Notes under the pieces: generated by a model
Told to the model about the DNA's origin: nothing
Databases searched by the model: none
What the model saw: the letters and a program-made list of their open reading frames with translations, nothing else
Shown here: in pieces, positions 1 to 64,000 of the stretch
How positions within the stretch are numbered: position 1 is the first letter of the stretch
How the letters are laid out: each line of letters starts with the position of its first letter
Source of the DNA: Actinomycetota bacterium
Lineage (GTDB): Bacteria > Actinomycetota > Thermoleophilia > Solirubrobacterales > 70-9
Reading direction: 5' to 3'
Assembly (NCBI GenBank): GCA_018268675.1
Contig: JAFDWB010000094.1
Location: forward strand, 62,001-126,000
Length of the DNA stretch: 64,000 nucleotides
Position numbers and translations under genes: made by a program

Positions 1-388
1 CTGGCGCCAGCCCTTCCCCGGCCCCGGCCTGGCGATCCGGATCGTCGGCGGCGAGGTCAACCGCGAGCGTCTCGACATCCTCCGCGCGGCCGACGCGATC
101 CTGCAGGAGGAGATCCGCGCCGCCGAGCTCTACCGCCAGCTCTGGCAGTCCTTCTGCGTCCTGCCGGTGGTCCGCTCGGTGGGCGTCCAGGGAGACGGCC
201 GCACCTACGCCTACCCGATCGTGATCCGCGCGGTCACCTCCGACGACGCGATGACCGCCGACTGGGCCCGCCTCCCCTACGACCTCCTCGAGCGCGTCTC
301 CAACCGCATCATCAATGAGATCAGCGGCGTCAACCGCTGCGCCCTCGACATCTCCTCGAAGCCGCCGGCGACTATCGAGTGGGAGTGA
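1..388 (+). CDS. guaA: GMP synthase (glutamine-hydrolysing), C-terminal end
   Basis: The gene enters from the left edge; the frame begins at base 2 and ends at TGA 386-388, giving the last 128 residues. These are the C-terminal dimerisation/XMP-binding domain of GuaA: the segment FPGPGLAIR, then [11 protein letters not shown], then [12 protein letters not shown], and the ending KPPATIEWE, which is the standard terminus of the enzyme. GuaA converts XMP to GMP using glutamine and ATP in the cytosol. The 3' end overlaps by 17 bases the convergent antitoxin gene on the other strand. The glutamine amidotransferase and ATP-pyrophosphatase domains lie outside the window. Confidence 0.96.
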
Positions 389-719
389 CCCCGGGGGTCT
401 GGAAGACGTTCAGCGGGACGACATCGTCGTCGTCGAACACGGCATTGATCTCGAGGCGTCCCCCGAGAGCCTCGACGTAGTCAGCGAGCGTTTCGAGGTA
501 GACGTTCCTGGTCCGCTCCATCCGGGAGACGTTTGCCTGACTCGTGCCCAGTACTCCGGCAAGGCTCGCCTGCGTCTGCCCCCGATGCTGGCGCAGCTCG
601 CCCAGCTTCAGCCCCGCTCGGATTCCGGCCTTGCGCTCCTCGATTTCCTCGTGCGCGCCCGGCTCCTGGCGTACTTCGTCACTCAGCTCCTGGAACTCCC
701 TCAGTGGGGTCTTTGCCAT
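372..719 (-). CDS. XRE-family antitoxin (HigA-like)
   Basis: A 115-residue protein with a helix-turn-helix of the Cro/CI type near residues 55-95 ([21 protein letters not shown]), followed by a segment typical of HigA-class antitoxins that ends in an acidic stretch (VFDDDDVVP). The ATG at 719 starts one base after the stop of the upstream toxin remnant, the usual toxin-first HigBA order. It should bind the toxin and repress its own promoter; a perfect palindrome at 939-954 fits as the operator. The toxin is internally deleted, so this is probably an orphan antitoxin. Its 3' end overlaps guaA on the other strand. Confidence 0.8.
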
Positions 720-720
720 C

Positions 721-913
721 TCAATCCTCCAGTAGGTCCCGCAGGTGCGCATCGTAGATTCTGTCCGCCTTGGCGATCATCTGCGTGTAGAAGCGCTTCG
801 TCCGCCCGGCCTTGTCGCCCCCGATCAGCAGCACGGCCACGCGTCTGGGATCGAAGGCGAAAAAGACTCGAACGGTCGTTGAACTCCTCGGTCCTCTCCG
901 CGCGCCATGCCAC
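721..913 (-). pseudogene. HigB/RelE-type toxin with frame-shifting internal deletion
   Basis: From GTG 913 the frame reads MAWRAERTEEFND, which looks like the N-terminus of Gp49/HigB-type toxins. The C-terminal half of the same family (RVFFAFDPRRVAVLLIGGDK, then a conserved ADRIYDAHL-like tail) is present only in another frame, ending at 721. Both parts meet near 873-880. A normal family member is about 110-120 residues, so roughly 50-60 residues are missing and the frame is broken at the joint. The toxin therefore cannot be made whole. An alternative is a short product from TTG 942 in the C-terminal frame, but it lacks the N-terminal half of the fold. The assignment rests on motif recognition. 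Confidence 0.7.
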
Positions 914-938
914 GCGGCGGCCATAACACGGAAATTGT

Positions 939-954
939 ACAACGTAGACGTTGT
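939..954. promoter_or_regulatory. Palindromic operator of the HigBA-type locus
   Basis: A perfect inverted repeat, ACAACGT-AG-ACGTTGT, lies 26 bases upstream of the toxin remnant start. Its place and symmetry fit an autorepressor site for the XRE antitoxin encoded downstream on the minus strand. Binding is inferred. Confidence 0.5.
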
Positions 955-964
955 TACAGAGAAT

Positions 965-1813
965 CTACGAAGAAGTTGCAGTTACGGCACGATCACCCGG
1001 TGGTTGGACGATCGGCGGGTCGTCGGCGCCGGGGCGGTCGCGCTGGGCCCAGACGAACCAGGCGGCGCCGGCGAGGGTGAGGAGGATCGCGACCCAGAAG
1101 TTGAGACGCTGGCCGAGGATGTGGTGGGCGGGGTCGACGCGGAGGCTCTCCTCGAAGATGCGGAAGGCCGAGTAGCCCATCACGTAGAGGGCGAAGAGGC
1201 CCGGCGGCCGGATCCTGCGGCGGTGCCCGAGCCAGACGAGGAAGGCGGCGAGGGCGAGGTTCCAGATGATCTCGTAGAGGAAGGTCGGCTGGAAGGTGGC
1301 GAAGTGGGCGTAGCCCTCGGGGCGGTGGGCGGGGGAGATCTGGAGCGCCCAGGGGAGATTTGACGGTCCGCCGAAAAGCTCCTGGTTGAAGTAGTTGCCG
1401 ACCCGGCCGATCGCCTGGGCGACGAGCAGGGCGGGGGCGGTGCAGTCCATGAATGCCGGGACCGAGACGCCCGCCTTGTGGACGCGCCAGATGCCGACCG
1501 CGGCGCCCGCCGCGATCCCGCCCCAGATCCCGAGGCCGCCGTCCCAGACCGCGAAGGGGCCGTACCAGGTGTGCGGCATTTCGCCCCAGCTCGTGATGTC
1601 GAAGTAGAGGCGGCCCCCGATCAGGCCCGCCGGGAAGGCCCAGATCGCCACCTGGAGCGGGAGTTCGGGATCGCCGCCGAGCGCCTTCCACCGCCGCCGC
1701 ACGATCAGCACCGCGGCGGTGACCGCGATCGCATACATCAGCCCGTAGACGTGGATTTCGAACGGCCCGATGCCGATGCCGCTGCTCGAAGGGCTGGGGA
1801 TCGAGGCGATCAC
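965..1813 (-). CDS. lgt: Prolipoprotein diacylglyceryl transferase
   Basis: Lgt moves a diacylglyceryl group from phosphatidylglycerol to the lipobox cysteine of prolipoproteins at the inner membrane. The 282-residue product has about seven hydrophobic segments and the family signature region: GGRLYFD early, then GRVGNYFNQELFGGPS near residue 150, and the later YEIIWNL and FRIFEE segments. I chose GTG 1813 because a -10-like TAGGTT (minus strand, 1827-1822) ends eight bases before it; a TTG at 1852 would add 13 residues. The lipoproteins encoded at 1954, 11758 and 28865 are likely substrates. It is divergent from the metal-importer operon. Confidence 0.95.
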   Translation of the reverse strand: MIASIPSPSSSGIGIGPFEIHVYGLMYAIAVTAAVLIVRRRWKALGGDPELPLQVAIWAFPAGLIGGRLYFDITSWGEMPHTWYGPFAVWDGGLGIWGGIAAGAAVGIWRVHKAGVSVPAFMDCTAPALLVAQAIGRVGNYFNQELFGGPSNLPWALQISPAHRPEGYAHFATFQPTFLYEIIWNLALAAFLVWLGHRRRIRPPGLFALYVMGYSAFRIFEESLRVDPAHHILGQRLNFWVAILLTLAGAAWFVWAQRDRPGADDPPIVQPPGDRAVTATSS

Positions 1814-1860
1814 GGGAGCAAAACCTAGAGGGTCGCGAGGTTGACCTGCCAATCAGGAAG

Positions 1861-1886
1861 GAGAACAATTCTCATTATCGTGTTAG
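1861..1886. promoter_or_regulatory. Candidate Fur/Zur box upstream of the metal importer
   Basis: AT-rich island in a GC-rich gap: GAGAA-CAA-TTCTC (1861-1873) runs directly into CATTATCGTGTTAG. The stretch resembles Fur/Zur operators (runs of GATAATGAGAAT on the complement). It sits 68-93 bases before the substrate-binding protein gene, and a Fur-family regulator is encoded at the far end of the same gene block. Binding is inferred from sequence and position only. Confidence 0.5.
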
Positions 1887-1953
1887 TCTTCCGCGCCGAC
1901 GGCGGGAGTGTCGCCGACCCGTTCTCCGCCCCGACCACGAGAAAGGAGCGCCC

Positions 1954-2892
1954 ATGCCGGTACCGCGCCACCGCCTCATCGCCACCGCCCTCGCGCCGCT
2001 CGCCGCCCTCGGCCTGCTCGTCGCCGGCTGCGGCGGCGGCTCCTCGACGGCGGCCTCGGGGGCGGGGGGCAAGATCACGGCGGTCGGGGCGGAGAACGAG
2101 TACGCGAACGTGATCGAACAGATCGGCGGCAAGTACGTCGAAGTCAGCGCGATCGAGAGCGACCCGAACACCGACCCGCACACCTTCGAGGCGAGCCCGA
2201 GCGTCGCCCAGAGCGTCGGCGCCGCCGCCGTCTTGGTCGAAAACGGCCTCGGCTACGACAGCTACATGGAAAAGATCGCCTCCGCGTCGCCGTCCAGCTC
2301 GCGCAAGGTCATCAACGTGCAGAAGCTGCTCGGGCTGCCGGGCTCGACCTCCAATCCCCACCTGTGGTACAAGCCGGAAACGATGCCCGCGGTGGCCAGG
2401 CAACTGGTCGCCGACTTCTCCGAACTCCAGCCGGCCCACAAGGCCTACTTCGAGGCGAACCTGAAGAAGTTCGAAGCGGCGCTCGAACCGTGGGTCAAGG
2501 GCCTGGAAGAATTCTCGACCAAGCACCCCGGCGCGGCCGTCGCCACGGTCGAGCCGGTCGCCGACTATCTGCTCGAAGCCGCCGGGATCAAGAACCTCAC
2601 CCCCGTCAGCATGCAGGTCTCGATCATGAACGGCACCGACCCCGCGCCCCAGGCGATCGCCCTGGAGGAAGCGCTCTTCACCGAAAAGAAGGCCGCCGCC
2701 TTCGTCTACAACCAGCAGGTGACCGGCCCGATCACGGAAAAGTTCCTCGCCACGGCGAAGGAAAACGGCGTGCCGGTGGTCGGCGTATACGAGACGATGC
2801 CGCCCGGCTACACCTACCAGCGGTGGATGGAGGCCGAGCTGAAGGCGCTCGAAGAAGCGGTCGCGCACGGCAAGTCGACGGAAAGCCTCTGA
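1954..2892 (+). CDS. znuA: Zinc/manganese ABC transporter substrate-binding lipoprotein
   Basis: Cluster A-I (ZnuA/TroA-like) metal-binding protein of 312 residues. A signal peptide ends in a lipobox (LLVAGC, Cys near residue 26), so the protein is anchored outside the cytoplasmic membrane. Metal-ligand motifs expected for the family are visible: DPHTFEASPS near residue 70 and NPHLWYKPE near residue 133, with later acidic candidates (VATVEPVADYL; PPGYTY region). No His-rich loop is present, so zinc and manganese cannot be told apart. GAAAGGAG sits just ahead of the ATG. It is the first gene of an operon with ATPase and two permeases; the Fur-family gene behind them suggests metal-responsive control. 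Confidence 0.9.
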   Translation: MPVPRHRLIATALAPLAALGLLVAGCGGGSSTAASGAGGKITAVGAENEYANVIEQIGGKYVEVSAIESDPNTDPHTFEASPSVAQSVGAAAVLVENGLGYDSYMEKIASASPSSSRKVINVQKLLGLPGSTSNPHLWYKPETMPAVARQLVADFSELQPAHKAYFEANLKKFEAALEPWVKGLEEFSTKHPGAAVATVEPVADYLLEAAGIKNLTPVSMQVSIMNGTDPAPQAIALEEALFTEKKAAAFVYNQQVTGPITEKFLATAKENGVPVVGVYETMPPGYTYQRWMEAELKALEEAVAHGKSTESL

Positions 2893-2910
2893 CCCGATGA
2901 GCGGGCGGCG

Positions 2911-3735
2911 GTGAGCGAGGCGGTTCTGACGGTCGAGGGCCTCGGCGTCCGGATCGCCGGGCGGCAGGTCCTCGACGGCGTCGACTTCGCGATCGCCCCC
3001 GGCGAGTTCACCGGCCTGATCGGTTCCAACGGCGCCGGCAAGACGACGCTCTTCCGCGCGATCCTCGGCCTTCAGCGGCCGACCTCGGGTCGCGTCCTGC
3101 TCGGCGGGCGGCCGCGCTCCCGCCGCGGCGCCGGGATCGGCTACGTGCCGCAGAAGTTCCTCCTCGACCCCGACCTGCCGCTGCGCGGCCGCGACCTGGT
3201 CGCGCTCGGGTTCGACGCCGGGCGCCTCGGCCCGTCGACCCGGCTGCGCCGGCGCCGCGCGGCGGTCGAGGAGGCGCTCGCCGCGGTCGACGCCGAGGCG
3301 TTCGCCGACACCAGGGTGGGGCGCCTCTCCGGGGGCGAGCAGCAGCGGATCCTGATCGCCCACGCGCTGATCTCGCGGCCCCGCCTGCTGCTTGCCGACG
3401 AGCCGCTCGCCAACCTCGATCTGCGGAGCGCCCAGGAGGTCGTCTCCCTGCTCGCGCGCGTCTGCCGCGAGCAGGGCGTCGCCGTGCTCATCTCCGCCCA
3501 CGAGATCAACCCCTTGCTGCCGGTGATGGACCGGATCGTCTACCTGGCGCACGGCCGCGCCGCGAGCGGGACCAGCGAGGAGGTGATCCGGGCCGACGTC
3601 CTCAGCCGCCTCTATGGCCACCACGTCGACGTGATCGACGTCCACGGGCGGGTGCTGATCGTCGCCGGGGCGGGCGACGACGCCGACCTCGCCGGCTGCG
3701 AGGAGACGGTCGAGCACACCGAGGTGATCCAGTGA
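2911..3735 (+). CDS. znuC: Metal ABC transporter ATP-binding protein
   Basis: Cytosolic ATPase of the importer, 274 residues from GTG 2911. Walker A is GSNGAGKTT (near residue 38), the ABC signature is LSGGEQQ (near 139), Walker B is LLLADEP, and the switch histidine is in ISAHEIN. It should power metal uptake together with the two membrane proteins encoded next. It follows the substrate-binding gene by 18 bases and overlaps the first permease gene by four bases, so the genes are translationally coupled. Confidence 0.93.
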   Translation: MSEAVLTVEGLGVRIAGRQVLDGVDFAIAPGEFTGLIGSNGAGKTTLFRAILGLQRPTSGRVLLGGRPRSRRGAGIGYVPQKFLLDPDLPLRGRDLVALGFDAGRLGPSTRLRRRRAAVEEALAAVDAEAFADTRVGRLSGGEQQRILIAHALISRPRLLLADEPLANLDLRSAQEVVSLLARVCREQGVAVLISAHEINPLLPVMDRIVYLAHGRAASGTSEEVIRADVLSRLYGHHVDVIDVHGRVLIVAGAGDDADLAGCEETVEHTEVIQ

Positions 3736-4601
3736 GCGCCGGCCTCTTCGTCTTCGCCCCCGGCTTCTTCGACAACGAAGCCGTCCACGTGGCGCTGGCG
3801 GTCGGCACCGCGGTGGCGATCGTGACCGCCGTCGTCGGCGTCTTCACCGTGATGCGGGGCCAGTCCTTCGCCGGCGAGTCGCTCGGCGACATCGGCACCA
3901 CCGGCGGGGCGGCGGCCTCGCTACTCGGCGTCGGCCCGCTCGCCGGGTTCGTCGCGATCGACGTCCTTGCCGCCGCCGCGATGGAGCTGGTCGGCGTGCA
4001 GCGGGTCCGCGGGCGCGACCTCGCCACCGGCGTCGTGCTCGGCGCCGCGATCGGGCTCGCAGCGCTCTTCCTCTACCTCGACACCACCCAGGGCAGCGGC
4101 AACGGGTCGACCGTGACGATCCTCTTCGGCTCGATCTTTGCGATCTCGAGCGCGACGATCCCCGCGGTGGTCGCCCTCGCGGCGCTCTCCGTGGCCCTGA
4201 TCGCGATCCTCTATCGGCCGCTGCTGCTCGCCACCGTGAGCCCGGAGATCGCCGCCGCCCGGGGGATCCCGGTGCGCCTGGTCGGGGCGCTCTACCTGCT
4301 CACGCTGGCGCTGGCGACCGCGCTCGCCGCGATCACGATCGGCACGATCCTCAGCACCGCGCTCCTGATCGGGCCGGCCGCCGCGGCCCTGCGGCTGACC
4401 ACCAGGCCGCTGCGGGCGATGCTGGTGGCGACGGCCATCGGCATCGCCGCGGTCTGGGTCGGTGTCGTGCTCGCCTACGACAGCTACCACTGGCCGCCGC
4501 AGGAACACGGCTGGCCGGTCAGCTTCTTCGTCGTCGCGCTGATCTTCCTCGGCTATCTGGCGAGCGGCCTCGTCAAATGGCGGCAGGAGCGGGAAGCGTG
4601 A
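3732..4601 (+). CDS. znuB: Metal ABC transporter permease, first subunit
   Basis: ABC-3 family (ZnuB/TroC-like) inner-membrane protein of 289 residues with about eight hydrophobic segments. The family region GIPVRLVGALYLLTLALATA and the later SYHWPPQEHGWPVSFF segment are present. GTG 3732 overlaps the ATPase gene stop. A second, different ABC-3 permease follows directly, so the channel may be a heterodimer, unlike the ZnuB homodimer of E. coli. Confidence 0.9.
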   Translation: MSAGLFVFAPGFFDNEAVHVALAVGTAVAIVTAVVGVFTVMRGQSFAGESLGDIGTTGGAAASLLGVGPLAGFVAIDVLAAAAMELVGVQRVRGRDLATGVVLGAAIGLAALFLYLDTTQGSGNGSTVTILFGSIFAISSATIPAVVALAALSVALIAILYRPLLLATVSPEIAAARGIPVRLVGALYLLTLALATALAAITIGTILSTALLIGPAAAALRLTTRPLRAMLVATAIGIAAVWVGVVLAYDSYHWPPQEHGWPVSFFVVALIFLGYLASGLVKWRQEREA

Positions 4602-5425
4602 TGTTCGAAGGCTTCATGGTCAACGCCTGGGAGGTGGCGAGCATCGTCGCCGTCGTCGCCGGCGTGGTCGGCTTCTTCACCGTCCTGCGCGGCGCCGCCT
4701 TCGCCGCCCACTCGATCCCCAACGGCTCCTTCGCCGGTGCCGCCGGCGCTTCGCTGGTCGGTCTCGGGACGCTCTTCGGCCTCGGTGTCTTCGCCTTCGC
4801 CGGGGCGCTCGGGATCGGCCTGCTCGGCCGCCGCGGCCGCCACGACGCGGTGACCGCGCTGATGCTGGTGATGATGCTCGCCCTCGGCGCCTTGTTCGTC
4901 AGCTTCAGCAGCGAATACGCGCCGGAGGTCTACTCGCTGCTCTTCGGCGAGGTGCTCGGGATCAGCGCCAACGCGGTGCTGCCGACGCTCCTCCTCGGCA
5001 TCCTCTGTCTGCTCGTCGTCGCGATCCTCTACCGGCCGCTGATGCTCTCCTCGGCGCTCCCCGAGGTCGGCGAGGCGCGCGGGATCAGCGCCTTCGCGAT
5101 GGAGCTCGCCTTCCTCGGCGTGCTGGCGCTGGCGACGACGATGACCGTCCCCGTGGTCGGCACGCTGCTGATCTTCAGCCTGATGATCGGCGCGCCCGCC
5201 GCGGCTCGTTCCTTCACCGACCGCCCAGCCGTCGCGATGGCCCTCTCGGTCGCGTTCGCCCTGGCGATCGTCTGGTTCGCGATCGCCGCTTCCTACGAAA
5301 CGAACTGGCCCGTCGGCTTCTTCGTCGGCACCGCGAGCGCCGCCGCCTTCGTCCTCGGCCGGGTCTGGGCCTATGCCCGGGCACGGATGGGCAGGCGCCC
5401 GTCGGCGCGCCCGTCCCCCTCATAG
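4601..5425 (+). CDS. Metal ABC transporter permease, second subunit
   Basis: A second ABC-3 family membrane protein (274 residues from ATG 4601; a start at 4577 would add eight residues). It shares the layout of the preceding permease (YRPLMLSSALPEVGEARGIS, then a terminal SYETNWPVGFFVG segment) but is clearly divergent, so it is a paralogue and not a recent duplicate. Start and previous stop overlap as TGATG. Its stop codon lies inside the left arm of a dispersed palindromic repeat (5404-5456). Confidence 0.88.
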   Translation: MFEGFMVNAWEVASIVAVVAGVVGFFTVLRGAAFAAHSIPNGSFAGAAGASLVGLGTLFGLGVFAFAGALGIGLLGRRGRHDAVTALMLVMMLALGALFVSFSSEYAPEVYSLLFGEVLGISANAVLPTLLLGILCLLVVAILYRPLMLSSALPEVGEARGISAFAMELAFLGVLALATTMTVPVVGTLLIFSLMIGAPAAARSFTDRPAVAMALSVAFALAIVWFAIAASYETNWPVGFFVGTASAAAFVLGRVWAYARARMGRRPSARPSPS

Positions 5426-5456
5426 TTCGGCTGGTTATGAGGGGTACGGATGCGCC
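5404..5456. repeat. Dispersed intergenic palindrome, copy 1
   Basis: Imperfect inverted repeat with 20-base arms at 5404-5423 and 5437-5456 (17 of 20 pair) around a 13-base loop containing CGGCTG. It shares the CCCCTCAT...ATGAGGGG core and the GGCGC ends with copies at 41367-41418 and 41758-41806. It covers the stop of the second permease gene and could act as a terminator, but has no T-tract. Confidence 0.7.
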
Positions 5457-5494
5457 TCGCGCGTATCCGATCAAGGATCCGTCGTCGCCCAAGC

Positions 5495-5544
5495 GTCGTT
5501 TGCTGAGTTGAGGGCGCTCTGGCACACACAACTCAGCAAACGAC
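5495..5544. repeat. Perfect 16-bp inverted repeat
   Basis: Arms GTCGTTTGCTGAGTTG (5495-5510) and its exact complement (5529-5544) enclose an 18-base loop. It lies between the permease gene and the Fur-family gene. The stem would be very stable; whether it is a terminator, an operator or a mobile repeat cannot be told. Confidence 0.75.
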
Positions 5545-5629
5545 CCAGGCCCGGTCCCTGCGCCCCGGCCTGGCGCCGCGAGGCGCCGGCGGGCGGCGGC
5601 GCCGAATCGACCATCTAGCATTGGAGGCG

Positions 5630-6073
5630 ATGGGCACGGCGACGAGATCGGACTGGGCCGAGCGGGCGCGCGCCACCTTGAGCGACGCGGGCTATCGGCG
5701 CGGGGGCGCTCGGGCGGCGGTGATCGACGCGCTGGCCGGGCAGGACTGCGCGATCACGGCGCTGGAGCTCGAGGATCTGCTGCGGCGGAGCGACGCCGGG
5801 GTCGGGCGGGCGAGCATCTACCGGGCGCTGGAGCAACTCGAGCAGCTCGGGCTACTGCAGCGGATCGAGGTCTCCCGCGGGACCGCCGGGTACGAGCGGG
5901 TCGAATCGGACGGCGAGCACCACCACCACGCGATCTGCCGCGAGTGCGGGCGCCTCATCCCCTTCGAGGACAGCTCGCTGGAGCGGGCGATCGAGCAGGT
6001 GGCGGGGCGGATCAGCTTCGACGTCAGCGAGCACGACGTCGTCCTCCGCGGCCTCTGCGAGCGCTGCGACTAG
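5630..6073 (+). CDS. zur: Fur-family transcriptional regulator, probably Zur
   Basis: A 147-residue Fur-family protein: an N-terminal winged helix with the recognition region [16 protein letters not shown], then a metal-binding dimerisation domain with [10 protein letters not shown] (near residue 105) and a terminal CERC that with CREC forms the structural zinc site. The Zur assignment rests on its position behind a metal importer operon with a candidate box upstream. ATG 5630 is chosen; TTG 5621 would add three residues. A -10-like TAGCAT (5616-5621) lies eight bases before the ATG. Confidence 0.85.
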
Positions 6074-6098
6074 GCGTCCGAGCGGGACGCGCCGCCCC

Positions 6099-7010
6099 TC
6101 AGCCCGAGGCCAGGTCCGCGGCCAGCGTTTCGACGCCCTGGCCGCCCTCGATCTCGAAGCGGTCGAGTTCGTAGGGCAGCCCGCGGCTCGCGTAGCCCGG
6201 GTTCTCGGTGACCGCGCCGACGTAGCCCGCTTCCTTCACCGCGGCGATCGTCGTCGCGTCGTATTCGCTCGACGGGTAGCAGAAGTTGTCCGAGGGGATG
6301 CCGAAGGTGTGCTGCAGGTAGTGGCGCGAGCCCGCCACCTGGAATTCGAGTTCTTCCCCCGCGAGTTCGGTGAGGTTCGGGTGCGTGGCGGAGTGCGAGT
6401 CGACCTCCCAGCCCAGTTCGATCACCGGGCGGATCTGGGACGAATACAGGTGTTCTTCGGTGATCTCGAAGAGGACCCCGGGCCAGCCGTACCGCGAGAG
6501 GACCTTCGGCGCGAAGGTCACCTGCGCGGGGTAGCCGTTGTCGAAGGTGATCACGATCGGCTTCGTCGGCAGGGTGCCGCCGTGGTACCAGGCCTGCTCG
6601 ACCTGGTCGAGGGTCACCGCTTCGAAGCCGTGGGAGTGGAGCCAGGCCATCTGCGCTTCGAATTCCGGTTCGGGGACATAGAGGCCGGGGTATTCCTCGG
6701 TCGGCGGCGCTTCCCCGAGGGCGTGGTAGACGAGGATCGGGACCGGGCCGGTGTGGGGCTTCCAGCTCGGCTGCGGGGTGGCGTTGCGGACCAGCTTCGA
6801 ATCGCTCGTCGATCCGCTGGTCGATTCGCCCTTCGCGTGATGTCCCGCCCGCCGCCGCGCGGTGGAGCGGACCGGGCGCGGGGGCGAGATCGTCGTCCCG
6901 CCGATCGCGGTGAGGGCGGCGACGACCCCGACCACGACGAGGACGGCCAGGCCGCCCGCGGCCAGGTAGCGGTTCCCGCCCTTTCGCCGCCTCGATTCCC
7001 TACTGTTCAA
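6099..7010 (-). CDS. Membrane-anchored polysaccharide deacetylase (NodB homology)
   Basis: A 303-residue protein with a basic N-terminus, a single membrane segment (about residues 15-37) and an extracellular NodB-type domain. Visible family motifs are ILVYHALG, motif 1 as TFDNGY and motif 2 as HSATHPNL. Such enzymes remove N- or O-acetyl groups from cell-wall glycans. Motif 1 normally reads TFDDG; here the second Asp, a metal ligand in characterised members, is Asn, so activity or metal binding may differ. The gene is divergent from rplM. Confidence 0.85.
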
Positions 7011-7067
7011 GGAGCCAACGGTACCCCTGATCGCGTCGGCCGGCAGACCTGGCTATCATTCCCCGGC

Positions 7068-7094
7068 CGCGTGGGCACTGCCCCGCGCTTTTTT
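7068..7094 (+). terminator. Terminator-like hairpin in the rplM leader
   Basis: CGCG-(T)-GGGC, loop ACT, GCCC-CGCG, then CTTTTTT: an eight-pair stem with one bulged T followed by six T. It ends 15 bases before rplM. The upstream gene is on the other strand and divergent, so a plus-strand terminator here could only act on rplM transcription itself, as an attenuator. A -10-like TATCAT at 7054-7059 would start RNA almost at the hairpin, which argues for caution. Confidence 0.45.
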
Positions 7095-7109
7095 GTGACC
7101 GATAGCGCG

Positions 7110-7544
7110 ATGAAGACCTTTGTAGCCACAGCCGAGAATCGCCAGCGCGACTGGTACGTCGTCGACGCCGAGGGTCAGACCCTGGGCCGGCTGGCGACCC
7201 AGATCGCCGACGCGCTGCGGGGCAAGCGCAAGCCGACCTACACGCCGCACGTCGACACCGGCGACTTCGTCGTCGTCGTCAACGCCGAGAAGATCCGCGT
7301 CACCGGCGACAAGCTGGCGCAGAAGACCTACTGGCGCCACAGCGGCTACCCGGGCGGGATCAAGTCGCGCAGCCTCGCCGAAATGCTGGACCGGCGCCCC
7401 GAGGAAGTGATTCGCAAGGCCGTCAAGGGCATGCTGCCGCGCAACCGGCTCGCCCGCCAGCAGCTGACCAAGCTGAAGGTGTACGCCGGTCCCGAGCATC
7501 CGCACGCTGCGCAGCAGCCGAAACCGATGGAGATCCAGCGATAG
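7110..7544 (+). CDS. rplM: 50S ribosomal protein L13
   Basis: A 144-residue L13: [16 protein letters not shown] near the start, then [29 protein letters not shown] and the [15 protein letters not shown] signature, ending in the normal length. It is a large-subunit protein that binds 23S rRNA early in assembly. The stop is directly followed by the rpsI start, the classic L13-S9 pair. Confidence 0.98.
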
Positions 7545-8348
7545 ATGTCTGACGAGACGAACGAGACTTCAGAGCAGCCTGTAGGCGAGACGGCGGAGGC
7601 TCCGGCCTCGCCGGCCGCGGGTCCTGTCCCGGATGAGGTGCCCTCGTCCTCGCAGGCTGCGGGCGAGGACACCTCATCCGCGCCACCCGCGGGTGAGGCG
7701 CCGGAGGCCGACGCCTCGGAGGCTGCAGAGGAACCTGAGCCGGAGCCCGTTGCCGAGGAGCCCAAGAAAGAGGACAAGAAGGACGTCATCCCGGGGGCGA
7801 ACCTCGAGCCGATCGCGATCGAGCCGGACGCTCCCGAGCTGTCGGCGGAGGAGCGGGCAAGGCTCGAAGCCGAAGAGGAAGAGCGCGCGAATCGTGAGGC
7901 GGAGCTCGCCGCGGCCGACAGCGACTCGCCCGCCGACCGCGCGCCGGCGAAGATGGAGAGCGGCGCCCGCTTCCTCGCCACCGGCAAGCGCAAGAGCTCG
8001 ATCGCCCGCGTCACCCTGCTGCCCGGCGACGGCAAGTTCAGCATCAACGGACGCGAGCTGGCCGAGTTCTTCCCCCGCCCGCTGCACCAGACGATGGTCA
8101 AGCAGCCGCTCACCGTCTCCGGCTACGAGGGCAACGTCGACGTCCGCGTCCGCGTCCATGGCGGCGGCATCTCCGGCCAGGCCGGGGCGGTCCGCCACGG
8201 CATCGCCCGGGCGCTCACCGAGGTCGACGCCGAGCTGCGCGGCGACCTCAAGCGCCGCGGCTTCCTCACCCGCGACGCGCGGGTCAAGGAGCGCCGCAAG
8301 GCCGGCTTCAAGAAGGCCCGCAAGAAGCCGCAGTTCAGCAAGCGCTGA
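7545..8348 (+). CDS. rpsI: 30S ribosomal protein S9 with long acidic N-terminal extension
   Basis: Residues 141-267 are an ordinary S9: ATGKRKSSIARVTLLPG, then HGGGISGQAGAVRHGIARAL and the basic tail KKPQFSKR that reaches the P-site tRNA. Residues 1-140 are an extra Ser/Ala/Pro/Glu-rich, strongly acidic and probably disordered extension with a charged helical part near 98-122. Usual S9 length is about 130. ATG 7545 follows the rplM stop without a gap, and no better internal start near residue 137 has a visible ribosome site, so the extension is likely translated. Confidence 0.95.
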   Translation: MSDETNETSEQPVGETAEAPASPAAGPVPDEVPSSSQAAGEDTSSAPPAGEAPEADASEAAEEPEPEPVAEEPKKEDKKDVIPGANLEPIAIEPDAPELSAEERARLEAEEEERANREAELAAADSDSPADRAPAKMESGARFLATGKRKSSIARVTLLPGDGKFSINGRELAEFFPRPLHQTMVKQPLTVSGYEGNVDVRVRVHGGGISGQAGAVRHGIARALTEVDAELRGDLKRRGFLTRDARVKERRKAGFKKARKKPQFSKR

Positions 8349-8386
8349 GCCCCCGCTCGACCCACTTTCCGCATTAGGCTCTCGGC

Positions 8387-9709
8387 GTGGCTGACGCGAG
8401 CAGGAAGCTGTTCGGGACCGACGGTGTCCGCGGCGAGGCGGGGACCTTCCTCACCGCCGAGCTGGCGACCGCCCTGGGGCGCGCCGCGACCGCCTCGCTG
8501 GGGGTCGAGCGCCCGCAGGTCCTGATCGTCCGCGACACCCGCGAGTCGGGGCCGATGCTGGAGTCGGCGCTGGCCGCCGGGATCGCCGCGGCGGGCGGCG
8601 ACGCGCTGCTCGCGGGCGTGCTGCCGACCCCCGCGGCGGCGATCCTCGTGCGCCGGCTCGGGCTCGACCTGGCGGCGGTCGTGTCGGCGTCCCACAACCC
8701 CTACCGGGACAACGGCATCAAGTTCTTCTCCGCCGCCGGGACCAAGCTGCCCGACGAGGTCGAGGCGCGGATCGAGGCGCTGATGGACGGCGAGGGCCCG
8801 CCGCCCGCGACGGCGCCGGGCCGGATCGAGGAGCTGAACGGGGGGGAGGACGACTACGTCCGCGAGCTCGCCGCCGCCTTCCAGATCGACCTCACCGGCC
8901 GCAAGGTGGCGCTCGACTGCGCCCACGGCGCCACCTACCGGGTCGCGCCGCGGATCTTCGAACAGCTTGGGGCGACCGTGGAGACGGTCGGCGTCGACCC
9001 CGACGGGCGCAACATCAACGACGGGGTCGGCTCGACCCACGTCGAGGCATTGGCCGCGCGGGTCGCCGCCTCCGACGCCGAGATCGGCTTCGCCTTCGAC
9101 GGCGACGGCGACCGGGTGCTCGCCGTCGACGCCGACGGGCGCGTTCACGACGGCGACGAGCTGATCGCGCTCGCCGCCCGGGGGCTCGCCGGGCGCGGGG
9201 AGCTCGGCGGCGGCGTCGTCGTCACCGTGATGACCAACTTCGGCTTCCACCAGGCGATGGAGGCGGCGGGGATCGAGGTCGCCGTCACCCAGGTCGGGGA
9301 CCGTTATGTGATCGACGAGATGCTGCGGCGCGAGTGGCGGCTCGGCGGCGAGCAGTCCGGCCACATCATCGCCTCCGACATCGTCGCCACCGGCGACGGC
9401 ATCGCCGCGGCGCTGCTGACGATGCGGGAGCTGGACGGGACGGCGCTGGCGGCGGCACCGACGATGGAGAAGCTGCCGCAGCGGCTGGTCAACGTCGAGG
9501 TCGCCGACCGCGAGAGCCTGGCGGGCGCGGTCGCCGTCTGGGACGCGGTCGGCAAGGAGAACGCGGCACTCGCGGGGCGCGGCCGGGTGTTGCTGCGGCC
9601 CTCCGGCACCGAGCCGTTGGTGCGGGTGATGGTCGAGGCGCCCGAGGCCGCCGAGGCCGATGCCGTCTGCGACCGCCTCGTCGCCCTGGTCCGCACCGAG
9701 CTCGGCTGA
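8387..9709 (+). CDS. glmM: Phosphoglucosamine mutase
   Basis: Converts glucosamine-6-phosphate to glucosamine-1-phosphate for UDP-GlcNAc and peptidoglycan synthesis. The 440-residue protein starts LFGTDGVRGEAG, has the phosphoserine loop SASHNPYRDNGIKF near residue 100, the metal loop FDGDGDR and the terminal phosphate-binding RPSGTEPLVRVMVEA. GTG 8387 follows a -10-like TAGGCT (8375-8380) by exactly six bases, which suggests a leaderless mRNA. The next gene, glmS, supplies its substrate. Confidence 0.97.
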   Translation: MADASRKLFGTDGVRGEAGTFLTAELATALGRAATASLGVERPQVLIVRDTRESGPMLESALAAGIAAAGGDALLAGVLPTPAAAILVRRLGLDLAAVVSASHNPYRDNGIKFFSAAGTKLPDEVEARIEALMDGEGPPPATAPGRIEELNGGEDDYVRELAAAFQIDLTGRKVALDCAHGATYRVAPRIFEQLGATVETVGVDPDGRNINDGVGSTHVEALAARVAASDAEIGFAFDGDGDRVLAVDADGRVHDGDELIALAARGLAGRGELGGGVVVTVMTNFGFHQAMEAAGIEVAVTQVGDRYVIDEMLRREWRLGGEQSGHIIASDIVATGDGIAAALLTMRELDGTALAAAPTMEKLPQRLVNVEVADRESLAGAVAVWDAVGKENAALAGRGRVLLRPSGTEPLVRVMVEAPEAAEADAVCDRLVALVRTELG

Positions 9710-9774
9710 GCCCGCCCGCGGTTCAAGGTCGGCGCCGGCCGGGTCGAGACAGCGTCTAACCTCTTCTTCCTTCT

Positions 9775-11622
9775 ATGTGCGGAATCGTCGGATACGTGGG
9801 CGGCCGGCCCTGCGAGGAGATCCTCCTCCAAGGTCTGGAAAAGCTCGAATACCGCGGCTATGACTCGGCCGGGATCAGCCTGCTCGACGGCGGCGCGGTC
9901 GAGTCGGTCCACGCGGTCGGCAATCTCGCCAACCTGCGCGCCGCGATCGACCGGGCCGCGAACGGCAACGGCGCCCTCGCCCCGGCGGCGACCGGCATCG
10001 CCCACACCCGCTGGGCCACCCATGGGCGGGTCACCGAGGAGAACGCCCACCCCCACGACGACAGCTCCGGCAAGGTCCACATCGTCCTCAACGGGATCGT
10101 CGAGAACCACGCCGAGCTGCGCAAGCGCCTGATCGCCGAGGGGGAGGAGTTCACCTCGGAGACCGATGCCGAGGTGGTCGCCCACCTGATCGCCCACCAT
10201 TACGACGGCGATCTCGCCACGGCCACCCGCGACGCCTACGCCGAGCTGCGCGGCCACTACGCCTTCGTCGCCATGCACGCCGACGAGCCGCACCGCCTGC
10301 TCGGCGCCCGCAAGGAGTGTCCGCTGGTCGCCGGGATCGGCGCGGGGGAGACCTTCCTCGCCTCCGCCATCCCCGCCTTCCTCGCCGACACCCGCGTCGC
10401 GGTCCCGATCGAAAATGGCGAGCTGGTGGAAATCGAAGCCGGCGAGGTGCGGATCACCGACACCGAGGGCAACCCGGTCGAGCGCGCCCCCGAACAGGTG
10501 ACCTGGGACGCCGAAGCCGCCGAGAAGCAGGGCTACGAGACCTACATGCTCAAGGAGATCCACGAACAGGCCGACGCGGTCGCCGAGACGATCACCGACC
10601 GCCTGCCGGAGACCGACGGGGTCGACCTCTCCGACGTCGACCTCACCGACGAGTTCCTGCGCGACGTCGGCCGGATCGTGATCGTCGCCTGCGGGACCAG
10701 CTACCACGCCGGGCTGGTCGGGCGCTACGCGATCGAGGAGTGGGCGCGGGTGCCGGTCGAAATGGACATCGCCTCCGAGTACCGCTACCGCAACCCGGTG
10801 ATCGGGTCGGGCGACCTCGTGGTCGGCATCACCCAGTCCGGGGAGACCGCCGACACGCTCGCCGCGATGCGCCTCGCCCGCGAGGCCGGCGCCAAGGTCC
10901 TCGCGGTCACCAACATCATGGGCAGCCAGGCGACCCGCGACGCCGATGCCGTCCTCTACACCCGCGCGGGCCTCGAGATCGGCGTCGCCGCGACCAAGAC
11001 CTTCCTCGCCCAGGTCGCGGTGATGTACCTGCTGGGTCTGCGGATCGCGCAGTTGCGCGGCACCCTGCCGCCCGCGCGGATCGCCGAGCTGGTCGCCGAG
11101 CTGAAGATGCTGCCGTCGAAGATCGAGGAGACCCTGGCCGCCGCCGAGGCCCCGGTCCGCGCCGTCGCCGAGACCCACGCCCAGCGCGAGTTCTTCCTCT
11201 ACCTCGGCCGCCACATCGGCCTGCCGGTCTGCCTCGAGGGAGCGTTGAAGCTGAAGGAGATCTCCTACATCCCGACCGACGCCTACGCGGCGGGGGAGAT
11301 GAAGCACGGCCCGATCGCCCTCCTCGACGAGTCGACCCCGGTCGTCTGCGTCGCCACCGAGAGCCCGGTGCTCGAGAAGGTTCTCTCCAACGTCGAGGAG
11401 GTCCGCGCCCGCGGCGCCGACACGATCGCGATCGCCACCGAAGGCTCCGAGCGCCCCGCCGAGGTCGCCGACTCGACCATCTATGTCGCCGCGAGCGACT
11501 GGATCCTGCAGCCGATCCTCGCCGTCCTCCCCCTCCAGCTCCTCGCCTACGACATCGCCCGCGCCCGCGGTCTGAACGTCGACCAGCCGCGCAACCTGGC
11601 AAAGACCGTCACGGTCGAGTAA
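9775..11622 (+). CDS. glmS: Glutamine-fructose-6-phosphate aminotransferase (isomerising)
   Basis: Makes glucosamine-6-phosphate from fructose-6-phosphate and glutamine. The 615-residue protein has the N-terminal glutaminase nucleophile Cys2 (MCGIVGYVG), GHTRWATHG-like segment (AHTRWATHG), two SIS isomerase domains (CGTSYHAG; SQSGETADT as TQSGETADT) and the family ending RNLAKTVTVE. Glutamate codons in the first part are almost only GAG, unlike the lipoprotein gene that follows. Confidence 0.98.
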   Translation: MCGIVGYVGGRPCEEILLQGLEKLEYRGYDSAGISLLDGGAVESVHAVGNLANLRAAIDRAANGNGALAPAATGIAHTRWATHGRVTEENAHPHDDSSGKVHIVLNGIVENHAELRKRLIAEGEEFTSETDAEVVAHLIAHHYDGDLATATRDAYAELRGHYAFVAMHADEPHRLLGARKECPLVAGIGAGETFLASAIPAFLADTRVAVPIENGELVEIEAGEVRITDTEGNPVERAPEQVTWDAEAAEKQGYETYMLKEIHEQADAVAETITDRLPETDGVDLSDVDLTDEFLRDVGRIVIVACGTSYHAGLVGRYAIEEWARVPVEMDIASEYRYRNPVIGSGDLVVGITQSGETADTLAAMRLAREAGAKVLAVTNIMGSQATRDADAVLYTRAGLEIGVAATKTFLAQVAVMYLLGLRIAQLRGTLPPARIAELVAELKMLPSKIEETLAAAEAPVRAVAETHAQREFFLYLGRHIGLPVCLEGALKLKEISYIPTDAYAAGEMKHGPIALLDESTPVVCVATESPVLEKVLSNVEEVRARGADTIAIATEGSERPAEVADSTIYVAASDWILQPILAVLPLQLLAYDIARARGLNVDQPRNLAKTVTVE

Positions 11623-11651
11623 CGAGTTCCCGGAGCCGCGCCCCGATCCAC

Positions 11652-11700
11652 GTTGATGGGCCGAAAACCTCTCTATATCAGCGGTTTTCGGCCCATCAAC
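11652..11700. repeat. Perfect 18-bp inverted repeat after glmS
   Basis: Arms GTTGATGGGCCGAAAACC (11652-11669) and its exact complement (11683-11700) enclose a 13-base loop, TCTCTATATCAGC. It lies 30 bases after the glmS stop and 58 bases before the next gene. It could terminate glmS, but no T-tract follows. Confidence 0.75.
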
Positions 11701-11757
11701 TTAGGTCCCTAACCCACGAGCCATCCCGGCCGGGTCCTGCACTGGTATGAACCTTCC

Positions 11758-13335
11758 ATGCACGCGCCGCGGAAGGTTCACAGGCTCCTGCTCATCTCGA
11801 TCGCGGCGGTCCTCGCCGTCGCGCTCGCGGTCGCCGGTTGCGGCGGCGGCTCAGAAGGTGGGGGTGGTGAACCGGCCGGGTTGGCGCCGAAGCAGGCGCC
11901 CGTGTACCTGGAAGTGAACCTGAAGCCGGAAGCGAAGACGAGCGAAGCGCTGGACGAACTGACGCAGACCGCGCTCGGGATCGAAAACGTCGGCGAATTC
12001 GTCGCCGAAGAACTCGAAAAGGCGGCGCTCGGCGAAGGGCAGAAGTTCAACTTCGAAGAAGAAGTGAAACCGTGGCTGGGGGAAAAGGCGGGGATGTACC
12101 TGGCCGGGTACGACGGCAACCAGTTCCACGGGTACGGGCTCGCGATCGAAACGACCAACTCGGGCGAAGCCGAAGAATTCGTCAAGCAGCGCGTCGAAGC
12201 GAACGAAAGCGGTGCGCAACCGGGCGAATTCGAAGGGCACAAGTACTACGTCGAGCCCGAAGACGGATCGGTGCTCGGCATGATCGGCGACTACCTCGCC
12301 TTCGGCGAAACGAAGGCCGACTTCGAAGCGATGGTGAAGGCGTCCGCCGGCGAAGGCCTGAACGAATCGCCGAAGTTCAAATCCGCGATGGAAAGCGCGC
12401 CGGCAGCGGGGATCGGCAACGTGTACGTCGACGTCGGCGGCCTGATCGAAGAGGCGAAGGGCCAGATCCCGGCGGAATCGGAAGCGTTCTTCGACCTGGT
12501 CGGGATCGAACCGCGGCAGGCGACCGCGGTCGCGAGCGTGGTGCCGCACTCAGAACAGGTGGAGATCGACCTCTCGACCAACCTCGGCAAGGCGACGGCG
12601 AGCGCCGGCGACGCGTCGAAGCTGCTCGAATCGCTCCCCGCGAGCGCGTCGATCGGCTTCGCCTCGGCCGAATTCGGCAAGAGCTTCGGCGAAGGCATCA
12701 ACGAACTGAGTGAAAAGGGCATCCCCGGCCAGCTCGAACCGGGCCAGCTGAAGCCGGCGCTGGAAACGGTGGGGATCAACCTCGACGCGATCGCCGAATC
12801 GATCGGCGACGTCGGCGGCTTCGTCGAAGGCTCGGCCCTCGGGAACGTGTCCGGAGCGGTGGTGATCGAAACCAGCAACCCGAGCGAAGCGCGCAAGACG
12901 GTGTCGAACATCGGCCTCCTGCTGCGGGCGAGCGGCACCAAGGGCGTGACCGCGATCAACGGCGAACTCTCGGGCTTCTCGGTCCGCTCGCCCGAACTCG
13001 GGCGGCGGCCGCTGGTCGTCGGTTCGGCGGGCGAAAAGATCGTGATCGCCTACGGGCCGAAGGCGGCCGCGCGGGCGCTGAGCACCCAGTCCCAGACGCT
13101 CGGCTCGGTCGCCGGCTTCCAGGCCGCCAAGACCGCCCTCGGCTCGACCCCGATGAGCGCCTTCGTCCAGGGCGGGCCGACGCTGAAGCTGATCGACGCG
13201 CTCCTCTCGCCGACGGAACGGGCGCAGCTCGCCCAGGCCAGGCCGTTCCTCGACAAGGTCTCCTACCTCGCGGTCGGCTCCGAAGCGAAGGGTAAGACGA
13301 CGACCGCGAAGGTGATCGTCGGGCTGCAGAAGTAG
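11758..13335 (+). CDS. DUF3352-type lipoprotein
   Basis: A 525-residue exported protein of unknown function. The signal peptide ends in a lipobox (ALAVAGC, near residue 29) followed by a Gly/Ser linker. The body is acidic with repeated segments of the type APVYLEVNL, GMYLAGYDG, FVQGGPTLKLIDALL and a terminal YLAVGSEAKGKTTTAKVIVGL, as in DUF3352 proteins common in this bacterial group. Glutamate is coded mostly by GAA: in 12121-12360, 12 of 13 Glu codons are GAA, against 0 of 10 in glmS 10081-10320. Confidence 0.75.
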   Translation: MHAPRKVHRLLLISIAAVLAVALAVAGCGGGSEGGGGEPAGLAPKQAPVYLEVNLKPEAKTSEALDELTQTALGIENVGEFVAEELEKAALGEGQKFNFEEEVKPWLGEKAGMYLAGYDGNQFHGYGLAIETTNSGEAEEFVKQRVEANESGAQPGEFEGHKYYVEPEDGSVLGMIGDYLAFGETKADFEAMVKASAGEGLNESPKFKSAMESAPAAGIGNVYVDVGGLIEEAKGQIPAESEAFFDLVGIEPRQATAVASVVPHSEQVEIDLSTNLGKATASAGDASKLLESLPASASIGFASAEFGKSFGEGINELSEKGIPGQLEPGQLKPALETVGINLDAIAESIGDVGGFVEGSALGNVSGAVVIETSNPSEARKTVSNIGLLLRASGTKGVTAINGELSGFSVRSPELGRRPLVVGSAGEKIVIAYGPKAAARALSTQSQTLGSVAGFQAAKTALGSTPMSAFVQGGPTLKLIDALLSPTERAQLAQARPFLDKVSYLAVGSEAKGKTTTAKVIVGLQK

Positions 13336-13367
13336 GGGCCTTGCGGTACGGCCATTAGGCTCGTCCG

Positions 13368-14894
13368 ATGGAGCCGTGGCTGCGAGGCCTCTACGACGCG
13401 GAGGGGATGCGGGCGGTCGATCGCTGGGCGATCGAGGAGCAGAGCGTCGACTCGCTGGAGCTGATGGAGAATGCCGGGCGGGCGGTCGCCGAGGCGGTCG
13501 CGCGGCTGGCTCCGCAGGGGCCCGTGCGGGTCGTCTGCGGCAAGGGCAACAACGGCGGCGACGGCCTGGTGGCGGCGCGCCTGCTGCGGGGGATGGGCTT
13601 CGAGGCCGAGGTGCTGCTGCTCTGGCCCGCGGCTGAGCTGAGCGCGGACGCGACGGCGAACCTGAGGCGGCTGGAGGACGCTCCCGGGGTCGCCGGCAGC
13701 GACGTCGCGGCGCGGCTCGCGGGCTCGGGCGCCGTCGTCGACGCGATCTTCGGCACCGGCTTCTCCGGTGCGCCGCGGGAGCCCGCGGCCGCCGCGATCG
13801 CCGCGATCCACGCCTGCGACGCCCCGGTCGTCGCCTGCGACGTGGCCTCCGGGGTCGACGCCGCCACCGGCGAAGTGGCGGGCGCCGCGGTCGCGGCCGA
13901 CGTCACCGTCACCTTCCACGGCGCCAAGATCGGCCACTACGTCGCCCCCGGCAAGTGGGCGACCGGGGAGCTCGTCGTCGCCCCGATCGGCATCCCGCCG
14001 GGCGCGCCAGAGCCCGTCGCCGCCGGGGTGATCGAGCCGGCCGTCCTCGACCTCGCCCCCCGCCGCGGCGCCCGCTCGACCAAGTTCAGCAGCGGCCAGG
14101 TGACGATCGCGGGCGGCTCGCGCGGTCTCACCGGCGCGGTGCGGATGTCCTCGACCGCGGCGATCCGCGCCGGCGCCGGGTACGCGACCGTCGCCGTCCC
14201 CGCCGATCTAGAGCCGGTCTTCGAAGCGGCCGAGGTCGAGGTCATGTCGCACGGCGTCGCCGGGCCTCCGGGCCACCTCGGCGCCGAGTCCGCCGCCGAC
14301 CTCCTCGCCGCCTTCGAGCGCGCCGCCGCCGGCGTGCTCGGCCCGGGCCTCGGCCGCGACGAGGGCTCGCTCGCGCTCGTCCGCGAGGTCGCGCCGCGGA
14401 TCGGGGCGCCGCTGGTCCTCGACGCCGACGGCCTGAACGCCTTCGCGGGCCGGCTCGACCTCCTTGCCACCCGCGGCGCGCCGACGATCCTCACCCCCCA
14501 CGCGGGCGAGCTCGGGCGCCTGCTCGGGCGTGACGCGGCGGAGATCGGCGCCCACCGCCTCGCCGCCGCCCGCGAGGCGGCCACCCGGGCCGGCGCCGTC
14601 GTCGTCCTCAAGGGCGACGACACGATCGTCACCGACGGCGCCCGCGTCGCCGTCAACGCCGTCGCCGCCCCCGGCCTGGCGACGGCCGGGACCGGCGACG
14701 TCCTCTCCGGGGTCACCGCGGCGCTCCTCGCCCGCGGCCTCGAGCCCTTCGTCGCCGCCTGCGCCGCGGTGCTCGCCCACGCCCGCGCCGGCCGCGAGGC
14801 GGCGCGCCGCCTCGGCCTCGCCGAGTCGGTGATCGCCACCGACGTGATCGCCGCGCTCCCCGCGGGCCTGCGCTCCGCCGCGCGGGTCGAATAA
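13368..14894 (+). CDS. nnr: Bifunctional NAD(P)H-hydrate epimerase/dehydratase
   Basis: Repairs hydrated NAD(P)H. The N-terminal epimerase (residues 1-215) has SLELMENAGRAVAEAV and CGKGNNGGDGLVAARLL; the C-terminal ADP- or ATP-dependent dehydratase (about 225-508) has the ribokinase-like LTPHAGELGRLLG and ATAGTGDVLSGVTAALLARG. Fused length near 500 is normal. ATG 13368 follows TAGGCT (13356-13361) by six bases, again a leaderless-type start. It leads a compact run of genes up to infA. Confidence 0.95.
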   Translation: MEPWLRGLYDAEGMRAVDRWAIEEQSVDSLELMENAGRAVAEAVARLAPQGPVRVVCGKGNNGGDGLVAARLLRGMGFEAEVLLLWPAAELSADATANLRRLEDAPGVAGSDVAARLAGSGAVVDAIFGTGFSGAPREPAAAAIAAIHACDAPVVACDVASGVDAATGEVAGAAVAADVTVTFHGAKIGHYVAPGKWATGELVVAPIGIPPGAPEPVAAGVIEPAVLDLAPRRGARSTKFSSGQVTIAGGSRGLTGAVRMSSTAAIRAGAGYATVAVPADLEPVFEAAEVEVMSHGVAGPPGHLGAESAADLLAAFERAAAGVLGPGLGRDEGSLALVREVAPRIGAPLVLDADGLNAFAGRLDLLATRGAPTILTPHAGELGRLLGRDAAEIGAHRLAAAREAATRAGAVVVLKGDDTIVTDGARVAVNAVAAPGLATAGTGDVLSGVTAALLARGLEPFVAACAAVLAHARAGREAARRLGLAESVIATDVIAALPAGLRSAARVE

Positions 14895-14909
14895 TCTCGC
14901 CCGACCGAG

Positions 14910-15374
14910 ATGAAGACCGCCGCCGAGATCATGGACGCCGACGTCCCGAGCGTGACGCCGGACGACGAGGCCCGCACCGCGATCGACCTCCTCTCGAAGA
15001 CCGACAAGGGCGCCGTCCCGGTCGTCGACGCGGACCGCAGGGTGGTCGGCATCGTCAGCGAGTCGGACCTGATCCTCGCCGACGAGGAGTCCGACCTGCA
15101 CCTCCCGCATTACCTCGAAATCATGGGCGGGGTGGTATTCATCGGCTCGATGAAGGGCTTCGAGAAGCGGCTCGAAAAGGCCTTCGCGACGAAGGTTTCG
15201 GAGCTGATGAGCGCCGATCCGATCGTCGTCCACACCTACGAGTCGGCCGACCGGGTGGCGAAGAAGATCGCCGCTCACCACCACAACCACCTGCCGGTGG
15301 TCGACGAGGACGGGCGGCTGGCGGGCATGGTCACGCGGGCCGACGCGCTCGCCGCCATCGTCGACGGCGAGTAG
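14910..15374 (+). CDS. CBS-domain-pair protein
   Basis: A 154-residue protein made only of two CBS domains (residues about 7-60 and 95-150), for example AVPVVDADRRVVGIVSESDL and LPVVDEDGRLAGMVTRADAL. Such pairs bind adenine nucleotides and act as energy or redox sensors, but the partner here is unknown. A segment between the domains (MGGVVFIGSMKGFEKRLEK) is typical of this stand-alone subgroup. It is two bases upstream of alr. Confidence 0.88.
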   Translation: MKTAAEIMDADVPSVTPDDEARTAIDLLSKTDKGAVPVVDADRRVVGIVSESDLILADEESDLHLPHYLEIMGGVVFIGSMKGFEKRLEKAFATKVSELMSADPIVVHTYESADRVAKKIAAHHHNHLPVVDEDGRLAGMVTRADALAAIVDGE

Positions 15375-15376
15375 CG

Positions 15377-16525
15377 ATGGAGCGGGCGCTCGCCCGGGTC
15401 GACCTCGGCGCGCTGCGCGGCAACTGCGAGCGCCTGCGCGCCGAGCTCGGCGGGGCGCGGCTCTGCGCGGTGGTGAAGGCGAACGCCTACGGCCACGGGG
15501 CGGTCGACTGCGCGAGGGCGGCATCGGCGGGCGGGGCGACCGCGCTGGCCGTGGCGACCGCGGGGGAGGCGGCGGAGCTGGCGGGGGCCGGCGTCGCGGG
15601 GATGAGGGGCGGCGATCCCGGCGACGTCGACCTGCTGACCCTCGGCGCGTTGACCGACGACGAGGTCGACGTCGCGCTCGGCGCGGGCTCCGCGGTGGGC
15701 GTCTGGACCGAGGGTTTCCGACAGCTCCTCGCCACCCGTGCCCGCGCTCTCGGCGGGCCCGCCCGCGTCCACGTCAAGCACGACAGCGGCATGGGCCGGC
15801 TCGGCAGCCTCGACGGCGAGGAGGTGGTGGCGCTCGCCGCGGCCGTCGCCGCCGACCCCGACCTCGAGCTGGCAGGCGTCTGGACCCACTTCGCCACCGC
15901 CGACGAACCCGACGAGGACGACGGCTACTTCTTCGCCCAGCTCGAGCGCTTCGAGCCGGTCGCCGCGGCCGTCCGCGCCGCGCACCCGGGTGTCACCGTC
16001 CACGCCGCCAACAGCGCCGCGGTCTTCCGCTCGGCCCGCTCGCACCTCGACATGGCGCGCTGCGGGATCGCGATCTACGGTCTCGACCCCTTCCAGGACG
16101 ACCCGGCGGCGCGTGGCCTCGCGCCGGTCCTCTCACTGGTCTCCCACGTCGCCGCGGTGAAGCGCTTCGGCGCCGGGCAGAGCGCCGGCTACGGGCGCCG
16201 CTGGCGGGCGCCGCGCGACACCTGGGTCGGCGTCGTCCCGCTCGGCTACGGCGACGGGGTGCGGCGGGCGCTCTCGAACGACTGCGACGTCCTCGTCGGC
16301 GGGCGCCGCCGGCCCGTGGTCGGGACGATCTCGATGGACAACCTGACCGTCGACCTCGGCCCCGACACCGACGTCGAGCCCGGCGCGGAGGCGGTCCTGA
16401 TCGGCCGCCAGGGTGGGGAGGAGATCCGCGCCGAGGAGCTCGCCGCCCGCCTCGGCACGATCAACTACGAGGTGACGACGGCGCTCCTGCCGCGCGTGCC
16501 GCGGGTGCCGGCGGGGGACCCGTGA
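15377..16525 (+). CDS. alr: Alanine racemase
   Basis: PLP enzyme that makes D-alanine for peptidoglycan. The 382-residue protein has the PLP lysine in CAVVKANAYGHGA (near residue 35), the substrate segment HVKHDSGMGRLG, and the second-domain motif GYGDGVRR that precedes the catalytic tyrosine region. The stop overlaps the start of the next gene. Confidence 0.95.
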   Translation: MERALARVDLGALRGNCERLRAELGGARLCAVVKANAYGHGAVDCARAASAGGATALAVATAGEAAELAGAGVAGMRGGDPGDVDLLTLGALTDDEVDVALGAGSAVGVWTEGFRQLLATRARALGGPARVHVKHDSGMGRLGSLDGEEVVALAAAVAADPDLELAGVWTHFATADEPDEDDGYFFAQLERFEPVAAAVRAAHPGVTVHAANSAAVFRSARSHLDMARCGIAIYGLDPFQDDPAARGLAPVLSLVSHVAAVKRFGAGQSAGYGRRWRAPRDTWVGVVPLGYGDGVRRALSNDCDVLVGGRRRPVVGTISMDNLTVDLGPDTDVEPGAEAVLIGRQGGEEIRAEELAARLGTINYEVTTALLPRVPRVPAGDP

Positions 16526-17934
16526 GCCTCGCCGACGACCTCCGGGCCGCGCCGCTCCCGCAGGCCGCGATCCGCGCCCTGGGTGGCAGGGAGGGCGTCT
16601 GGGTCGCGGGGGGCGCGGTCCGCGACGCGGCGCTCGGCCGCCCGGTCACCGACCTGGACCTGGCCGTCGCCGGCGATCCCGCCCCGGTCGCCAAGGCGCT
16701 CGCCCGCGAGCTCGGCGAGCCCGCCTTCGAGCTCTCCGCGGAGTTCGGCACCTGGCGCGTGGTCGACCACCGCCGCGGTTGGCAGGTCGACGTCACCGCG
16801 CTCCGCGGCGACTCGATCGAGGCCGACCTCGGCGCCCGCGACTTCACCGTCGGCGCCGTCGCCGTGGCGCTCTCCGGCGGCGAGGCGATCGACCCGACCG
16901 GCGGGCTCGCCGACCTCGAACGCGGCGTCCTGCGCGCGGTCGGTCCGCGGAGCTTCGCCGAGGACCCGCTGCGCCTGCTGCGCGCCGCCCGCCTCGCCGC
17001 CGGCCTCAACCTGAGGATCGGCGCCGAGACCGTCGCGCTCGCCCACGACAGCGCCGCCCGCGCCGCCGAGCCCGCCGGCGAGCGCCAGCTGGGCGAGCTG
17101 CGCCTGCTCCTCGGCGGCCCGGATCCGCTGCGCGGCCTCGAGCTGCTCGACGAGCTTCGCCTCACCGCCGTCGTCCTGCCCGAGCTGGAGGGGACCAAGG
17201 GGGTCGGCCAGGGCCCCAACCACCACCTCGACGTGCACGGGCACACGCTCGAGGTGCTCGCCCAGACGCTGGCGATCGAGGCCGACCTCGAGAGCGTGGT
17301 CGGACCCGAGCGCGCCGCCGAGACCGCCGCCCTGCTCGCCGAGCCGCTCGCCGACGAGATGGACCGCGCCACCGCGCTCCGCTTCGCCGCCCTCCTCCAC
17401 GACATCGCCAAGCCCGCCACCCGGGCGGAGAAAGACGGCTTCGTCGGCTTCCGCGGTCACGACGTCGAGGGGGCGGCGACGATCGGCTCGATCATGGAGC
17501 GACTGCGCGCCTCTCGCAAGCTGACCCGGTACCTGCAGGCGATCACGCTGCACCACCTGCGGCTCGGCTTCATGGTCCGCGAGGCGCCGCTGCCGCCGCG
17601 CCGCGTCCACGATTACCTGCGGGTGACCGAACCGGTCACCGTCGACGTCACCTTGCTGACCGTCGCCGACCGCCTCTCGGCCCGCGGCGCCGGGCCGATC
17701 GCCCGCCCGGAGATGGTCCAGGCCCACCTCGACCTGGCCCGCGAGATGGTCGCGGCGGCGCTCGACTGGCGCCGCGAAGGGCCGCCGGTGCCGCTCCTGC
17801 GGGGCGACGAGATCGCCGCCGAGCTCGGCGTCGAGGGCCCCGAGATCGGCAAGAAGCTGGCCGAGCTGGAGGCGGCGCAGTACGCGGGAGAGGTCACGAA
17901 TCGCGCTCAAGCCCTCGGCCTACTGCGCGGTTGA
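16522..17934 (+). CDS. cca: CCA tRNA nucleotidyltransferase with HD domain
   Basis: Class II nucleotidyltransferase of 470 residues: VWVAGGAVRDAALGRPVTDLDL near the start carries the G-G-x-VRD motif and the DxD metal pair; RDFTVGAVAV and the ED-x-LR-x-LRAAR motif (EDPLRLLRAARLAAG) follow. A C-terminal HD phosphohydrolase domain (LLHDIAKP, with an earlier HHLDVHGHTLEV) is present. It adds or repairs the 3' CCA of tRNAs. Neither tRNA in this window encodes CCA, which fits the need for this enzyme. GTG 16522 overlaps the alr stop. Confidence 0.93.
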   Translation: MSLADDLRAAPLPQAAIRALGGREGVWVAGGAVRDAALGRPVTDLDLAVAGDPAPVAKALARELGEPAFELSAEFGTWRVVDHRRGWQVDVTALRGDSIEADLGARDFTVGAVAVALSGGEAIDPTGGLADLERGVLRAVGPRSFAEDPLRLLRAARLAAGLNLRIGAETVALAHDSAARAAEPAGERQLGELRLLLGGPDPLRGLELLDELRLTAVVLPELEGTKGVGQGPNHHLDVHGHTLEVLAQTLAIEADLESVVGPERAAETAALLAEPLADEMDRATALRFAALLHDIAKPATRAEKDGFVGFRGHDVEGAATIGSIMERLRASRKLTRYLQAITLHHLRLGFMVREAPLPPRRVHDYLRVTEPVTVDVTLLTVADRLSARGAGPIARPEMVQAHLDLAREMVAAALDWRREGPPVPLLRGDEIAAELGVEGPEIGKKLAELEAAQYAGEVTNRAQALGLLRG

Positions 17935-17952
17935 GGTACGCTCCCCGACCGC

Positions 17953-18171
17953 ATGGCCAAAGAGGAAAAGATCGAAATGGAGGGCGAGATCACCGAGGCC
18001 CTCCCGAATACCATGTTCCGGGTCAAACTGGACAACGGGCACGACGTGCTCGGCCACATCTCCGGCAAGATGCGCCGCCACTACATCCGCATCCTGCCCG
18101 GCGACCGCGTGAAGATCGAGCTGAGCCCGTACGACCTCGATCGCGGTCGCATCACCTACCGCTACAAATAG
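17953..18171 (+). CDS. infA: Translation initiation factor IF-1
   Basis: A 72-residue single OB-fold protein: [37 protein letters not shown] and RGRITYRYK match IF-1 over its full length. It binds the 30S A site during initiation. It lies away from the usual ribosomal protein operon, at the end of the nnr-cca run, with a -10-like TACGCT just before it. Confidence 0.97.
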
Positions 18172-18172
18172 G

Positions 18173-18200
18173 CCCAGGCGGCTGCAAATCGGCGCCTGGG
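18173..18200 (+). terminator. Hairpin after infA
   Basis: CCCAGGCG (18173-18180) pairs with CGCCTGGG (18193-18200) across a 12-base loop, starting two bases after the infA stop. There is no T-tract, so it is a weak terminator candidate, placed between convergent genes. Confidence 0.45.
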
Positions 18201-18268
18201 GGTGTCCTCGGTCGGTCGGCCGCGGGTCACGCACTGGAGTGCGCTCCCCTTGCCTCGCTCCCTGCGTC

Positions 18269-19477
18269 CTACCCAGGCTTGATTTTCGCCGCCTGGACAG
18301 GCGGGAGGGCGGACGGGTCGGCGAGCTCCGCGATCAGCGCGGACCAGGCGAAGTCGCGGGCGCCCAGGCCGGTGCCGTCCCTGGGGTCGTAGTACTCGCG
18401 CAGCCCGGAGCGGGCGACGGCGCCGATCGCGCCGGCGGCGAGCCGGTCGGCCTCCTCCGCGTATCCGAGGCGGCGCAGGCCGAGCCAGGCGAGCCAGCTC
18501 GAGTTGATCCAGGTCGGGCCGCGCCAGTAACGGCGGATCGGCCCGCGGCCGCCGTCCGGTTCGTAGCCGGGCTCGGAGGCGGCGACCGAGGGCGGCGCCA
18601 CCGGGGTGAGGAACTCGCGCTCGTCCAGCAGGTGCTCCTCGACCAGGCGGCGGCCGATCGCCTCCGGCAGGTCGGGCAGGGCCAGCGGCGCCAGGCTCGC
18701 CCAGGTGACCGGACCGGGGCGGAGGCCGCCGGGCTGGGCCTCGTCGACGAAGAGGCCGCGCCGCTCGTCCCAGAGGCGGTCGACCAGGGCGGGCGTCGCC
18801 GAGGGCCTTCCCAGGCTCTGCAGCGAGAGCGACCAGAGCGTGTTGACGAGCGTCTCGCAGAGGACCGGGCCGCCGCGGTCGCGGACCCGCCGCGCGTCCC
18901 AGCCCAGCCGCCGGTTGCGGGCGACCAGGAAGGGGAAGCCGATGCGGCCGACCGAGCGCCGTCCCCAGACCGGCTCGAACTTCGGCGAGGCGTCCAGCCC
19001 CGACTCGTCCGGCTGGACGATCCAGAGCAGGCCGTCGCCGTCGAGGTCGCGGTTCGCCACCAGCCAGTCGACCTGCGCGCCGATCCGCGGCGCCGCCGCC
19101 GGGTCGCCGACCGCGATCCGCCAGGCCCACGCCAGGAGCGGCGGCTGGATCGACCCGGTCTGGCGCGCCGAGCGGGTGGCGACGTTGTAGAAGAGGCGCC
19201 GCGCGCCGTCGACCGGCCGGTGCCAGAAGATCGTGTGGCCGATGAAGCCGTCGGCGCGCTGGGCGGCGAGCAGGCTCTCCAGCTCGGCCCGGGAGCGGCC
19301 CGGCTCGAAGCGCCGATTGGCGATCGCGGCGAAGCAGGAGTCCCAGTACCACTGCCACGGGTAGCGGCCGGGGCTCGGCGCGGTGTAGGCGTACGGGACG
19401 CCCTCGGCCTCGCCTTCGCGCCAGTTCTGGCGCACGACCCGCTCGGCCTCGGCCAGCGCCCGTTCCGCGTCCTCCAT
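18269..19477 (-). CDS. GH63-like alpha-glycosidase (trehalase/debranching superfamily fold)
   Basis: A 402-residue soluble protein of the (alpha/alpha)6 barrel glycosidases. Visible landmarks are YPWQWYWDSCFAAIA near residue 40, DGFIGHTIFW near 77, LLWIVQPDESGLDASPKFE near 150 and YWRGPTWINSSWLAWLGLRR near 320, the pattern of bacterial GH63 enzymes such as mannosylglycerate or glucosylglycerate hydrolases. The substrate is not certain. No signal peptide is seen, so it probably acts on a cytosolic sugar or compatible solute. The gene is divergent from a secreted protein gene. Confidence 0.75.
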   Translation of the reverse strand: MEDAERALAEAERVVRQNWREGEAEGVPYAYTAPSPGRYPWQWYWDSCFAAIANRRFEPGRSRAELESLLAAQRADGFIGHTIFWHRPVDGARRLFYNVATRSARQTGSIQPPLLAWAWRIAVGDPAAAPRIGAQVDWLVANRDLDGDGLLWIVQPDESGLDASPKFEPVWGRRSVGRIGFPFLVARNRRLGWDARRVRDRGGPVLCETLVNTLWSLSLQSLGRPSATPALVDRLWDERRGLFVDEAQPGGLRPGPVTWASLAPLALPDLPEAIGRRLVEEHLLDEREFLTPVAPPSVAASEPGYEPDGGRGPIRRYWRGPTWINSSWLAWLGLRRLGYAEEADRLAAGAIGAVARSGLREYYDPRDGTGLGARDFAWSALIAELADPSALPPVQAAKIKPG

Positions 19478-19606
19478 CGCGTCCGCAGGCTACCGGTGGC
19501 GCCGGCCCAGATCGTGCAAGGGGTGCCGCGAGCCTGCATCTCCGCCCGTGGCTCGTAAAGATTGGCGCCGCAACTGGCCCACCGAGCCCGTGTTGCCAGG
19601 AACTGA

Positions 19607-20374
19607 ATGCCTGATTCGTCCCCCCATAGCCGCCGCCCGATCGTCCTCGCGCTTGCGTTCGCGGCCGCGCTCGCCACGCTCTTCGCGGTGCTCGACCCCG
19701 GTTCCGCCAGCTCGGCGCCGCTGACCGTCACCGTGCTCGGCCAGACCGCGGAAACGCCGCCCGCCTCCTGCCCCGGCAAGATCGTCAACAACGTCGAGGT
19801 CAAGCCGTGCCGGGTCGAGGGCCACGTGACCGGCTTCCAGTCGATCGCCGACGGCGTCGCCCGCCCTTACGAAGCGCCCTACGAAGGCAAGATCGTCGCC
19901 TGGTCGATCACCCTCGCCAAACCGTCAACGGAAGAAACCGAAACGACGACCAACGAGGTCGGCTTCTTCAACGAATTCCTCGGCGAACCGTCGGAGGCGC
20001 GGATCGGCATCCTGAAGCCGGTCGAAGGCACCAACCCGCCCCAGTACACGCTGGTCCGCCAGAGCCCCCTCCAGGTCCTCAACCCCTACTTCGGCACGAC
20101 CCCGATCTTCGCCCTCAAGCGCCCGCTGGCCATCCTCCAGGGCCAGGTCGTCGCCCTCACCGTCCCGACCTGGGCACCGATGTTCGCCTTCAACGTCTCC
20201 AGCGAAAACACCTGGCGCGGCAGCCGCCTCCCCGAACACTGCTCGTCCAAAGAAGACATCCAGAACGGCCACCCCCAGCAGGGCGTCGGCAAGACCAAGA
20301 CCTACGGCTGCTACTACTCGAACGCCCGCCTGCTCTACACGGCGACGCTCGTCAAAAACCCGAAAGCGCCTTAG
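19607..20374 (+). CDS. Secreted protein of unknown function
   Basis: A 255-residue protein with a clear signal peptide (hydrophobic residues about 12-30, likely cut after SASSA). The mature part has four cysteines (CPGK, CRVEGHVTGF, HCSSKED, YGCYYSN) and mostly beta-type sequence with no motif I recognise. It has the look of a lineage-specific surface protein. Glu codons are mostly GAA in the mature part. Its end overlaps by four bases the convergent zinc-ribbon gene. Confidence 0.7.
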   Translation: MPDSSPHSRRPIVLALAFAAALATLFAVLDPGSASSAPLTVTVLGQTAETPPASCPGKIVNNVEVKPCRVEGHVTGFQSIADGVARPYEAPYEGKIVAWSITLAKPSTEETETTTNEVGFFNEFLGEPSEARIGILKPVEGTNPPQYTLVRQSPLQVLNPYFGTTPIFALKRPLAILQGQVVALTVPTWAPMFAFNVSSENTWRGSRLPEHCSSKEDIQNGHPQQGVGKTKTYGCYYSNARLLYTATLVKNPKAP

Positions 20375-20634
20375 AGGGCGCCTTGGCGGAGACCGCAGTA
20401 GGGGCAGTCGGAGACGTCGATCCCGATCAGCTGGTCGCAGCGCTTGCAGGCGCGCAGGTTCTCGGGGCTGCGCGGGAGGTCGGAGGCCGAGGGGGCCAGG
20501 GGGAGGACCATCGCGACGGGGAACATCTCCTCACCGGTCTCGCGGTCGCGGTAGATCTGACCCGGTTCGGCGGCGGTGATCGCCTCGCGGCCGGAGGCCG
20601 GGGCGCGCATGCGGTAGAGCTGCTTACGATTCAT
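20371..20634 (-). CDS. Small zinc-ribbon protein
   Basis: An 87-residue cytosolic protein with a C-terminal zinc ribbon (CKRCDQLIGIDVSDCPYCG, two CxxC pairs). The N-terminal part MNRKQLYRMRAPASGREAIT has no known motif. ATG 20634 lies 33 bases from the divergent glycosyltransferase start, so promoters must overlap. Function is unknown; zinc binding is inferred from the cysteines. Confidence 0.7.
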   Translation of the reverse strand: MNRKQLYRMRAPASGREAITAAEPGQIYRDRETGEEMFPVAMVLPLAPSASDLPRSPENLRACKRCDQLIGIDVSDCPYCGLRQGAL

Positions 20635-20667
20635 CGCCGCACAGACTATTAGCTTGGGCGGAAAGAG

Positions 20668-22059
20668 ATGCGCGTCCTCCTCTTCCACGGCTACATGCTG
20701 CGCGGCACCGGCAGCAACATCTACAACGCCAACCTGGCGCCGGCCTTGGCGCGGCTCGGGCACGAGGTCCACCTGGTCTGCCAGGACCGCGAGGTCGAGA
20801 TCCCTGGGGTCAAGATCCACAATCCCGACATCGGTGGCCTGCTGCCGGTCTATGTCAAGGACCCCTATCCCGGCTTCGAGGTGAAGACCTTCGACGAGCT
20901 GACCGACGCGGAGCTCGACCGCTACCTCGACGCCAACGTCGCCGCCGTTCAGGAGGTGGCCGCGCGGGCCGGGGGGATCGACGCGGCGCTCGCCAACCAC
21001 CTGGTGATGGGCCCGGCGATCCTCGCCCGCGCCGACGTCGCCCCCTTCGCCGCCAAGATCCACGGCTCCGCCCTCGAGTACACCGTCAAACCCCATCCCC
21101 GCTTCCTCCCCTACGCCTACGAGGGCATGGCGGCCGCGCAGGGCGTCCTGGTCGGCTCCGCCCACACCGCCGAGTCCCTCTGGGAGGCTCTGCCAGACCT
21201 CCCAGAGCTAAAAGCGAAGACGCGCCTCGGCCCCCCCGGTGTCGACGTTGACGAGTTCCAGCCACGCGCCGCCGAGGGCGATGCCGGAAGCGCCGCCGCG
21301 CCTGTGCGTACGCCCGAAGCGGGCGGACGCACAGTCGTCTTCGTCGGCAAGCTGATCGTCTCCAAGGGCGTCGACCTCCTGCTTGCCGCCTGGCCCCTCG
21401 TCCGCGCCCGCCACCCCGAGGCCCGTCTCCGGATCGCCGGGTTCGGCGCCTACGAGGACGGCCTGCGCCGGTTCCAGGCGGCGCTCGACCGGGGCGATCT
21501 CGCCGACGCGCGCGCGGTCGCCGCGGCCGGCTGGGGCCTCGAGGGCGGCGAGGCGAAGCCGCTGCCGATCCTCTCCGCCTTCCTCGCCGACCCTCCCGCG
21601 GGTTACGCCGACGCCGCCCGCGCCGCCGCCGGCTCGGTCGCGTGGCTCGGGCGCCTCGAGCACGACGAGGTGGCCGCGCTCCTGCCGCGAGCCGAGGCGC
21701 TGGTGATGCCGAGCACCTTCCCCGAGGCGTTCGGGATGGTTGCGGTCGAGGCCGCCGCCTGCGGCGCCCTGCCGGTCTCCGCCGGCCACTCCGGCATGCG
21801 CGAGGTCTCCCGTCGGCTCGCCGCCGCGCTCCCGGCGAGCGTCGCGCCGCTCACCTCGTTCCCGGTCGAGCCCGGCGCCGTCGAGGCGATCGCCGACCGC
21901 CTGGTTCGCTGGCTCGAGCTCCCCGAGGCGACCCGCGCCGAGGCCCGCGCCACGCTCGTCGCCACGGTCGCCCGCCACTGGAGCTGGGAGGGGGTCGCCC
22001 GCGGCGTGCTCGACGCCGCCGCCGGAAACCTAGGCGGACTGCCGCTCCCGGCGGCATAG
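20668..22059 (+). CDS. Glycosyltransferase family 4 protein
   Basis: A GT-B fold enzyme of 463 residues. The N-terminal acceptor domain begins MRVLLFHGYMLRGTGSN; the C-terminal nucleotide-sugar domain has FVGKLIVSKGVDLLLAAWPL near residue 225 and the donor motif PSTFPEAFGMVAVEAAACG near residue 350 with the E-x7-E pattern. It should transfer a sugar to a cell-envelope or storage acceptor; the substrate cannot be read from sequence. A purine-rich GGAAAGAG site precedes ATG 20668. Confidence 0.88.
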   Translation: MRVLLFHGYMLRGTGSNIYNANLAPALARLGHEVHLVCQDREVEIPGVKIHNPDIGGLLPVYVKDPYPGFEVKTFDELTDAELDRYLDANVAAVQEVAARAGGIDAALANHLVMGPAILARADVAPFAAKIHGSALEYTVKPHPRFLPYAYEGMAAAQGVLVGSAHTAESLWEALPDLPELKAKTRLGPPGVDVDEFQPRAAEGDAGSAAAPVRTPEAGGRTVVFVGKLIVSKGVDLLLAAWPLVRARHPEARLRIAGFGAYEDGLRRFQAALDRGDLADARAVAAAGWGLEGGEAKPLPILSAFLADPPAGYADAARAAAGSVAWLGRLEHDEVAALLPRAEALVMPSTFPEAFGMVAVEAAACGALPVSAGHSGMREVSRRLAAALPASVAPLTSFPVEPGAVEAIADRLVRWLELPEATRAEARATLVATVARHWSWEGVARGVLDAAAGNLGGLPLPAA

Positions 22060-22120
22060 TGCCGAGCGTCATTTGGGCGGCAAAGCGCGACGCCGCCGCG
22101 CGTCAATAGAATGCCGCGCG

Positions 22121-22918
22121 GTGTTCAGCAAGCGCCTCCCGATAGCGAAGATGGCCGCTGCCGTCGTTGCCCTCTCAGCGGTGATCGCCGCGGTCATGCT
22201 GTCGATCAACTGGAACGGTGCGGAGGATTCGACCGCCGCCCCGAAGATCGACGACCTGCTGAACATCGAGATCGTCCTCTCCTCGATCATCTTCTCGATC
22301 GTCGTCGTCGCGCTCGGCTACGCGCTCTACAAATTCCGCGCCAAACCGGGGGACGAATCGGACGGCGAGCCGATCCACGGCAACACCCGCCTGGAGATCA
22401 CCTGGACCTTGGTCCCGACGATCATCGTCCTCTTCTCGGGCGCCTGGAGCTGGAAAGTCCTCAACGAAATCGAAGAACCGGCCGCCCACCAGCTGACCGT
22501 CGACGTCTTCTCCCAGCAGTACGCCTGGTCCTTCGGCTATCCGGGCAAAGAATACGCCTACTCGCAGGGAGTTCTGCACGTCCCGGTGAACCGCCAGATC
22601 GTCTTCAAAATGCACTCCCAGGACGTGATCCACTCGTTCTGGGTCCCCCAGTGGCGGATCAAGAAAGACAACGTCCCGGGCATCACCACGACCGCGCTGA
22701 TCACGCCGACCAAGATCGGGCACTACCAGGTGATCTGCACCCAGCTGTGCGGCTTCGGCCACGCCGCGATGCGGGCGAAGGTGATCGTCCAGTCCGAATC
22801 GGCCTTCGACAAGTGGGTGGAAGGCCTCAAAGAAAAAGTGCCGACCCCGCTGATGGTGTCGGTCAAACAGGACACCCAGACCAATCCGGAACCGCTTGAA
22901 CAGGTGGAAGCGGAATAA
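22121..22918 (+). CDS. ctaC: Cytochrome c oxidase subunit II (functional paralogue)
   Basis: A 265-residue subunit II with two membrane helices (about residues 12-32 and 48-75) and an external cupredoxin domain. The full CuA site is present: His in DVIHSFWVPQ and CTQLCGFGHAAM (C-x3-C-x3-H-x2-M). It takes electrons from cytochrome c. GTG 22121 is chosen because TAGAAT (22107-22112) lies eight bases before it; an ATG at 22073 would add 16 residues. It starts the ctaC-ctaD-usp-ctaE group. Confidence 0.95.
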   Translation: MFSKRLPIAKMAAAVVALSAVIAAVMLSINWNGAEDSTAAPKIDDLLNIEIVLSSIIFSIVVVALGYALYKFRAKPGDESDGEPIHGNTRLEITWTLVPTIIVLFSGAWSWKVLNEIEEPAAHQLTVDVFSQQYAWSFGYPGKEYAYSQGVLHVPVNRQIVFKMHSQDVIHSFWVPQWRIKKDNVPGITTTALITPTKIGHYQVICTQLCGFGHAAMRAKVIVQSESAFDKWVEGLKEKVPTPLMVSVKQDTQTNPEPLEQVEAE

Positions 22919-22932
22919 TGGAGGCGAAGTAG

Positions 22933-24834
22933 ATGATTGCGACGTTCACCCGACCCGGCTGGTACCGCGCTGTGCTCTGCACCGTGCTCGCGGCCGCGTT
23001 CGGGTTCGGCATCGTGGTCCTCCTGCGCGTGATCTCCGGTCTCCCCGCGATGCAGACCGAGCAGACCGGCTACCCGCAGGTGGTCGTGCCGTTGATCACC
23101 GCGCCACTCGGCTTCCTGCTCGGCATCGGCTGCTTCGACTACTGGATCCGCTGGGGCATCGGCATGCCGACGATCCCCGACGATCACTCCTCCCACGGCG
23201 CCTACAGCTGGAAGGACTACTTCAAGGTCAACACCGATCACAAGGTGATCGGCATCCAGTACATCGTCACCTCGTTCTTCTTCTTCCTCGTCGGCGGCCT
23301 GATGGCGATGCTGATCCGGGCCGAGCTCGCGCAGCCGGGCACCCAGATCGTCAGCGCCGCCACCTTCAACGGCCTCTTCAGCACCCACGCCGTGCTGATG
23401 ATCTTCGTCTTCATCATCCCGATGTTCGCCGGGATCGCGAACTACGTCCTGCCGCTGATGATCGGCGCGCCGGACATGGCCTTCCCGCGGCTGAACGCGC
23501 TCAGCTACTGGATGCTGCCGATGGCGGGGATCCTCTTCCTCGCCTCCTTCCTCGCTCCCGGCGGCGCCTTCGACGCCGGCTGGACGGGCTACGCGCCGCT
23601 TTCCACCGGGGCCCCGCTGGGCCAGTCGTTCTTCAACATCGGCGTCCAGTTCGCGGGCTTCTCGTCGATCTTCACCGCGCTCAACTTCCTGGTCACGATC
23701 ATCACCATGCGTGCGCCCGGGATGACCTTCTGGCGCATGCCGCTGCTGGTCTGGGCGAACCTCTCGACCTCCCTGCTGGTCGTCGCCGCGACCCCGTTCA
23801 TCTCCGGCGCCCAGTTCATGGTCCTCTTCGACCGCATCCTGCACACGAACTTCTTCCAGTTCGGCGCCGGCGGCGACGTGATCAGCTACCAGCACATCTT
23901 CTGGTTCTACTCCCATCCGGCGGTCTACATCATGATCCTGCCCGGGTTCGGGATCATCTCCGAGGTCATCTCGATCCATTCCCGTAAACCGATCTTCGGT
24001 TACCGCCTGATGGCGCTGGCGCTGATCGGGATCATCGTGCTCAGCTACTCGGTCTGGGCCCACCACATGTTCGTCGCGGGCATGTTCTCGTGGCTGCGCG
24101 TGCCGATGATGTTCACCACCCTGCTGATCGCGGTGCCGACCGGGATCAAGATCTTCTCCTGGCTGGGAACGCTCTATTTCGGCAAGATCCACACGAAATC
24201 GACGGCGATGCTGTTTGCGCTCGCCTTCATCGTGACCTTCACCATCGGCGGGATATCCGGCGTCATGCTCGGCATGGTGCCGTTCGACATCCACGTCTCG
24301 CAGACCTACTTCATCGTCGCCCACATCCACTTCGTGCTCTTCGGCGGCTCGGTCTTCACGATCTTCGCCGGCCTCTACCACTGGTTCCCGAAGATGACGG
24401 GGCGGATGTACGACGAGAAACTCGGCCGCATCCACTTCTGGGGAACCCTGATCGGCACCTGGGGAACTTTCGTGCCGATGCACTGGATCGGCATGGAGGG
24501 GATGCCGCGACGCGTCGCCGACTATGCCTCCCAGTTCGGCAACTGGAACCTGCTGATCAGCTGCTTCGCCTTCATGCTCGGCGCCGTGCAGCTCATCTTC
24601 GTCTACAACATGATCGTCTCCTGGCGGTTCGGCCCGAAGGCGGAGGCCAACCCGTGGCGCGGCAACTCGATCGAGTGGCTCGTGTCCTCGCCGCCGCCGG
24701 TGTTCAACTTCGACGAGATCCCGCGCGTCGTCGGCGGCCCGTACGAGTACGGCATCCCGGGCGCCCGCCACGCGATCATGGGCGGCGAAGGCGCCGAGGT
24801 TCCGGCGACCCAGCCGAGCGTGGTGGGCACGTGA
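22933..24834 (+). CDS. ctaD: Cytochrome c oxidase subunit I, A2 type
   Basis: A 633-residue heme-copper oxidase core subunit. All ligands are visible: heme a His in STHAVLMIF, CuB His in FYSHPAVY, the CuB pair in AHHMFVAG and the heme pair in AHIHFVLFGG. The YSHPxVY motif in place of GHPEVY marks the A2 subfamily, in which Tyr/Ser substitute for the D-channel glutamate. The K-channel lysine is in PTGIKIF. Two extra membrane helices precede the core (about residues 9-37 and 47-70). It reduces oxygen to water and pumps protons. Confidence 0.96.
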   Translation: MIATFTRPGWYRAVLCTVLAAAFGFGIVVLLRVISGLPAMQTEQTGYPQVVVPLITAPLGFLLGIGCFDYWIRWGIGMPTIPDDHSSHGAYSWKDYFKVNTDHKVIGIQYIVTSFFFFLVGGLMAMLIRAELAQPGTQIVSAATFNGLFSTHAVLMIFVFIIPMFAGIANYVLPLMIGAPDMAFPRLNALSYWMLPMAGILFLASFLAPGGAFDAGWTGYAPLSTGAPLGQSFFNIGVQFAGFSSIFTALNFLVTIITMRAPGMTFWRMPLLVWANLSTSLLVVAATPFISGAQFMVLFDRILHTNFFQFGAGGDVISYQHIFWFYSHPAVYIMILPGFGIISEVISIHSRKPIFGYRLMALALIGIIVLSYSVWAHHMFVAGMFSWLRVPMMFTTLLIAVPTGIKIFSWLGTLYFGKIHTKSTAMLFALAFIVTFTIGGISGVMLGMVPFDIHVSQTYFIVAHIHFVLFGGSVFTIFAGLYHWFPKMTGRMYDEKLGRIHFWGTLIGTWGTFVPMHWIGMEGMPRRVADYASQFGNWNLLISCFAFMLGAVQLIFVYNMIVSWRFGPKAEANPWRGNSIEWLVSSPPPVFNFDEIPRVVGGPYEYGIPGARHAIMGGEGAEVPATQPSVVGT

Positions 24835-25724
24835 GCGACGCTGCCGCCGGGGTCGAGAAGCGCCCGCTGCTCGTCTTCCTGAACGAGGTCGCCGGCGGTC
24901 GCGGCCTCCTGCACGCCGTACGCGAGCGCGTGGAGGGCGGCACCGTCTCCCAGGTGATCGTCGCCGCGCCGCAGAACCAGCCGACGATCGGCACGCTGAT
25001 CGATCGCGACGAGCTCTATGCCTCCGCCCGCGCCCGGGTGGAGGTGACGATGTCGGTGTTCGCCGAGTTCGGCATCGACTCGGTCGGCGAGGTCCTCGAC
25101 CCCGCTCCGCAGCTCGCCTTCGGTGACGCCCTGCGCGCCCACCGGCCCGCCGAGGCGCTCTTCTCGGCGCTCTACGACACCCGCTACGGGCTCGCCCGCA
25201 AGGACCTCGTCGAGGTGGCCCGCGCCGAGGCCGAGCCGGAGGTCGCGTTCACCCACATCCCGGTCCGCGTCGAAGAGGACGCGATCCGGCTCGACCTCAG
25301 CCACGTGCTGGTGGTGGCGACGAAGACGGTCGCCGCGCCGGACCTGGTCGCGCGCCTCAAGGAGCGCGCCGCCGTCCGCCCGCACCGCTACACGATCATC
25401 TGCCCGCGCACCGAGGACGTCCCCGAGGAGCAGGTCATCCGCGACCTTGCCTCGACCCTTGCCGAGCTCTACCGGGCCGAGGTCGACGCGACCGGCCTGC
25501 CGATCTCGAGCGACGACCCGTTCAAGGCCGTGCGCAACGCGATCGAGCACTACAAGATCGACGAGATCCTGATCTCGACCCTGGCCGGCGAGAAATCGCG
25601 CTGGCTGCAGAGCGACCTGCTGGGGCGGGTCCGCGAGATCACCGACAAGCCGGTGACCCATGTCGAGTCCGGCCGCGCTCCGGCGGCCTTCGCCGCGGTC
25701 GTGGCAGAGGGGGGTGAGCACTGA
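24831..25724 (+). CDS. Usp-like tandem-domain protein inside the oxidase operon
   Basis: A 297-residue soluble protein that looks like two universal-stress-type alpha/beta halves: the second half reads VLVVATKTVAAPDLVARL and later DEILISTLAGEKSRWLQ and KPVTHVES. Function is unknown; such proteins often bind nucleotides. GTG 24831 overlaps the ctaD stop and the TGA overlaps the ctaE ATG, so it is tightly coupled to two oxidase subunits. That placement suggests a role in oxidase regulation or assembly (inference). Confidence 0.6.
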   Translation: MSDAAAGVEKRPLLVFLNEVAGGRGLLHAVRERVEGGTVSQVIVAAPQNQPTIGTLIDRDELYASARARVEVTMSVFAEFGIDSVGEVLDPAPQLAFGDALRAHRPAEALFSALYDTRYGLARKDLVEVARAEAEPEVAFTHIPVRVEEDAIRLDLSHVLVVATKTVAAPDLVARLKERAAVRPHRYTIICPRTEDVPEEQVIRDLASTLAELYRAEVDATGLPISSDDPFKAVRNAIEHYKIDEILISTLAGEKSRWLQSDLLGRVREITDKPVTHVESGRAPAAFAAVVAEGGEH

Positions 25725-26365
25725 TGGAGAGCGCTTCCGTACCGCTTCCGCACGGTGGCGGGGGGCACACCGCCGAGGCCCACCACCATGGGCCGCCGGC
25801 CGCGAACCAGAGCTCGCGGATCGACCGCCAGACGCTCGGCATCTTCCTTTTCATCATCTCCGAGGTGATGCTGTTCGGCTCCTTCTTCGCCTCCTACTTC
25901 TTCCTCCGCGTCGTCGTCAACCCGGTCTCCTGGCCGCCGTACCCGTTCGAATTGCCGGTCGCCATCGCGGGGATGAACACGGCGATCCTGGTCTCCTCGA
26001 GCTTCACCATCCACTACGCGCTCGAGGCGATTCGCAAGGGCAACCGTCAGGGCATGAAACTCGGCCTGGTGCTGACCTGGATCCTCGGCCTGACCTTCCT
26101 CTTCGTCCAGATCAACGAGTACGTGCACCTCGGCTTCAGCGGCCGCACCGAGTCGTTCGGGACGATCTTCTACTCGCTGACCGGGCTGCACGGCGCCCAC
26201 GTCTTCATCGGGCTGATTCTGCTCTCGGCGGCGACCCTGCGCGCCTTCCGCGGTCACTTCTCCAAAGAGCCCGAGAAGCACCTCGGGGTCGAGGTGCCGG
26301 GCATCTACTGGCACTTCGTGGACATCATGTGGATCATCGTGTTCGCCACGGTGTACATCCTCTAG
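25724..26365 (+). CDS. ctaE: Cytochrome c oxidase subunit III
   Basis: A 213-residue membrane protein with five helices, the short form of subunit III. Recognisable segments are LGIFLFIISEVMLFGSFFASYF near residue 37, LTGLHGAHVFIGL near 150 and PGIYWHFVDIMWIIVFATVYIL at the end. The N-terminus is His-rich (HGGGGHTAEAHHHGP). It stabilises the catalytic core. Its ATG overlaps the preceding stop as TGATG. Confidence 0.94.
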   Translation: MESASVPLPHGGGGHTAEAHHHGPPAANQSSRIDRQTLGIFLFIISEVMLFGSFFASYFFLRVVVNPVSWPPYPFELPVAIAGMNTAILVSSSFTIHYALEAIRKGNRQGMKLGLVLTWILGLTFLFVQINEYVHLGFSGRTESFGTIFYSLTGLHGAHVFIGLILLSAATLRAFRGHFSKEPEKHLGVEVPGIYWHFVDIMWIIVFATVYIL

Positions 26366-26382
26366 TGCGGTACTAGCGCCCG

Positions 26383-26598
26383 TTGAACTTCAACGAGGCG
26401 GCGGTCTTCAAATGGGTGCTGATCGTCGGGGCGGCGGGCGCCTCCGTGATCGGCCTGACCCTGCTGACCCGCCCCCTCGTCGGCGCCCTCTGGGGCCTGG
26501 TCCTGGTGATCGCCGGCTGCGTCTACGGGTACCGGTGGACGCGCGAGTGGTGGCGTAACGCGAAAGACCGTCCCGACGGTCCGGGCGGCTCCGCCTGA
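26383..26598 (+). CDS. Small two-helix membrane protein of the oxidase operon
   Basis: A 71-residue protein with two hydrophobic helices (about residues 10-30 and 33-50) and a basic end YRWTREWWRNAKDRP. It follows ctaE by 17 bases. The start is TTG 26383, preceded by TACTAG and six bases, so it may have its own leaderless start. No family recognised; position suggests an accessory oxidase subunit. Confidence 0.6.
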   Translation: MNFNEAAVFKWVLIVGAAGASVIGLTLLTRPLVGALWGLVLVIAGCVYGYRWTREWWRNAKDRPDGPGGSA

Positions 26599-26660
26599 CG
26601 TCACACAATTGGCACCTTCTCTCGTTCGGACAATAGTTCCTGCGCCTTAGCTTCCGTCCT

Positions 26661-27029
26661 ATGGAGGCAACGACGGTAAGGCGAACGGAGATAGTCATGA
26701 CAGAGGGCTCTGAGGTTGGGCTCGCTGATTTCGCGGCGAGGATGGATGAACGCTTCGACAGGGTTGACGAAAAGCTCGACCGAGCTGACGAAAAGATGGT
26801 CGAGCGGCTTGATCGGGCCGAGGAAAGATCAGACGGGCGCTTTGCAAGGGTGGACGAAAGGTTTGTCGAGGTAAACCGGCGCCTCGGTTACCTCGACCAT
26901 GAGGTCGGGAGGGTGAACGACCGGGTCGACGATCTCGTCAAGGTGCTCATCGGCGGCCTCGTCGGGTTCACCGGAGCCATCCTGGCCGGCTTCGCGGCGA
27001 TCCTCGCTATGATCGCTACGCAGCTTTAG
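26661..27029 (+). CDS. Coiled-coil protein with C-terminal membrane anchor
   Basis: A 122-residue protein. Residues 20-90 form a charged heptad-like coiled coil with repeated units such as ERFDRVDEKLDRADEKM, and residues 93-120 form a membrane helix (GGLVGFTGAILAGFAAILAM). It resembles small tail-anchored coiled-coil proteins of unknown role. ATG 26661 follows TTAGCT closely; ATG 26697 is an alternative. Its 3' end overlaps the convergent membrane protein gene by 14 bases. Confidence 0.65.
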   Translation: MEATTVRRTEIVMTEGSEVGLADFAARMDERFDRVDEKLDRADEKMVERLDRAEERSDGRFARVDERFVEVNRRLGYLDHEVGRVNDRVDDLVKVLIGGLVGFTGAILAGFAAILAMIATQL

Positions 27030-27816
27030 GAAGGTCCTTAGGGCGTCGCGCGGGGACGCCGCCTGCCCACAGCTCGAGCGTCAGTAGGGTGAGCGCGACG
27101 GGGACGGTCGCGGGGGTAGTCTTGATCGCGAAGAAGAGGAGGTCCCAGGCGCAGCAGAGGGTGCCGGCGAGGATGGCGCCGCGGGCCTGGAGCCGGGGGT
27201 CGCGGGCCAGGAGGGCGCCGAGGACGGCGGCGATGAAGAGGTCGCCGAAGCCCATCAGCGCCCCGCCCCAGCTGACCAGCTGCAGCTTCGGCAGGTTGGC
27301 GGCGGGCGCGGCGGCGTTGAGGACCGAGTTCGGTTCCTGCAGCAGTTCGGTGAAGACGAGGTAGGCGTCGACCGCCGCCATCGCGTAGATGCCGAGCTTC
27401 ACCCAGCGGGCGGGCACCACGCAGACGAGCAGCCAGCCGAGGCTGACGCAGGCGAGGGCCGAGAGCGCCAGCGCGCACGACTGCCCGCCGAGCTCGCCCC
27501 TCGCCGCCCAGGCGACCGCGAAGAGGGGGATCGCAGCGAGCGCCAGCCACGGACGCGCCCCGTGCACGAGCCAACCGAGCGCGACCGCCGCCAGGGGCGG
27601 GACCGCGACCAGCGCCAGCCAGGTGAGGAACGTCGCCGAGGCCGAGTCGAGGGCGATGCCGCCGATCGCGACGACGATCGAGAGCGGCAGCACGAGCGCC
27701 CACCAGCGTCCCTGGAGACGGCCCAGCAGGGGGATCTCGACTGGGGCCCTGGGCACGGCCACCAGGACCCCCTGGACGAGGCTGAGGACTCCGATCGAGA
27801 GCCAGAACGGGAGCAC
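27016..27816 (-). CDS. Nine-helix membrane protein, possible presenilin-like aspartyl protease
   Basis: A 266-residue integral membrane protein that I read as nine helices. Helix 6 holds Asp150 (IYAMAAVDAYLVF), helix 7 holds GFGD (189-192), and helix 9 holds PVAL (239-242). This layout matches the YD / GxGD / PAL arrangement of presenilin and signal-peptide-peptidase intramembrane proteases, though helix 6 has VD instead of YD. If correct, it would cut transmembrane segments. The alternative is an unrelated polytopic protein with chance motifs. It starts at GTG 27816, 18 bases downstream of ctaA, so the two are probably co-transcribed. Confidence 0.5.
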   Translation of the reverse strand: MLPFWLSIGVLSLVQGVLVAVPRAPVEIPLLGRLQGRWWALVLPLSIVVAIGGIALDSASATFLTWLALVAVPPLAAVALGWLVHGARPWLALAAIPLFAVAWAARGELGGQSCALALSALACVSLGWLLVCVVPARWVKLGIYAMAAVDAYLVFTELLQEPNSVLNAAAPAANLPKLQLVSWGGALMGFGDLFIAAVLGALLARDPRLQARGAILAGTLCCAWDLLFFAIKTTPATVPVALTLLTLELWAGGVPARRPKDLPKAA

Positions 27817-27834
27817 GAAGGCGCTCCGCTTGGT

Positions 27835-28824
27835 TCAGGCCGGACCGGCGCCCGCGCCGGCGGGTTCCGTGGCCCGGTTCGCGCCCCCGCCGCTCGCCGC
27901 CGCCGTCCCGGACCGAGGCTCGAGCCGTCCCGCGGCGGCGATCGTCCACAGCATCGCCAGCCAGTTGAAGGTGGCAAGCGCGACGTGCACCCAGACGATC
28001 TCGGTCGGGAGTTCGAGTTCCCACTGCACGTAGCCGACGACGCCCTGCACCGCGAGCAGGATCAGCACCACGGTGAGCGGTTTCAGCGCCCGCCGGTCGC
28101 CACCGGGGCGGCGCAGGTAGAACCAGACGCCGATCGCGGCGAGGCCGTAGATCGTGGCCAGGATGGCGTGGCGCTGCACCACCCATTCCAGCGTGCGGGC
28201 GCCCTCGAAGGTGAAGCGCTGGACGAACTGCCCCTGGAACTCGCCGGCGTGTGGGCCTGAGCCGGTGGCGACGGTGCCCGCGAGGATCGTCAGCTGCCCG
28301 AGCGGGACCAGGCAGCGCACCGCCCAGACGCCCTTGCGGTCCCACGAGCGCCGGCGGTCCCAGGGCTCGTAGCGCGAGCACCACATCAGCGCGAAGCCCG
28401 CGTCGAGCAGCATCATCGAGAGGATGAAATGGCCCATCACGAGTTCCGGCCGCAGGTCGTACTTGACCACCAGGGCGCCGAGGATCGCCTGCGCGACCAC
28501 GCCGAGCGGGAGGAGGGCGCCGATCCACGCGAGGTGGCTGCGGAACGGGCGGCGGAAGAAGGCCAGGAGGCAGGCGGCGATCACCGCGATGCCGAGGAAT
28601 GCGGTGATGATCCGGTTGCTCATCTCGATCACCGCGTGCGTTTCGAGCGGTGGTACCGGCCCGCCGTAGCACTTGGGCCAATTCGGGCAGCCCAGACCCG
28701 AGTCGGTCAGGCGGACGGCGGCGCCGGTGAGCACGATCAGCGCCAGGCCGCCGAGGGCGATCGCCGTCACCTGGGCGTAGCGGTGCGGGGAGATCTCGAA
28801 ACGATTTCGAAGGCTCGCGAACAT
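27835..28824 (-). CDS. ctaA: Heme A synthase (COX15/CtaA family)
   Basis: A 329-residue membrane protein with eight helices. Family marks are TGAAVRLTDSGLGCPNWPKC near residue 33, the heme-binding histidines in EMSNRI and MGHFILSM regions, a second-half VQRHAILATIYG and VWVHVALATFNWL. It oxidises heme O to heme A for the aa3-type oxidase encoded nearby. The C-terminal tail is Gly/Ala-rich. It lies upstream of the presenilin-like gene on the minus strand. Confidence 0.93.
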   Translation of the reverse strand: MFASLRNRFEISPHRYAQVTAIALGGLALIVLTGAAVRLTDSGLGCPNWPKCYGGPVPPLETHAVIEMSNRIITAFLGIAVIAACLLAFFRRPFRSHLAWIGALLPLGVVAQAILGALVVKYDLRPELVMGHFILSMMLLDAGFALMWCSRYEPWDRRRSWDRKGVWAVRCLVPLGQLTILAGTVATGSGPHAGEFQGQFVQRFTFEGARTLEWVVQRHAILATIYGLAAIGVWFYLRRPGGDRRALKPLTVVLILLAVQGVVGYVQWELELPTEIVWVHVALATFNWLAMLWTIAAAGRLEPRSGTAAASGGGANRATEPAGAGAGPA

Positions 28825-28864
28825 ATTCAGATGGTGAACGTCGCGGCTCCTCGGCCGCCCACGC

Positions 28865-29560
28865 TCACTTGCCGCCGGATTTTTTGCCGGCGTTTTCGGC
28901 GAGGAATTCGGCCAGTTGTTTGAGTTCCGCCGGCGGGATTTTTTCGCCGAAGTTTTCCGGCATCACGCCCTTCGGGTAACCCGGGACGTTTCTGGCCTTG
29001 GCGTTGACGATGAATTCTTCGATCTGGGGGACCGACTTGCCCGGCAGGACTTCGTCCAGGTCGGGTCCGGTGGTGCCACCCGAGTTGGCGGCGGCGAAGG
29101 TGTGGCAACTGCCGCAGCCGTTGGTGGCGAAGACCTGGGCGCCGGGGCCGCCCGCGACTTCTGGCGGCTTCGCGCCCGGCACGCCCGCGTACTTGCCGAC
29201 GTAGGCGGCGATGTCGTTGAGGTCGGTGCCCTCGACGAGGTGGGGCGGCATGGTCGCCATTTCGTTGCCGTTGCCGGGGCGGGGGGTGTCCACCTGAGCT
29301 TCGACGATGCCTTCGATCGTGGCGGCGTCGAAACCGCCGGCTTCGCGCGCCGCGGCGAACGCGTCGTCGAGGTTCGGTCCCAGCGTGCCACTGGTGCCCG
29401 CCTGGGCAAGCGTGTGGCAGGTGCCGCATTTCGCCACGAACAGCTCGCGGCCGCGAGCGACGTCGGGGTTGGTGGTCCCGCACCCGGAAATCACGACGAC
29501 CATCGCGACCAGGGCCGCGATGGGGACGAGCAGGCGGATTGGCTTGGGGAGGTTCAGCAT
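28865..29560 (-). CDS. Diheme cytochrome c lipoprotein
   Basis: A 231-residue exported protein with a lipobox (VVVISGC near residue 27) and two class I cytochrome c domains: CGTCH near residue 45 and CGSCH near residue 150. Met ligands are likely in MATMPPHL and KGVMPENF. It should sit outside the membrane and carry electrons to the oxidase, which needs a c-type donor for its CuA site. Lys/Glu codons lean to AAA/GAA. It is 40 bases upstream of ctaA. Confidence 0.9.
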   Translation of the reverse strand: MLNLPKPIRLLVPIAALVAMVVVISGCGTTNPDVARGRELFVAKCGTCHTLAQAGTSGTLGPNLDDAFAAAREAGGFDAATIEGIVEAQVDTPRPGNGNEMATMPPHLVEGTDLNDIAAYVGKYAGVPGAKPPEVAGGPGAQVFATNGCGSCHTFAAANSGGTTGPDLDEVLPGKSVPQIEEFIVNAKARNVPGYPKGVMPENFGEKIPPAELKQLAEFLAENAGKKSGGK

Positions 29561-29683
29561 GCTGCCGAGGCGCCGCGGAGTCTATATGTCGAGGCACCCG
29601 CGACGACGTTTGCCGGCCGCCGAAAGCAGGGTACATTTGCATCGAATCGCACTATCTGGGAATCTGGTCACGAGGAGGTAGAG

Positions 29684-30106
29684 ATGCAGGTCAGGGATGG
29701 CATGTCGGACGTCTCGGTGACGGTGGGCCCTGCGCACACGCTGCGACAGGCGGCGGTCGCGATGGTCGAGCGCAACGTCGGCGCCGCCCTGGTGATCGAC
29801 GACGCGGCGCCGACGCCTGGGATCGTCACCGAGCGCGACCTGCTGCTCTCGATCGGCGCGGGCGAGGACCCCGACGCCGAGCCGGTCGCCGGCCACATGA
29901 CCGAGTCCGTGATCGCCGCCTCCCCGGACTGGAGCCTCGAGCACGCCGCCGCCGAGATGTCGCGCCGCGGCGTCCGCCACCTGGTCGTCTTCGAGGCCGG
30001 CGAGGTCGTCGGCATCCTCTCGATGCGCGACATCGTCCGCGTCTGGACCTCGGCGGGGGCCACGAGCGAAATGCCCTTGCCGAGCACCGCCGCGGGCGCC
30101 GGCTGA
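29684..30106 (+). CDS. CBS-domain protein
   Basis: A 140-residue protein with two CBS domains (NVGAALVIDDAAPTPGIVTERDLL and GVRHLVVFEAGEVVGILSMRDIV). It is a signal-transduction type protein that may sense adenylates. GAGGAGG at 29672-29678 is a strong ribosome site six to twelve bases before ATG 29684. It stands alone between the cytochrome c gene and the second oxidase-like cluster. Confidence 0.85.
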   Translation: MQVRDGMSDVSVTVGPAHTLRQAAVAMVERNVGAALVIDDAAPTPGIVTERDLLLSIGAGEDPDAEPVAGHMTESVIAASPDWSLEHAAAEMSRRGVRHLVVFEAGEVVGILSMRDIVRVWTSAGATSEMPLPSTAAGAG

Positions 30107-30164
30107 GGCCCGTCGCCGGCGCGGGCCCGGCCTCCCGTGGGAGCCCCGTCCTCCAGCGGGCGTC

Positions 30165-30479
30165 TCAGCCCTGGGGACGGCTCGAGGAGGGGCGGGACTC
30201 GAGGTAGATCTGCTCGACCGGCAGGGTGGCCGGAGGGACGTCCTGGCGGCGGGGCAGGCTGAAGTAGCTGCGCACCGAGCTCTTGACGATCGCGCGGAAG
30301 GCGAAGAGCAGCACGATGATCCCGAGGTAGGACCAGATGAAGGCGGAGAAGACGAAGCCGTTGGCGTAGATCCCGGCCACGGCCGCGGTCGCGCCGATCG
30401 CGAAGAAGGCCGGGCCCCACGAGGGACGCGGCGTCTGGATCGTCTCGCCGGCCTGCGGGATGTGGCGGCGCTCGCTCAT
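30165..30479 (-). CDS. Cytochrome c oxidase subunit IV-like membrane protein
   Basis: A 104-residue protein with two helices (about residues 24-42 and 45-62; AFFAIGATAAVAGIYANGF and AFIWSYLGIIVLLFAF). It has the layout of the small actinobacterial oxidase subunit IV (CtaF). It is the last gene of the minus-strand cluster with ctaB and the ligand-free oxidase paralogues. Its ATG overlaps the stop of the 38-residue membrane peptide. Confidence 0.6.
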   Translation of the reverse strand: MSERRHIPQAGETIQTPRPSWGPAFFAIGATAAVAGIYANGFVFSAFIWSYLGIIVLLFAFRAIVKSSVRSYFSLPRRQDVPPATLPVEQIYLESRPSSSRPQG

Positions 30480-30592
30480 CCGTGGGCGATGTAGAGGAGC
30501 GCGACGATGAAGCAGAGCGCGAAGACCATCGCGGCAAACCCGCCGGCGACCAGGCCGGCGGTCATGTTCCTGCGTGCGGTCTCGCGATCCAC
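30476..30592 (-). CDS. 38-residue single-helix membrane peptide
   Basis: A short frame from GTG 30592 (MDRETARRNMTAG...) with one long hydrophobic helix (about residues 12-35, LVAGGFAAMVFALCFIVALL) and a short YIAHG end. The stop overlaps the next gene start (GGATGA), which strongly supports translation. Similar mini-subunits are common in oxidase operons; no specific family recognised. Confidence 0.6.
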   Translation of the reverse strand: MDRETARRNMTAGLVAGGFAAMVFALCFIVALLYIAHG

Positions 30593-30628
30593 AGGCGGAT
30601 TTCTATCAGTCCCGGCGGTCCGAAGCCT

Positions 30629-31543
30629 CTATACGTGCGCCGCGATCGCCATCGAGACGAACAGCAGGGCCAGGTAGAGCAGCGAGAAGAGGTAGGTGCG
30701 GAGGGCCCAGCGGCGGTCCTTGGTGCGCAGGAGCATGTAGGAGAAGCCGATGAAGGCGGCGCCGAGGACCATCGAGGGGACCAGGTAGGCGGCGCCGAGG
30801 CCGCCGGCGCAGAAGGGCAGCTGGGTCACGGCGTAGAGGAGGACCGTGTACAGCATGATCTGCCGCCGCGTCTCGTCCTCGCCGGCGACCACCGGCAACA
30901 TCGGGATCCGTGCCGCTTCGTAGTCCTCCTTCATCAGCAGCGAGAGGGCCCAGAAGTGCGGCGGGGTCCAGAAGAAGACGATTGCGAAGAGGTAGAAGGC
31001 CATGCCGCTGAGGCCCCCCGTGACGGCCGCCCAGGCGACCAATGGCGGGACCGCCCCGGCGGCGCCGCCGATCACGATGTTCTGCGGGGTCGAGCGCTTC
31101 AGCCACAGCGTGTAGACGAAGACGTAGCCGAACAGGCCGGAGAGCGAGAGCGCCGCGGCCGGCAGGTTCACCTGGGTCGCCAGCAGCAGGAAGGAGAGGG
31201 CGCCGAGGATGCAGCCGAAGCCGATCGCGGCGCCGGGGGAGACGCGGCCCGAGGCGACCGGGCGGTCCGCGGTCCGCTTCATCGTGCGGTCGATGTCACG
31301 GTCGACCGCGTGGTTGATCGCCCCCGCGCCGCCCGCCGAGAGAGCCCCGCCGAGGCAGGTCAGGAGGATCAGCTGCACCGACGGGCTGCCGGCCACGTAC
31401 ATGGTGGTCACGGTCGTCAGGAGCAGCAGCGACTGGACCGTCGGCTTGGTCAGCGTGACGTAGTCGCGGATGACGGTCAGCGCGCGAGGGGCCGCGGCGG
31501 CCGCCGGGGAAGGCGCGGTCTGCGCGCCGGCTCCGGGTTGCAT
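30629..31543 (-). CDS. ctaB: Protoheme IX farnesyltransferase
   Basis: UbiA-family prenyltransferase of 304 residues that makes heme O from protoheme. The first Asp-rich motif is NHAVDRDIDRTMKRTADRP (near residue 90), the second region is KRSTPQNIVIGGAAGAVPP, and the HFWALSLLMKEDYEAARIPM segment is typical of CyoE/CtaB. It has about nine helices. It serves the functional oxidase (with ctaA), although it is placed in the cluster with the ligand-free paralogues, eight bases after the subunit I paralogue. Confidence 0.93.
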   Translation of the reverse strand: MQPGAGAQTAPSPAAAAAPRALTVIRDYVTLTKPTVQSLLLLTTVTTMYVAGSPSVQLILLTCLGGALSAGGAGAINHAVDRDIDRTMKRTADRPVASGRVSPGAAIGFGCILGALSFLLLATQVNLPAAALSLSGLFGYVFVYTLWLKRSTPQNIVIGGAAGAVPPLVAWAAVTGGLSGMAFYLFAIVFFWTPPHFWALSLLMKEDYEAARIPMLPVVAGEDETRRQIMLYTVLLYAVTQLPFCAGGLGAAYLVPSMVLGAAFIGFSYMLLRTKDRRWALRTYLFSLLYLALLFVSMAIAAHV

Positions 31544-31550
31544 ATGCCCG

Positions 31551-33239
31551 TCAGGCTACCGGCTGCGACTCACGAGCCGCGCGCTGCTCGACCTCGCGGG
31601 CGCGCTCGGCGATCGCCGCGCGGATGTCGCGCAACGGCCGCGCACTGCGGACGTCGGGTTGGACGTCGAAGTTGTGGACCGGCGGTGGCGAGATCGCGAA
31701 CCACTCGAGCGTGTCGCCGCCCCAGGGGTCGTGGCCGGCGCGGGCGCCGCCCTTCACGCTCGCCACCGCGTTGATCAGGATCAGCACCACGCCGACGAAG
31801 AGGATCAGCACCCCGATCGAGGCGAGCATGTTGTAGAAGTTCACGCCGGTGTGGTTGAAGAACTTGTAGGCGTCGACCACCTGGCCCTCTTCCCAGCCCG
31901 CCAGCGCCATCGGCACGAAGGCGACCAGGGTGCCGACCGCGGTGATCCAGAAGGAGAGCCGTCCTAGCTGTTCGCCCATCGCCCGGCCGGTGATCTTCGG
32001 GAACCAGTAGTGGAGCGCGGCGATCCCGCCGAACACCGCGCCGCCGATCAGCGCGAAGCTGGTCGCCGCGGTCGAGTCGGTGGTGCCTTTGAGGTAGAAG
32101 GCGGCGCCGACCAGCGACTGCTGCATCTCCGCCGCGAGGCCCAGCGAGATCGACACGAGCGCGCCGATCGCGAACAGCACCGGCGTCCGCATCCGCAGCG
32201 CGCCGCCGTTCAGGGTCGCGATCAGGTTGAAGAAGACGAGCCCGATCGGCACGATCAGGGCGAGCGCCATCAGCATGCCGAAGTACTTCCAGCCGATGCC
32301 GATCGGGGCCGTGTACATGTTCTGCAGGTAGGCGAGCGTGCCGATCACCGCGATCGCCACGATCGAGCCCATCACCGCGTTGCGGTTGAACAGCTCGTTG
32401 CCGGAGAAGACGGCGAAGATTTCGGCCACCGCGGCGAAGGCGAAGATCAGCACCAGCATGTAGGCGCCGGAGTAGAAGATCCAGGTGAGGTGCTGCCAGA
32501 GGATCGGCGCGCCGCCGGCGCCGTTGATGAAGAAGGTGCCGTCGTAGTTGCGGTCGACCATCAGCATCGTGAAGGCGGCGAGCAGGATGGGGCCGATGAA
32601 GAGCATCAGCCAGGAGCCGACCGCGGCGGTCCAGGCGAAGATCGGGGCGCGGCGCCAGGCCATCCCCGGGGCGCGGTCGACCCGGAGGGTGGTGGAGAGG
32701 TCGACCGCGATCAGGACGAAGCCGAGCGTCGCGAAGCCGCAGGCCGTGAGCCAGGCGTCGACCCCGTTGTTGCCGAGGTAGGCGAGCTCGGAGAGCGGCG
32801 GCAGCGGGTTGACGCCGGCCTCCGAGGGGGTCCAGAGGAAGCCCGCGTAGAGGACGATCGAGCCCATCACCCAGAGCGCCGCCCCGATCTGGCTCAGCCG
32901 CGGCAGTGCCGTGCCCCGCGCCCCCACCTGCAGCGGCGCGACGTAGAGGAAGATCCCCATGATCAGCGGCAGGGCGAAGAAGAAGATCGAGGTCGCCCCG
33001 TAGAACGAAAGCACCCGGTTGAAGGTGACCGGTTCCATGAAGGTGTTCTCCGGGATCGCCAGCTGCAGCCGCATCAGCAGCAGCTCGAGCGCGGCGAGGA
33101 AGAGGAAGCCGCCGCTGCCGACCATGAGGATCTTGGCGACGTCCTTGTGGTCGGCGCTCGTGACCAGGTCGCCCCAGGCGTAGCGGCTCCGGCGCGGGAA
33201 GCCGTCGACGGCGATCTCAGGACGGGGCTGCTCGCTCAT
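31551..33239 (-). CDS. Heme-copper oxidase subunit I paralogue lacking all metal ligands
   Basis: A 562-residue, uninterrupted homologue of subunit I: TSADHKDVAKILM start, FYVAPLQVGA-like second helix region (IFLYVAPLQVGARGTALPRL), HYWFPKITGRAMGEQLGRLSFW and the C-terminal DPWGGDTLEWFAISPPPVHNF all align with the intact paralogue at 22933. Every redox ligand is changed: heme a His to Tyr80, first CuB His lost at Ser257-Gly258, CuB His pair to Gln306-Asn307, heme a3 and heme a His to Ala392 and Ser394. The K-channel Lys is Val335. It cannot bind hemes or CuB in the known way. The stop-start overlap with the subunit II paralogue shows co-expression. Role unknown: scaffold, ion path or assembly partner are all possible. 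Confidence 0.85.
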   Translation of the reverse strand: MSEQPRPEIAVDGFPRRSRYAWGDLVTSADHKDVAKILMVGSGGFLFLAALELLLMRLQLAIPENTFMEPVTFNRVLSFYGATSIFFFALPLIMGIFLYVAPLQVGARGTALPRLSQIGAALWVMGSIVLYAGFLWTPSEAGVNPLPPLSELAYLGNNGVDAWLTACGFATLGFVLIAVDLSTTLRVDRAPGMAWRRAPIFAWTAAVGSWLMLFIGPILLAAFTMLMVDRNYDGTFFINGAGGAPILWQHLTWIFYSGAYMLVLIFAFAAVAEIFAVFSGNELFNRNAVMGSIVAIAVIGTLAYLQNMYTAPIGIGWKYFGMLMALALIVPIGLVFFNLIATLNGGALRMRTPVLFAIGALVSISLGLAAEMQQSLVGAAFYLKGTTDSTAATSFALIGGAVFGGIAALHYWFPKITGRAMGEQLGRLSFWITAVGTLVAFVPMALAGWEEGQVVDAYKFFNHTGVNFYNMLASIGVLILFVGVVLILINAVASVKGGARAGHDPWGGDTLEWFAISPPPVHNFDVQPDVRSARPLRDIRAAIAERAREVEQRAARESQPVA

Positions 33240-34057
33240 TCTTTGGTGCTCGCTTCTTCGGTTTCTTCGGTCGTGACCCCGGCTTCGGCTTCACCGGCTG
33301 ATTTTTCCGCTTTGGCGTGGGCTTCTTCGGCGGCTTCGAATTCCGCCAGTTCTTTCACCTTGATCGCGTCGATCGCCTCGGCCGCTTCCTGGCCTTTGTG
33401 GATGTTCTTCTGCTGTTCGGTGATGAATTCTTCGAAGCGTTCTGGCGAGACCACTTCGACCGCGGTCCGCATCGAGGCGTAGGCCTGGCCCGAGAAGGTC
33501 GCCGACTGGCCCCAGAATTCGCCTTCGGCGTCGGCCCGGAAGACGATCCTGGTGTCCTTGCCGGGGACCGCGTCCACCTTCGGCGCCAGGTCCGGGACGC
33601 TCCAGGTATGGACCACGTCGGTAGATTCGACCTGCAGTTCGATCGCGGTGTGGACCGGGATCACCAGCTTGTAATAGCTGAAGGCGCCGTTCGGGTAGTC
33701 GTAGCGCCAGAGCCACTGCTGACCGGTCGCCTTGACTTCCAGCGGCCCTTCGAGCGGCTTGCCGTGGTAGGAGGTGAGGCCCCCGGAGGTGGTCTGCGGC
33801 GTGCTCGTCGCGTTGCTGGTGAAGATGATCCCGAGCACGAACAGGACGACGGCGAAGCCTGAAAGCGCGCCCGCGACGCGGTACTGGAGGCCGCGGGGGC
33901 CCCGCGTCTGATGCGCCGCGCGGCCGCGCCCGCCGCGATTGCGCCCGATCGCCCCGAAGAGGCCGAGGTTGATCACGACCACGACGATCAGGGCGGCGAA
34001 GAAGCCGATCCAAATCAGGGTGTTTATCTGGCCGGTGCCAGGCGAGTGCGGCGTCAA
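33236..34057 (-). CDS. Oxidase subunit II paralogue lacking most CuA ligands
   Basis: A 273-residue protein with two membrane helices (about 12-32 and 62-80), the cupredoxin domain (GQQWLWRYDYPNG, STDVVHTWSVPDL) and a long Glu/Ala-rich C-terminal tail likely to form a coiled coil. In the CuA loop the two Cys are Ser185 and Ser189 and the His is Tyr193; only His150 and Met196 remain. So CuA cannot form. It starts at TTG 34057, preceded by TAGAAT at nine bases. It overlaps the ligand-free subunit I gene by four bases, so the pair evolved together. Confidence 0.85.
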   Translation of the reverse strand: MTPHSPGTGQINTLIWIGFFAALIVVVVINLGLFGAIGRNRGGRGRAAHQTRGPRGLQYRVAGALSGFAVVLFVLGIIFTSNATSTPQTTSGGLTSYHGKPLEGPLEVKATGQQWLWRYDYPNGAFSYYKLVIPVHTAIELQVESTDVVHTWSVPDLAPKVDAVPGKDTRIVFRADAEGEFWGQSATFSGQAYASMRTAVEVVSPERFEEFITEQQKNIHKGQEAAEAIDAIKVKELAEFEAAEEAHAKAEKSAGEAEAGVTTEETEEASTKE

Positions 34058-34152
34058 GGCGCGGCCATTCTAATCACGGCGAGCGGCGCGGATGCGGTGC
34101 GGTCGGCGGTCGCGCGGCCGTTTGGAGGCGGGCTCTTATACTCGCCGACTCG

Positions 34153-35097
34153 ATGCGGAGGCGCCAACGGCCACCCACAGCGGCACGGATGGCTGTCAGA
34201 GCGGGGGCGGCGGCCGTCGTCGGCGCCGCGATCGCGCTTCCGCTGGTGCGCAAGCGCCTCCGTGTCCCCGGTCCGGTGACCCTCGCGGTGAGCGCCGCCG
34301 GCCCGCTCGCGGTCGCCGTCCTCGCGCCGCGCACGCGCAAGCGCGACGTCGCCCTCTTCGCGATGCAGATGTGGGCCTTCACGGTCGTCCACGAGATGCC
34401 CTACGACGACCCCGAGCGGCTTCGCCGCCGCCTCTACACCCGCTATCCGATCGCGATCGACCGGTGGATCGGCCGCGGTCGGCTCCCCGGCGCCCGCCTG
34501 CAGACCTTCCTTGCCGGCCGCCGCGGCGTCGGCGCTCTCGACCGCGTCCTCACCGTCACCCACTGGCTCTGGTTCTTCGAGCCCTACGCGGTCCTCTCCT
34601 GGATCCTGGTCCGCCACCCGGAGCGCTTTCCCCGCGCCGCTCGCCAGATGGCGGCCGTCTTCGACGCGGGCGCGCTCGGCTATTGGGCGGTGCCGACCGC
34701 GCCGCCCTGGTGGTCCTCGGAGCAGGGCCTGACCGAGGAGCCGATGCGGCGGATCATGCTCGAGGTCGGCGAACCGCTCTGGGGCCGCCTCTGGGGCCCG
34801 CTCTACAAGGCGCTCGGCGGCAACCCCTGGGCGGCGATGCCCTCGCTCCACTTCGCCACCTCGGTGCAGGGCGCGGTCTCGCTCACCGAGGCGAGCCGCG
34901 GCGAGGGGGCGATCGGCTGGGCCTACGCGCTGACGCTCGGATTCGGCCTCGTCTACCTCGGCGAGCACTACCTCACCGACCTGCTCGCGGGCGCCGGTCT
35001 GGTCGGCGCGGTGCGCGGCGCCGACCCCGTCTTCGCCCCGGCCGTCGGCCAGGTCAGCGGCGTGATCCAGCGGCTCGAGCGGATCGCCGACGGCTGA
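34153..35097 (+). CDS. PAP2-superfamily membrane phosphatase/transferase
   Basis: A 314-residue integral membrane protein with the PAP2 signature in the order seen in Aur1/inositol-phosphotransferase-like members: MPSLHFATSVQG near residue 237 and GEHYLTDLLAGA near 275, carrying the catalytic His and Asp. It probably acts on a lipid phosphate at the outer membrane face. TATACT (34137-34142) lies ten bases before ATG 34153. It is divergent from the ligand-free oxidase pair. Confidence 0.8.
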   Translation: MRRRQRPPTAARMAVRAGAAAVVGAAIALPLVRKRLRVPGPVTLAVSAAGPLAVAVLAPRTRKRDVALFAMQMWAFTVVHEMPYDDPERLRRRLYTRYPIAIDRWIGRGRLPGARLQTFLAGRRGVGALDRVLTVTHWLWFFEPYAVLSWILVRHPERFPRAARQMAAVFDAGALGYWAVPTAPPWWSSEQGLTEEPMRRIMLEVGEPLWGRLWGPLYKALGGNPWAAMPSLHFATSVQGAVSLTEASRGEGAIGWAYALTLGFGLVYLGEHYLTDLLAGAGLVGAVRGADPVFAPAVGQVSGVIQRLERIADG

Positions 35098-35145
35098 GGA
35101 TCCCGCGTCCGCGCGCGCGATCGACCGGCGTCGGTAGCGTCCCCG

Positions 35146-36309
35146 GTGATCGTGCCGGACGACGCGAGGTCAGAAGAAGAAGCCGCCGACCGCGAGGGCG
35201 GGAGCGGGCTGGTCGACCTGCCGATCTTCACCGCCAAGCGGTTGCTGCAGACCGGCGCGGTGGTGGTGATCCTCCTGGTCGGGATCTACTTCCTTTTCCC
35301 GAAGCTGGTCGGGCTGGGGGATGCGGTCGGCAAGCTCGGCGAAGCCGATCCGATCTGGATCGGCGTCGCGATCGTGCTCAGCATCGCCTCCTACGCGACC
35401 TACATCGCGCTCTTCAAGGCGGTGGTCGGCGGCGACGAACTGCGGCTTACCTGGGTCGAGACCTACCAGATCAACATGGCCGGGGTGGCGGCGACGCTGC
35501 TCTTCTCGGCGGGCGGCGCCGGTGGCATCGCGCTCACCTACTGGGCGCTTAAAAAAGCCGGGATGCGGCGCCGCGACATCGCCCGCCGCATGGTCGCCTT
35601 CATCACCCTCCACTACGCCTTCTATCCGCTGGCGCTGATCGTCTTCGGCGTGCTGCTGCGGACCGGGGTGATGAACGGCGAAAACTCGATCGAGCTGACC
35701 GTGATCCCGGCGGCGATCGCGGGTCTGCTGCTGGTCCTCGGCGTGCTGGTCACGCTGATCCCGGCCGACCTCGAAGGGCGGCTGATGCCCCACCTCCGCG
35801 GCGAGCACCTGCGCAACTTCGCCGAATGGGCCTCGCGGGTGCCGGAGACCCTCGGCGAGGGCTTCCGCTTCGCCTTCTCGCTCTTCGCCCACCCGCGTCG
35901 GGGCGGCCTCGCGGTGCTCGGCGCGGCGGGGTTCTGGATCTTCGGCATCGGCGTGCTCTGGGCCTCCTTCCACGCGCTCGGCGTCCACGTGCCGCTGGCC
36001 GTCGTCGTGCAGGGGTACTTCATCGGCATGGTCGCCAACCTCTTCCCGCTGGCGCCCGCCGGGGTCGGCGCCGTGGACGCCGGGATGATCGGCGCGTTCG
36101 TCCTCTTCGGCCTGCCCGAGGCGACCGTCTTTCCGGCGATCCTGATCTTCCGCCTGGTCTCCTTCTGGATGCCGATCCCACCCGGTGTCGTCGCCTTCTT
36201 CCAGCTGCGCAACACTGTTCGCCGGTGGGAAGAGGAGGGGTTGCCGATCGACCGCGCCGGCGGATTGCGCGCAACCCCGTCCCCGAGTACACTTCAGAAA
36301 GTAAAGTAA
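35146..36309 (+). CDS. UPF0104/LPG-synthase-type transmembrane protein
   Basis: A 387-residue protein with about eight helices, of the family of the membrane part of lysylphosphatidylglycerol synthase (AglD/YbhN-like). Visible marks are QINMAGVAATLLFSAGGAGG near residue 107, and GYFIGMVANLFPLAPAGVGAVDAGM near 290. Members flip or handle lipid-linked substrates. GTG 35146 follows TAGCGT by five bases. It follows the PAP2 gene, so both may act on envelope lipids. Confidence 0.78.
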   Translation: MIVPDDARSEEEAADREGGSGLVDLPIFTAKRLLQTGAVVVILLVGIYFLFPKLVGLGDAVGKLGEADPIWIGVAIVLSIASYATYIALFKAVVGGDELRLTWVETYQINMAGVAATLLFSAGGAGGIALTYWALKKAGMRRRDIARRMVAFITLHYAFYPLALIVFGVLLRTGVMNGENSIELTVIPAAIAGLLLVLGVLVTLIPADLEGRLMPHLRGEHLRNFAEWASRVPETLGEGFRFAFSLFAHPRRGGLAVLGAAGFWIFGIGVLWASFHALGVHVPLAVVVQGYFIGMVANLFPLAPAGVGAVDAGMIGAFVLFGLPEATVFPAILIFRLVSFWMPIPPGVVAFFQLRNTVRRWEEEGLPIDRAGGLRATPSPSTLQKVK

Positions 36310-36339
36310 TGGACCGCAGAGCGACCGAGGATGCGTGAG

Positions 36340-37350
36340 ATGAGCGAGGACAGCAAGGTGAAGGTCGAGAACGTGATCATCGTCGGCGGTGGGCCCGCCG
36401 GCTACACGGCGGCGCTCTACACCGCCCGCGCCAACCTCGAGCCGCTCGTCTTCGAGGGGTTCCAGTGGGGTGGGCAGCTGCAGAACACGACCGACGTCGA
36501 GAATTACCCCGGCTACCCCGAGGGGATCATGGGGCCGGAGATGATGAGCCAGTTCCGCGCCCAGGCGGAGCGCTTCGGGACCCGCTTCGTCACTGACGAC
36601 GTCGACCGCGTCGAGCTCTCCGACGGCGGCGTCCAAAAGGTCTTCCTGGGCGACGAGGAGCACCACGCGAAAGCGGTGATCCTGGCGATGGGGGCGGAGC
36701 CCAAACGGCTCGGGATCCCGGGGGAGATGGAGCTCGGCGGGCGCGGCGTCTCCACCTGCGGGGTCTGCGACGGGGCCTTCTTCAAGGGGCACCGGGTGCT
36801 GGTGATCGGTGGCGGCGACTCGGCGATGGAGGACTCGATCTTCATCTCGAAGTTCGCCGGCGAGCTGACCATCGTCAACCGGCGCGACGAGTTCCGCGCC
36901 TCGAAGATCATGCGCGACCGGGCGCTGGCAGTAGAGAACATCGACACCCTGACCCCGTACGTGCCGCTGGAGTTCGTCGCGGGCGATGACGGCAAGCTGG
37001 CGAAGGTGCGGCTGCGCCACGCCGAGACCGGCGCGGAGTCGGAGATCGAGGCGACCGGCGCCTTCGTCGCGATCGGCCACGTGCCGCGCTCCGAGATCGC
37101 CCAGGGCCAGGTGGAGACCGACGAGGACGGCTACATCGTCACCGAGCCGGGGTCGACCCGCACCAATCTGAAGGGCGTCTTCGCGGTCGGCGACGTCGTC
37201 GACCACACCTACCGCCAGGCGGTGACCGCGGCGGGCACCGGGTGCATGGGCGCGCTCGACGCCGAGCGGTACCTGCGCGACTCGGCGCCGCCGGTCGAGG
37301 CGCACTGGTTCCCCGGCGGCGAGCCCGCCGAGATCGCTCCGACCGCGTAG
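36340..37350 (+). CDS. trxB: Thioredoxin reductase
   Basis: A 336-residue flavoprotein: FAD motif VIIVGGGPAGYTAALYTARA at the start, active-site CGVC in VSTCGVCDGAFF near residue 140, NADPH motif GGGDSAMEDSIF, and the second FAD segment GVFAVGDVVDHTYRQAVTAAG. It reduces thioredoxin with NADPH in the cytosol. ATG 36340 is preferred (GAGG ten bases upstream); ATG 36331 would add three residues. Confidence 0.94.
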   Translation: MSEDSKVKVENVIIVGGGPAGYTAALYTARANLEPLVFEGFQWGGQLQNTTDVENYPGYPEGIMGPEMMSQFRAQAERFGTRFVTDDVDRVELSDGGVQKVFLGDEEHHAKAVILAMGAEPKRLGIPGEMELGGRGVSTCGVCDGAFFKGHRVLVIGGGDSAMEDSIFISKFAGELTIVNRRDEFRASKIMRDRALAVENIDTLTPYVPLEFVAGDDGKLAKVRLRHAETGAESEIEATGAFVAIGHVPRSEIAQGQVETDEDGYIVTEPGSTRTNLKGVFAVGDVVDHTYRQAVTAAGTGCMGALDAERYLRDSAPPVEAHWFPGGEPAEIAPTA

Positions 37351-37413
37351 GCGTGCGGCCCCGGAGGGCCGCTCATATATTCGTCCACTCGGCGGGACCG
37401 CTATGTTGGCCCT

Positions 37414-37692
37414 GTGCCCGCCCAATGCAGCCACCTCGACTCCGTCCAGTTCCTGGAGCTGCCGGAGGGGGTCGAGGGCTGTGAGGAGTGCCTCCAGCTG
37501 GGCATGCGTTGGGTCCACCTGCGGATGTGCCAGACCTGCGGCCACGTCGGCTGCTGCGACAACTCCGAGGGCAGGCATGCGACCGCGCATTTCAAGTCGA
37601 CCGGCCACCCGATCGTCCGCTCCGCCCAGCCGGGCGAGGACTGGAGCTGGTGCTACGTCGACGAGTTGATGCTGCGCCTGGTCGGCGACTGA
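37414..37692 (+). CDS. UBP-type zinc finger protein
   Basis: A 92-residue stand-alone zf-UBP domain: CSHLDSV, GCEECLQLG, LRMCQTCGHVGCCD, HATAHFKSTGHPIV provide the Cys/His ligand set. In eukaryotes the fold binds ubiquitin C-termini; the role of bacterial stand-alone forms is not known. GTG 37414 follows TATGTT (37402-37407) by exactly six bases. Confidence 0.85.
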   Translation: MPAQCSHLDSVQFLELPEGVEGCEECLQLGMRWVHLRMCQTCGHVGCCDNSEGRHATAHFKSTGHPIVRSAQPGEDWSWCYVDELMLRLVGD

Positions 37693-37705
37693 CCCCGTCG
37701 CGGGA

Positions 37706-38515
37706 TCAGCCGGCCTCGAGCTCGGCGTCGCGCGCGGCGGCAAAGGCCGCTTGCGCCTCGCGGGTGCGGGGGCCGGGCGCCTCGGCGAGGGGCGTGCCGT
37801 CGATCGAGGCGACGGACTGCAGCTCGCGGGTGGTCGAGGCGAGGAAGGCCTCCGAGGCGCCTTTCAGGTCCTCGAGCGTCCAGGCGCCTTCCTCGATCCC
37901 GGGGACGGCCCTCAGGAGGCGGTCGCGGGTGATCGAGGCGAGCACGCCCTCGGCGAGCGCCGTGGTGCGCAGGTTGCCGCCCGCGACCCAGAAGATCGAG
38001 GAGGTCGGCGGCTCGAGGACGATCCCGTCGGGGCGCACGAGCAGCGCCTCTTCGGCGCCCGCTTCCTTGGCCAGCCGCGTGGCCAGCATGTTGGCCCCGT
38101 AGGAGAGCGACTTGACGCCGTTGAGGACGACCGTCGGCTGGTAGGTCACCGAGGCCAGCGCGATCGTCTCCTCGTGGTGGGGGATCGGCTCGGTCGCCGC
38201 GATCCGCCGACCGCCGCGGGTGACGATCAGGCGCATCTGGCCTTCGATCGGCCCGGCCTCGGCCAGCAGCGCCTCGATCTCGGTCCGCAGCGCCATCCGG
38301 TCGAACTCGAGGCGGAGCGCCGCGGCGGAGCGTTCGAGCCGCGCGATGTGGTCCTCGATCGCGAAGGGGCGGCCGGCGTAGAGGCGGATCACCTCGAAGG
38401 CGCCGTCGCCGCGGTAGAGGCCGTCGTCCTTCAGCCCGATCGTCGCCTCGGCGGTCGGCCCGATCCTGCCGTCGATGCTGGCTGTCTCCGTGAATGCGCC
38501 CGTCACACCCGTCAT
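37706..38515 (-). CDS. Class IV aminotransferase (branched-chain or aminodeoxychorismate lyase type)
   Basis: A 269-residue fold-type IV PLP enzyme. Early GLYRGDGAFEVIRLYAGRPF matches the family start, the PLP lysine is in VKSLSYGANMLATRLAKEAG (near residue 135), and the EALLVRPDGIVLEPPTSSIF segment follows. Sequence alone does not separate IlvE, D-amino-acid aminotransferase and PabC. It shares a 44-base divergent promoter gap with a small membrane protein gene. Confidence 0.83.
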   Translation of the reverse strand: MTGVTGAFTETASIDGRIGPTAEATIGLKDDGLYRGDGAFEVIRLYAGRPFAIEDHIARLERSAAALRLEFDRMALRTEIEALLAEAGPIEGQMRLIVTRGGRRIAATEPIPHHEETIALASVTYQPTVVLNGVKSLSYGANMLATRLAKEAGAEEALLVRPDGIVLEPPTSSIFWVAGGNLRTTALAEGVLASITRDRLLRAVPGIEEGAWTLEDLKGASEAFLASTTRELQSVASIDGTPLAEAPGPRTREAQAAFAAARDAELEAG

Positions 38516-38559
38516 CGCCGCGAGGCTACCTCACGGTGGGGCGGGCGTATGCTGGAACG

Positions 38560-38844
38560 GTGCTGCTTCTGCTGGGGACGGTCGCGGTGTTGCTCTTCGT
38601 CGTCGGCGTGCTGGTCGTCGTCGGCCATCTCTACCCCGGCGAGGACGCCGAGCTCCTCGACTGGTTCCCGACCCGCTCGCCCGCGGTCGAGGTCCAGAAC
38701 GAGATCGACGACGTGCGCCAGATGCTCGAGGCACAGAACGAGATGCGCCGCCGGCGCGGCGCCCGCGAGCTGACCGAGGCCGACATCGAGGCCTGCGTGA
38801 TCGAAGACGAGCGCTGGAAGCTGGAGCTCTACCGCGGCGGCTGA
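38560..38844 (+). CDS. Small membrane-anchored protein of unknown function
   Basis: A 94-residue protein with one N-terminal membrane helix (residues 1-22, VLLLLGTVAVLLFVVGVLVVVG) followed by a charged cytosolic part rich in Glu/Arg (EVQNEIDDVRQMLEAQNEM). GTG 38560 follows TATGCT (38548-38553) by six bases, which decides this start over an ATG 22 codons upstream. No family recognised. Confidence 0.6.
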   Translation: MLLLLGTVAVLLFVVGVLVVVGHLYPGEDAELLDWFPTRSPAVEVQNEIDDVRQMLEAQNEMRRRRGARELTEADIEACVIEDERWKLELYRGG

Positions 38845-38856
38845 GCGGCCGTGACT

Positions 38857-40248
38857 TCAGGCGGCGGCGGGAGCGGCGGGGGAGGGCTCGCTCGCGGTCG
38901 ACTTCGCGGGCGCGGGGAGGGAGAAGGCGAGTGCCGCCGCGCCGAGGCCCGCGCCGAGGGCGAACCACCAGCCGCTGCGCAGACCGTGCAGGAGGTCGCC
39001 GCCCGCCGAGTCGACCAGGGCGACGAGGACGGCGACGCCGATCGCCGAGCCAAGTTGCCGCGCCATGCCGAAGACGGCGCTCCCGGTGGCGAAACGCCCC
39101 GGCGGCAGGGAGGCCGTCGCCGCCGCGGGCAGCGTCCCCAGGGTCATCCCGACGCCGCTGCCGCCGAGCACGAAGGCGGGCAGGAAGGTCGAGGCGTATT
39201 CCGGCCGCGGGCCGATCGCGGCGAGCATGAAGGCGAAGCTCCCGGCGAAGATCAGGGCACCGAGCGTCGCCACCGGCCGCTGGCCGATCCGCGCGCCGAT
39301 CCGCCCCGAGGGCGCCGCGAAGGCCGCCGCCATCAGCGGGCCGGGGGAGAGGGCGAAGCCCGCGCGGAGCTCCGACCAGCCCCAGACCTCGGTGAGCAGC
39401 AGGACGCCGGAGAGGAGCATCGCGCCGAAGCCCATGAAGAAGACCAGCGTCGCCAGGTTGGCGAGGGCGAAGGAGCGGACCCGCAGCAGCGGCAGCTCGA
39501 TCACCGGCGCCCGGTGGTGGGCGGAGCGGCGGAGGAAGGCGGCGACGAGGAGGATCGCGGCGAGGAAGGAGCCGAGCACGCGGCCGTCGGTCCAGCCCCA
39601 TTCGGGGCCCTGGACGATGGCGAGGGTGAGGAGGCCGATGCCGAGCGCCAGCAGCAGCGCGCCGAGCAGGTCGGGGCGACCGTCCTCGGGTTCGCGCGCC
39701 TCGTCGAGGACGCGCATCCCGACCGCCGCGGTGGCGAGGCCGATCGGCACGTTGACGAGGAAGATCCAGTGCCAGCTGAGCTGCACGAGGAGGCCGCCGA
39801 TCGGCGGGCCGAGCGCCGCGGCGACGCCGGAGACCGCCGACCAGATGCCGATCGCGACCGGGCGCTGCGTGGCCGGGAAGGCGGGGAGGAGGAGGCCGAG
39901 CGTGGTCGGGATCATCATCGCGGCGCCGGCCGCCTGGAGCATCCGGGCGGCGACGAGGAGCGGGATCGAGGGCGCCGCCGCGCAGAGGGCCGAGGCGAGC
40001 GAGAAGGCGAGCAGGCCGCTCACGAATACCCGCTTGCGGCCGACCCGGTCGGCGATCCGCCCGGCGGGGACGAGGAGGGCGGCGAAGACGATCGCGTAGC
40101 CGTTCAGGACCCAGGAGAGGCTCGAGAGCGAGGCGTCGCCGAAGGAGCGGGACAGGTCGGGGAAGGCGATGTTGACGATGAAGAGGTCGAGGCTGGCCAT
40201 GAAGAGGCCGATCGAGGTGATCGCGAGCACCTTCCAGCGGTGTGCCAT
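38857..40248 (-). CDS. MFS drug exporter, DHA2 (14-helix) type
   Basis: A 463-residue major facilitator with the EmrB/QacA pattern: FMASLDLFIVNIAFPDLSRSF in helix 1, the loop motif GRIADRVGRKRVF, and GPPIGGLLVQLSWHWIFLVNVP in helix 5, the antiporter motif C. It should expel a toxic compound using the proton gradient. It is divergent from an HxlR regulator, with two matching palindromes in the gap, so it is probably induced by its substrate. ATG 40248 fits the family start. Confidence 0.88.
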   Translation of the reverse strand: MAHRWKVLAITSIGLFMASLDLFIVNIAFPDLSRSFGDASLSSLSWVLNGYAIVFAALLVPAGRIADRVGRKRVFVSGLLAFSLASALCAAAPSIPLLVAARMLQAAGAAMMIPTTLGLLLPAFPATQRPVAIGIWSAVSGVAAALGPPIGGLLVQLSWHWIFLVNVPIGLATAAVGMRVLDEAREPEDGRPDLLGALLLALGIGLLTLAIVQGPEWGWTDGRVLGSFLAAILLVAAFLRRSAHHRAPVIELPLLRVRSFALANLATLVFFMGFGAMLLSGVLLLTEVWGWSELRAGFALSPGPLMAAAFAAPSGRIGARIGQRPVATLGALIFAGSFAFMLAAIGPRPEYASTFLPAFVLGGSGVGMTLGTLPAAATASLPPGRFATGSAVFGMARQLGSAIGVAVLVALVDSAGGDLLHGLRSGWWFALGAGLGAAALAFSLPAPAKSTASEPSPAAPAAA

Positions 40249-40292
40249 GTCGTCGCTCCGGTCCGCCGCGGCGCGGGGCCCGCGGCACGTCG

Positions 40293-40307
40293 CTTGCATT
40301 TCGCAAG
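40293..40307. promoter_or_regulatory. HxlR operator candidate 1
   Basis: CTTGC-ATTTC-GCAAG, a perfect inverted repeat of the pattern CTTGY-N5-RCAAG, 45 bases upstream of the MFS exporter gene. A matching site lies 33 bases away, about three helical turns. Confidence 0.6.
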
Positions 40308-40325
40308 GCACGCTAGCAGAAGTAA

Positions 40326-40340
40326 CTTGTAAAAAACAAG
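40326..40340. promoter_or_regulatory. HxlR operator candidate 2
   Basis: CTTGT-AAAAA-ACAAG, same pattern as the site at 40293. It covers the -35 position of the hxlR-type gene, whose -10 is TAGGAT at 40349-40354, so binding here would block autogenous transcription. Confidence 0.6.
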
Positions 40341-40360
40341 GGACAAGCTAGGATCAGTCC

Positions 40361-40855
40361 GTGGCAATCGAGGCCTACGCGGAGAAGAACTGCTCGATCG
40401 CGAAGCCGCTGGCCTTCCTCGGCGAGCGGTGGACCGTGCTGATCCTGCGTGACCTCTTCCTCGGGCGGCGCCGCTTCGACGAGTTCCAGTCCTCGCTCGG
40501 GGTGGCGACGAACGTGCTCAGCCGGCGGCTGGCGACGCTGACCGAGGAGGGGATCGTCGAGCGCCGTCGCTACAGCGAGCACCCGGAGCGCTTCGAGTAC
40601 GTCCTCACGGAGAAGGGGCGCGACCTGCAGCCCGTGCTGCTCGCCCTGCTCGCCTGGGGCGACAGGTACACCGCCGGGAAGGGGCCGCCGCTCGAGGTCG
40701 TCCACGGCGACCACGCCTTCCACATGGTCCCGACCTGCTCGGAGTGCGGCGAGCCGCTCGACACCCACAACGTCCACAGTCGCCCCGGCCCGGGCGCCAA
40801 CGAGGAACAGCGCTTGGCGAACGGCCGACGCGCCCCCGAGTGGCTCGCGCGCTGA
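40361..40855 (+). CDS. HxlR-family transcriptional regulator
   Basis: A 164-residue winged-helix protein: CSIAKPLAFLGERWTVLILRD, FDEFQSSLGVATNVLSRRLATL and YVLTEKGRDLQPVLLAL are classic HxlR segments. A C-terminal extension has CSECGEPL that may bind metal. GTG 40361 follows TAGGAT by six bases. It likely represses itself and the divergent exporter via the two palindromes. Its 3' end overlaps the next gene by 16 bases. Confidence 0.88.
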   Translation: MAIEAYAEKNCSIAKPLAFLGERWTVLILRDLFLGRRRFDEFQSSLGVATNVLSRRLATLTEEGIVERRRYSEHPERFEYVLTEKGRDLQPVLLALLAWGDRYTAGKGPPLEVVHGDHAFHMVPTCSECGEPLDTHNVHSRPGPGANEEQRLANGRRAPEWLAR

Positions 40856-41334
40856 TCGTCGGCTGCGGCTGTAGTGGCCGCGCGCTCGGCGAAGAGCTGC
40901 GCGAGGAGGGCTGGGCGGTGCGCGGCACGAGCCGCGCGGCCGAAGGTCTGGTGCCGATCGAAGCGGCGGGGATTGAGCCGGCCCGCGCCGATCCCGACCG
41001 CCCGGGCACGATCCTCGACCTGGTCGGCGACGTCGCGATCGTCTTCTGGCTGCTCGGCGCGGCGACCGGCGCGGCCGAGAACCTCGCCGCGATCCACGGG
41101 CCGCGCCTCGAAAGCCTCCTCGAACGGCTCGTCGAAACCCCGGTGCGGGGCTTCGTCTACGAGGGGGTCGGGACGGTCGACCACTCCATCCTCAGCGGCG
41201 GCGCCGAGCTCGCCCGCCACGCCGAACGCACCTGGCGCATCCCGGTCACGATCACGGAAACCCCCCGCGAGCGCGGGCCGCAGTGGGTCGAAGAGCTTGA
41301 GACGGCGTCCGTCGAGCTCCTGTCGCGCCGCTGA
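40840..41334 (+). CDS. NAD-dependent epimerase-like Rossmann protein
   Basis: A 164-residue protein that starts MARALIVGCGCSGRALGEEL, a GxGxxG nucleotide-binding motif, and continues like a short NAD(P)-binding epimerase (FVYEGVGTVD region). It lacks a full catalytic YxxxK motif that I can see, so it may be a binding protein or a reduced enzyme. GTG 40840 overlaps the regulator gene by 16 bases. Confidence 0.6.
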   Translation: MARALIVGCGCSGRALGEELREEGWAVRGTSRAAEGLVPIEAAGIEPARADPDRPGTILDLVGDVAIVFWLLGAATGAAENLAAIHGPRLESLLERLVETPVRGFVYEGVGTVDHSILSGGAELARHAERTWRIPVTITETPRERGPQWVEELETASVELLSRR

Positions 41335-41366
41335 ACGGCGCAGGGTCGGCCGGCTGCCGCCCGGGC

Positions 41367-41418
41367 GGCGCGGCCATCCCCCTCATCGCTCGGCTGTTAT
41401 GAGGGGGATGGCCGCGCC
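41367..41418. repeat. Dispersed intergenic palindrome, copy 2 (perfect 20-bp arms)
   Basis: Left arm 41367-41386 and right arm 41399-41418 (ATGAGGGGGATGGCCGCGCC) are exact complements around the loop CGCTCGGCTGTT. It shares core and loop motif CGGCTG with copies at 5404 and 41758. Confidence 0.8.
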
Positions 41419-41479
41419 TTGGCGTACGCCGGCCCCTGGCGTCGCCGCCACAGCGGTCGCGTGGCGCGCAGAGGGAAGC

Positions 41480-41583
41480 GCGGTCGATCTAACCCGCGGG
41501 CCCGGCGGCGCGGTCGTCCTTTCCCATCTATACCGCGGGTCAGGTCGACCGCGGTCGGGGGAAGGTGGAAAAGGACGACCGCG
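41480..41583. repeat. Two interleaved inverted repeats
   Basis: Pair A: 41480-41499 with 41533-41552 (18 of 20 match). Pair B: CGCGGTCGTCCTTT at 41509-41522 with its exact complement at 41570-41583. The order is A-B-A'-B', so both cannot form as simple nested hairpins; as RNA it would be a pseudoknot-like arrangement. Confidence 0.65.
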
Positions 41584-41598
41584 ATGGGACCCGGGCCC

Positions 41599-41718
41599 GG
41601 TGAGTTCGCAGTTGGCCACAACAGTTGTAGATAACTGCGAACGCACCAGGCCCGGGCCGGCCGGACCCGGGCGCGTTCGCACTTCGCCGCGCTATCCGCG
41701 GGTTTCTGCGAACTCACC
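41599..41718. repeat. Competing inverted repeats sharing GTTCGCAG
   Basis: GTTCGCAGTT (41604-41613) pairs exactly with 41633-41642, and the overlapping GGTGAGTTCGCAG (41599-41611) pairs exactly with CTGCGAACTCACC (41706-41718). The two pairings exclude each other, a switch-like layout. Confidence 0.65.
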
Positions 41719-41757
41719 GTGGGGTCTGTGCCTCTAGTCGCCGGACACGCACGTGGT

Positions 41758-41806
41758 GCGCCCGTCCCGCCCTCATAGCCAGCCGTAGTGAGGGTGGGAC
41801 GGGCGC
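41758..41806. repeat. Dispersed intergenic palindrome, copy 3
   Basis: Arms 41758-41775 and 41789-41806 match over 18 bases with one mismatch that would be a G-U pair in RNA. The loop contains CAGCCG, the reverse complement of CGGCTG in the other copies, so this copy is inverted. Confidence 0.75.
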
Positions 41807-41837
41807 GCCGCCGGGCGTCAGCCGGCCAACACCCCGT

Positions 41838-42401
41838 CTACCCCAACCGCTTCAGCAGATCGCCGAGGATCCGGGCCGTCGCGCCCCAGATCAGGGAGCC
41901 TTCGACCTCGTAGGTCGGGGTGTGCATGGCGATGTCGCGGCGTACCAGGCGGCGCATCGCATAGCCCTCGCGGAGGCGGTCGAGCGAGAAGGCGAGGACG
42001 GCCTCGACCTCGCCAGGGTTCGGCTCAAGGCCGAGCGCCGCGGGCTCGGCGACCAGGCCGACGAAGGGGTGGACGCGGTAGTCGGTGACGAAGGTCGAGA
42101 CCGGCGGCAGGGCGCCGACCACCTCGACGGCGGCCGGGTCGAGGGCGATCTCCTCGCGCGCCTCGCGCAGCGCGGTCGCCTCGAGATCGGCGTCGCCGGG
42201 GTCATGGCGGCCGCCTGGGAAGGAGACCTCGCCGGCGTGGCGGCGCAGGTCGGCGCGGCGCTCGGTGAAGATCAGGCCGGGCTTCTCGGGCCAGCCGTAG
42301 AGCGGCAGCAGGACGGCCGCCTCGATCTCTCCCCGCGCCTCCATCCGCGCCGCCTCCGCCGCGTCCAGCAGCAGTGCGCCGATGTCTCCGTTCGGCCCCA
42401 A
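41838..42401 (-). CDS. Nudix hydrolase, CoA pyrophosphatase-like
   Basis: A 187-residue Nudix protein. The Nudix box is GGRHDPGDADLEATALREAR followed by EEIAL, preceded by the HAGEVSFPGG segment that is typical of the CoA/acyl-CoA pyrophosphatase (NudL) group. It hydrolyses a nucleoside diphosphate linkage in the cytosol. It is last in a minus-strand run after cobalamin adenosyltransferase and OsmC genes. Confidence 0.85.
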   Translation of the reverse strand: MGPNGDIGALLLDAAEAARMEARGEIEAAVLLPLYGWPEKPGLIFTERRADLRRHAGEVSFPGGRHDPGDADLEATALREAREEIALDPAAVEVVGALPPVSTFVTDYRVHPFVGLVAEPAALGLEPNPGEVEAVLAFSLDRLREGYAMRRLVRRDIAMHTPTYEVEGSLIWGATARILGDLLKRLG

Positions 42402-42410
42402 GCGAGGCGG

Positions 42411-42818
42411 TCAGGACGCGCGCACGCGCTCGGCCAGGCTGATCTGGGCACCTTGCTCGAGCAGCTTGTGCACCGGGCATTTCCCGGCGATCACCATCAG
42501 CCTTCGGCGCTGCTCGTCGTCGAGCCCCGGTGGCAGGGCGACCTCGACCGCGAAGTGGGTCGGCATCGCGTCGGCGTCCGCCTCCATCTCGACCGCGACC
42601 TCGAGCGTCGGCAGCTCCCACCCCTTGCGGCTCGCGTAGAGCTCGATCGTGATCGCCGTGCACCCGGCGAGGCTCGAGGCGAGCAGTTGGCTCGGGCGCG
42701 GGCCGGTGTCGGTGCCCCCGTCGTAGCTCGGCTCGTCGACGACGATCTCGCGGCCGTCCCCGAGGTCGATCTCGTGCGCGAGCCCGGCGATCCGGCGGGC
42801 GACGACGTGGGCGTGCAT
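42411..42818 (-). CDS. OsmC-family peroxiredoxin-like protein
   Basis: A 135-residue OsmC/Ohr-fold protein with the two redox cysteines in LASSLAGCTAITIELYA (near residue 52) and AGKCPVHKLL (near 112). The family reduces organic hydroperoxides using a cysteine pair; this one belongs to the general OsmC group more than to Ohr. Its start overlaps the upstream gene stop by one base. Confidence 0.87.
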   Translation of the reverse strand: MHAHVVARRIAGLAHEIDLGDGREIVVDEPSYDGGTDTGPRPSQLLASSLAGCTAITIELYASRKGWELPTLEVAVEMEADADAMPTHFAVEVALPPGLDDEQRRRLMVIAGKCPVHKLLEQGAQISLAERVRAS

Positions 42819-43387
42819 CAGCGGCCCCTGCCCTCGAACAGAGCGGGGTCGTCGACGTCGGCCCAGCGCGCCATCGCGTAGGCGAGGTCGGAGGCGCGGT
42901 TGACGAAGCCGATCACGGTGTCGCTCGCCAGCTCGCCCGCCTCGGCGAGCGTGGTGATGCGGCGCTCGGCGCGGCGGATCGCGGTGCGGGCGACGTCGAG
43001 CTGGGCGGAGAGCAGGTTGCCGCCCGGGATGACGAACTTCGGCGGCAGCTCGACCTCGGCCATGTAGCGGTCGATCAGCGCCTCGGCCTCGGTGACCATG
43101 GCGGGCGTCACCCGGCTGATCCCGTCTTCGAGCCGGCCCGCCGCCTCCGGCGCGGCCGCCAGCTCTGCCCCGGCGACGAAGAGGTCGTCCTGGAGGCGGA
43201 GGATGTCGGCGGCGAGCTCCTCGCCCCCGGGCGCGTCGGCGCAGAGCGCGCGCGCCACGCCGAGCGCCGAGCAGGCCTCGTCGAGCGACCCGTAGGCCTC
43301 GGTGCGGGCACTGTCCTTGGGGACGCGGCCGCCGTACCAGAGCGAGGTGGTCCCGTCGTCGCCCTTCTTGGTGTAGATCTTGACCAC
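42818..43387 (-). CDS. Cob(I)alamin adenosyltransferase, PduO type
   Basis: A 189-residue four-helix bundle enzyme with KIYTKKGDDGTTSLWYGGRV at the start (ATP-binding), DEACSALGVARAL and the C-terminal RRAERRITTLAE and VNRASDLAYAMARW segments. It makes adenosylcobalamin from cob(I)alamin and ATP. The upstream gap 43388-43433 shows no cobalamin riboswitch. Confidence 0.92.
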   Translation of the reverse strand: MVKIYTKKGDDGTTSLWYGGRVPKDSARTEAYGSLDEACSALGVARALCADAPGGEELAADILRLQDDLFVAGAELAAAPEAAGRLEDGISRVTPAMVTEAEALIDRYMAEVELPPKFVIPGGNLLSAQLDVARTAIRRAERRITTLAEAGELASDTVIGFVNRASDLAYAMARWADVDDPALFEGRGR

Positions 43388-43433
43388 CGCCCGATCCTAC
43401 GCGGGCGGGAGGACCGGCCGTGGGCGCGGCACC

Positions 43434-44717
43434 TCAGCCGACCGGGCTGAACACGAACCCGGTCATCACCTTGGGGAAGAAGTAGGTCGACTTCGGCGGC
43501 ATGTTCTCGTCGGTGGCGGCGACCGCGCGGACCTGCTCGATCGGCACCGGGCGGAGGATGAAAGCGAGGTCGTAGGCGCCGTCCTCGACCAGCTCGAGCG
43601 CCGCCGGGACGCTCTTCGCGTATTCGAGGCCGCGCCGCTCGGTGATGTCCTCCTCGCTCATCCCGGCGAGGCCCTCCAGCACCAGCGTCTCGAGGATCGC
43701 CGAGTCGAGCCGGCGGTAGGCCTCCGGCTTGCCCTCGAGGCGGCGGTCGAGCTCGGCGGTGTCGCGCAGGCGGAGGCGGAGCGCGCGGCCCTCGGCGGCG
43801 TCGAAGAGGCCGAAGATGCCGACGCCCTCGGCGCCCGCCGGGTCGAGCCCGGCGCGCGGGACCTCGGTGACCTCGAAGAGCTCCCCGAGCCCGGCGAGCA
43901 GGCGCTCGCGCCGCTCCGGGTCGGCGGCGAAGCCGGCGAGCAGGCGGTGGGTGGGGAAGACGGTCAGGCCCGGGTCGTCGAGCCCGGTGAGCGCCATCAG
44001 CGTGTAGCTCTGCGGACCCTCGCCGCCGATCTCGTCGCGGTAGGCGCGGGCGGTCTCGTAGCGGTGGTGGCCGTCGGCGATCAGCAGCTGGGCATCGGCG
44101 AGGTGCCGCACCACCGCCGCGACCACCTCCGGGTCGGCCACCCGCCAGACCCGGTTTACGGTGCCGTCCTCGTCGGTCACCTCGCCCCAGGGCTCGGGGG
44201 AGAGGGCGGGCTCGACCAGCGGCCAGGGGTCGGCCGTGGAGAGCGAGAAGATCGGCGAGAGGTTCAGCCGCGTGGCCCGCGTCAATTCGAGGCGGTCCTG
44301 GAGCGGGCCGGGGTGGGTGCGCTCGTGGGGGCGCACGGTCCCGGTCTCGTAATCCTCCACCCGGACCCGCGCCAGCACTCCGTGCCGAGTGTGCCGGGCG
44401 CCGTCGGGGGCGGTGTAGTCCTGGGCCACCGCCCAGACCGCGTCCTCCGCGTCGTCGACGAGCACGCCCTCGGCCCGCCACGCCTCGATCCGCCGCGCCG
44501 TGTCCTCGTACGGATCGCCGACCGGTCGGCTCGCCGGGTCCTCGGGATCGAACGGCACCGGCAGGTCGATCGCCACCGCGTTGTAGGGCGAGCGCTCGAG
44601 CAGCCGCGCCCGCTCGGCGGCGTCGATCACGTCGTAAGGAGGCGACGCGACCGCCGCCAACCCGCCGACCTTCGCGAGGTCGTAGTGGAGTGCCTTCAGC
44701 GGCAGGACGTCGGCCAT
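43434..44717 (-). CDS. DUF1015 protein
   Basis: A 427-residue cytosolic protein of the DUF1015 family (ASPPYDVIDAAERARLLERSPYN near residue 24, RPHERTHPGPLQDRLEL near 130, LLIADGHHRYETARAYRDE near 235, and TYFFPKVMTGFVFSPVG at the end). The biochemical role is not established. ATG 44717 follows a -10-like TAGCGT by eight bases; this decides it over an ATG ten codons upstream. Divergent from tRNA-Pro. Confidence 0.88.
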   Translation of the reverse strand: MADVLPLKALHYDLAKVGGLAAVASPPYDVIDAAERARLLERSPYNAVAIDLPVPFDPEDPASRPVGDPYEDTARRIEAWRAEGVLVDDAEDAVWAVAQDYTAPDGARHTRHGVLARVRVEDYETGTVRPHERTHPGPLQDRLELTRATRLNLSPIFSLSTADPWPLVEPALSPEPWGEVTDEDGTVNRVWRVADPEVVAAVVRHLADAQLLIADGHHRYETARAYRDEIGGEGPQSYTLMALTGLDDPGLTVFPTHRLLAGFAADPERRERLLAGLGELFEVTEVPRAGLDPAGAEGVGIFGLFDAAEGRALRLRLRDTAELDRRLEGKPEAYRRLDSAILETLVLEGLAGMSEEDITERRGLEYAKSVPAALELVEDGAYDLAFILRPVPIEQVRAVAATDENMPPKSTYFFPKVMTGFVFSPVG

Positions 44718-44757
44718 CGCCCGCCACGCTAGTTGATCGACGTACACTGGGCCCCGT

Positions 44758-44831
44758 CGGGGCGTGGCGCAGCCTGGTAGCGCGCCGCCTTTGGGTGGCG
44801 GAGGTCCCCGGTTCGAATCCGGGCGCCCCGA
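44758..44831 (+). tRNA. tRNA-Pro (anticodon TGG)
   Basis: A 74-base cloverleaf: acceptor CGGGGCG pairs with CGCCCCG (44824-44830), discriminator A at 44831, D arm GGCGCAGCCTGGTAGCGC, anticodon loop TTTGGGT with anticodon TGG, T arm with GGTTCGAATCC. CCA is not encoded. Confidence 0.97.
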
Positions 44832-44873
44832 TCGGATCGTGCCTCTGGCGGAGGACCATCTGATCTACCCCGC

Positions 44874-44896
44874 CTGTAGCACAATTCGCGCTACAG
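44874..44896. promoter_or_regulatory. Operator/promoter of the MazEF-type pair
   Basis: CTGTAGC (44874-44880) and GCTACAG (44890-44896) form a perfect inverted repeat. It overlaps a -10-like TACAGT (44892-44897) that lies exactly six bases before the antitoxin ATG at 44904. Autoregulation by the antitoxin is inferred. Confidence 0.55.
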
Positions 44897-44903
44897 TGCG
44901 ACT

Positions 44904-45149
44904 ATGGCTCGCTCTCTCCACGTCCGTCTCGATGACTCCGCGGCCGCGGCGCTGAAGGTGGTTCGCGGTGAGTCGGGCTCTGACTCGGAGGCCGTCCGGA
45001 CGGCACTTCGCGAAGCGGCGGCGCGGCGGCGGTCGCGCTCGGCGTTGATCGCGGAGGTCGAGCGCCTGGCAGCCGACGAGGGCGACCGCGGCGAGATGCG
45101 GATCGTCCGCGAGCAGCTCGCCGAATTGGCGCCCGACCCCGTCGACTGA
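44904..45149 (+). CDS. MazE-type (ribbon-helix-helix) antitoxin
   Basis: An 81-residue protein starting MARSLHVRLDDSAAAALKVV, a ribbon-helix-helix-like DNA-binding start, followed by a charged C-terminal part that should bind the toxin. The stop and the toxin start overlap (TGATG), normal for such pairs. The leaderless-type promoter is embedded in the operator. Confidence 0.8.
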   Translation: MARSLHVRLDDSAAAALKVVRGESGSDSEAVRTALREAAARRRSRSALIAEVERLAADEGDRGEMRIVREQLAELAPDPVD

Positions 45150-45466
45150 TGGTCCGTGGGGAGGTCTTTCGGCTCCCGGCGCGGAAGGGCGCGCGGGGGC
45201 ACGAGCAGCGCGGCGCGCGTTACGCGGTGGTCGTCCAGGCGGACGAGTTGCTGGCGCTCAGCACGACGCTCGTCGCGCCGACCTCGACCGGTGCCCGGCC
45301 CGCGACTTTCCGCCCGACGATCGAGATCGACGGCACCGAGACCAGGGTCCTGGTCGAGCAGACCACCGTGGTCGACCCGGAGCGGCTCGGGCGCTCCGCG
45401 GGGCGCCTCGACGCGGCCGAGCTGCGCGCGGTGGACGAAGCTCTCGGGTTGGTCCTCGGCCTCTAG
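45149..45466 (+). CDS. MazF/PemK-type endoribonuclease toxin
   Basis: A 105-residue protein of the MazF fold: [10 protein letters not shown], then [24 protein letters not shown] and [15 protein letters not shown]. Such toxins cut mRNA at short motifs. It appears intact and is coupled to its antitoxin, in contrast to the broken HigB at 721-913. It lies directly after a tRNA gene. Confidence 0.85.
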
Positions 45467-45479
45467 ATCCGGCCGGGTC

Positions 45480-45710
45480 TCAGCCCAACTCGGCCGAGGC
45501 GGCGTCGGGCTCGGGCGGCTTCTCTTTCTCCGTCTCCCGGGAGCGTTTGTGGTCGGGGACGAAGACCAGGTGCGACGAGACGTCGTCGCGGAGGAGGCAC
45601 CGCGGGCACAGCTCTATGGTGGCGAAGCGGGCAGAGTTGAACCGGCTTCCACAGCGTTCGCAGAGGTAGATCGCATGCTCCGTTCTGGGCCTGAAACCCT
45701 GCGCCCGATC
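45480..45710 (-). CDS. Zinc-ribbon protein without canonical start codon
   Basis: Reading on the minus strand to TGA 45482-45480, the frame encodes [19 protein letters not shown] followed by [13 protein letters not shown], an obvious CxxC-x-CxxC ribbon, and an acidic tail [16 protein letters not shown]. The frame is open only back to a TAA at 45713-45711 and contains no ATG, GTG or TTG before the ribbon. Either a rare start (such as ATC or CTG), a sequence error or a loss of start is involved. Coordinates give the full open stretch. Confidence 0.5.
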
Positions 45711-45800
45711 TTATCGGTTCGGAGACCTTGGCCGGTCGGGAGTTCACGAATTTGTTATCCCTGGGGCGTAACGTTCCTCTCATCGAACGAGAGGAAGGCG

Positions 45801-46475
45801 ATGAACTCGATTGGCAAGCTGATGATGATGCTGAACGCCGACAAGACGAAGATGGTCGGCGCCGAGGACGCCCTGCCCGGGCGGAGCGAGCCTGGCTTCC
45901 AGGTGCCCGAGACCCACGCGGTGCTCGGCACGCCGTTGAAGCCGCCGTTCCCGGCGGGGATCGAGGTCGCCTATTTCGCCCTCGGCTGCTTCTGGGGGGC
46001 CGAGCGGCTCTTCTGGGAGCTCGACGGCGTCTACTCGACCGCGGTCGGCTATCAGGAGGGGACGACCCCGAACCCGACCTACGAGGAGGTCTGCAGCGGC
46101 AGGACCGGCCACGCCGAGGCGGTGATGGTCGCCTACGACCCGCAGAAGGTCTCCTACGAGGATCTGCTGAAGGTGTTCTTCGAGGAGCACGACCCGACCC
46201 AGGGGATGCGCCAGGGCAACGACGTCGGCACCCAGTACCGGAGCGGCATCTACTTCGCGAACGACGCGCAGAAGGAGACGGCCGAACGGGCGCGCGACGC
46301 CTACGACGCCCAGCTGCGCGCCGCGGGCAAGGACCCGGTGACGACCGAGGTCGCGCCGGCGGGCCCGTTCTACTACGCCGAGGACTACCACCAGCAGTAC
46401 CTGCACAAGGTCCCGAACGGCTATTGCGGCCTCAAAGGAACGGGCGTCACCTGCAGCATTCCGGCCGCCGCGTAG
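45801..46475 (+). CDS. msrA: Peptide methionine (S)-S-oxide reductase
   Basis: A 224-residue MsrA: the catalytic cysteine is in [17 protein letters not shown], with [16 protein letters not shown] and the [20 protein letters not shown] segments; the Cys residues at the end (GYCGL, GVTCS) can resolve the sulfenic acid. It repairs oxidised methionine. Residues 1-55 form an N-terminal extension typical of the actinobacterial form. GAGGAAGG precedes ATG 45801. Confidence 0.94.
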
Positions 46476-46511
46476 CCCTCCGCCGGGCGCGGTGATTAGC
46501 ATCACCCGCCC

Positions 46512-48779
46512 GTGGCACCCTCTTTCGGCTCCTACATAGCCGGCAGCCTCGCCGTGATCGGGATACTCGCCGCGCTCGGGCTCGGCGGGTACTGGTTGCG
46601 GCGTTGGATCGTGCCCGAATTCTCGGGGGCGCTCGCGCGGCTCGCCGACGCGACCCTCGCGGTCGCCCTGCTGCTGCTCTCGCTGGAGATCCTCGGCACG
46701 CTGAGCGTCCTGCGCTTCGGCTGGATCATCTGCGTCACGATCGCCGTCGGGCTCGCCGCGGCGCTGCTCGGCTACTGGAAAGCGCCGGACCGGGGCGAGG
46801 AAGTGAGCGCCCCCGCAGTCCAGAAATGGGCGCTGATCATGGCGATCGCGGTCGCCTCCTTCACGATGGCCGAGTGGACGTTCCCGTCCCAGCTGAACCT
46901 CGACCAGGGGATGTTCGGCGGCGACACGACCTGGTACCACATGCCGCTCGCGGCGACGATGGCGCAGGAACACTCGACCGTCCACCTGCACTTCACCGAC
47001 CCGCTGCGCCTCGCCGTCTGGTTCTACCCGCAGAGCTCGGAACTGATCCACGCGGCGGCGATCGTCCTCTTCCACACCGACTGGCTCTCGCCGCTGATCA
47101 ACCTGGTCTGGCTGGCGATCGCGCTGCTCGCCTGCTGGTGCGTCGGCCGCCCCTACAAGGTCGGCCCGGCGACCCTGATCGCGGGGGCGATCATCCTCGA
47201 CTCGGGGGTGATGATCGAAACCCAGCCCGGGGAAGCGCGCAACGACATCATGGGGCTGGCGTTCCTGGTCGCCTTCATCGCCTTCCTCATCAACGGGCAC
47301 CAGCGGCGGGCGCCGAAGGAGGGGACCGCGGTCCAGGACGCCCCCGAGCGCGGCGCGCCCCTGCTCGACAAGGGACCGCTGGTGATGGCCGGGATCGCCG
47401 CCGGCCTGGCCGCCTCGGTGAAGACGACGTTCCTCGTGCCGGTGGCGGCGATCGCGATCGGCGTCTTCCTCTTCAGCGGCAGGGGGCGGCGCTGGACGAC
47501 CGCCTGGATCCTCGGCCTGACGATCTTCCTCACCGGCGGCTACTGGTACGTGCGGGCGGCGATCAAGACCGGCGGCAACCCGATCCCGATCACCCAGTTC
47601 GGCCCGCTCAACCTGCCGGTGCCCGACCAGATGCCGCTCGACCCGCGGCCGCGTTTCGCCGTCGCCCACTACCTCACCGAACCGACCGTCTACCGACGAT
47701 GGTTCTTCCCGCAGCTGGAAAACGCGCTCGGGCCGCTCTGGCCACTGATCCTGATCATGGGCATCGCCGCCGCGGTGTTCCTCATCTGGCGCTCGCGCAA
47801 CACCGTCTTACGGGTGATCGCTGCCGCGGCGCTGCTGACCGCCTTCGTCTACGTCTTCACGCCGCTGACCGCGGCGGGCCAGCCCGGCTCGCCGACCGGG
47901 TTCTTCACCAACACGCGCTACCTGATCCCGGGGCTGATCCTGGCGATGGTGATGCTGCCGCTGGCGCGGCCGCTGCGGGCGCCGGACCGGCGGGCGATGA
48001 TCACGATGTGGTTCCTGGCCGCCGTCTATTGGGTCACGGTCCTGACCACCCCGCGCTGGTACACGACCTACATCTTCGGCACGATCTTCCTCACCCTGGC
48101 GCTGGTCTGGGTGCCGACCGCGCTCGCGCTGGGGCGGTCCCAGAGGGTCGTCTCGCGCCGGATCGTGGCCGTGGTGGCGGCGCTGGTCGTGCTCCTCGCG
48201 GTGGTCCTCGGGCGCGCCCAGCAGGTCCAGTATGCCGACCAGCACTACACGAACACGAAACTGTTCCTCGGCGAAGGCGGGCCGCAGGAAGCGTATGCGT
48301 TCGCCCAGAAGCTCCAGCACAAGCGGATCGGCATCATCGGCGACAGCGAGATCATCTTCGGCCAGTACGGCTTCTTCGGCAACCCGCCGACCAACGAAGT
48401 CCAGTGGATCGGCGTGCCCGGCCCGCATGGCGCCTACCGCCTGCCGACCTCCTGCCCACAGTTCATGGAACGGATCAACGCGGGCAACTACGACTACCTG
48501 ATCATGTCGCGTGAAACCGAGGACTCCAAGGAAGGCGAATACGGCCCCTACTGGTACCCGGTCTACGAGTGGGTGAAGGGCGACCCGGCGGTCAAAAAGG
48601 TGATCGAAGAGCCACTGATCCAGCCGCAGCCGGACTACGTCTTCAAGGTGAAGGGCCAGGTGTCGCCGCGGTACTGCCCGACGCCGCAGGAAGAAGAGAA
48701 GTTCGAAGCGGGGATCGAAGCCGAAGAAGAAAAAGCCCAGATCCAGGCGGAAAAAAAGGAAGCCGAAGGGATCGAATAG
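46512..48779 (+). CDS. Large multi-pass membrane protein, GT-C glycosyltransferase-like
   Basis: A 755-residue protein with about a dozen helices and a C-terminal soluble part of some 170 residues ending in a Glu/Lys-rich tail (EAEEEKAQIQAEKKEAEGIE). The early loop after helix 4 holds FGGDTTWYHMPLAATMAQEH, a DxxxYH pattern as in GT-C mannosyltransferases, followed by YPQSSELIHAA. It probably transfers a lipid-linked sugar to an exported acceptor; this is inferred from fold features. GTG 46512 follows TTAGCA. Glu codons are mostly GAA. Confidence 0.6.
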   Translation: MAPSFGSYIAGSLAVIGILAALGLGGYWLRRWIVPEFSGALARLADATLAVALLLLSLEILGTLSVLRFGWIICVTIAVGLAAALLGYWKAPDRGEEVSAPAVQKWALIMAIAVASFTMAEWTFPSQLNLDQGMFGGDTTWYHMPLAATMAQEHSTVHLHFTDPLRLAVWFYPQSSELIHAAAIVLFHTDWLSPLINLVWLAIALLACWCVGRPYKVGPATLIAGAIILDSGVMIETQPGEARNDIMGLAFLVAFIAFLINGHQRRAPKEGTAVQDAPERGAPLLDKGPLVMAGIAAGLAASVKTTFLVPVAAIAIGVFLFSGRGRRWTTAWILGLTIFLTGGYWYVRAAIKTGGNPIPITQFGPLNLPVPDQMPLDPRPRFAVAHYLTEPTVYRRWFFPQLENALGPLWPLILIMGIAAAVFLIWRSRNTVLRVIAAAALLTAFVYVFTPLTAAGQPGSPTGFFTNTRYLIPGLILAMVMLPLARPLRAPDRRAMITMWFLAAVYWVTVLTTPRWYTTYIFGTIFLTLALVWVPTALALGRSQRVVSRRIVAVVAALVVLLAVVLGRAQQVQYADQHYTNTKLFLGEGGPQEAYAFAQKLQHKRIGIIGDSEIIFGQYGFFGNPPTNEVQWIGVPGPHGAYRLPTSCPQFMERINAGNYDYLIMSRETEDSKEGEYGPYWYPVYEWVKGDPAVKKVIEEPLIQPQPDYVFKVKGQVSPRYCPTPQEEEKFEAGIEAEEEKAQIQAEKKEAEGIE

Positions 48780-48807
48780 CGGCGGGGCGCGCGGGCCGGG
48801 GCGGCGC

Positions 48808-49608
48808 TCAGGCGCCGAGCGCGTGGGCGCGGAGCAGCTCGGCGGCGCGGGCCGGCTCCTCCCACCAGAACATGTGGCCGACGCCCTCCAGCAGCTCGAG
48901 GCGCGCGCCGGGGATCGACGCGGCGATCAGCTCGCCGTTGGCGACCGGGATCATCTTGTCGGCGGTGCCGTGGACGACGAGGGTCGGCGCGGCGATCTGG
49001 GCGAGCCGGGCCTGCGTGTCGTGGCTGCCGATCGCCTGGAGCTGCAGCTGGACGGTCTGTCGGCGGGCGGGCAGGGCGCCGGCCATCGCGGCGAAGTCGG
49101 CATAGTGCGACTCATCCGCGCGGAAGGCGGGGGAGAGGTTCACCTCGTACGCCGCCCGGAAGAGGCGCTCGAGGTCGCCGGACCCCATCGCCGCGAGCAG
49201 CGGCCCGGCGTCCTGCGGGGCGATCAGCGAGGAGCCCGGGCCGCCTGGGTAGGTGCAGCCGAGGGTCAGGGTGCGGAGGCGGTCCGGGTGGGCGAGGGCG
49301 AGCTCCTGCGCGGCCATCCCACCCATCGAGATGCCGAGCACGTGGGCGGTCTCGAGGCCTGCCGCGTCCATCACCGCGAGCGCGTCGGCGGCGAGGTCGG
49401 CGATCGTGAACGGCGCCTCGGCCGGGCCCGAGTCGCCGATCCCGCGGTTGTCGAAGACGACGCAGTCGAAGTCGGCCTCGAGGCGGGAGAGGAACGGCTC
49501 GCCCCAGGAGAGATGGGTACCGCTCATGCCTTGGATCAGGAGCAGCGGCTCGCCCGCGCCGGAGCGCGCCCAGTGCAGCTCGATCTCTGCGTCCCCCGCG
49601 ATCGGCAC
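48808..49608 (-). CDS. Alpha/beta hydrolase
   Basis: A 266-residue alpha/beta hydrolase: oxyanion segment LLLIQGMSGTHLSW, nucleophile elbow LGISMGGMAAQELAL (Ser near residue 95), acid in HGTADKMIPV and His in EGVGHMFWWEEP. It resembles the 3-oxoadipate enol-lactonase/esterase group, but the substrate is unknown. It is convergent with the membrane protein gene. Confidence 0.88.
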   Translation of the reverse strand: MPIAGDAEIELHWARSGAGEPLLLIQGMSGTHLSWGEPFLSRLEADFDCVVFDNRGIGDSGPAEAPFTIADLAADALAVMDAAGLETAHVLGISMGGMAAQELALAHPDRLRTLTLGCTYPGGPGSSLIAPQDAGPLLAAMGSGDLERLFRAAYEVNLSPAFRADESHYADFAAMAGALPARRQTVQLQLQAIGSHDTQARLAQIAAPTLVVHGTADKMIPVANGELIAASIPGARLELLEGVGHMFWWEEPARAAELLRAHALGA

Positions 49609-49620
49609 GCGCGCATCCTA

Positions 49621-49646
49621 GTGCGCCGGCTGTCCGGCCGGCGCAC
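49621..49646. repeat. Perfect 10-bp inverted repeat
   Basis: GTGCGCCGGC (49621-49630) and its complement (49637-49646) around TGTCCG, 13 bases upstream of the hydrolase start on its minus strand. It could be an operator or a recombination remnant. Confidence 0.5.
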
Positions 49647-49764
49647 GCCGGCGGACTCACGATAGGTCGGTGGTTTCCGGTGAGCCCCGACGATAGGGTG
49701 CCCCCAAGTGTCCAACCACGCCGGAACCTTGTCGTCCGGCGGTCCAGTCTGGAAGGAGTCCCTC

Positions 49765-50106
49765 GTGAGAGTGAAACGCCTGTTCGCCGCTCTCCTCGCC
49801 TCGTTCGTCCTGCTCGCCACCGTCGCGATGCCGGTCGCCGCCGCGGTCAAGCTGCCCGTCAGCGTCGCCGCCGAAAAGGCGTTCGTGTACGCCAAGCACA
49901 CCTGCGCCCACGATGTCCACTGCGTCAAATACGGCACCACCAACTGCCGTCGCATCAGCCTGCACGTGGTGTTCTGCCGCATGTTCGTCGAACGCGCGAC
50001 GCCCGCCCAGGGCCGCTATTCCTGTCGCAAATACGTCCGCGTCGTCCTCGACCCGATCACCTACAAGATCCTCGTCACGGGAACCTCCGGCTGGGACTGC
50101 CACTGA
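49765..50106 (+). CDS. Small secreted cysteine-rich protein
   Basis: A 113-residue protein with a signal peptide (MRVKRLFAALLASFVLLATV, cut near PVAAA) and a mature part with six cysteines (HTCAHDVHCVKYGTTNC, VVFCRMF, YSCRKYV, WDCH), probably disulphide bonded. Function unknown. GTG 49765 is chosen since GGAAGGAG (49751-49758) and a clean signal sequence precede it; GTG 49708 after TAGGGT would add 19 residues without a signal-like start. Confidence 0.65.
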   Translation: MRVKRLFAALLASFVLLATVAMPVAAAVKLPVSVAAEKAFVYAKHTCAHDVHCVKYGTTNCRRISLHVVFCRMFVERATPAQGRYSCRKYVRVVLDPITYKILVTGTSGWDCH

Positions 50107-50157
50107 CCCGATCACCGCGGCGCTCCCTCGCCGCCCGGCGCGCGACAATGCCGCCGA

Positions 50158-50198
50158 GCCCCCGTAGCTCAGCTGGATAGAGCATCGGACTTCTAATC
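50158..50198 (+). pseudogene. tRNA-Arg (TCT) broken in the anticodon arm
   Basis: The first 41 bases are a textbook tRNA-Arg: acceptor GCCCCCG, TAGCTCAGCTGGATAGAGC D arm, then ATCGGACTTCTAATC with anticodon TCT at 50192-50194. After base 50198 the expected CCGAT, T arm and acceptor are missing; the anticodon stem cannot close. The break marks the left end of a phage-like element. It may be the attachment site (attL), with the other half past the right window edge. Confidence 0.7.
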
Positions 50199-50273
50199 AA
50201 TCCCATATTTCGAGTCCCAAGCCGCGGTTTCAATAGGCCTGAAGCCGAATCTGGCCAGTTTTGGCGGAGCCGG

Positions 50274-50307
50274 GAAGACCCCTGATACGGCGAGATCGGG
50301 GGTCTTC
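50274..50307. terminator. Hairpin in the element's left end
   Basis: GAAGACCCC (50274-50282) pairs with GGGGTCTTC (50299-50307) across a 16-base loop. It stands between the tRNA remnant and the DUF5677 gene and may terminate reading out of the tRNA promoter. Confidence 0.45.
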
Positions 50308-50315
50308 AGGCGGTA

Positions 50316-50347
50316 TTTGGGCAGCGGGATAGCTTCCGCTGCCCAAA
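50316..50347. terminator. Strong 12-bp hairpin in the element's left end
   Basis: TTTGGGCAGCGG (50316-50327) pairs perfectly with CCGCTGCCCAAA (50336-50347) around an 8-base loop. Symmetric A/T ends make it a bidirectional terminator candidate. Confidence 0.55.
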
Positions 50348-50479
50348 CCCGACTTCGAGGACCATCACGAGGAAACTTTCGTCATCTCCACCGATGGCTC
50401 GCGCCCTGCAGAAGCCTGGCTCTGTGAGCGGGGTTTCGCCGTTTCAGGGGCTCCATGGGAAAGCTCATGGGAAAGGCCA

Positions 50480-51436
50480 TCATTTCCGGAACTCCGCGAC
50501 CTGCTCTTCGTGGCACCTCTTGAACTTCTCCCCGCTCCCGCAAGGGCATGGATCGTTTCGGCCGACCCCCTCGACCTCGGCGGCGGTGAATCTGTAGAAG
50601 TCGAACTCTCGCCGCTCCATCGCGAGGTCGAACGAGGATCTGTCGGGCAGCTGAAACCGATCGAAGATCAAGGTCACGAGTTGCGCGAAATTCCAGTAGG
50701 CGCCCAAGAGGGATTGGGGGACGTGCCGAAGGGACGGACCGAGCGCCAGGCGGATGCCATCCTCCTCATCCGGGCCCTTCAGTCGGTTCAGGCCGGAGAC
50801 GGTGCTGTGGAGGATCTGGTTGTTGTCGTGGTGGGCGACACGCAGGTAATTGTGAAGCTCCTGCTTCGCCATCGGGTCGTCCCACATATCTTCGACATCG
50901 GCGACGAGATAGCGAATACTTCGATGGCCGGTCCAGAGTCGTTCGCCATACTTACCGAAGTCCAATTTCAAAGCGGCGAGCTCCTGCTGCTCGACCTCGA
51001 TCGCTTCGATCGGCACGTCGTCCTCCTCGAACCAGCCGGTGTTCTCCAGGCGCTCGACCCACAGGTAGTCGTTTAGCCTTCCGGCCCGCCGAAACTGCTC
51101 TTCCGCCTCCGCCCCGTTCGCGTGGACCCAGTGGGCGACAAGCATCCCCTCGAACAACGACCTGTTCAGCATCGACGCCTGTTCGGCATAGCCGGTTCGC
51201 GTGAGCTGCACGCTCGCTCCGTAGCTCGCCAGCGTTCGGACAAGCTCCATGAGGATGATCTCGTCAGGAGACCGCCGCGACGGCCCTGCCACGCTGATGT
51301 CACGTCCCTTCCAGGGACTGATGTGGCCCAGCGTTTCGCCAAGGATCTGATCACACGCTGCGAGCTCCCGTTTGTGCGTGCGGGCGATCGTCTCGGCGAC
51401 CTCCGCATCCTTGGCGTCGAAGTCGTTCCCTGCCAT
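50480..51436 (-). CDS. DUF5677-like protein with SEC-C zinc motif
   Basis: A 318-residue soluble protein. Residues about 40-260 are helical and look like the DUF5677 family (SLFEGMLVAHWVHANG, HHDNNQILHSTVSGLNRL); residues 295-315 are a SEC-C motif GRNDPCPCGSGEKFKRCH (CxC-x8-CH, zinc binding). The biochemical function is unknown. It is the first gene of the element and points toward the tRNA remnant, a position often used for accessory cargo. Confidence 0.65.
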   Translation of the reverse strand: MAGNDFDAKDAEVAETIARTHKRELAACDQILGETLGHISPWKGRDISVAGPSRRSPDEIILMELVRTLASYGASVQLTRTGYAEQASMLNRSLFEGMLVAHWVHANGAEAEEQFRRAGRLNDYLWVERLENTGWFEEDDVPIEAIEVEQQELAALKLDFGKYGERLWTGHRSIRYLVADVEDMWDDPMAKQELHNYLRVAHHDNNQILHSTVSGLNRLKGPDEEDGIRLALGPSLRHVPQSLLGAYWNFAQLVTLIFDRFQLPDRSSFDLAMERREFDFYRFTAAEVEGVGRNDPCPCGSGEKFKRCHEEQVAEFRK

Positions 51437-51783
51437 CTCGGGGCGAAATCTAGTCGCCGCATACCCATAGGTAGTTCCCGAACCCCCGTCATCGCATAGG
51501 ACAATGGCCGTGCTGAGGCTGGCGGAGTCGGGTTGATCACCCGGTGGCCGGGCCGTTGATGCCGGTCTGGCTCGTGGACCGAGTGGACCGCATAGCTATC
51601 GCGGCGCCGAGCGGATGTCCGGAAAACACCCGCAAATGCAATGGGTGGCGCAAGTGACCGAAGGCCGTGCCGAACGCGCGGTCTCCGCCGTCGGCTCCTT
51701 GCCGGGGCGGTCGAATCGGCCCAATAGACCTCAGAACGCATTGGACGGCCCATGCCCGTCCGCGGATCGAAAGATGATCACCT
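51437..51783. other. Gene-free 347-base stretch before the capsid gene
   Basis: Between the divergent DUF5677 and capsid genes. It should hold both promoters. I see no tRNA, strong hairpin or convincing frame; the open plus-strand frame starting at 51615 has atypical composition and overlaps the capsid gene. Confidence 0.5.
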
Positions 51784-53094
51784 ATGAGTACCAGCACGAG
51801 CACCCCCGACCTCGCACAGGCTCGCCTCGACCACGAGGTCGCCATAGCTTCGATGGAAAGTACCTTCGCGGCGCTCGAGGCCAACCCCAACGACTCCGAG
51901 TTGCAGCGGAAGTTCGACCACGCCAACCGCGCAGTTTCCGTCGCCAACGCGAGGATCGCCCTCGCCGAAACCTCGACTGCGACGGACGGCTTCGACGTCC
52001 GCGTCCGGAACGAGGGCGACAGCCAGTTGACGTACCGTCAGAACGGCAGCCACTCGATCTTCCGTGATCTCGCCCGCGTGAAGATCGACAACGACCCGAC
52101 CGCCGGTGAACGCCTTCAGCGCCATCGCGAGGAGATGGGCTCGCAGAGCCGCGCGCACCCGAGCCAGACGGCCGGGGAAGGCGGGGAGTTCATCCCGCCC
52201 GTGTGGCTGCAGGATCGGTGGATCAAACTGCCGCGACCGAGCCGAGCGTTCGCGGACACGCTCACGAATTTCCCGCTGCCCGACGGCACGAACCAGGTCA
52301 ACCTGCCGAAGGTCTCGGGCGGCGCGACCGTCGAAGTCCAGACCGATGGCAACTCGGTGTCGAGCACCGACATGACCACCACCAGCGTCACGGCCCAGGT
52401 ACAGACGGTCGCCGGTCAGCAGGACGTCTCGATCCAGCTGCTCGACATGTCGGCGCCCGGGTTCGACCAGGTGGTCTTCGACGACCTGACCCGCGCCTAC
52501 GACGCCAAGTTGGACACCAAACTCATCACGGGCACGGTGACCAACGCCAAGGGCATCCGGGAACTCTCCGGTGTGAACGAAGTCTCATTCACGCAGGCCA
52601 CGCCGACCGTGCCTCTGCTCTACCCGAAAGTGGCGAACGGCATCCAATTGATTCAGACGGAAGTGTTCGAACCGCCATCGGTGATCGCCATGCATCCTCG
52701 CCGCTGGGCGTGGGCGCTGGCCGCGCTGGACTCCCAGAACCGGCCGCTGATCGTCCCCGGCGACGGTGGGATGGCGTTCAACCAGATCGCCGTGGTGTCG
52801 AGCGTGGCTCCGCAGGCGGTCGTCGGCCGCCTGCAGGGGATGCCGGTCGTGGTCGACCCGAACATCCCGACGAACGAAGGCGCCTCGACCAACGCCGATC
52901 CGGTGTTCATCTATCGGGCGGAGAACCTGTTCCTGTGGGAGGGCGCTCCGAAACTGCGGACGTTCGGTGAGGTGCTAAGCAATACTCTCCAGGTCCGCTT
53001 TCAGGTTTATTCCTACTATGCGGTGATGCTCGGGCGGCTCCCGAAGGCGATCACGAAGATCCAGGGGACCGGATTGGTGGCCCCTGCTTTCTAG
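51784..53094 (+). CDS. HK97-fold phage major capsid protein
   Basis: A 436-residue protein. Residues 1-100 form a helical scaffold-like (delta) domain; from about 130 the HK97 pattern follows (GGEFIPPVWLQDRWIKLPRP, ATVEVQTDGNSV, VVFDDLTRAYDAKLDTKLITG, VIAMHPRRWAWALAALDSQ, GMPVVVDPNIP). It builds the capsid shell. No portal or protease gene is next to it, unlike in complete phages. ATG 51784 has no clear purine-rich site. Confidence 0.82.
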   Translation: MSTSTSTPDLAQARLDHEVAIASMESTFAALEANPNDSELQRKFDHANRAVSVANARIALAETSTATDGFDVRVRNEGDSQLTYRQNGSHSIFRDLARVKIDNDPTAGERLQRHREEMGSQSRAHPSQTAGEGGEFIPPVWLQDRWIKLPRPSRAFADTLTNFPLPDGTNQVNLPKVSGGATVEVQTDGNSVSSTDMTTTSVTAQVQTVAGQQDVSIQLLDMSAPGFDQVVFDDLTRAYDAKLDTKLITGTVTNAKGIRELSGVNEVSFTQATPTVPLLYPKVANGIQLIQTEVFEPPSVIAMHPRRWAWALAALDSQNRPLIVPGDGGMAFNQIAVVSSVAPQAVVGRLQGMPVVVDPNIPTNEGASTNADPVFIYRAENLFLWEGAPKLRTFGEVLSNTLQVRFQVYSYYAVMLGRLPKAITKIQGTGLVAPAF

Positions 53095-53319
53095 GGCCGA
53101 AGAGAACCCCCGTACGCGGCTCGCATAATGGGCCGCGTCGGGTGGTTACTTGGCGGTTCCACCTCAAGCCGCGATCGACCCCGGCGGCGCATTCTCTGGT
53201 TGCTCTATGCGCTTGCCGGGGGCCGATCCTGGCATCAGGAGGGAGGTTCGCGCCGAAGCCGCTCCTACACTCACAACTGAGGCCATTGGGCCTCCCGAGT
53301 CAGCTCGAAGGAACCGCCA

Positions 53320-53961
53320 ATGAAGACCAAGGTGCTTTTTCCCCCGATTTCATCCCGTGAGCCGGAATCCTCCGAGCCTCCGGCCGAGGCGAGCCGGGCT
53401 CCCACCGGCGAGTCGTGGGAGGTCTACTGCGCACGCACGGGCCAGGCGGCCGTGTATCCCAGGCTTCCTGTGGTCCGGATTGCGGATTACGTGGGGGATG
53501 GCGGCGAGCCCGTCAGTGTCGACGAGCTCCGCTCGTCGCTCTACGCCGTCGAACGCTCCGACAAGGGCGGCCCTGATCCGACCGACAGGCAGATTCGGGT
53601 CGAGCGCCGGTTCAACGACCTCTACGAAATCGCCCACGACCGCCAGTCGGCGGCGCATGCGTTGGCAGAAGAGCTCAAGGCCCTGGTCGGTGCTTTCCGG
53701 GCCCTCGAGCAGGAAGCCGTTAGGAGGGTCGAAGCAGAGCTCGCGGCAGTCGTCGAGGCGGCACAAAGGGTCCGTGAATTCGAACGTGTCCAGCGTCGGT
53801 GCGGCGCTCGGGAACGCTCGTCGCGAGGCACCTCGACGCGCACGCGTGGCTCTCGGCGGATCACGCGCGGCTCGGCGCGCTCGGGCGACTCATCCGGCGG
53901 AGGTTCCGAACCTCCCGGTCATAGCCGTGCGGACGCCGCCTCGACCGAGGTGGCGGCGTGA
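53320..53961 (+). CDS. Element protein with coiled coil, unknown
   Basis: A 213-residue protein: a Pro/Ser/Glu-rich start, a middle part (TGESWEVYCARTGQAAVYPR), a coiled coil at about 90-155 (ALAEELKALVGAFRALEQEA) and an Arg/Ser-rich tail. No family recognised. It is preceded by a 225-base gap after the capsid gene. Its stop overlaps the next start. Confidence 0.55.
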   Translation: MKTKVLFPPISSREPESSEPPAEASRAPTGESWEVYCARTGQAAVYPRLPVVRIADYVGDGGEPVSVDELRSSLYAVERSDKGGPDPTDRQIRVERRFNDLYEIAHDRQSAAHALAEELKALVGAFRALEQEAVRRVEAELAAVVEAAQRVREFERVQRRCGARERSSRGTSTRTRGSRRITRGSARSGDSSGGGSEPPGHSRADAASTEVAA

Positions 53962-54389
53962 GCGCCTGGTGCCAGGCGGCCGGCTGTGGCCACTGCGTGA
54001 ACCGCAGCTGCCACTGCGGGTGCGGCGAGTCGATCGCCCATCTCTGCGAGCGGGCGCTGTTCCTCAACGACACGCACAGGAACCGGGCTGAAAACCGGCG
54101 GCGGCGCGAACGGAAGCTCGGGCCGAAGGCCGCGATCAGGATCGTCGGTTCCAAGACGTGGTCACCGGCCGAAGACCGCAGCGCGATACGCGAGGCCCGG
54201 GCTGAGCTCGAACGGATGCGTACGCAGCGGCAGAAACGCCTCTGCCATCCCGGAGCCGTCAGTTTCGAGGGCCACAGGGATCTGGAAGCCGTCTACCGGG
54301 CCCGGGCAGCCACGCTCTATGACGCGATGCGTCAGGCGCGCTCGATCCTCGAGGATCATGGTTGTTCCGATCTGGCGGTCGCAGCATGA
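53958..54389 (+). CDS. Cys/His-rich element protein, unknown
   Basis: A 143-residue protein with a cysteine-rich start (CQAAGCGHCVNRSCHCGCGE, six Cys and a His) that should bind zinc, a basic middle, and a helical C-terminal part with RTQRQKRLCHPG. GTG 53958 overlaps the preceding stop. A DNA- or RNA-binding role is possible but unproven. Confidence 0.55.
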   Translation: MSAWCQAAGCGHCVNRSCHCGCGESIAHLCERALFLNDTHRNRAENRRRRERKLGPKAAIRIVGSKTWSPAEDRSAIREARAELERMRTQRQKRLCHPGAVSFEGHRDLEAVYRARAATLYDAMRQARSILEDHGCSDLAVAA

Positions 54390-54526
54390 GCCGGCCGAAG
54401 AAGGCGGCGGCGCAGAAGCCCGGCGCCCCGCCTAAACCGATCCCGATCATCGCGCCGTTCCGGACGCCCTACGGCCGAGTCAACGCGAGCCTCCGGGACT
54501 TCGGGCGTGCTCGGGGGTGGTGGTGA
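54386..54526 (+). CDS. 46-residue basic element peptide
   Basis: ATG 54386 overlaps the previous stop (ATGA) and its own TGA overlaps the next ATG, so the frame is supported by coupling on both sides. It starts MSRPKKAAAQKPGAPPKPIP, is Pro/Lys-rich and ends RARGWW. Function unknown. Confidence 0.5.
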   Translation: MSRPKKAAAQKPGAPPKPIPIIAPFRTPYGRVNASLRDFGRARGWW

Positions 54527-54648
54527 TGGGCAGGCCGGGTCGCACCAAGGCCGAGATCGCTGTCATCAGGGAGTCGCTATACGACGTCCTACGCACGGTC
54601 GGGGCCGAGGAGCCTGCCGGTCTCGAAGCGCTGGCGGGTGGCCGGTGA
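54526..54648 (+). CDS. 40-residue element peptide
   Basis: A short frame MGRPGRTKAEIAVIRESLYD... that looks like the N-terminal helix-turn-helix edge of small phage regulators. It overlaps its neighbours by one and four bases. Function unknown. Confidence 0.45.
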   Translation: MGRPGRTKAEIAVIRESLYDVLRTVGAEEPAGLEALAGGR

Positions 54649-55340
54649 TCTCGGCGGTCAGGGCGGTGCGGGACCACTCGAGCGCGACCAAGGGGTCGCA
54701 TCAGGCCGTCCTGCTCGCGCTCGCATCGTTTGCGGACAAGGACGGCAAGAACGCGTTCCCGAGCTACGACACGCTGCAGGCGGCAGCAAGGTGTGGGCGT
54801 GCCCGTGTCGCCGCGGCGTTGAAGGAGGCCGAGGAGAACGCTGACATCGAATGCACCGGCAAGCGCAGGTCGGGGACGAGGATCTACAGCTTCGCCACCC
54901 TGATCGCCCGTGCGAGCAGTTCCACAGTGGAACTACGTGACGGTTCCACTGTGGAACTGCGCCAAGGGGTGAGCGAGACCGGCAGTTCCATTTCGGCCGA
55001 TCTCAGTTCCAAATCGCCGACCGGCAGTTCCATTTCGGCCGATCTCAGTTCCACTGTGGAACCCGATCAAGTAGATCAAGCAGTAGATCAAGGAGAAGAA
55101 AAAAACAGCAGGGGAGGGCTTTCTCTTCTTGCTGAGATCGAACAGCAACGAGCGGACGAAGATCGCTCCACGCTCGCAGCGTTGTTGGCCGACCGTTCGT
55201 TGCATCCGGTCGGCAGTTCGCGCCGCAGGATGATCGAGCGCAGCATCCAGCAGCTCCGCGACCACCTGGCGATCGACATCGACGCCGAGATCGACCGACA
55301 TGTCCATCGAATGCAACCCATCGCGGAGACGGCGCGATGA
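54645..55340 (+). CDS. Phage replication initiator with intragenic origin
   Basis: A 231-residue protein. Residues 10-75 are a winged-helix domain (HQAVLLALASFADKDGKNAF, PSYDTLQAAARCGRARVAAAL) like phage and plasmid initiators. Residues 90-160 are a low-complexity Ser/Thr/Gln linker (SSTVELRDGSTVELRQG, twice SSISADLSS) encoded by the iteron array at 54918-55062. A helical C-terminal part follows and may load a helicase. The layout repeats that of lambda O, with the origin inside the initiator gene. GTG 54645 overlaps the preceding stop. Confidence 0.65.
   Translation: MISAVRAVRDHSSATKGSHQAVLLALASFADKDGKNAFPSYDTLQAAARCGRARVAAALKEAEENADIECTGKRRSGTRIYSFATLIARASSSTVELRDGSTVELRQGVSETGSSISADLSSKSPTGSSISADLSSTVEPDQVDQAVDQGEEKNSRGGLSLLAEIEQQRADEDRSTLAALLADRSLHPVGSSRRRMIERSIQQLRDHLAIDIDAEIDRHVHRMQPIAETAR
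54918..55130 (+). other. Iteron array and A-rich tract: candidate replication origin
   Basis: The word AGTTCCA (GGTTCCA once) begins at 54918, 54942, 54984, 55005, 55026 and 55047. The last four are 21 bases apart and 54942 to 54984 is 42, so sites lie on one helix face. Three copies are full palindromes of the form GTTCCAC-W-GTGGAAC (54918-54934, 54943-54957, 55048-55062). A 42-base direct repeat lies at 54977 and 55019. Three GATCAAG words and a run GAAGAAAAAAAC follow (55065-55107), which could be the melting region. Confidence 0.65.
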
Positions 55341-55645
55341 AGCCCGAGCCGATGATGGACCTTGCGGAAACCGCGAAGTGGATCGGCATCCATCCGGACA
55401 CCCTGCGCGCGAACGCTGCCGGCTACGGCGGCCTGCGCGGACCAGGTTCGCGCTCGCCCTGGCGTTTCGTCGCCAGTCGCACGATCGCGGCAATGAGCCA
55501 GCCGATGCCGACGTCGACCGACATCAAGACGCCGACGGTTGGACGTCGATCTGCGGCTGGCGATCGGGAGGGCGCGCCGCTCCTGGAGATCAAGGGTCCG
55601 CCGTCCGAACCCCCGTCTGCCGGGCGCAGACTGGAGGAACCATGA
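55337..55645 (+). CDS. Excisionase-like helix-turn-helix protein
   Basis: A 102-residue protein; residues 5-45 match the short HTH of excisionases and MerR-type regulators (LAETAKWIGIHPDTLRANA). The rest is Pro/Ser-rich. It may direct excision or control. ATG overlaps the initiator stop. Confidence 0.6.
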   Translation: MKPEPMMDLAETAKWIGIHPDTLRANAAGYGGLRGPGSRSPWRFVASRTIAAMSQPMPTSTDIKTPTVGRRSAAGDREGAPLLEIKGPPSEPPSAGRRLEEP

Positions 55646-55956
55646 ACGTCGCGACCATCACCTGTCAGCTACCCGGCGCCTGTCACCGAACCGAAGACGC
55701 AGCGATCGACGCTGCGATCACCGTTAGCGAGGAGGTGGGCTCGGCGGTCTTCACGGTGGCCGAGCATGCGTGCGGCTGGCACGTCCGCGTGCCCGAGGCC
55801 TGCTTCGCCAGCGGCGGTCGCCGTGGTGGCAACCCGATCCACCCCAGCAAGCGGGTGGCTCTCTCACTGCCGAGCACGATCGTCCACACCGAGGCGTTCC
55901 ACTGCCGCAAGTGCGGCGGTTGGCACTCGGCCCGGCCGCGGAAGGCGGACGCATGA
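55642..55956 (+). CDS. Small zinc-binding element protein
   Basis: A 104-residue protein with Cys/His pairs at both ends (CQLPGACHRTEDA, HACGWHVRVPEACF, FHCRKCGGWHSARP), typical of small actinophage zinc-finger proteins. CTGGAGGAAC precedes ATG 55642. Function unknown. Confidence 0.6.
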   Translation: MNVATITCQLPGACHRTEDAAIDAAITVSEEVGSAVFTVAEHACGWHVRVPEACFASGGRRGGNPIHPSKRVALSLPSTIVHTEAFHCRKCGGWHSARPRKADA

Positions 55957-56132
55957 GCCGCCGTGACGAGACTGCCGCCGCACCCTCGCGAAAAGCGTAT
56001 GGCGGTTTTGCACAGGGGGGGTGGGCAAAAGCGGCGATCTTCGCCCTGTGCAGCGGCGTTCACAACTTTTTCGTCCGCCCACTTCCCGGGCCGCTTTTTA
56101 CACGCTGCGAGATCGGTCGCGCTGATGGCTAA
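55953..56132 (+). CDS. 59-residue element peptide over a structured region
   Basis: From ATG 55953 (overlapping the preceding stop) a frame of 59 codons runs to TAA 56130-56132, overlapping the small terminase start. Composition is unlike its neighbours (G and T runs), and the DNA holds the inverted repeats GCACAGGG/CCCTGTGC (56010-56017, 56044-56051) and GTGGGC/GCCCAC (56021-56026, 56077-56082). It may be a non-coding packaging site and not a gene. Confidence 0.35.
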   Translation: MSRRDETAAAPSRKAYGGFAQGGWAKAAIFALCSGVHNFFVRPLPGPLFTRCEIGRADG

Positions 56133-56655
56133 CAAACGCGCCAAACGCCCGCAGGGACATCGCAAACCGAAGCTCGTCGCGCTGAAGCCCATCACCGGCG
56201 TCGTCCCCGATCCGCCCGATGGCCTGCGCCCGGAGTCGGTCGCGACCTGGGACACCTTCCTGCGCTCGGAGGCTGGCCGCGTCGTCCGCGAGTCCGACCT
56301 TCCCGCGCTGCGTCGGTGGATTCAGGCGGTCGACGAGCGGGAAGGCCTGTACGGCGTCGTCATCGAGACGCCCGCCGTCGAAGGCTCGCGCAAGCAGCCG
56401 GTCCTGAACCCGCTGATCAAACGCCTCGAGTCCGTCGAAACGCGCATCGAAGGGTTCGAGCGCCAGTTCGGCATGACGCCACGGGCCCGGGCCGATCTGG
56501 GTGTCGCCACCGACCACGCGGCGATGACCGCCGCCCAGCTGAACCAGATCACCCGCGACGAGGGCAAACGGCGTGAGCCCGAGCGGGTGGAGGGCTTCGT
56601 CGACGCCGACGACCCGCAGATCCTCGACGCAGAAAGGAGCGTCCCTAATGGCTAG
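56125..56655 (+). CDS. Phage terminase small subunit, P27 family
   Basis: A 176-residue protein with the P27 small terminase pattern: basic start MANKRAKRPQGHRKPKLVAL, VPDPPDGLRPESVATWDTFL, IQAVDEREGLYGVVIE and NPLIKRLESVETRIEGFERQFGMTP. It should recognise the packaging site and recruit a large terminase. No large terminase follows in the window, which is unusual. The 3' end overlaps the tape-measure gene by eight bases. Confidence 0.8.
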   Translation: MANKRAKRPQGHRKPKLVALKPITGVVPDPPDGLRPESVATWDTFLRSEAGRVVRESDLPALRRWIQAVDEREGLYGVVIETPAVEGSRKQPVLNPLIKRLESVETRIEGFERQFGMTPRARADLGVATDHAAMTAAQLNQITRDEGKRREPERVEGFVDADDPQILDAERSVPNG

Positions 56656-59600
56656 CCGCGGCGGCCGCATGGCCATCTACATCGAAGGGCATGCCGAGCC
56701 CCTGATCGCCGCGACGAAAGAGAGCGAAGTCGCGATCGACAAACTGACCGCGTCGACCGAGCGGCTGAACGTCGCCTCGGCCGGGAGTGTCAAAGGCTTC
56801 GCCTCCTACTCGACGATCACCCAGAAGGCGACGAAAGAGGTCGAATCCCACTCCATGGCGACCAACGCTCTCGCGGGCAGCATCGGTGGGGTCAAAAGTC
56901 AGTTCACCGAGGCGGCGAAATCTGCCGGCGCCTTCGTCGCGGCCTTCGCAGGCTATGAAGCACTCAAAGGCGCGATCGAGTACACCGACGAACTCGTCCA
57001 CCAGACGAAAATCCTCACTCAGGCCACGGACCTGAGCGCCGAAGCGGCCTCCCAGTGGATCGAGACGGCCAAGCAGTGGGGTGTTTCCACTCCCCAGGTG
57101 GTCGTCGCGTTCAAAATGCTCTCGAAACAGATCTTGGCGGCCGAGCAAGGATCGAAAACCGCAGGAAAAGCCTTTCATGCCGTAGGCATCCCGCTGAGGG
57201 AACTTCAGCAGCTGTCTACCGAGGAAGTCCTGCTCAAGATCTCGGATGGCTTCGCGAAGATGCAGGACGGCGCCCACAAGACCGCGCTCAACGCCCAGTT
57301 CTTCGGCAAATCGGCGACCGCCCTCCTCCCGGTGCTCAACAAAGGCTCGGAAGGGATCGAAGAGACCCTCAAACAGTTCCAGGGACTGTCGGAGGAACAG
57401 TTCAAGGCCGGCGAGGAAGCGATCGAGATGCAGCGGAAGATCAGCCGCGCATACGACGAAATCCGCCTCGATGTCACCTTCGGGCTGATCGCAGCTGTCA
57501 AGGCGACCGCCGGCTGGGTCAGTGCCATCACGCATGCGAAAGGTACCGTCGGCAGCTTCCTACATGACGTGATCACGGGGTTCAAGGCCGTGTTCGGCCC
57601 TGACATCTCCGCGGTGTTCGACGACGCGAAGTCCACGCTCAAGGGCTTCTTCCAGTTCACCAGCGGCATCCTCAAGGCGATCGGGGACGTGGTCCACGGC
57701 CGCTTCTCGAAGATCTGGGAAGACGCGAAGGCGATCTTCACCGGTGGCGTGCAGGCGGTGGAGGGCGTGTTCAAAGCGATGTTCGAGCCGCTCGAACGTA
57801 CGGCGAAGGTGACCGACTCTGCGCTGACGGCCGTGTTCGGCAACACCTGGAGGTCGATCAAAGGCATCTTCGAAACCGGCCGCAACGCCGTCGTCGGCTT
57901 CGTCGAAGACATCGCCGAAGTGATCAACCTGATCCCCGGCGTGCCCGACATCCACGTCGGCAACGTGGGGAAGAGCGGTCCCGAAACGGGCAACCTCGAA
58001 GGCGAAGGCCGTACCGGATCCAAGGGCCTCCACCAGCAGCACCGCTACGCCGGTGGACCGATCAACCGCCCGATGTACATCGCGGGCGAGGAGGCCCCAC
58101 AGCACCCCGAGTGGGTCATCGCCACCAACCCCGCCTACCGTCAGAACAACCTGCGCTATTGGGCGCAGGCCGGCCACGACCTCGGCGTGCCCGGCTTCGC
58201 CCTCGGCGGTCTCGCCAGCCCGTTCGAATCGGCCGCCTCCGCCGTCGGCTCGGCGATCAGCGGCGCCGCGGGGACCGTCCTCGACACCGCCAAGGCCGCG
58301 ATCGGGGTGCTGCCGACCCCTCATCTGCCCGGCTGGCTCGGCAACCTCGGTGGCTACGTCATCGAACAGGTCTCGAACTGGATCACGAGCGGGTTCGGCG
58401 GCGGCAGCCTCGGCAAGGCATCGTCCGGCTCGCTCTCCGGCGGCCAGACGGCCTCCGCGATGCAGTTCGCCAGGTACATGATCCAGGCTGGCTTCCCGCG
58501 CTCGGCGAAGGTGATCGCGGAAGGTCTCGGCACGATCAAGTCTGAGTCCGGCTTCGCCGTCAACAACGCGCAGGGGCCGAGCGGTCACATCGGCCCATGG
58601 GCGGAGAGCCCGGCTTTCGGCTCGGTGCAGACCCGCGAAGACCCGCTCGGCTCGACCATCGCCGCCTACAGGGTCGGCTGGTCGCCGACCAGGAGCTTCT
58701 GGCCCGCGTGGGGTCGCTGGGAGGCCGAACAGAGCGGGCTCGCCGGTGGTGGCGCCGCCAGCTACGGACCCGAATTCATGGGCGTCGCCACGAGCGCGTT
58801 GAAGGGGTTCAGGCGTGGCGGTTCGCCGCAGGTCGGCTCGGCGCAGGCGCTCCCCCTCAGCAAGCAGGGCAACGCGGTCCAGTCGCTGATGCAGTCGGTC
58901 TGGCCCTTCGCCGCCCCGTTCTACGGCGCCGCGGGCGCCCATATGCCCCCTGCGAATTTCGACACCAACGCGTGGGGAGGAGCGTTCGTCGGTGACACCA
59001 AGGTCTTCGACAAGAACGGCCGCCTCGTCAAGAACTACCTGATGTACCCGAAGTGGTTCGAGGGCTGGATCGGGAAAAGCCCCAACATCGTCAAGGAGAA
59101 CCTGATCCACGAGTGGGCGCACTACTTCCAGCGGGACAACATCGGCGGGGGACCGGCGGTGGTCGAGGGAGGGGCGGAATCCTTCGCCAGGTGGGCCGCC
59201 CCGCAGATCTACGCGAAGGCGGGGATCAAGTACCAGAACCCGGCCTTCGGACCGGGCGAACCGTACTACCCCTACGTCCAGCAGGTCATCAAGGAAAAGG
59301 GCTGGCCGTGGATCGAGCACGGGCAGTTCAAGCGCCGCGGTGGGCTGGTCGGCTTCAAGGAAGGAGGGCGGGTCGGCACCGCCTCGCGCGCCGTGGCCTG
59401 GGCACAGCGCAACCTCGGCACCCAGCAGGGCTCCAAGAAGGAGATCAAGTGGGCGAGGGAAACGGGCGGCGTGATCGACCCCTGGTGCGCCGAGTTCGTC
59501 GGCGCCGACATGAAGGCGATGGGGCTGCCGCTGCCCGCCAACCCCGCCTACTCCGGCAGCTATTCGGAAGGCTGGAGCGGCGGCGACGTCGTTGGCTCCT

Positions 59601-60586
59601 CACTCGCCGCGGCGCGCGTCGGCGACCTCCTGAACTTCGAAAACGAACACATCGGGATCTACCTCGGCAACGGCAGGATGATCTCGGGCAACTGGTCAAA
59701 CGAAGTGGCCGAAGCCGACGTCTCCGAAGACTCGCACGGCCTCTCCGCGGTCATCCGCCCGCACTACGGGGGGGCTGTCGCCTCCTCGCATACCGCAGCC
59801 ACGGCGAAGAAGGAAGCCAAGCACGCGATCGGGGCCGGCGTCGCGGTCGAGGTCCCCGGCCTCTCGCGCAGCCCCGTTACCGGCGCGGCGGCGAAGCTCC
59901 CGGCCGCGTTCCGCTCCCAACTCGCCGCACCGGGTATCACCTTCTCGGAAAAACTCGGCATCGGCAAGGAAGCCCTCTCGGTCGCCGAAGAATCGAACGA
60001 CCTCACGGGGGAGATCGCCGCCGCCTCCTACATCCTCGAAATCGAGGAACGCAACCGGGCACGGATCAAGAAGAAGCTCCACTCGGTCCTCATGCAACTG
60101 CTGAGGCCGCAGACGCCCGCGAGGCGGGCGAAGCTGATCGCCGAAGCTCGCAGCCTGCGTCAGCAGCTGGGCGAAGCCAAATCGGAAATCCGCGGCGCGA
60201 AGGCGACCCAGCGCGAAGCCCACGAAAGCGAAACCCCCGCCGAAAGGGCCCATGAGAGCGGCTGGGGCGGCCTGATCAACGAAGAAGGCCACCTCTTCGA
60301 ACCGGGCGAACTCGACCATTTCGAATTCCCGCAGCTGGAAGCCGAACGTGAAAGGCAGCGCGAAGGCCAGGAAAAGACGACCGCCGAACTGCTGAGGTCA
60401 TCCGAAGAAACGAACGAACTTCTCCGCGAACAGCTGGCGGAATCGCAGCGGACGCAGGCTGTTGTCGAAGCCAACGGGGGATCGATCATCTCCTCGCTGA
60501 TCGCGGTGATCAACGGTGGCATCGGAGGCAAAGTGGGGCTTGGGCTCCAGACGCCAAGCGTCGCGGGATCACTGGCCTCCTATTAG
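56648..60586 (+). CDS. Tape-measure protein with three cutting modules
   Basis: A 1312-residue protein. Residues 1-500 are a helical tape-measure part with membrane-like helices (LAGSIGGVKSQFTEAAKSAG). Near 620-680 a lysozyme/transglycosylase-like module appears (GTIKSESGFAVNNAQG, Glu near 630). Near 820 an HEWAHYF zinc-peptidase motif is followed by VVEGGAE, a gluzincin-like third ligand. Near 930-1010 lies a CHAP/NlpC-like module (Cys in DPWCAEFVGAD, His in NEHIGIYLGNGRM). The end is a coiled coil. ATG 56648 has AAAGGAG upstream. Glu codons are mostly GAA. Confidence 0.75.
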   Translation: MASRGGRMAIYIEGHAEPLIAATKESEVAIDKLTASTERLNVASAGSVKGFASYSTITQKATKEVESHSMATNALAGSIGGVKSQFTEAAKSAGAFVAAFAGYEALKGAIEYTDELVHQTKILTQATDLSAEAASQWIETAKQWGVSTPQVVVAFKMLSKQILAAEQGSKTAGKAFHAVGIPLRELQQLSTEEVLLKISDGFAKMQDGAHKTALNAQFFGKSATALLPVLNKGSEGIEETLKQFQGLSEEQFKAGEEAIEMQRKISRAYDEIRLDVTFGLIAAVKATAGWVSAITHAKGTVGSFLHDVITGFKAVFGPDISAVFDDAKSTLKGFFQFTSGILKAIGDVVHGRFSKIWEDAKAIFTGGVQAVEGVFKAMFEPLERTAKVTDSALTAVFGNTWRSIKGIFETGRNAVVGFVEDIAEVINLIPGVPDIHVGNVGKSGPETGNLEGEGRTGSKGLHQQHRYAGGPINRPMYIAGEEAPQHPEWVIATNPAYRQNNLRYWAQAGHDLGVPGFALGGLASPFESAASAVGSAISGAAGTVLDTAKAAIGVLPTPHLPGWLGNLGGYVIEQVSNWITSGFGGGSLGKASSGSLSGGQTASAMQFARYMIQAGFPRSAKVIAEGLGTIKSESGFAVNNAQGPSGHIGPWAESPAFGSVQTREDPLGSTIAAYRVGWSPTRSFWPAWGRWEAEQSGLAGGGAASYGPEFMGVATSALKGFRRGGSPQVGSAQALPLSKQGNAVQSLMQSVWPFAAPFYGAAGAHMPPANFDTNAWGGAFVGDTKVFDKNGRLVKNYLMYPKWFEGWIGKSPNIVKENLIHEWAHYFQRDNIGGGPAVVEGGAESFARWAAPQIYAKAGIKYQNPAFGPGEPYYPYVQQVIKEKGWPWIEHGQFKRRGGLVGFKEGGRVGTASRAVAWAQRNLGTQQGSKKEIKWARETGGVIDPWCAEFVGADMKAMGLPLPANPAYSGSYSEGWSGGDVVGSSLAAARVGDLLNFENEHIGIYLGNGRMISGNWSNEVAEADVSEDSHGLSAVIRPHYGGAVASSHTAATAKKEAKHAIGAGVAVEVPGLSRSPVTGAAAKLPAAFRSQLAAPGITFSEKLGIGKEALSVAEESNDLTGEIAAASYILEIEERNRARIKKKLHSVLMQLLRPQTPARRAKLIAEARSLRQQLGEAKSEIRGAKATQREAHESETPAERAHESGWGGLINEEGHLFEPGELDHFEFPQLEAERERQREGQEKTTAELLRSSEETNELLREQLAESQRTQAVVEANGGSIISSLIAVINGGIGGKVGLGLQTPSVAGSLASY

Positions 60587-60594
60587 CTGACCCG

Positions 60595-60933
60595 ATGACC
60601 GGACATCCAGACTTCGACCCTGAACAGGCGACCCTCGAACTCGCCGGGCTCATGCAGGGGCTGCGGGAGCAAGTCGCACTTTCGACGCAGAGGAACGAGC
60701 AGCACGCCTCGCAGATCGAGACCATGAAGACCGCAAGGGCCACGTGGGAAAAGGTGACCGCCGAGTTCGAGCGGCAGGCCGCGGAGGACCTGGCCACGCT
60801 TCGGCGGGCCACTGAGAAGGCCACGAGCGCCGCGGAGAGGCTGACCGCGCAGGCTGAGCAGGCAGCCAGGCTCAACGAGCGGAGCGAAGCCGCCCTGAAG
60901 CTGATGCAGGAAGCGATCCAGGCGTCTCTGTGA
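60595..60933 (+). CDS. Coiled-coil element protein
   Basis: A 112-residue, almost wholly helical protein (REQVALSTQRNEQHASQIE, then LATLRRATEKATSAAERLTA). It follows the tape-measure gene by eight bases. Structural or chaperone role possible; no family recognised. Confidence 0.55.
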   Translation: MTGHPDFDPEQATLELAGLMQGLREQVALSTQRNEQHASQIETMKTARATWEKVTAEFERQAAEDLATLRRATEKATSAAERLTAQAEQAARLNERSEAALKLMQEAIQASL

Positions 60934-60949
60934 TGCCCCGTACGCCAGG

Positions 60950-61507
60950 ATGTGTGCCATGTCCAGGTTCCGTGCCTCGCTCCTCCTGGCCGGGGCCCTC
61001 GCCTCGCTCGCGCTCCTGGCGCCCGGGACAGGCGTCGCGCACCGACACGTCTCGAGCTTCCGGGCGACCATCGACTACGCGGTCGACGGCGACACGCTCC
61101 GCATCCGCGAGGCCGACGGCGAACTGGCCTACGTCCGCCTCATCGGAATCGACACCCCGGAGGACGTCAAACCCGGGTACCCGGTGGAGTGCGGGGCGAG
61201 GGCAGCCGCCCGTTCGATGGAACGGCTCGCGCCCGAAGGCGCAGAAGTCACGCTCCGCTACGACTCCGTCGCCGACCACCACGACATCTACGGCCGCATC
61301 CTCGCCCACGCCTTCATCGGCGGCCGACAGCTCGAACCGGTCCAACTCCGTCGTGGCCTCGCCTATGTCTACGACTACGAAGGCCAGGCCTTCGACGGAC
61401 GCGCCCGCTTCTACGCCGCGCAGGACAGGGCACGATCCGAAGGCCGCGGCTCATGGAGCGCCTGCGGCGGGGACTTCCACTCGGCCGAGCCGGGCAAGCA
61501 GAACTGA
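60950..61507 (+). CDS. Secreted thermonuclease-like nuclease
   Basis: A 185-residue staphylococcal-nuclease-type protein with a signal peptide (ASLLLAGALASLALLAPGTG). Catalytic landmarks: VDGDTLRIREADG, VRLIGIDTPE (first Arg), YGRILAHAFIGG (second Arg). It cuts DNA or RNA outside the cell with calcium. Start at ATG 60950 or 60959. It is a usual passenger of actinobacterial mobile DNA. Confidence 0.85.
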   Translation: MCAMSRFRASLLLAGALASLALLAPGTGVAHRHVSSFRATIDYAVDGDTLRIREADGELAYVRLIGIDTPEDVKPGYPVECGARAAARSMERLAPEGAEVTLRYDSVADHHDIYGRILAHAFIGGRQLEPVQLRRGLAYVYDYEGQAFDGRARFYAAQDRARSEGRGSWSACGGDFHSAEPGKQN

Positions 61508-61550
61508 GGACCCGCCGGAGCCCGCGCGCAGGTCGCGCCGAGGTCGGCGC

Positions 61551-61874
61551 TCATTGCTGCTCCGGCAGGCTCGCCCAGAGCGCCTCCCTGATGTTCTCGT
61601 TGTCGGGGTCCACGGCGAGCGCCCCGATCGCCGCCGTGGCGATCTGGCACTGCGACAGGCTCGCACCGCGCTCGACGACGAAGCGCGTCAGCCATCTGGT
61701 CGCATAGGACTCGAAGCGGGGGTCGGCTTTCCTGGCGAGGAGGCGCAGCAGGTCGAACGAGTCGCCGAGACTGATCGGCGGTCCCAACTCCTGCATCATC
61801 GAGATCGCCACGCCGGCCTCTTCGAGCTCGATCGCGCGGCGCATCCGCTGGAGCAGGGCTGGGTCATATGGCAC
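61551..61874 (-). CDS. Helical protein of unknown function
   Basis: A 107-residue cytosolic protein (RRAIELEEAGVAISMMQELG, then SLSQCQIATAAIGALAVDPDN) with no recognised family. It lies 21 bases downstream of the ArsR-like gene, so both may be one unit. Confidence 0.5.
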   Translation of the reverse strand: MPYDPALLQRMRRAIELEEAGVAISMMQELGPPISLGDSFDLLRLLARKADPRFESYATRWLTRFVVERGASLSQCQIATAAIGALAVDPDNENIREALWASLPEQQ

Positions 61875-61895
61875 GAACGTATGTTCGCACCAGGG

Positions 61896-62186
61896 TCAAG
61901 CAGTGGAGAGCAGGTCCAGCACCGCGAGGACAATGCCCGCGTTCGGTCCGCTCAGGGCATAGAAGTGCTCCAACGCGCCGCGACGTTGTGCCGTCTCGGT
62001 GACGCGAAGGATGCCCGCGGCCTCGAGTGCCTTCGCGTGGTAAGAGACGTTGCCGAGCGGCTCGCCGGTCTCGCGGCTGAAGCGGGTCGGAGAGAGCTGC
62101 CCCTGGTCGCGGATCGCCCGAATCAACGCGATCCGCAGTGGGTGGCCGAGAGCCTTGGCGATCTCGGCGGCCTTCCGGTCGTCCAT
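61896..62186 (-). CDS. ArsR-like winged-helix regulator
   Basis: A 96-residue protein: AKALGHPLRIALIRAIRDQG, SPTRFSRETGEPLGNVSYHAKALEAA... is a winged helix with recognition helix LGNVSYHAKAL. No metal-binding motif is visible. ATG 62186 is preferred; a perfect palindrome GCCTC-GCGA-GAGGC (62187-62200) sits directly before it and may be its operator. Confidence 0.7.
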   Translation of the reverse strand: MDDRKAAEIAKALGHPLRIALIRAIRDQGQLSPTRFSRETGEPLGNVSYHAKALEAAGILRVTETAQRRGALEHFYALSGPNAGIVLAVLDLLSTA

Positions 62187-62489
62187 GCCTCGCGAGAGGC
62201 TAGCCGAAGGAGTCTCTGTACGCTTAGGCGATCCTGCGCATCTGGCAGCGAGGCCCCGGGGATCGCCCGCATCCGCACTGGAGATGCCCCACAACGCGTT
62301 GTCGCCGCACTTGACAGCCCTCGGCGCCGTCGCTTAGCCTCCGGGCCACATAAGTGGGGGCGACAGTGCGGAAACACCGCCGCCCCCTCAGCCGCCAGAG
62401 GAATGAGCTCCAGCGGCCGGGGTGCAGGCTACCGCCCGGTTCCCCGACTTCAAGGCTCATCTCTGGCATCACATCCGGAGGAATGAGCG
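62187..62489. other. Divergent promoter region, 303 bases
   Basis: Between the ArsR-like gene and a small plus-strand gene. It holds the palindrome at 62187-62200 and, close to the right end, GGAGGAATGAGCG as ribosome site for ATG 62490. No other structure is clear. Confidence 0.5.
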
Positions 62490-62801
62490 ATGGGACAGAA
62501 CGACGAGAACCGCCCCGGCTGGGTACGGCTTGCCGCAAGCAAACTGTGGCGTTGGGAGGGTGGCCCCGTGGTCATCGGCCTGGAGGCGGGCCGCGGGTGG
62601 ATGCTCGAACTGAGCAGACACGGGCTGAACGGGCGCATGAGCATCCCGGTGGACGGTCCATTCGAGACCTTCCGCGAGGCCCGTGTGAGCGCAGAAGAGC
62701 GGCTGCCCGCCTGCCGCGGGGCGGCCATCAAGGGCGACCCGCTGCGGCACCTGCGGCTGCTCGCGGAAGCCGCCGAAGTCGACCGTCTGGCGGTGGCGTG
62801 A
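62490..62801 (+). CDS. Small protein of unknown function
   Basis: A 103-residue protein (MGQNDENRPGWVRLAASKLW, later FETFREARVSAEERLPACRG). A strong GGAGG lies eight bases upstream. The stop overlaps the LuxR-like gene start as TGATG, so they form a unit. No family recognised. Confidence 0.55.
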   Translation: MGQNDENRPGWVRLAASKLWRWEGGPVVIGLEAGRGWMLELSRHGLNGRMSIPVDGPFETFREARVSAEERLPACRGAAIKGDPLRHLRLLAEAAEVDRLAVA

Positions 62802-63328
62802 TGCATCTGGTCGAAGACGCCGAGCCGATCAACGGCGAGGCCCTCTGTGCGACCGATGTCGACCCGGTCGAGGCCGTCCGCACCCCGCCCGCCCGCTACC
62901 TCTCGCAGCGCGAGCTGGAGGTGCTGACCCAGCTCGCCTGTGGTCTGACCTACAAACAGATCGCCGCCGAGATGCACCTCTCCGTCTCGGCGATCCGCAC
63001 GCACCTGCACAACGTCTATTCGAAGCTGGGCGTGGCGGATCGCGCCCAGGCGGTCCTCTACGCCGTCGCCTCCGGGTGGATCTCCGTCGACCTCGACCCC
63101 GACCGGCTGTCGGCCCGGCCCGCGGTCACGATCGCGACGATGCCTGTCACGCGGGTGCTGCCCCGGCTGGGCGCGGCGGAGAAGCTCTGCCTGCTCCGGG
63201 ACCTGCGGCGGGAACGCGACGCGCTGATCGACGAGGTGCTGGCCGAGGGGAAGAGCCTCGGCCACGTCGCGGTCCTCAGCGGCCTCAGCATCTCGCAGCT
63301 CGCTCGCTATTCGCGGCGGGCCGGCTGA
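62801..63328 (+). CDS. LuxR-type DNA-binding regulator
   Basis: A 175-residue protein. Residues 33-90 are a GerE/LuxR helix-turn-helix (SQRELEVLTQLACGLTYKQI, AAEMHLSVSAIRTHLHNVYS). The C-terminal part has a second helix-turn-helix-like stretch (GHVAVLSGLSISQLARYSRR). No receiver domain is present, so it is a free-standing regulator, possibly of element genes. Confidence 0.78.
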   Translation: MHLVEDAEPINGEALCATDVDPVEAVRTPPARYLSQRELEVLTQLACGLTYKQIAAEMHLSVSAIRTHLHNVYSKLGVADRAQAVLYAVASGWISVDLDPDRLSARPAVTIATMPVTRVLPRLGAAEKLCLLRDLRRERDALIDEVLAEGKSLGHVAVLSGLSISQLARYSRRAG

Positions 63329-63507
63329 TGCCGACGGAGATGCGCCGGCGCAGCCGCCGGGAGGCAGAAGCCGCCCTCAGCCCCGAGGACCGGCGCCTCA
63401 TGGCCGAGGACTGGTTCAAGCGGAAGATCAGGGCGAACCTCTACCCATCCCCCCAGGGCGAGTACAGCATCGCGGTGTTCGGCCGGCGGATCTACGGCGG
63501 CGCCTGA
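63328..63507 (+). CDS. 59-residue element peptide
   Basis: ATG 63328 overlaps the LuxR-like stop. The peptide is basic and helical (MRRRSRREAEAALSPEDRRL) and ends FGRRIYGGA. Function unknown; kept because of coupling. Confidence 0.5.
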   Translation: MPTEMRRRSRREAEAALSPEDRRLMAEDWFKRKIRANLYPSPQGEYSIAVFGRRIYGGA

Positions 63508-63529
63508 TGTGGCCCGTCACACGCCTCCA

Positions 63530-63739
63530 TCACCTCGTGGTGCGACGACCTCGGATCAGCAGCACCCCGCCGAGGATCAACCCACCGACCGCCAGGACAG
63601 CGACGGCTGCCGGGATCGACGAGGTGACGAGTGCGACGAGGATCGCGACGACGACGAGGGCGAGGAACGACACCTGGCCGGCCCTGGTGGCGGGGGTCTC
63701 GGTCAGTTTCGGCTGGACGACGGGCTCTTGGTCGGTCAT
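63530..63739 (-). CDS. Small two-helix membrane protein
   Basis: A 69-residue protein from ATG 63739 with two hydrophobic helices (FLALVVVAILVALVTSS and AVAVLAVGGLILGGVLL) and a basic end RGRRTTR. Possibly a phage membrane protein; not a recognised holin. ATG 63748 is an alternative start. Confidence 0.5.
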   Translation of the reverse strand: MTDQEPVVQPKLTETPATRAGQVSFLALVVVAILVALVTSSIPAAVAVLAVGGLILGGVLLIRGRRTTR

Positions 63740-63808
63740 CTGTCCCATATCGACTCGGACGGCCGCTGGCTTTAAACAGGAGACTCGATCCGAAGGGGTG
63801 TGTTTCTG

Positions 63809-64000
63809 ATGCCTCGCCCCGCCACCGGCTCGGTCGTCGAGCCCACAATGTGGCCGCTCACCTGGCGCCACTACCTGCGGTGGTTGATCCGGCGACTGAG
63901 AGGAGAGATGCCGATGCCTGAGGCGGCAAAAGAAGCTGTTGCACAGGGCCTCGCCGAGGTCATGGCAAAACGTCACCCCGAGTGCGGGTGGGTACCGGTC
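63809..64000 (+). CDS. Start of an unknown gene cut by the window edge
   Basis: From ATG 63809 a frame of 64 codons (MPRPATGSVVEPTMWPLTWR...) runs off the right edge without a stop. It could also start at a later ATG (63908 or 63914, after GAGAGGAGAG). No family recognised. Confidence 0.4.
   Translation, partial: MPRPATGSVVEPTMWPLTWRHYLRWLIRRLRGEMPMPEAAKEAVAQGLAEVMAKRHPECGWVPV

What the first reader, a model, noticed from the sequence alone, without database searches (positions are those of the whole stretch)
31551..33239. Oxidase subunit I paralogue that has lost all six histidine ligands
Aligned by eye with the intact subunit I at 22933, this 562-residue protein keeps the fold and flanking segments (TSADHKD start, HYWFPK, DPWGGDTLEWF end), but the heme a His is Tyr80, the first CuB His is gone (Ser257-Gly258), the CuB pair is Gln306-Asn307, and the last two heme histidines are Ala392 and Ser394. 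The K-channel Lys is Val335. The frame is full length with no stop or shift, so it seems maintained. I know no described heme-copper oxidase class without any ligand. It may be a scaffold, an ion path or an assembly partner.
Basis: partly seen in the sequence, partly recalled or inferred. Interest (0 to 1): 0.9.

Follow-up and report, generated by a model that had tools for sequence, protein, structure and literature searches.

The report
Metal-free cytochrome oxidase look-alike pair
A whole family of soil and water bacteria keeps, under selection, a two-part copy of the oxygen-reducing respiratory enzyme in which essentially all heme- and copper-binding residues are gone, so the enzyme's shape appears to be kept for something other than respiration chemistry, most likely as a structural or assembly partner.

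Summary
The 562-aa frame (minus strand, 31551-33239) is a full-length A-type oxidase subunit I with no histidine at any of the six heme/CuB positions (Y80, S257, Q306, N307, A392, S394) and no D- or K-channel residue. This is not one decayed gene. In the same GTDB family 48 of 50 genomes have it. All 46 scorable copies lack the first five histidines (three unreadable at the first); 18 lack all six, 28 keep the sixth. Codon-model omega is 0.06-0.13 against 0.04-0.07 for the intact oxidase subunits. AlphaFold gives an intact fold (Z about 51). Sister families carry an intact A1 oxidase at the equivalent locus, so an active enzyme was converted, perhaps twice (family f4 is also degenerate). The two pseudo-subunits co-evolve. 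Best reading: a cofactor-free pseudo-oxidase heterodimer kept as scaffold or assembly partner beside the working A2 oxidase and heme A synthesis genes; that role is inferred. A ligandless COX1-like orphan is already reported in Acetobacter, so this is a new variant, not unprecedented.

The parts
31551..33239 (-). pCoxA: cofactor-free subunit I (562 aa), A1 lineage; Y80, S257, Q306, N307, A392, S394 in place of the six His
33236..34057 (-). pCoxB: subunit II with cupredoxin domain; CuA Cys-Cys-His replaced by Ser-Ser-Tyr (motif GQSATFSGQAYASM), first His and Met kept; 4-base overlap with pCoxA; long C-terminal helix
30629..31543 (-). ctaB, heme O synthase (UbiA family), next gene downstream of pCoxA; adjacency also found with the intact A1 oxidase of sister families
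30165..30479 (-). 104-aa small membrane protein conserved in the cluster, no Pfam family
28865..29560 (-). di-heme cytochrome c lipoprotein conserved in the cluster
27835..28824 (-). ctaA, heme A synthase
22151..22918 (+). CoxB2, intact subunit II of the A2-type oxidase (CuA ligands present)
22933..24834 (+). CoxA2, intact A2-type subunit I (all six His, K and D channel residues)
25724..26365 (+). CoxC, subunit III of the A2-type oxidase

Best explanation
The pair at 31551-34057 descends from an A1-type aa3 oxidase (subunits I and II) that stopped binding heme a, heme a3, CuB and CuA and became a cofactor-free pseudo-oxidase. Shown by sequence: loss of metal ligands in both subunits, loss of the D and K proton channels and of the heme-propionate arginines, retention of the fold, purifying selection, and conservation across a family. 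Inferred: the two subunits still form a heterodimer in the membrane. Inferred and less certain: the heterodimer acts as a structural or assembly partner of the working respiratory chain encoded around it (the A2-type oxidase, CtaB/CtaA, a di-heme cytochrome c), for example as a docking or stabilising half, comparable in logic to heme-free CydB beside CydA.
For: Ligand and channel loss in all 46 scorable family members; the former CuB pair is uniformly Q-N (45 of 46; one R-N) and the propionate Arg is Asp in 44 of 46, so the pocket was rebuilt rather than left to drift. Positions that by numbering match heme a3-contacting glycines are now Leu368 and Glu371 (that they contact heme a3 is my own knowledge). 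CuA lost in every family pCoxB examined. Omega 0.066-0.091 for pCoxA and 0.060-0.127 for pCoxB, against 0.036-0.051 and 0.071 for the intact CoxA2 and CoxB2. pCoxA and pCoxB rates are coupled (residual Spearman 0.57, p 0.003). Conserved gene order pCoxB-pCoxA-ctaB near the A2 cluster. Intact predicted folds.
Against: No interaction is shown. Rate covariation finds no link of pCoxA to CoxA2 (-0.01) or CtaB (-0.08) (only 25 branches). Adjacency to ctaB is inherited from the intact A1 operon, so it is not independent evidence. One 97%-complete family genome (G029) keeps CoxA2/CoxB2 but lacks pCoxA, pCoxB, CtaB and CoxC, so the pair may be dispensable there, or the assembly is missing a block. pCoxA evolves about 2.8 times faster than CoxA2 in amino acids.
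Confidence: 0.5

Rival explanations
1. A partner specific to heme A synthesis: pCoxA/pCoxB stabilise CtaB (and CtaA) or act as an empty acceptor or chaperone for heme O/A on its way to the A2 oxidase.
For: pCoxA lies directly upstream of ctaB (window gap of 7 bases) and in several genera upstream of a ctaA-like gene and then ctaB. The same role was proposed in print for the Acetobacter ligandless COX1-like protein (PMC10715153).
Against: Intact A1 oxidases of sister families also sit next to ctaB, so the position is ancestral. No rate covariation with CtaB. It does not explain why subunit II is kept too.
Confidence: 0.2
2. A new binding or transport function in the emptied core: the conserved Q306-N307-E371-D456 set and Q104 bind a non-heme ligand, an ion or a quinol.
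For: These polar residues are newly conserved in the family, not random.
Against: No channel residues remain and there is no known analogue. E371 and D456 could equally be structural fillers. I had no coordinates to measure the pocket.
Confidence: 0.15
3. A residual or novel heme site: 28 of 46 homologues keep His at the sixth position, mostly with Tyr at the first, so a Tyr/His-ligated heme is possible in those genera.
For: Y and H counts at the two columns; the two columns are the axial heme a positions in the ancestor.
Against: The window protein and its two closest relatives have Ser there. The deep genera have neither residue. The propionate Arg pair is lost.
Confidence: 0.07
4. A decaying remnant with no function.
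For: Active-site positions vary; one genome lacks it; one or two metagenome copies appear shortened or shifted at the N-terminus, and another has only assembly Ns there.
Against: Present in 48 of 50 family genomes over 45-90% protein identity, omega 0.07-0.09, strict Q-N and Asp replacements, partner subunit kept.
Confidence: 0.04

Closest known systems
A1-type aa3 cytochrome c oxidase (CtaC/CtaD) of the actinobacterial III2IV2 supercomplex (PDB 6adq, 7q21)
   Same: Homologous over the full length, same predicted fold (Z 51.6, rmsd 2.2 A over 526 residues to 6adq_F), conserved N- and C-terminal motifs
   Different: No heme a, heme a3, CuB or CuA ligands, no D or K channel, no propionate Arg pair
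COX1-like protein of Acetobacter lacking all metal-binding residues (Matsutani et al. 2014, as cited in PMC10715153)
   Same: A subunit I homologue without metal ligands, retained in a cluster with ctaB
   Different: In A. pasteurianus 386B only subunit I is reported (PMC3751514), so no working cytochrome c oxidase is expected there; here subunit II is kept as well, next to an intact A2 oxidase, and conservation and selection were measured across a family
CydB of cytochrome bd (comparison from general knowledge)
   Same: A heme-free subunit with the fold of its catalytic partner, kept for assembly and structure
   Different: Unrelated superfamily; no evidence here that pCoxA binds the intact CoxA2
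Degenerate bc1 complex of acidophilic Acetobacteraceae (PMC10715153)
   Same: Respiratory complex subunits that lost cofactor ligands but are kept, with a structural role proposed
   Different: Different complex; partial ligand loss

Membership tests
Heme-copper oxidase superfamily, subunit I (Pfam COX1) | Sequence homology over the 12-helix core | tested here: met
   PF00115 1.1e-74, 252 bits against a cut-off of 34.8
Heme-copper oxidase superfamily, subunit I (Pfam COX1) | Fold | tested here: met
   Predicted model pLDDT 83, Z about 51, 1.3 A over 493 residues to 2gsm_A
Heme-copper oxidase superfamily, subunit I (Pfam COX1) | Six conserved histidines binding heme a, heme a3 and CuB | tested here: not met
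   Y, S, Q, N, A, S in the window protein; the first five lost in all 46 family members, with three unreadable at the first
A1-type oxygen reductase | D-channel Asp, Glu of HPEVY, K-channel Lys and cross-linked Tyr | tested here: not met
   G, A, V, M in the window protein
A1-type oxygen reductase | Phylogenetic placement with A1 subunits | tested here: met
   Groups with order-level A1 subunits, apart from A2; the exact branch with f4 is affected by long branches
Cytochrome c oxidase subunit II | CuA ligands in the C-x3-C-x3-H-x2-M motif | tested here: not met
   S, S, Y replace C, C, H; Met and the upstream His are kept
Ligandless COX1-like protein of Acetobacter | Subunit I homologue without metal ligands in a ctaB cluster | tested here: met
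   the Acetobacter sequence itself was not compared, only the published description
Ligandless COX1-like protein of Acetobacter | Common descent with that protein | not tested
Pseudogene | Relaxed selection or broken frame | tested here: not met
   omega 0.066-0.091, frame open in nearly all members

The most novel reading that the evidence does not exclude
A dedicated, cofactor-free oxidase heterodimer (pseudo subunit I plus pseudo subunit II) that evolved from an active A1 oxidase, possibly twice in one bacterial order, and works as an obligate non-catalytic partner of the active A2 oxidase or its supercomplex.
Probability: 0.35. Interest if true: 0.85.

Novelty: new variant of a known kind. 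Interest (0 to 1): 0.62.

Why it matters
Heme-copper oxidases are among the most studied enzymes, and their fold is usually thought of as a cofactor holder. A family-wide, selected pair from which both subunits have lost their metal sites shows the fold can be kept for other reasons. It offers a natural test of what the protein scaffold does without redox chemistry. It also warns that counting COX1/COX2 homologues overestimates oxygen reductases in metagenomes: the window genome has five COX1 hits above the Pfam cut-off, one of which cannot be an oxidase.

Tried and rejected
Misalignment or frameshift: rejected by a near-ungapped alignment and the structure model. Single decayed copy: rejected by family-wide conservation and omega. 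NG86 pairwise dN/dS gave higher ratios (medians 0.24-0.50 for the pseudo-subunits), which I attribute to extreme GC3 depressing dS; the codon-model values are preferred, but both are below 1. Switch of complex III as the trigger: a Rieske/cytochrome b/cytochrome c locus looks alike in families with and without the pseudo-oxidase, though the gene scan was crude. One origin or two: the A1-line tree puts degenerate f4 with f1 (support 99, AU rejects the alternatives at p about 0.001), but the CoxA2 tree puts f4 with f2/f3 (99/97), so long-branch attraction or two losses cannot be separated. Pocket geometry could not be measured, since model coordinates are not released. Further literature searches gave no report of a ligandless subunit I in Thermoleophilia; most subscription papers are not held, and Matsutani 2014 itself was not read.

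Full report
Observation. The ORF at 31551-33239 lies on the minus strand and encodes 562 aa. It is a COX1 homologue over its whole length (PF00115, 1.1e-74; NCBIfam CtaD_CoxA 4e-100 but below that model's cut-off). The overlapping upstream gene, 33236-34057, is a COX2 homologue in which the CuA motif CxExCxxxHxxM reads SATFSGQAYASM: Cys, Cys and His are replaced, while Met and the upstream His remain.

Surroundings. Reading along the minus strand the order is pCoxB, pCoxA, ctaB, a 104-aa membrane protein, a di-heme cytochrome c, ctaA. On the plus strand lies an intact A2-type oxidase: CoxB2, CoxA2, a 297-aa protein of no Pfam family, CoxC. The window genome has five COX1 loci; the other four score 435-503 bits against Pfam COX1, this one 253.

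Conservation. Of 50 genomes of the same family, 48 have a close homologue. In all 46 that could be scored (45 relatives plus the window) the CuB positions are S/T/A, then Q-N (one R-N), and the heme a3 histidine is replaced. The first heme a histidine is replaced in 43, and three have no readable residue there. The second heme a position keeps His in 28 and has none in 18, the window included. So 'lost all six' is right for this protein and 17 relatives, while most relatives lost five. The D-channel Asp, K-channel Lys, HPEVY Glu and Tyr and the propionate Arg pair are lost throughout. Gene order is conserved. Named relatives are Solirubrobacterales metagenome genomes, among them isolates 70-9 and 67-14. 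A family of the same order, f4 (five genomes), is also degenerate but keeps the first CuB His in four of five. Two f4 CoxB proteins were checked: both lost CuA. Families f2 and f3 of the order, and nearly all sampled subunits of other families, keep every ligand; one partial exception is listed under noticed in passing.

Origin. Trees without the ligand columns place the family clade and f4 next to the intact A1 subunits of f2/f3 and far from A2, and f2/f3 have CoxB-CoxA-ctaB at the equivalent place beside the A2 cluster. An active A1 oxidase was therefore converted. Whether this happened once or twice is open: the A1-line tree groups f1 with f4 (AU p about 0.001 against the alternatives), while the CoxA2 tree groups f4 with f2/f3, and long branches are in play.

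Selection. Codon-model omega is 0.091 and 0.066 for pCoxA in two genera, 0.127 and 0.060 for pCoxB, against 0.051 and 0.036 for CoxA2 and 0.071 for CoxB2. Simple counting gives larger ratios, still below 1. Branch-rate residuals couple pCoxA to pCoxB (0.57, p 0.003) and to no other gene tested; with 25 branches and several comparisons this is modest evidence. Newly fixed residues include Q306, N307, L368, E371 and D456. By numbering, 368 and 371 fall on glycines that I recall as packing on heme a3; this was not measured.

Structure. The pCoxA model (pLDDT 83) matches A-type oxidases at Z about 51. The pCoxB model keeps two membrane helices and the cupredoxin domain and has a long C-terminal helix.

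Mechanism. Shown by sequence: a pair without metal ligands, kept by selection. Inferred: the pair forms a heterodimer and serves as a scaffold or assembly partner. The alternative of a CtaB-specific partner has a published parallel in Acetobacter (A. pasteurianus 386B is reported to have only subunit I), but here ctaB adjacency is ancestral.

Novelty. A ligandless COX1-like protein has been mentioned before, so this is a new variant: both subunits, family-wide, under measured selection, beside an intact oxidase.

Noticed in passing
L242 (G141:C11:55741-57297, same class): A subunit I homologue that keeps both heme a histidines and the heme a3 histidine but has Q and Y at two CuB positions and A and R at the K- and D-channel positions: a different, partial loss.
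   Followed up: partly
L256 (G000:C74:33000-50000), matching L004: Another COX1 of the window genome keeps all six His but has HPVVY, Glu at the K-channel and Gln at the D-channel position, near a cytochrome b gene.
   Followed up: partly
24831-25724 +: A 297-aa protein between CoxA2 and CoxC, conserved at this place across the order, with no Pfam or NCBIfam family.
   Followed up: no
L255 (G029:C2:66000-85900): A 97%-complete family genome with CoxA2/CoxB2 but no pCoxA, pCoxB, CtaB or CoxC found.
   Followed up: partly
27016-27816 -: A 266-aa membrane protein downstream of ctaA, conserved in the genus, no Pfam family.
   Followed up: no
L123-L127 (family f4): A second degenerate subunit I clade with V-V, Q-V or T-V in place of the CuB His pair and a very long stem.
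   Followed up: partly
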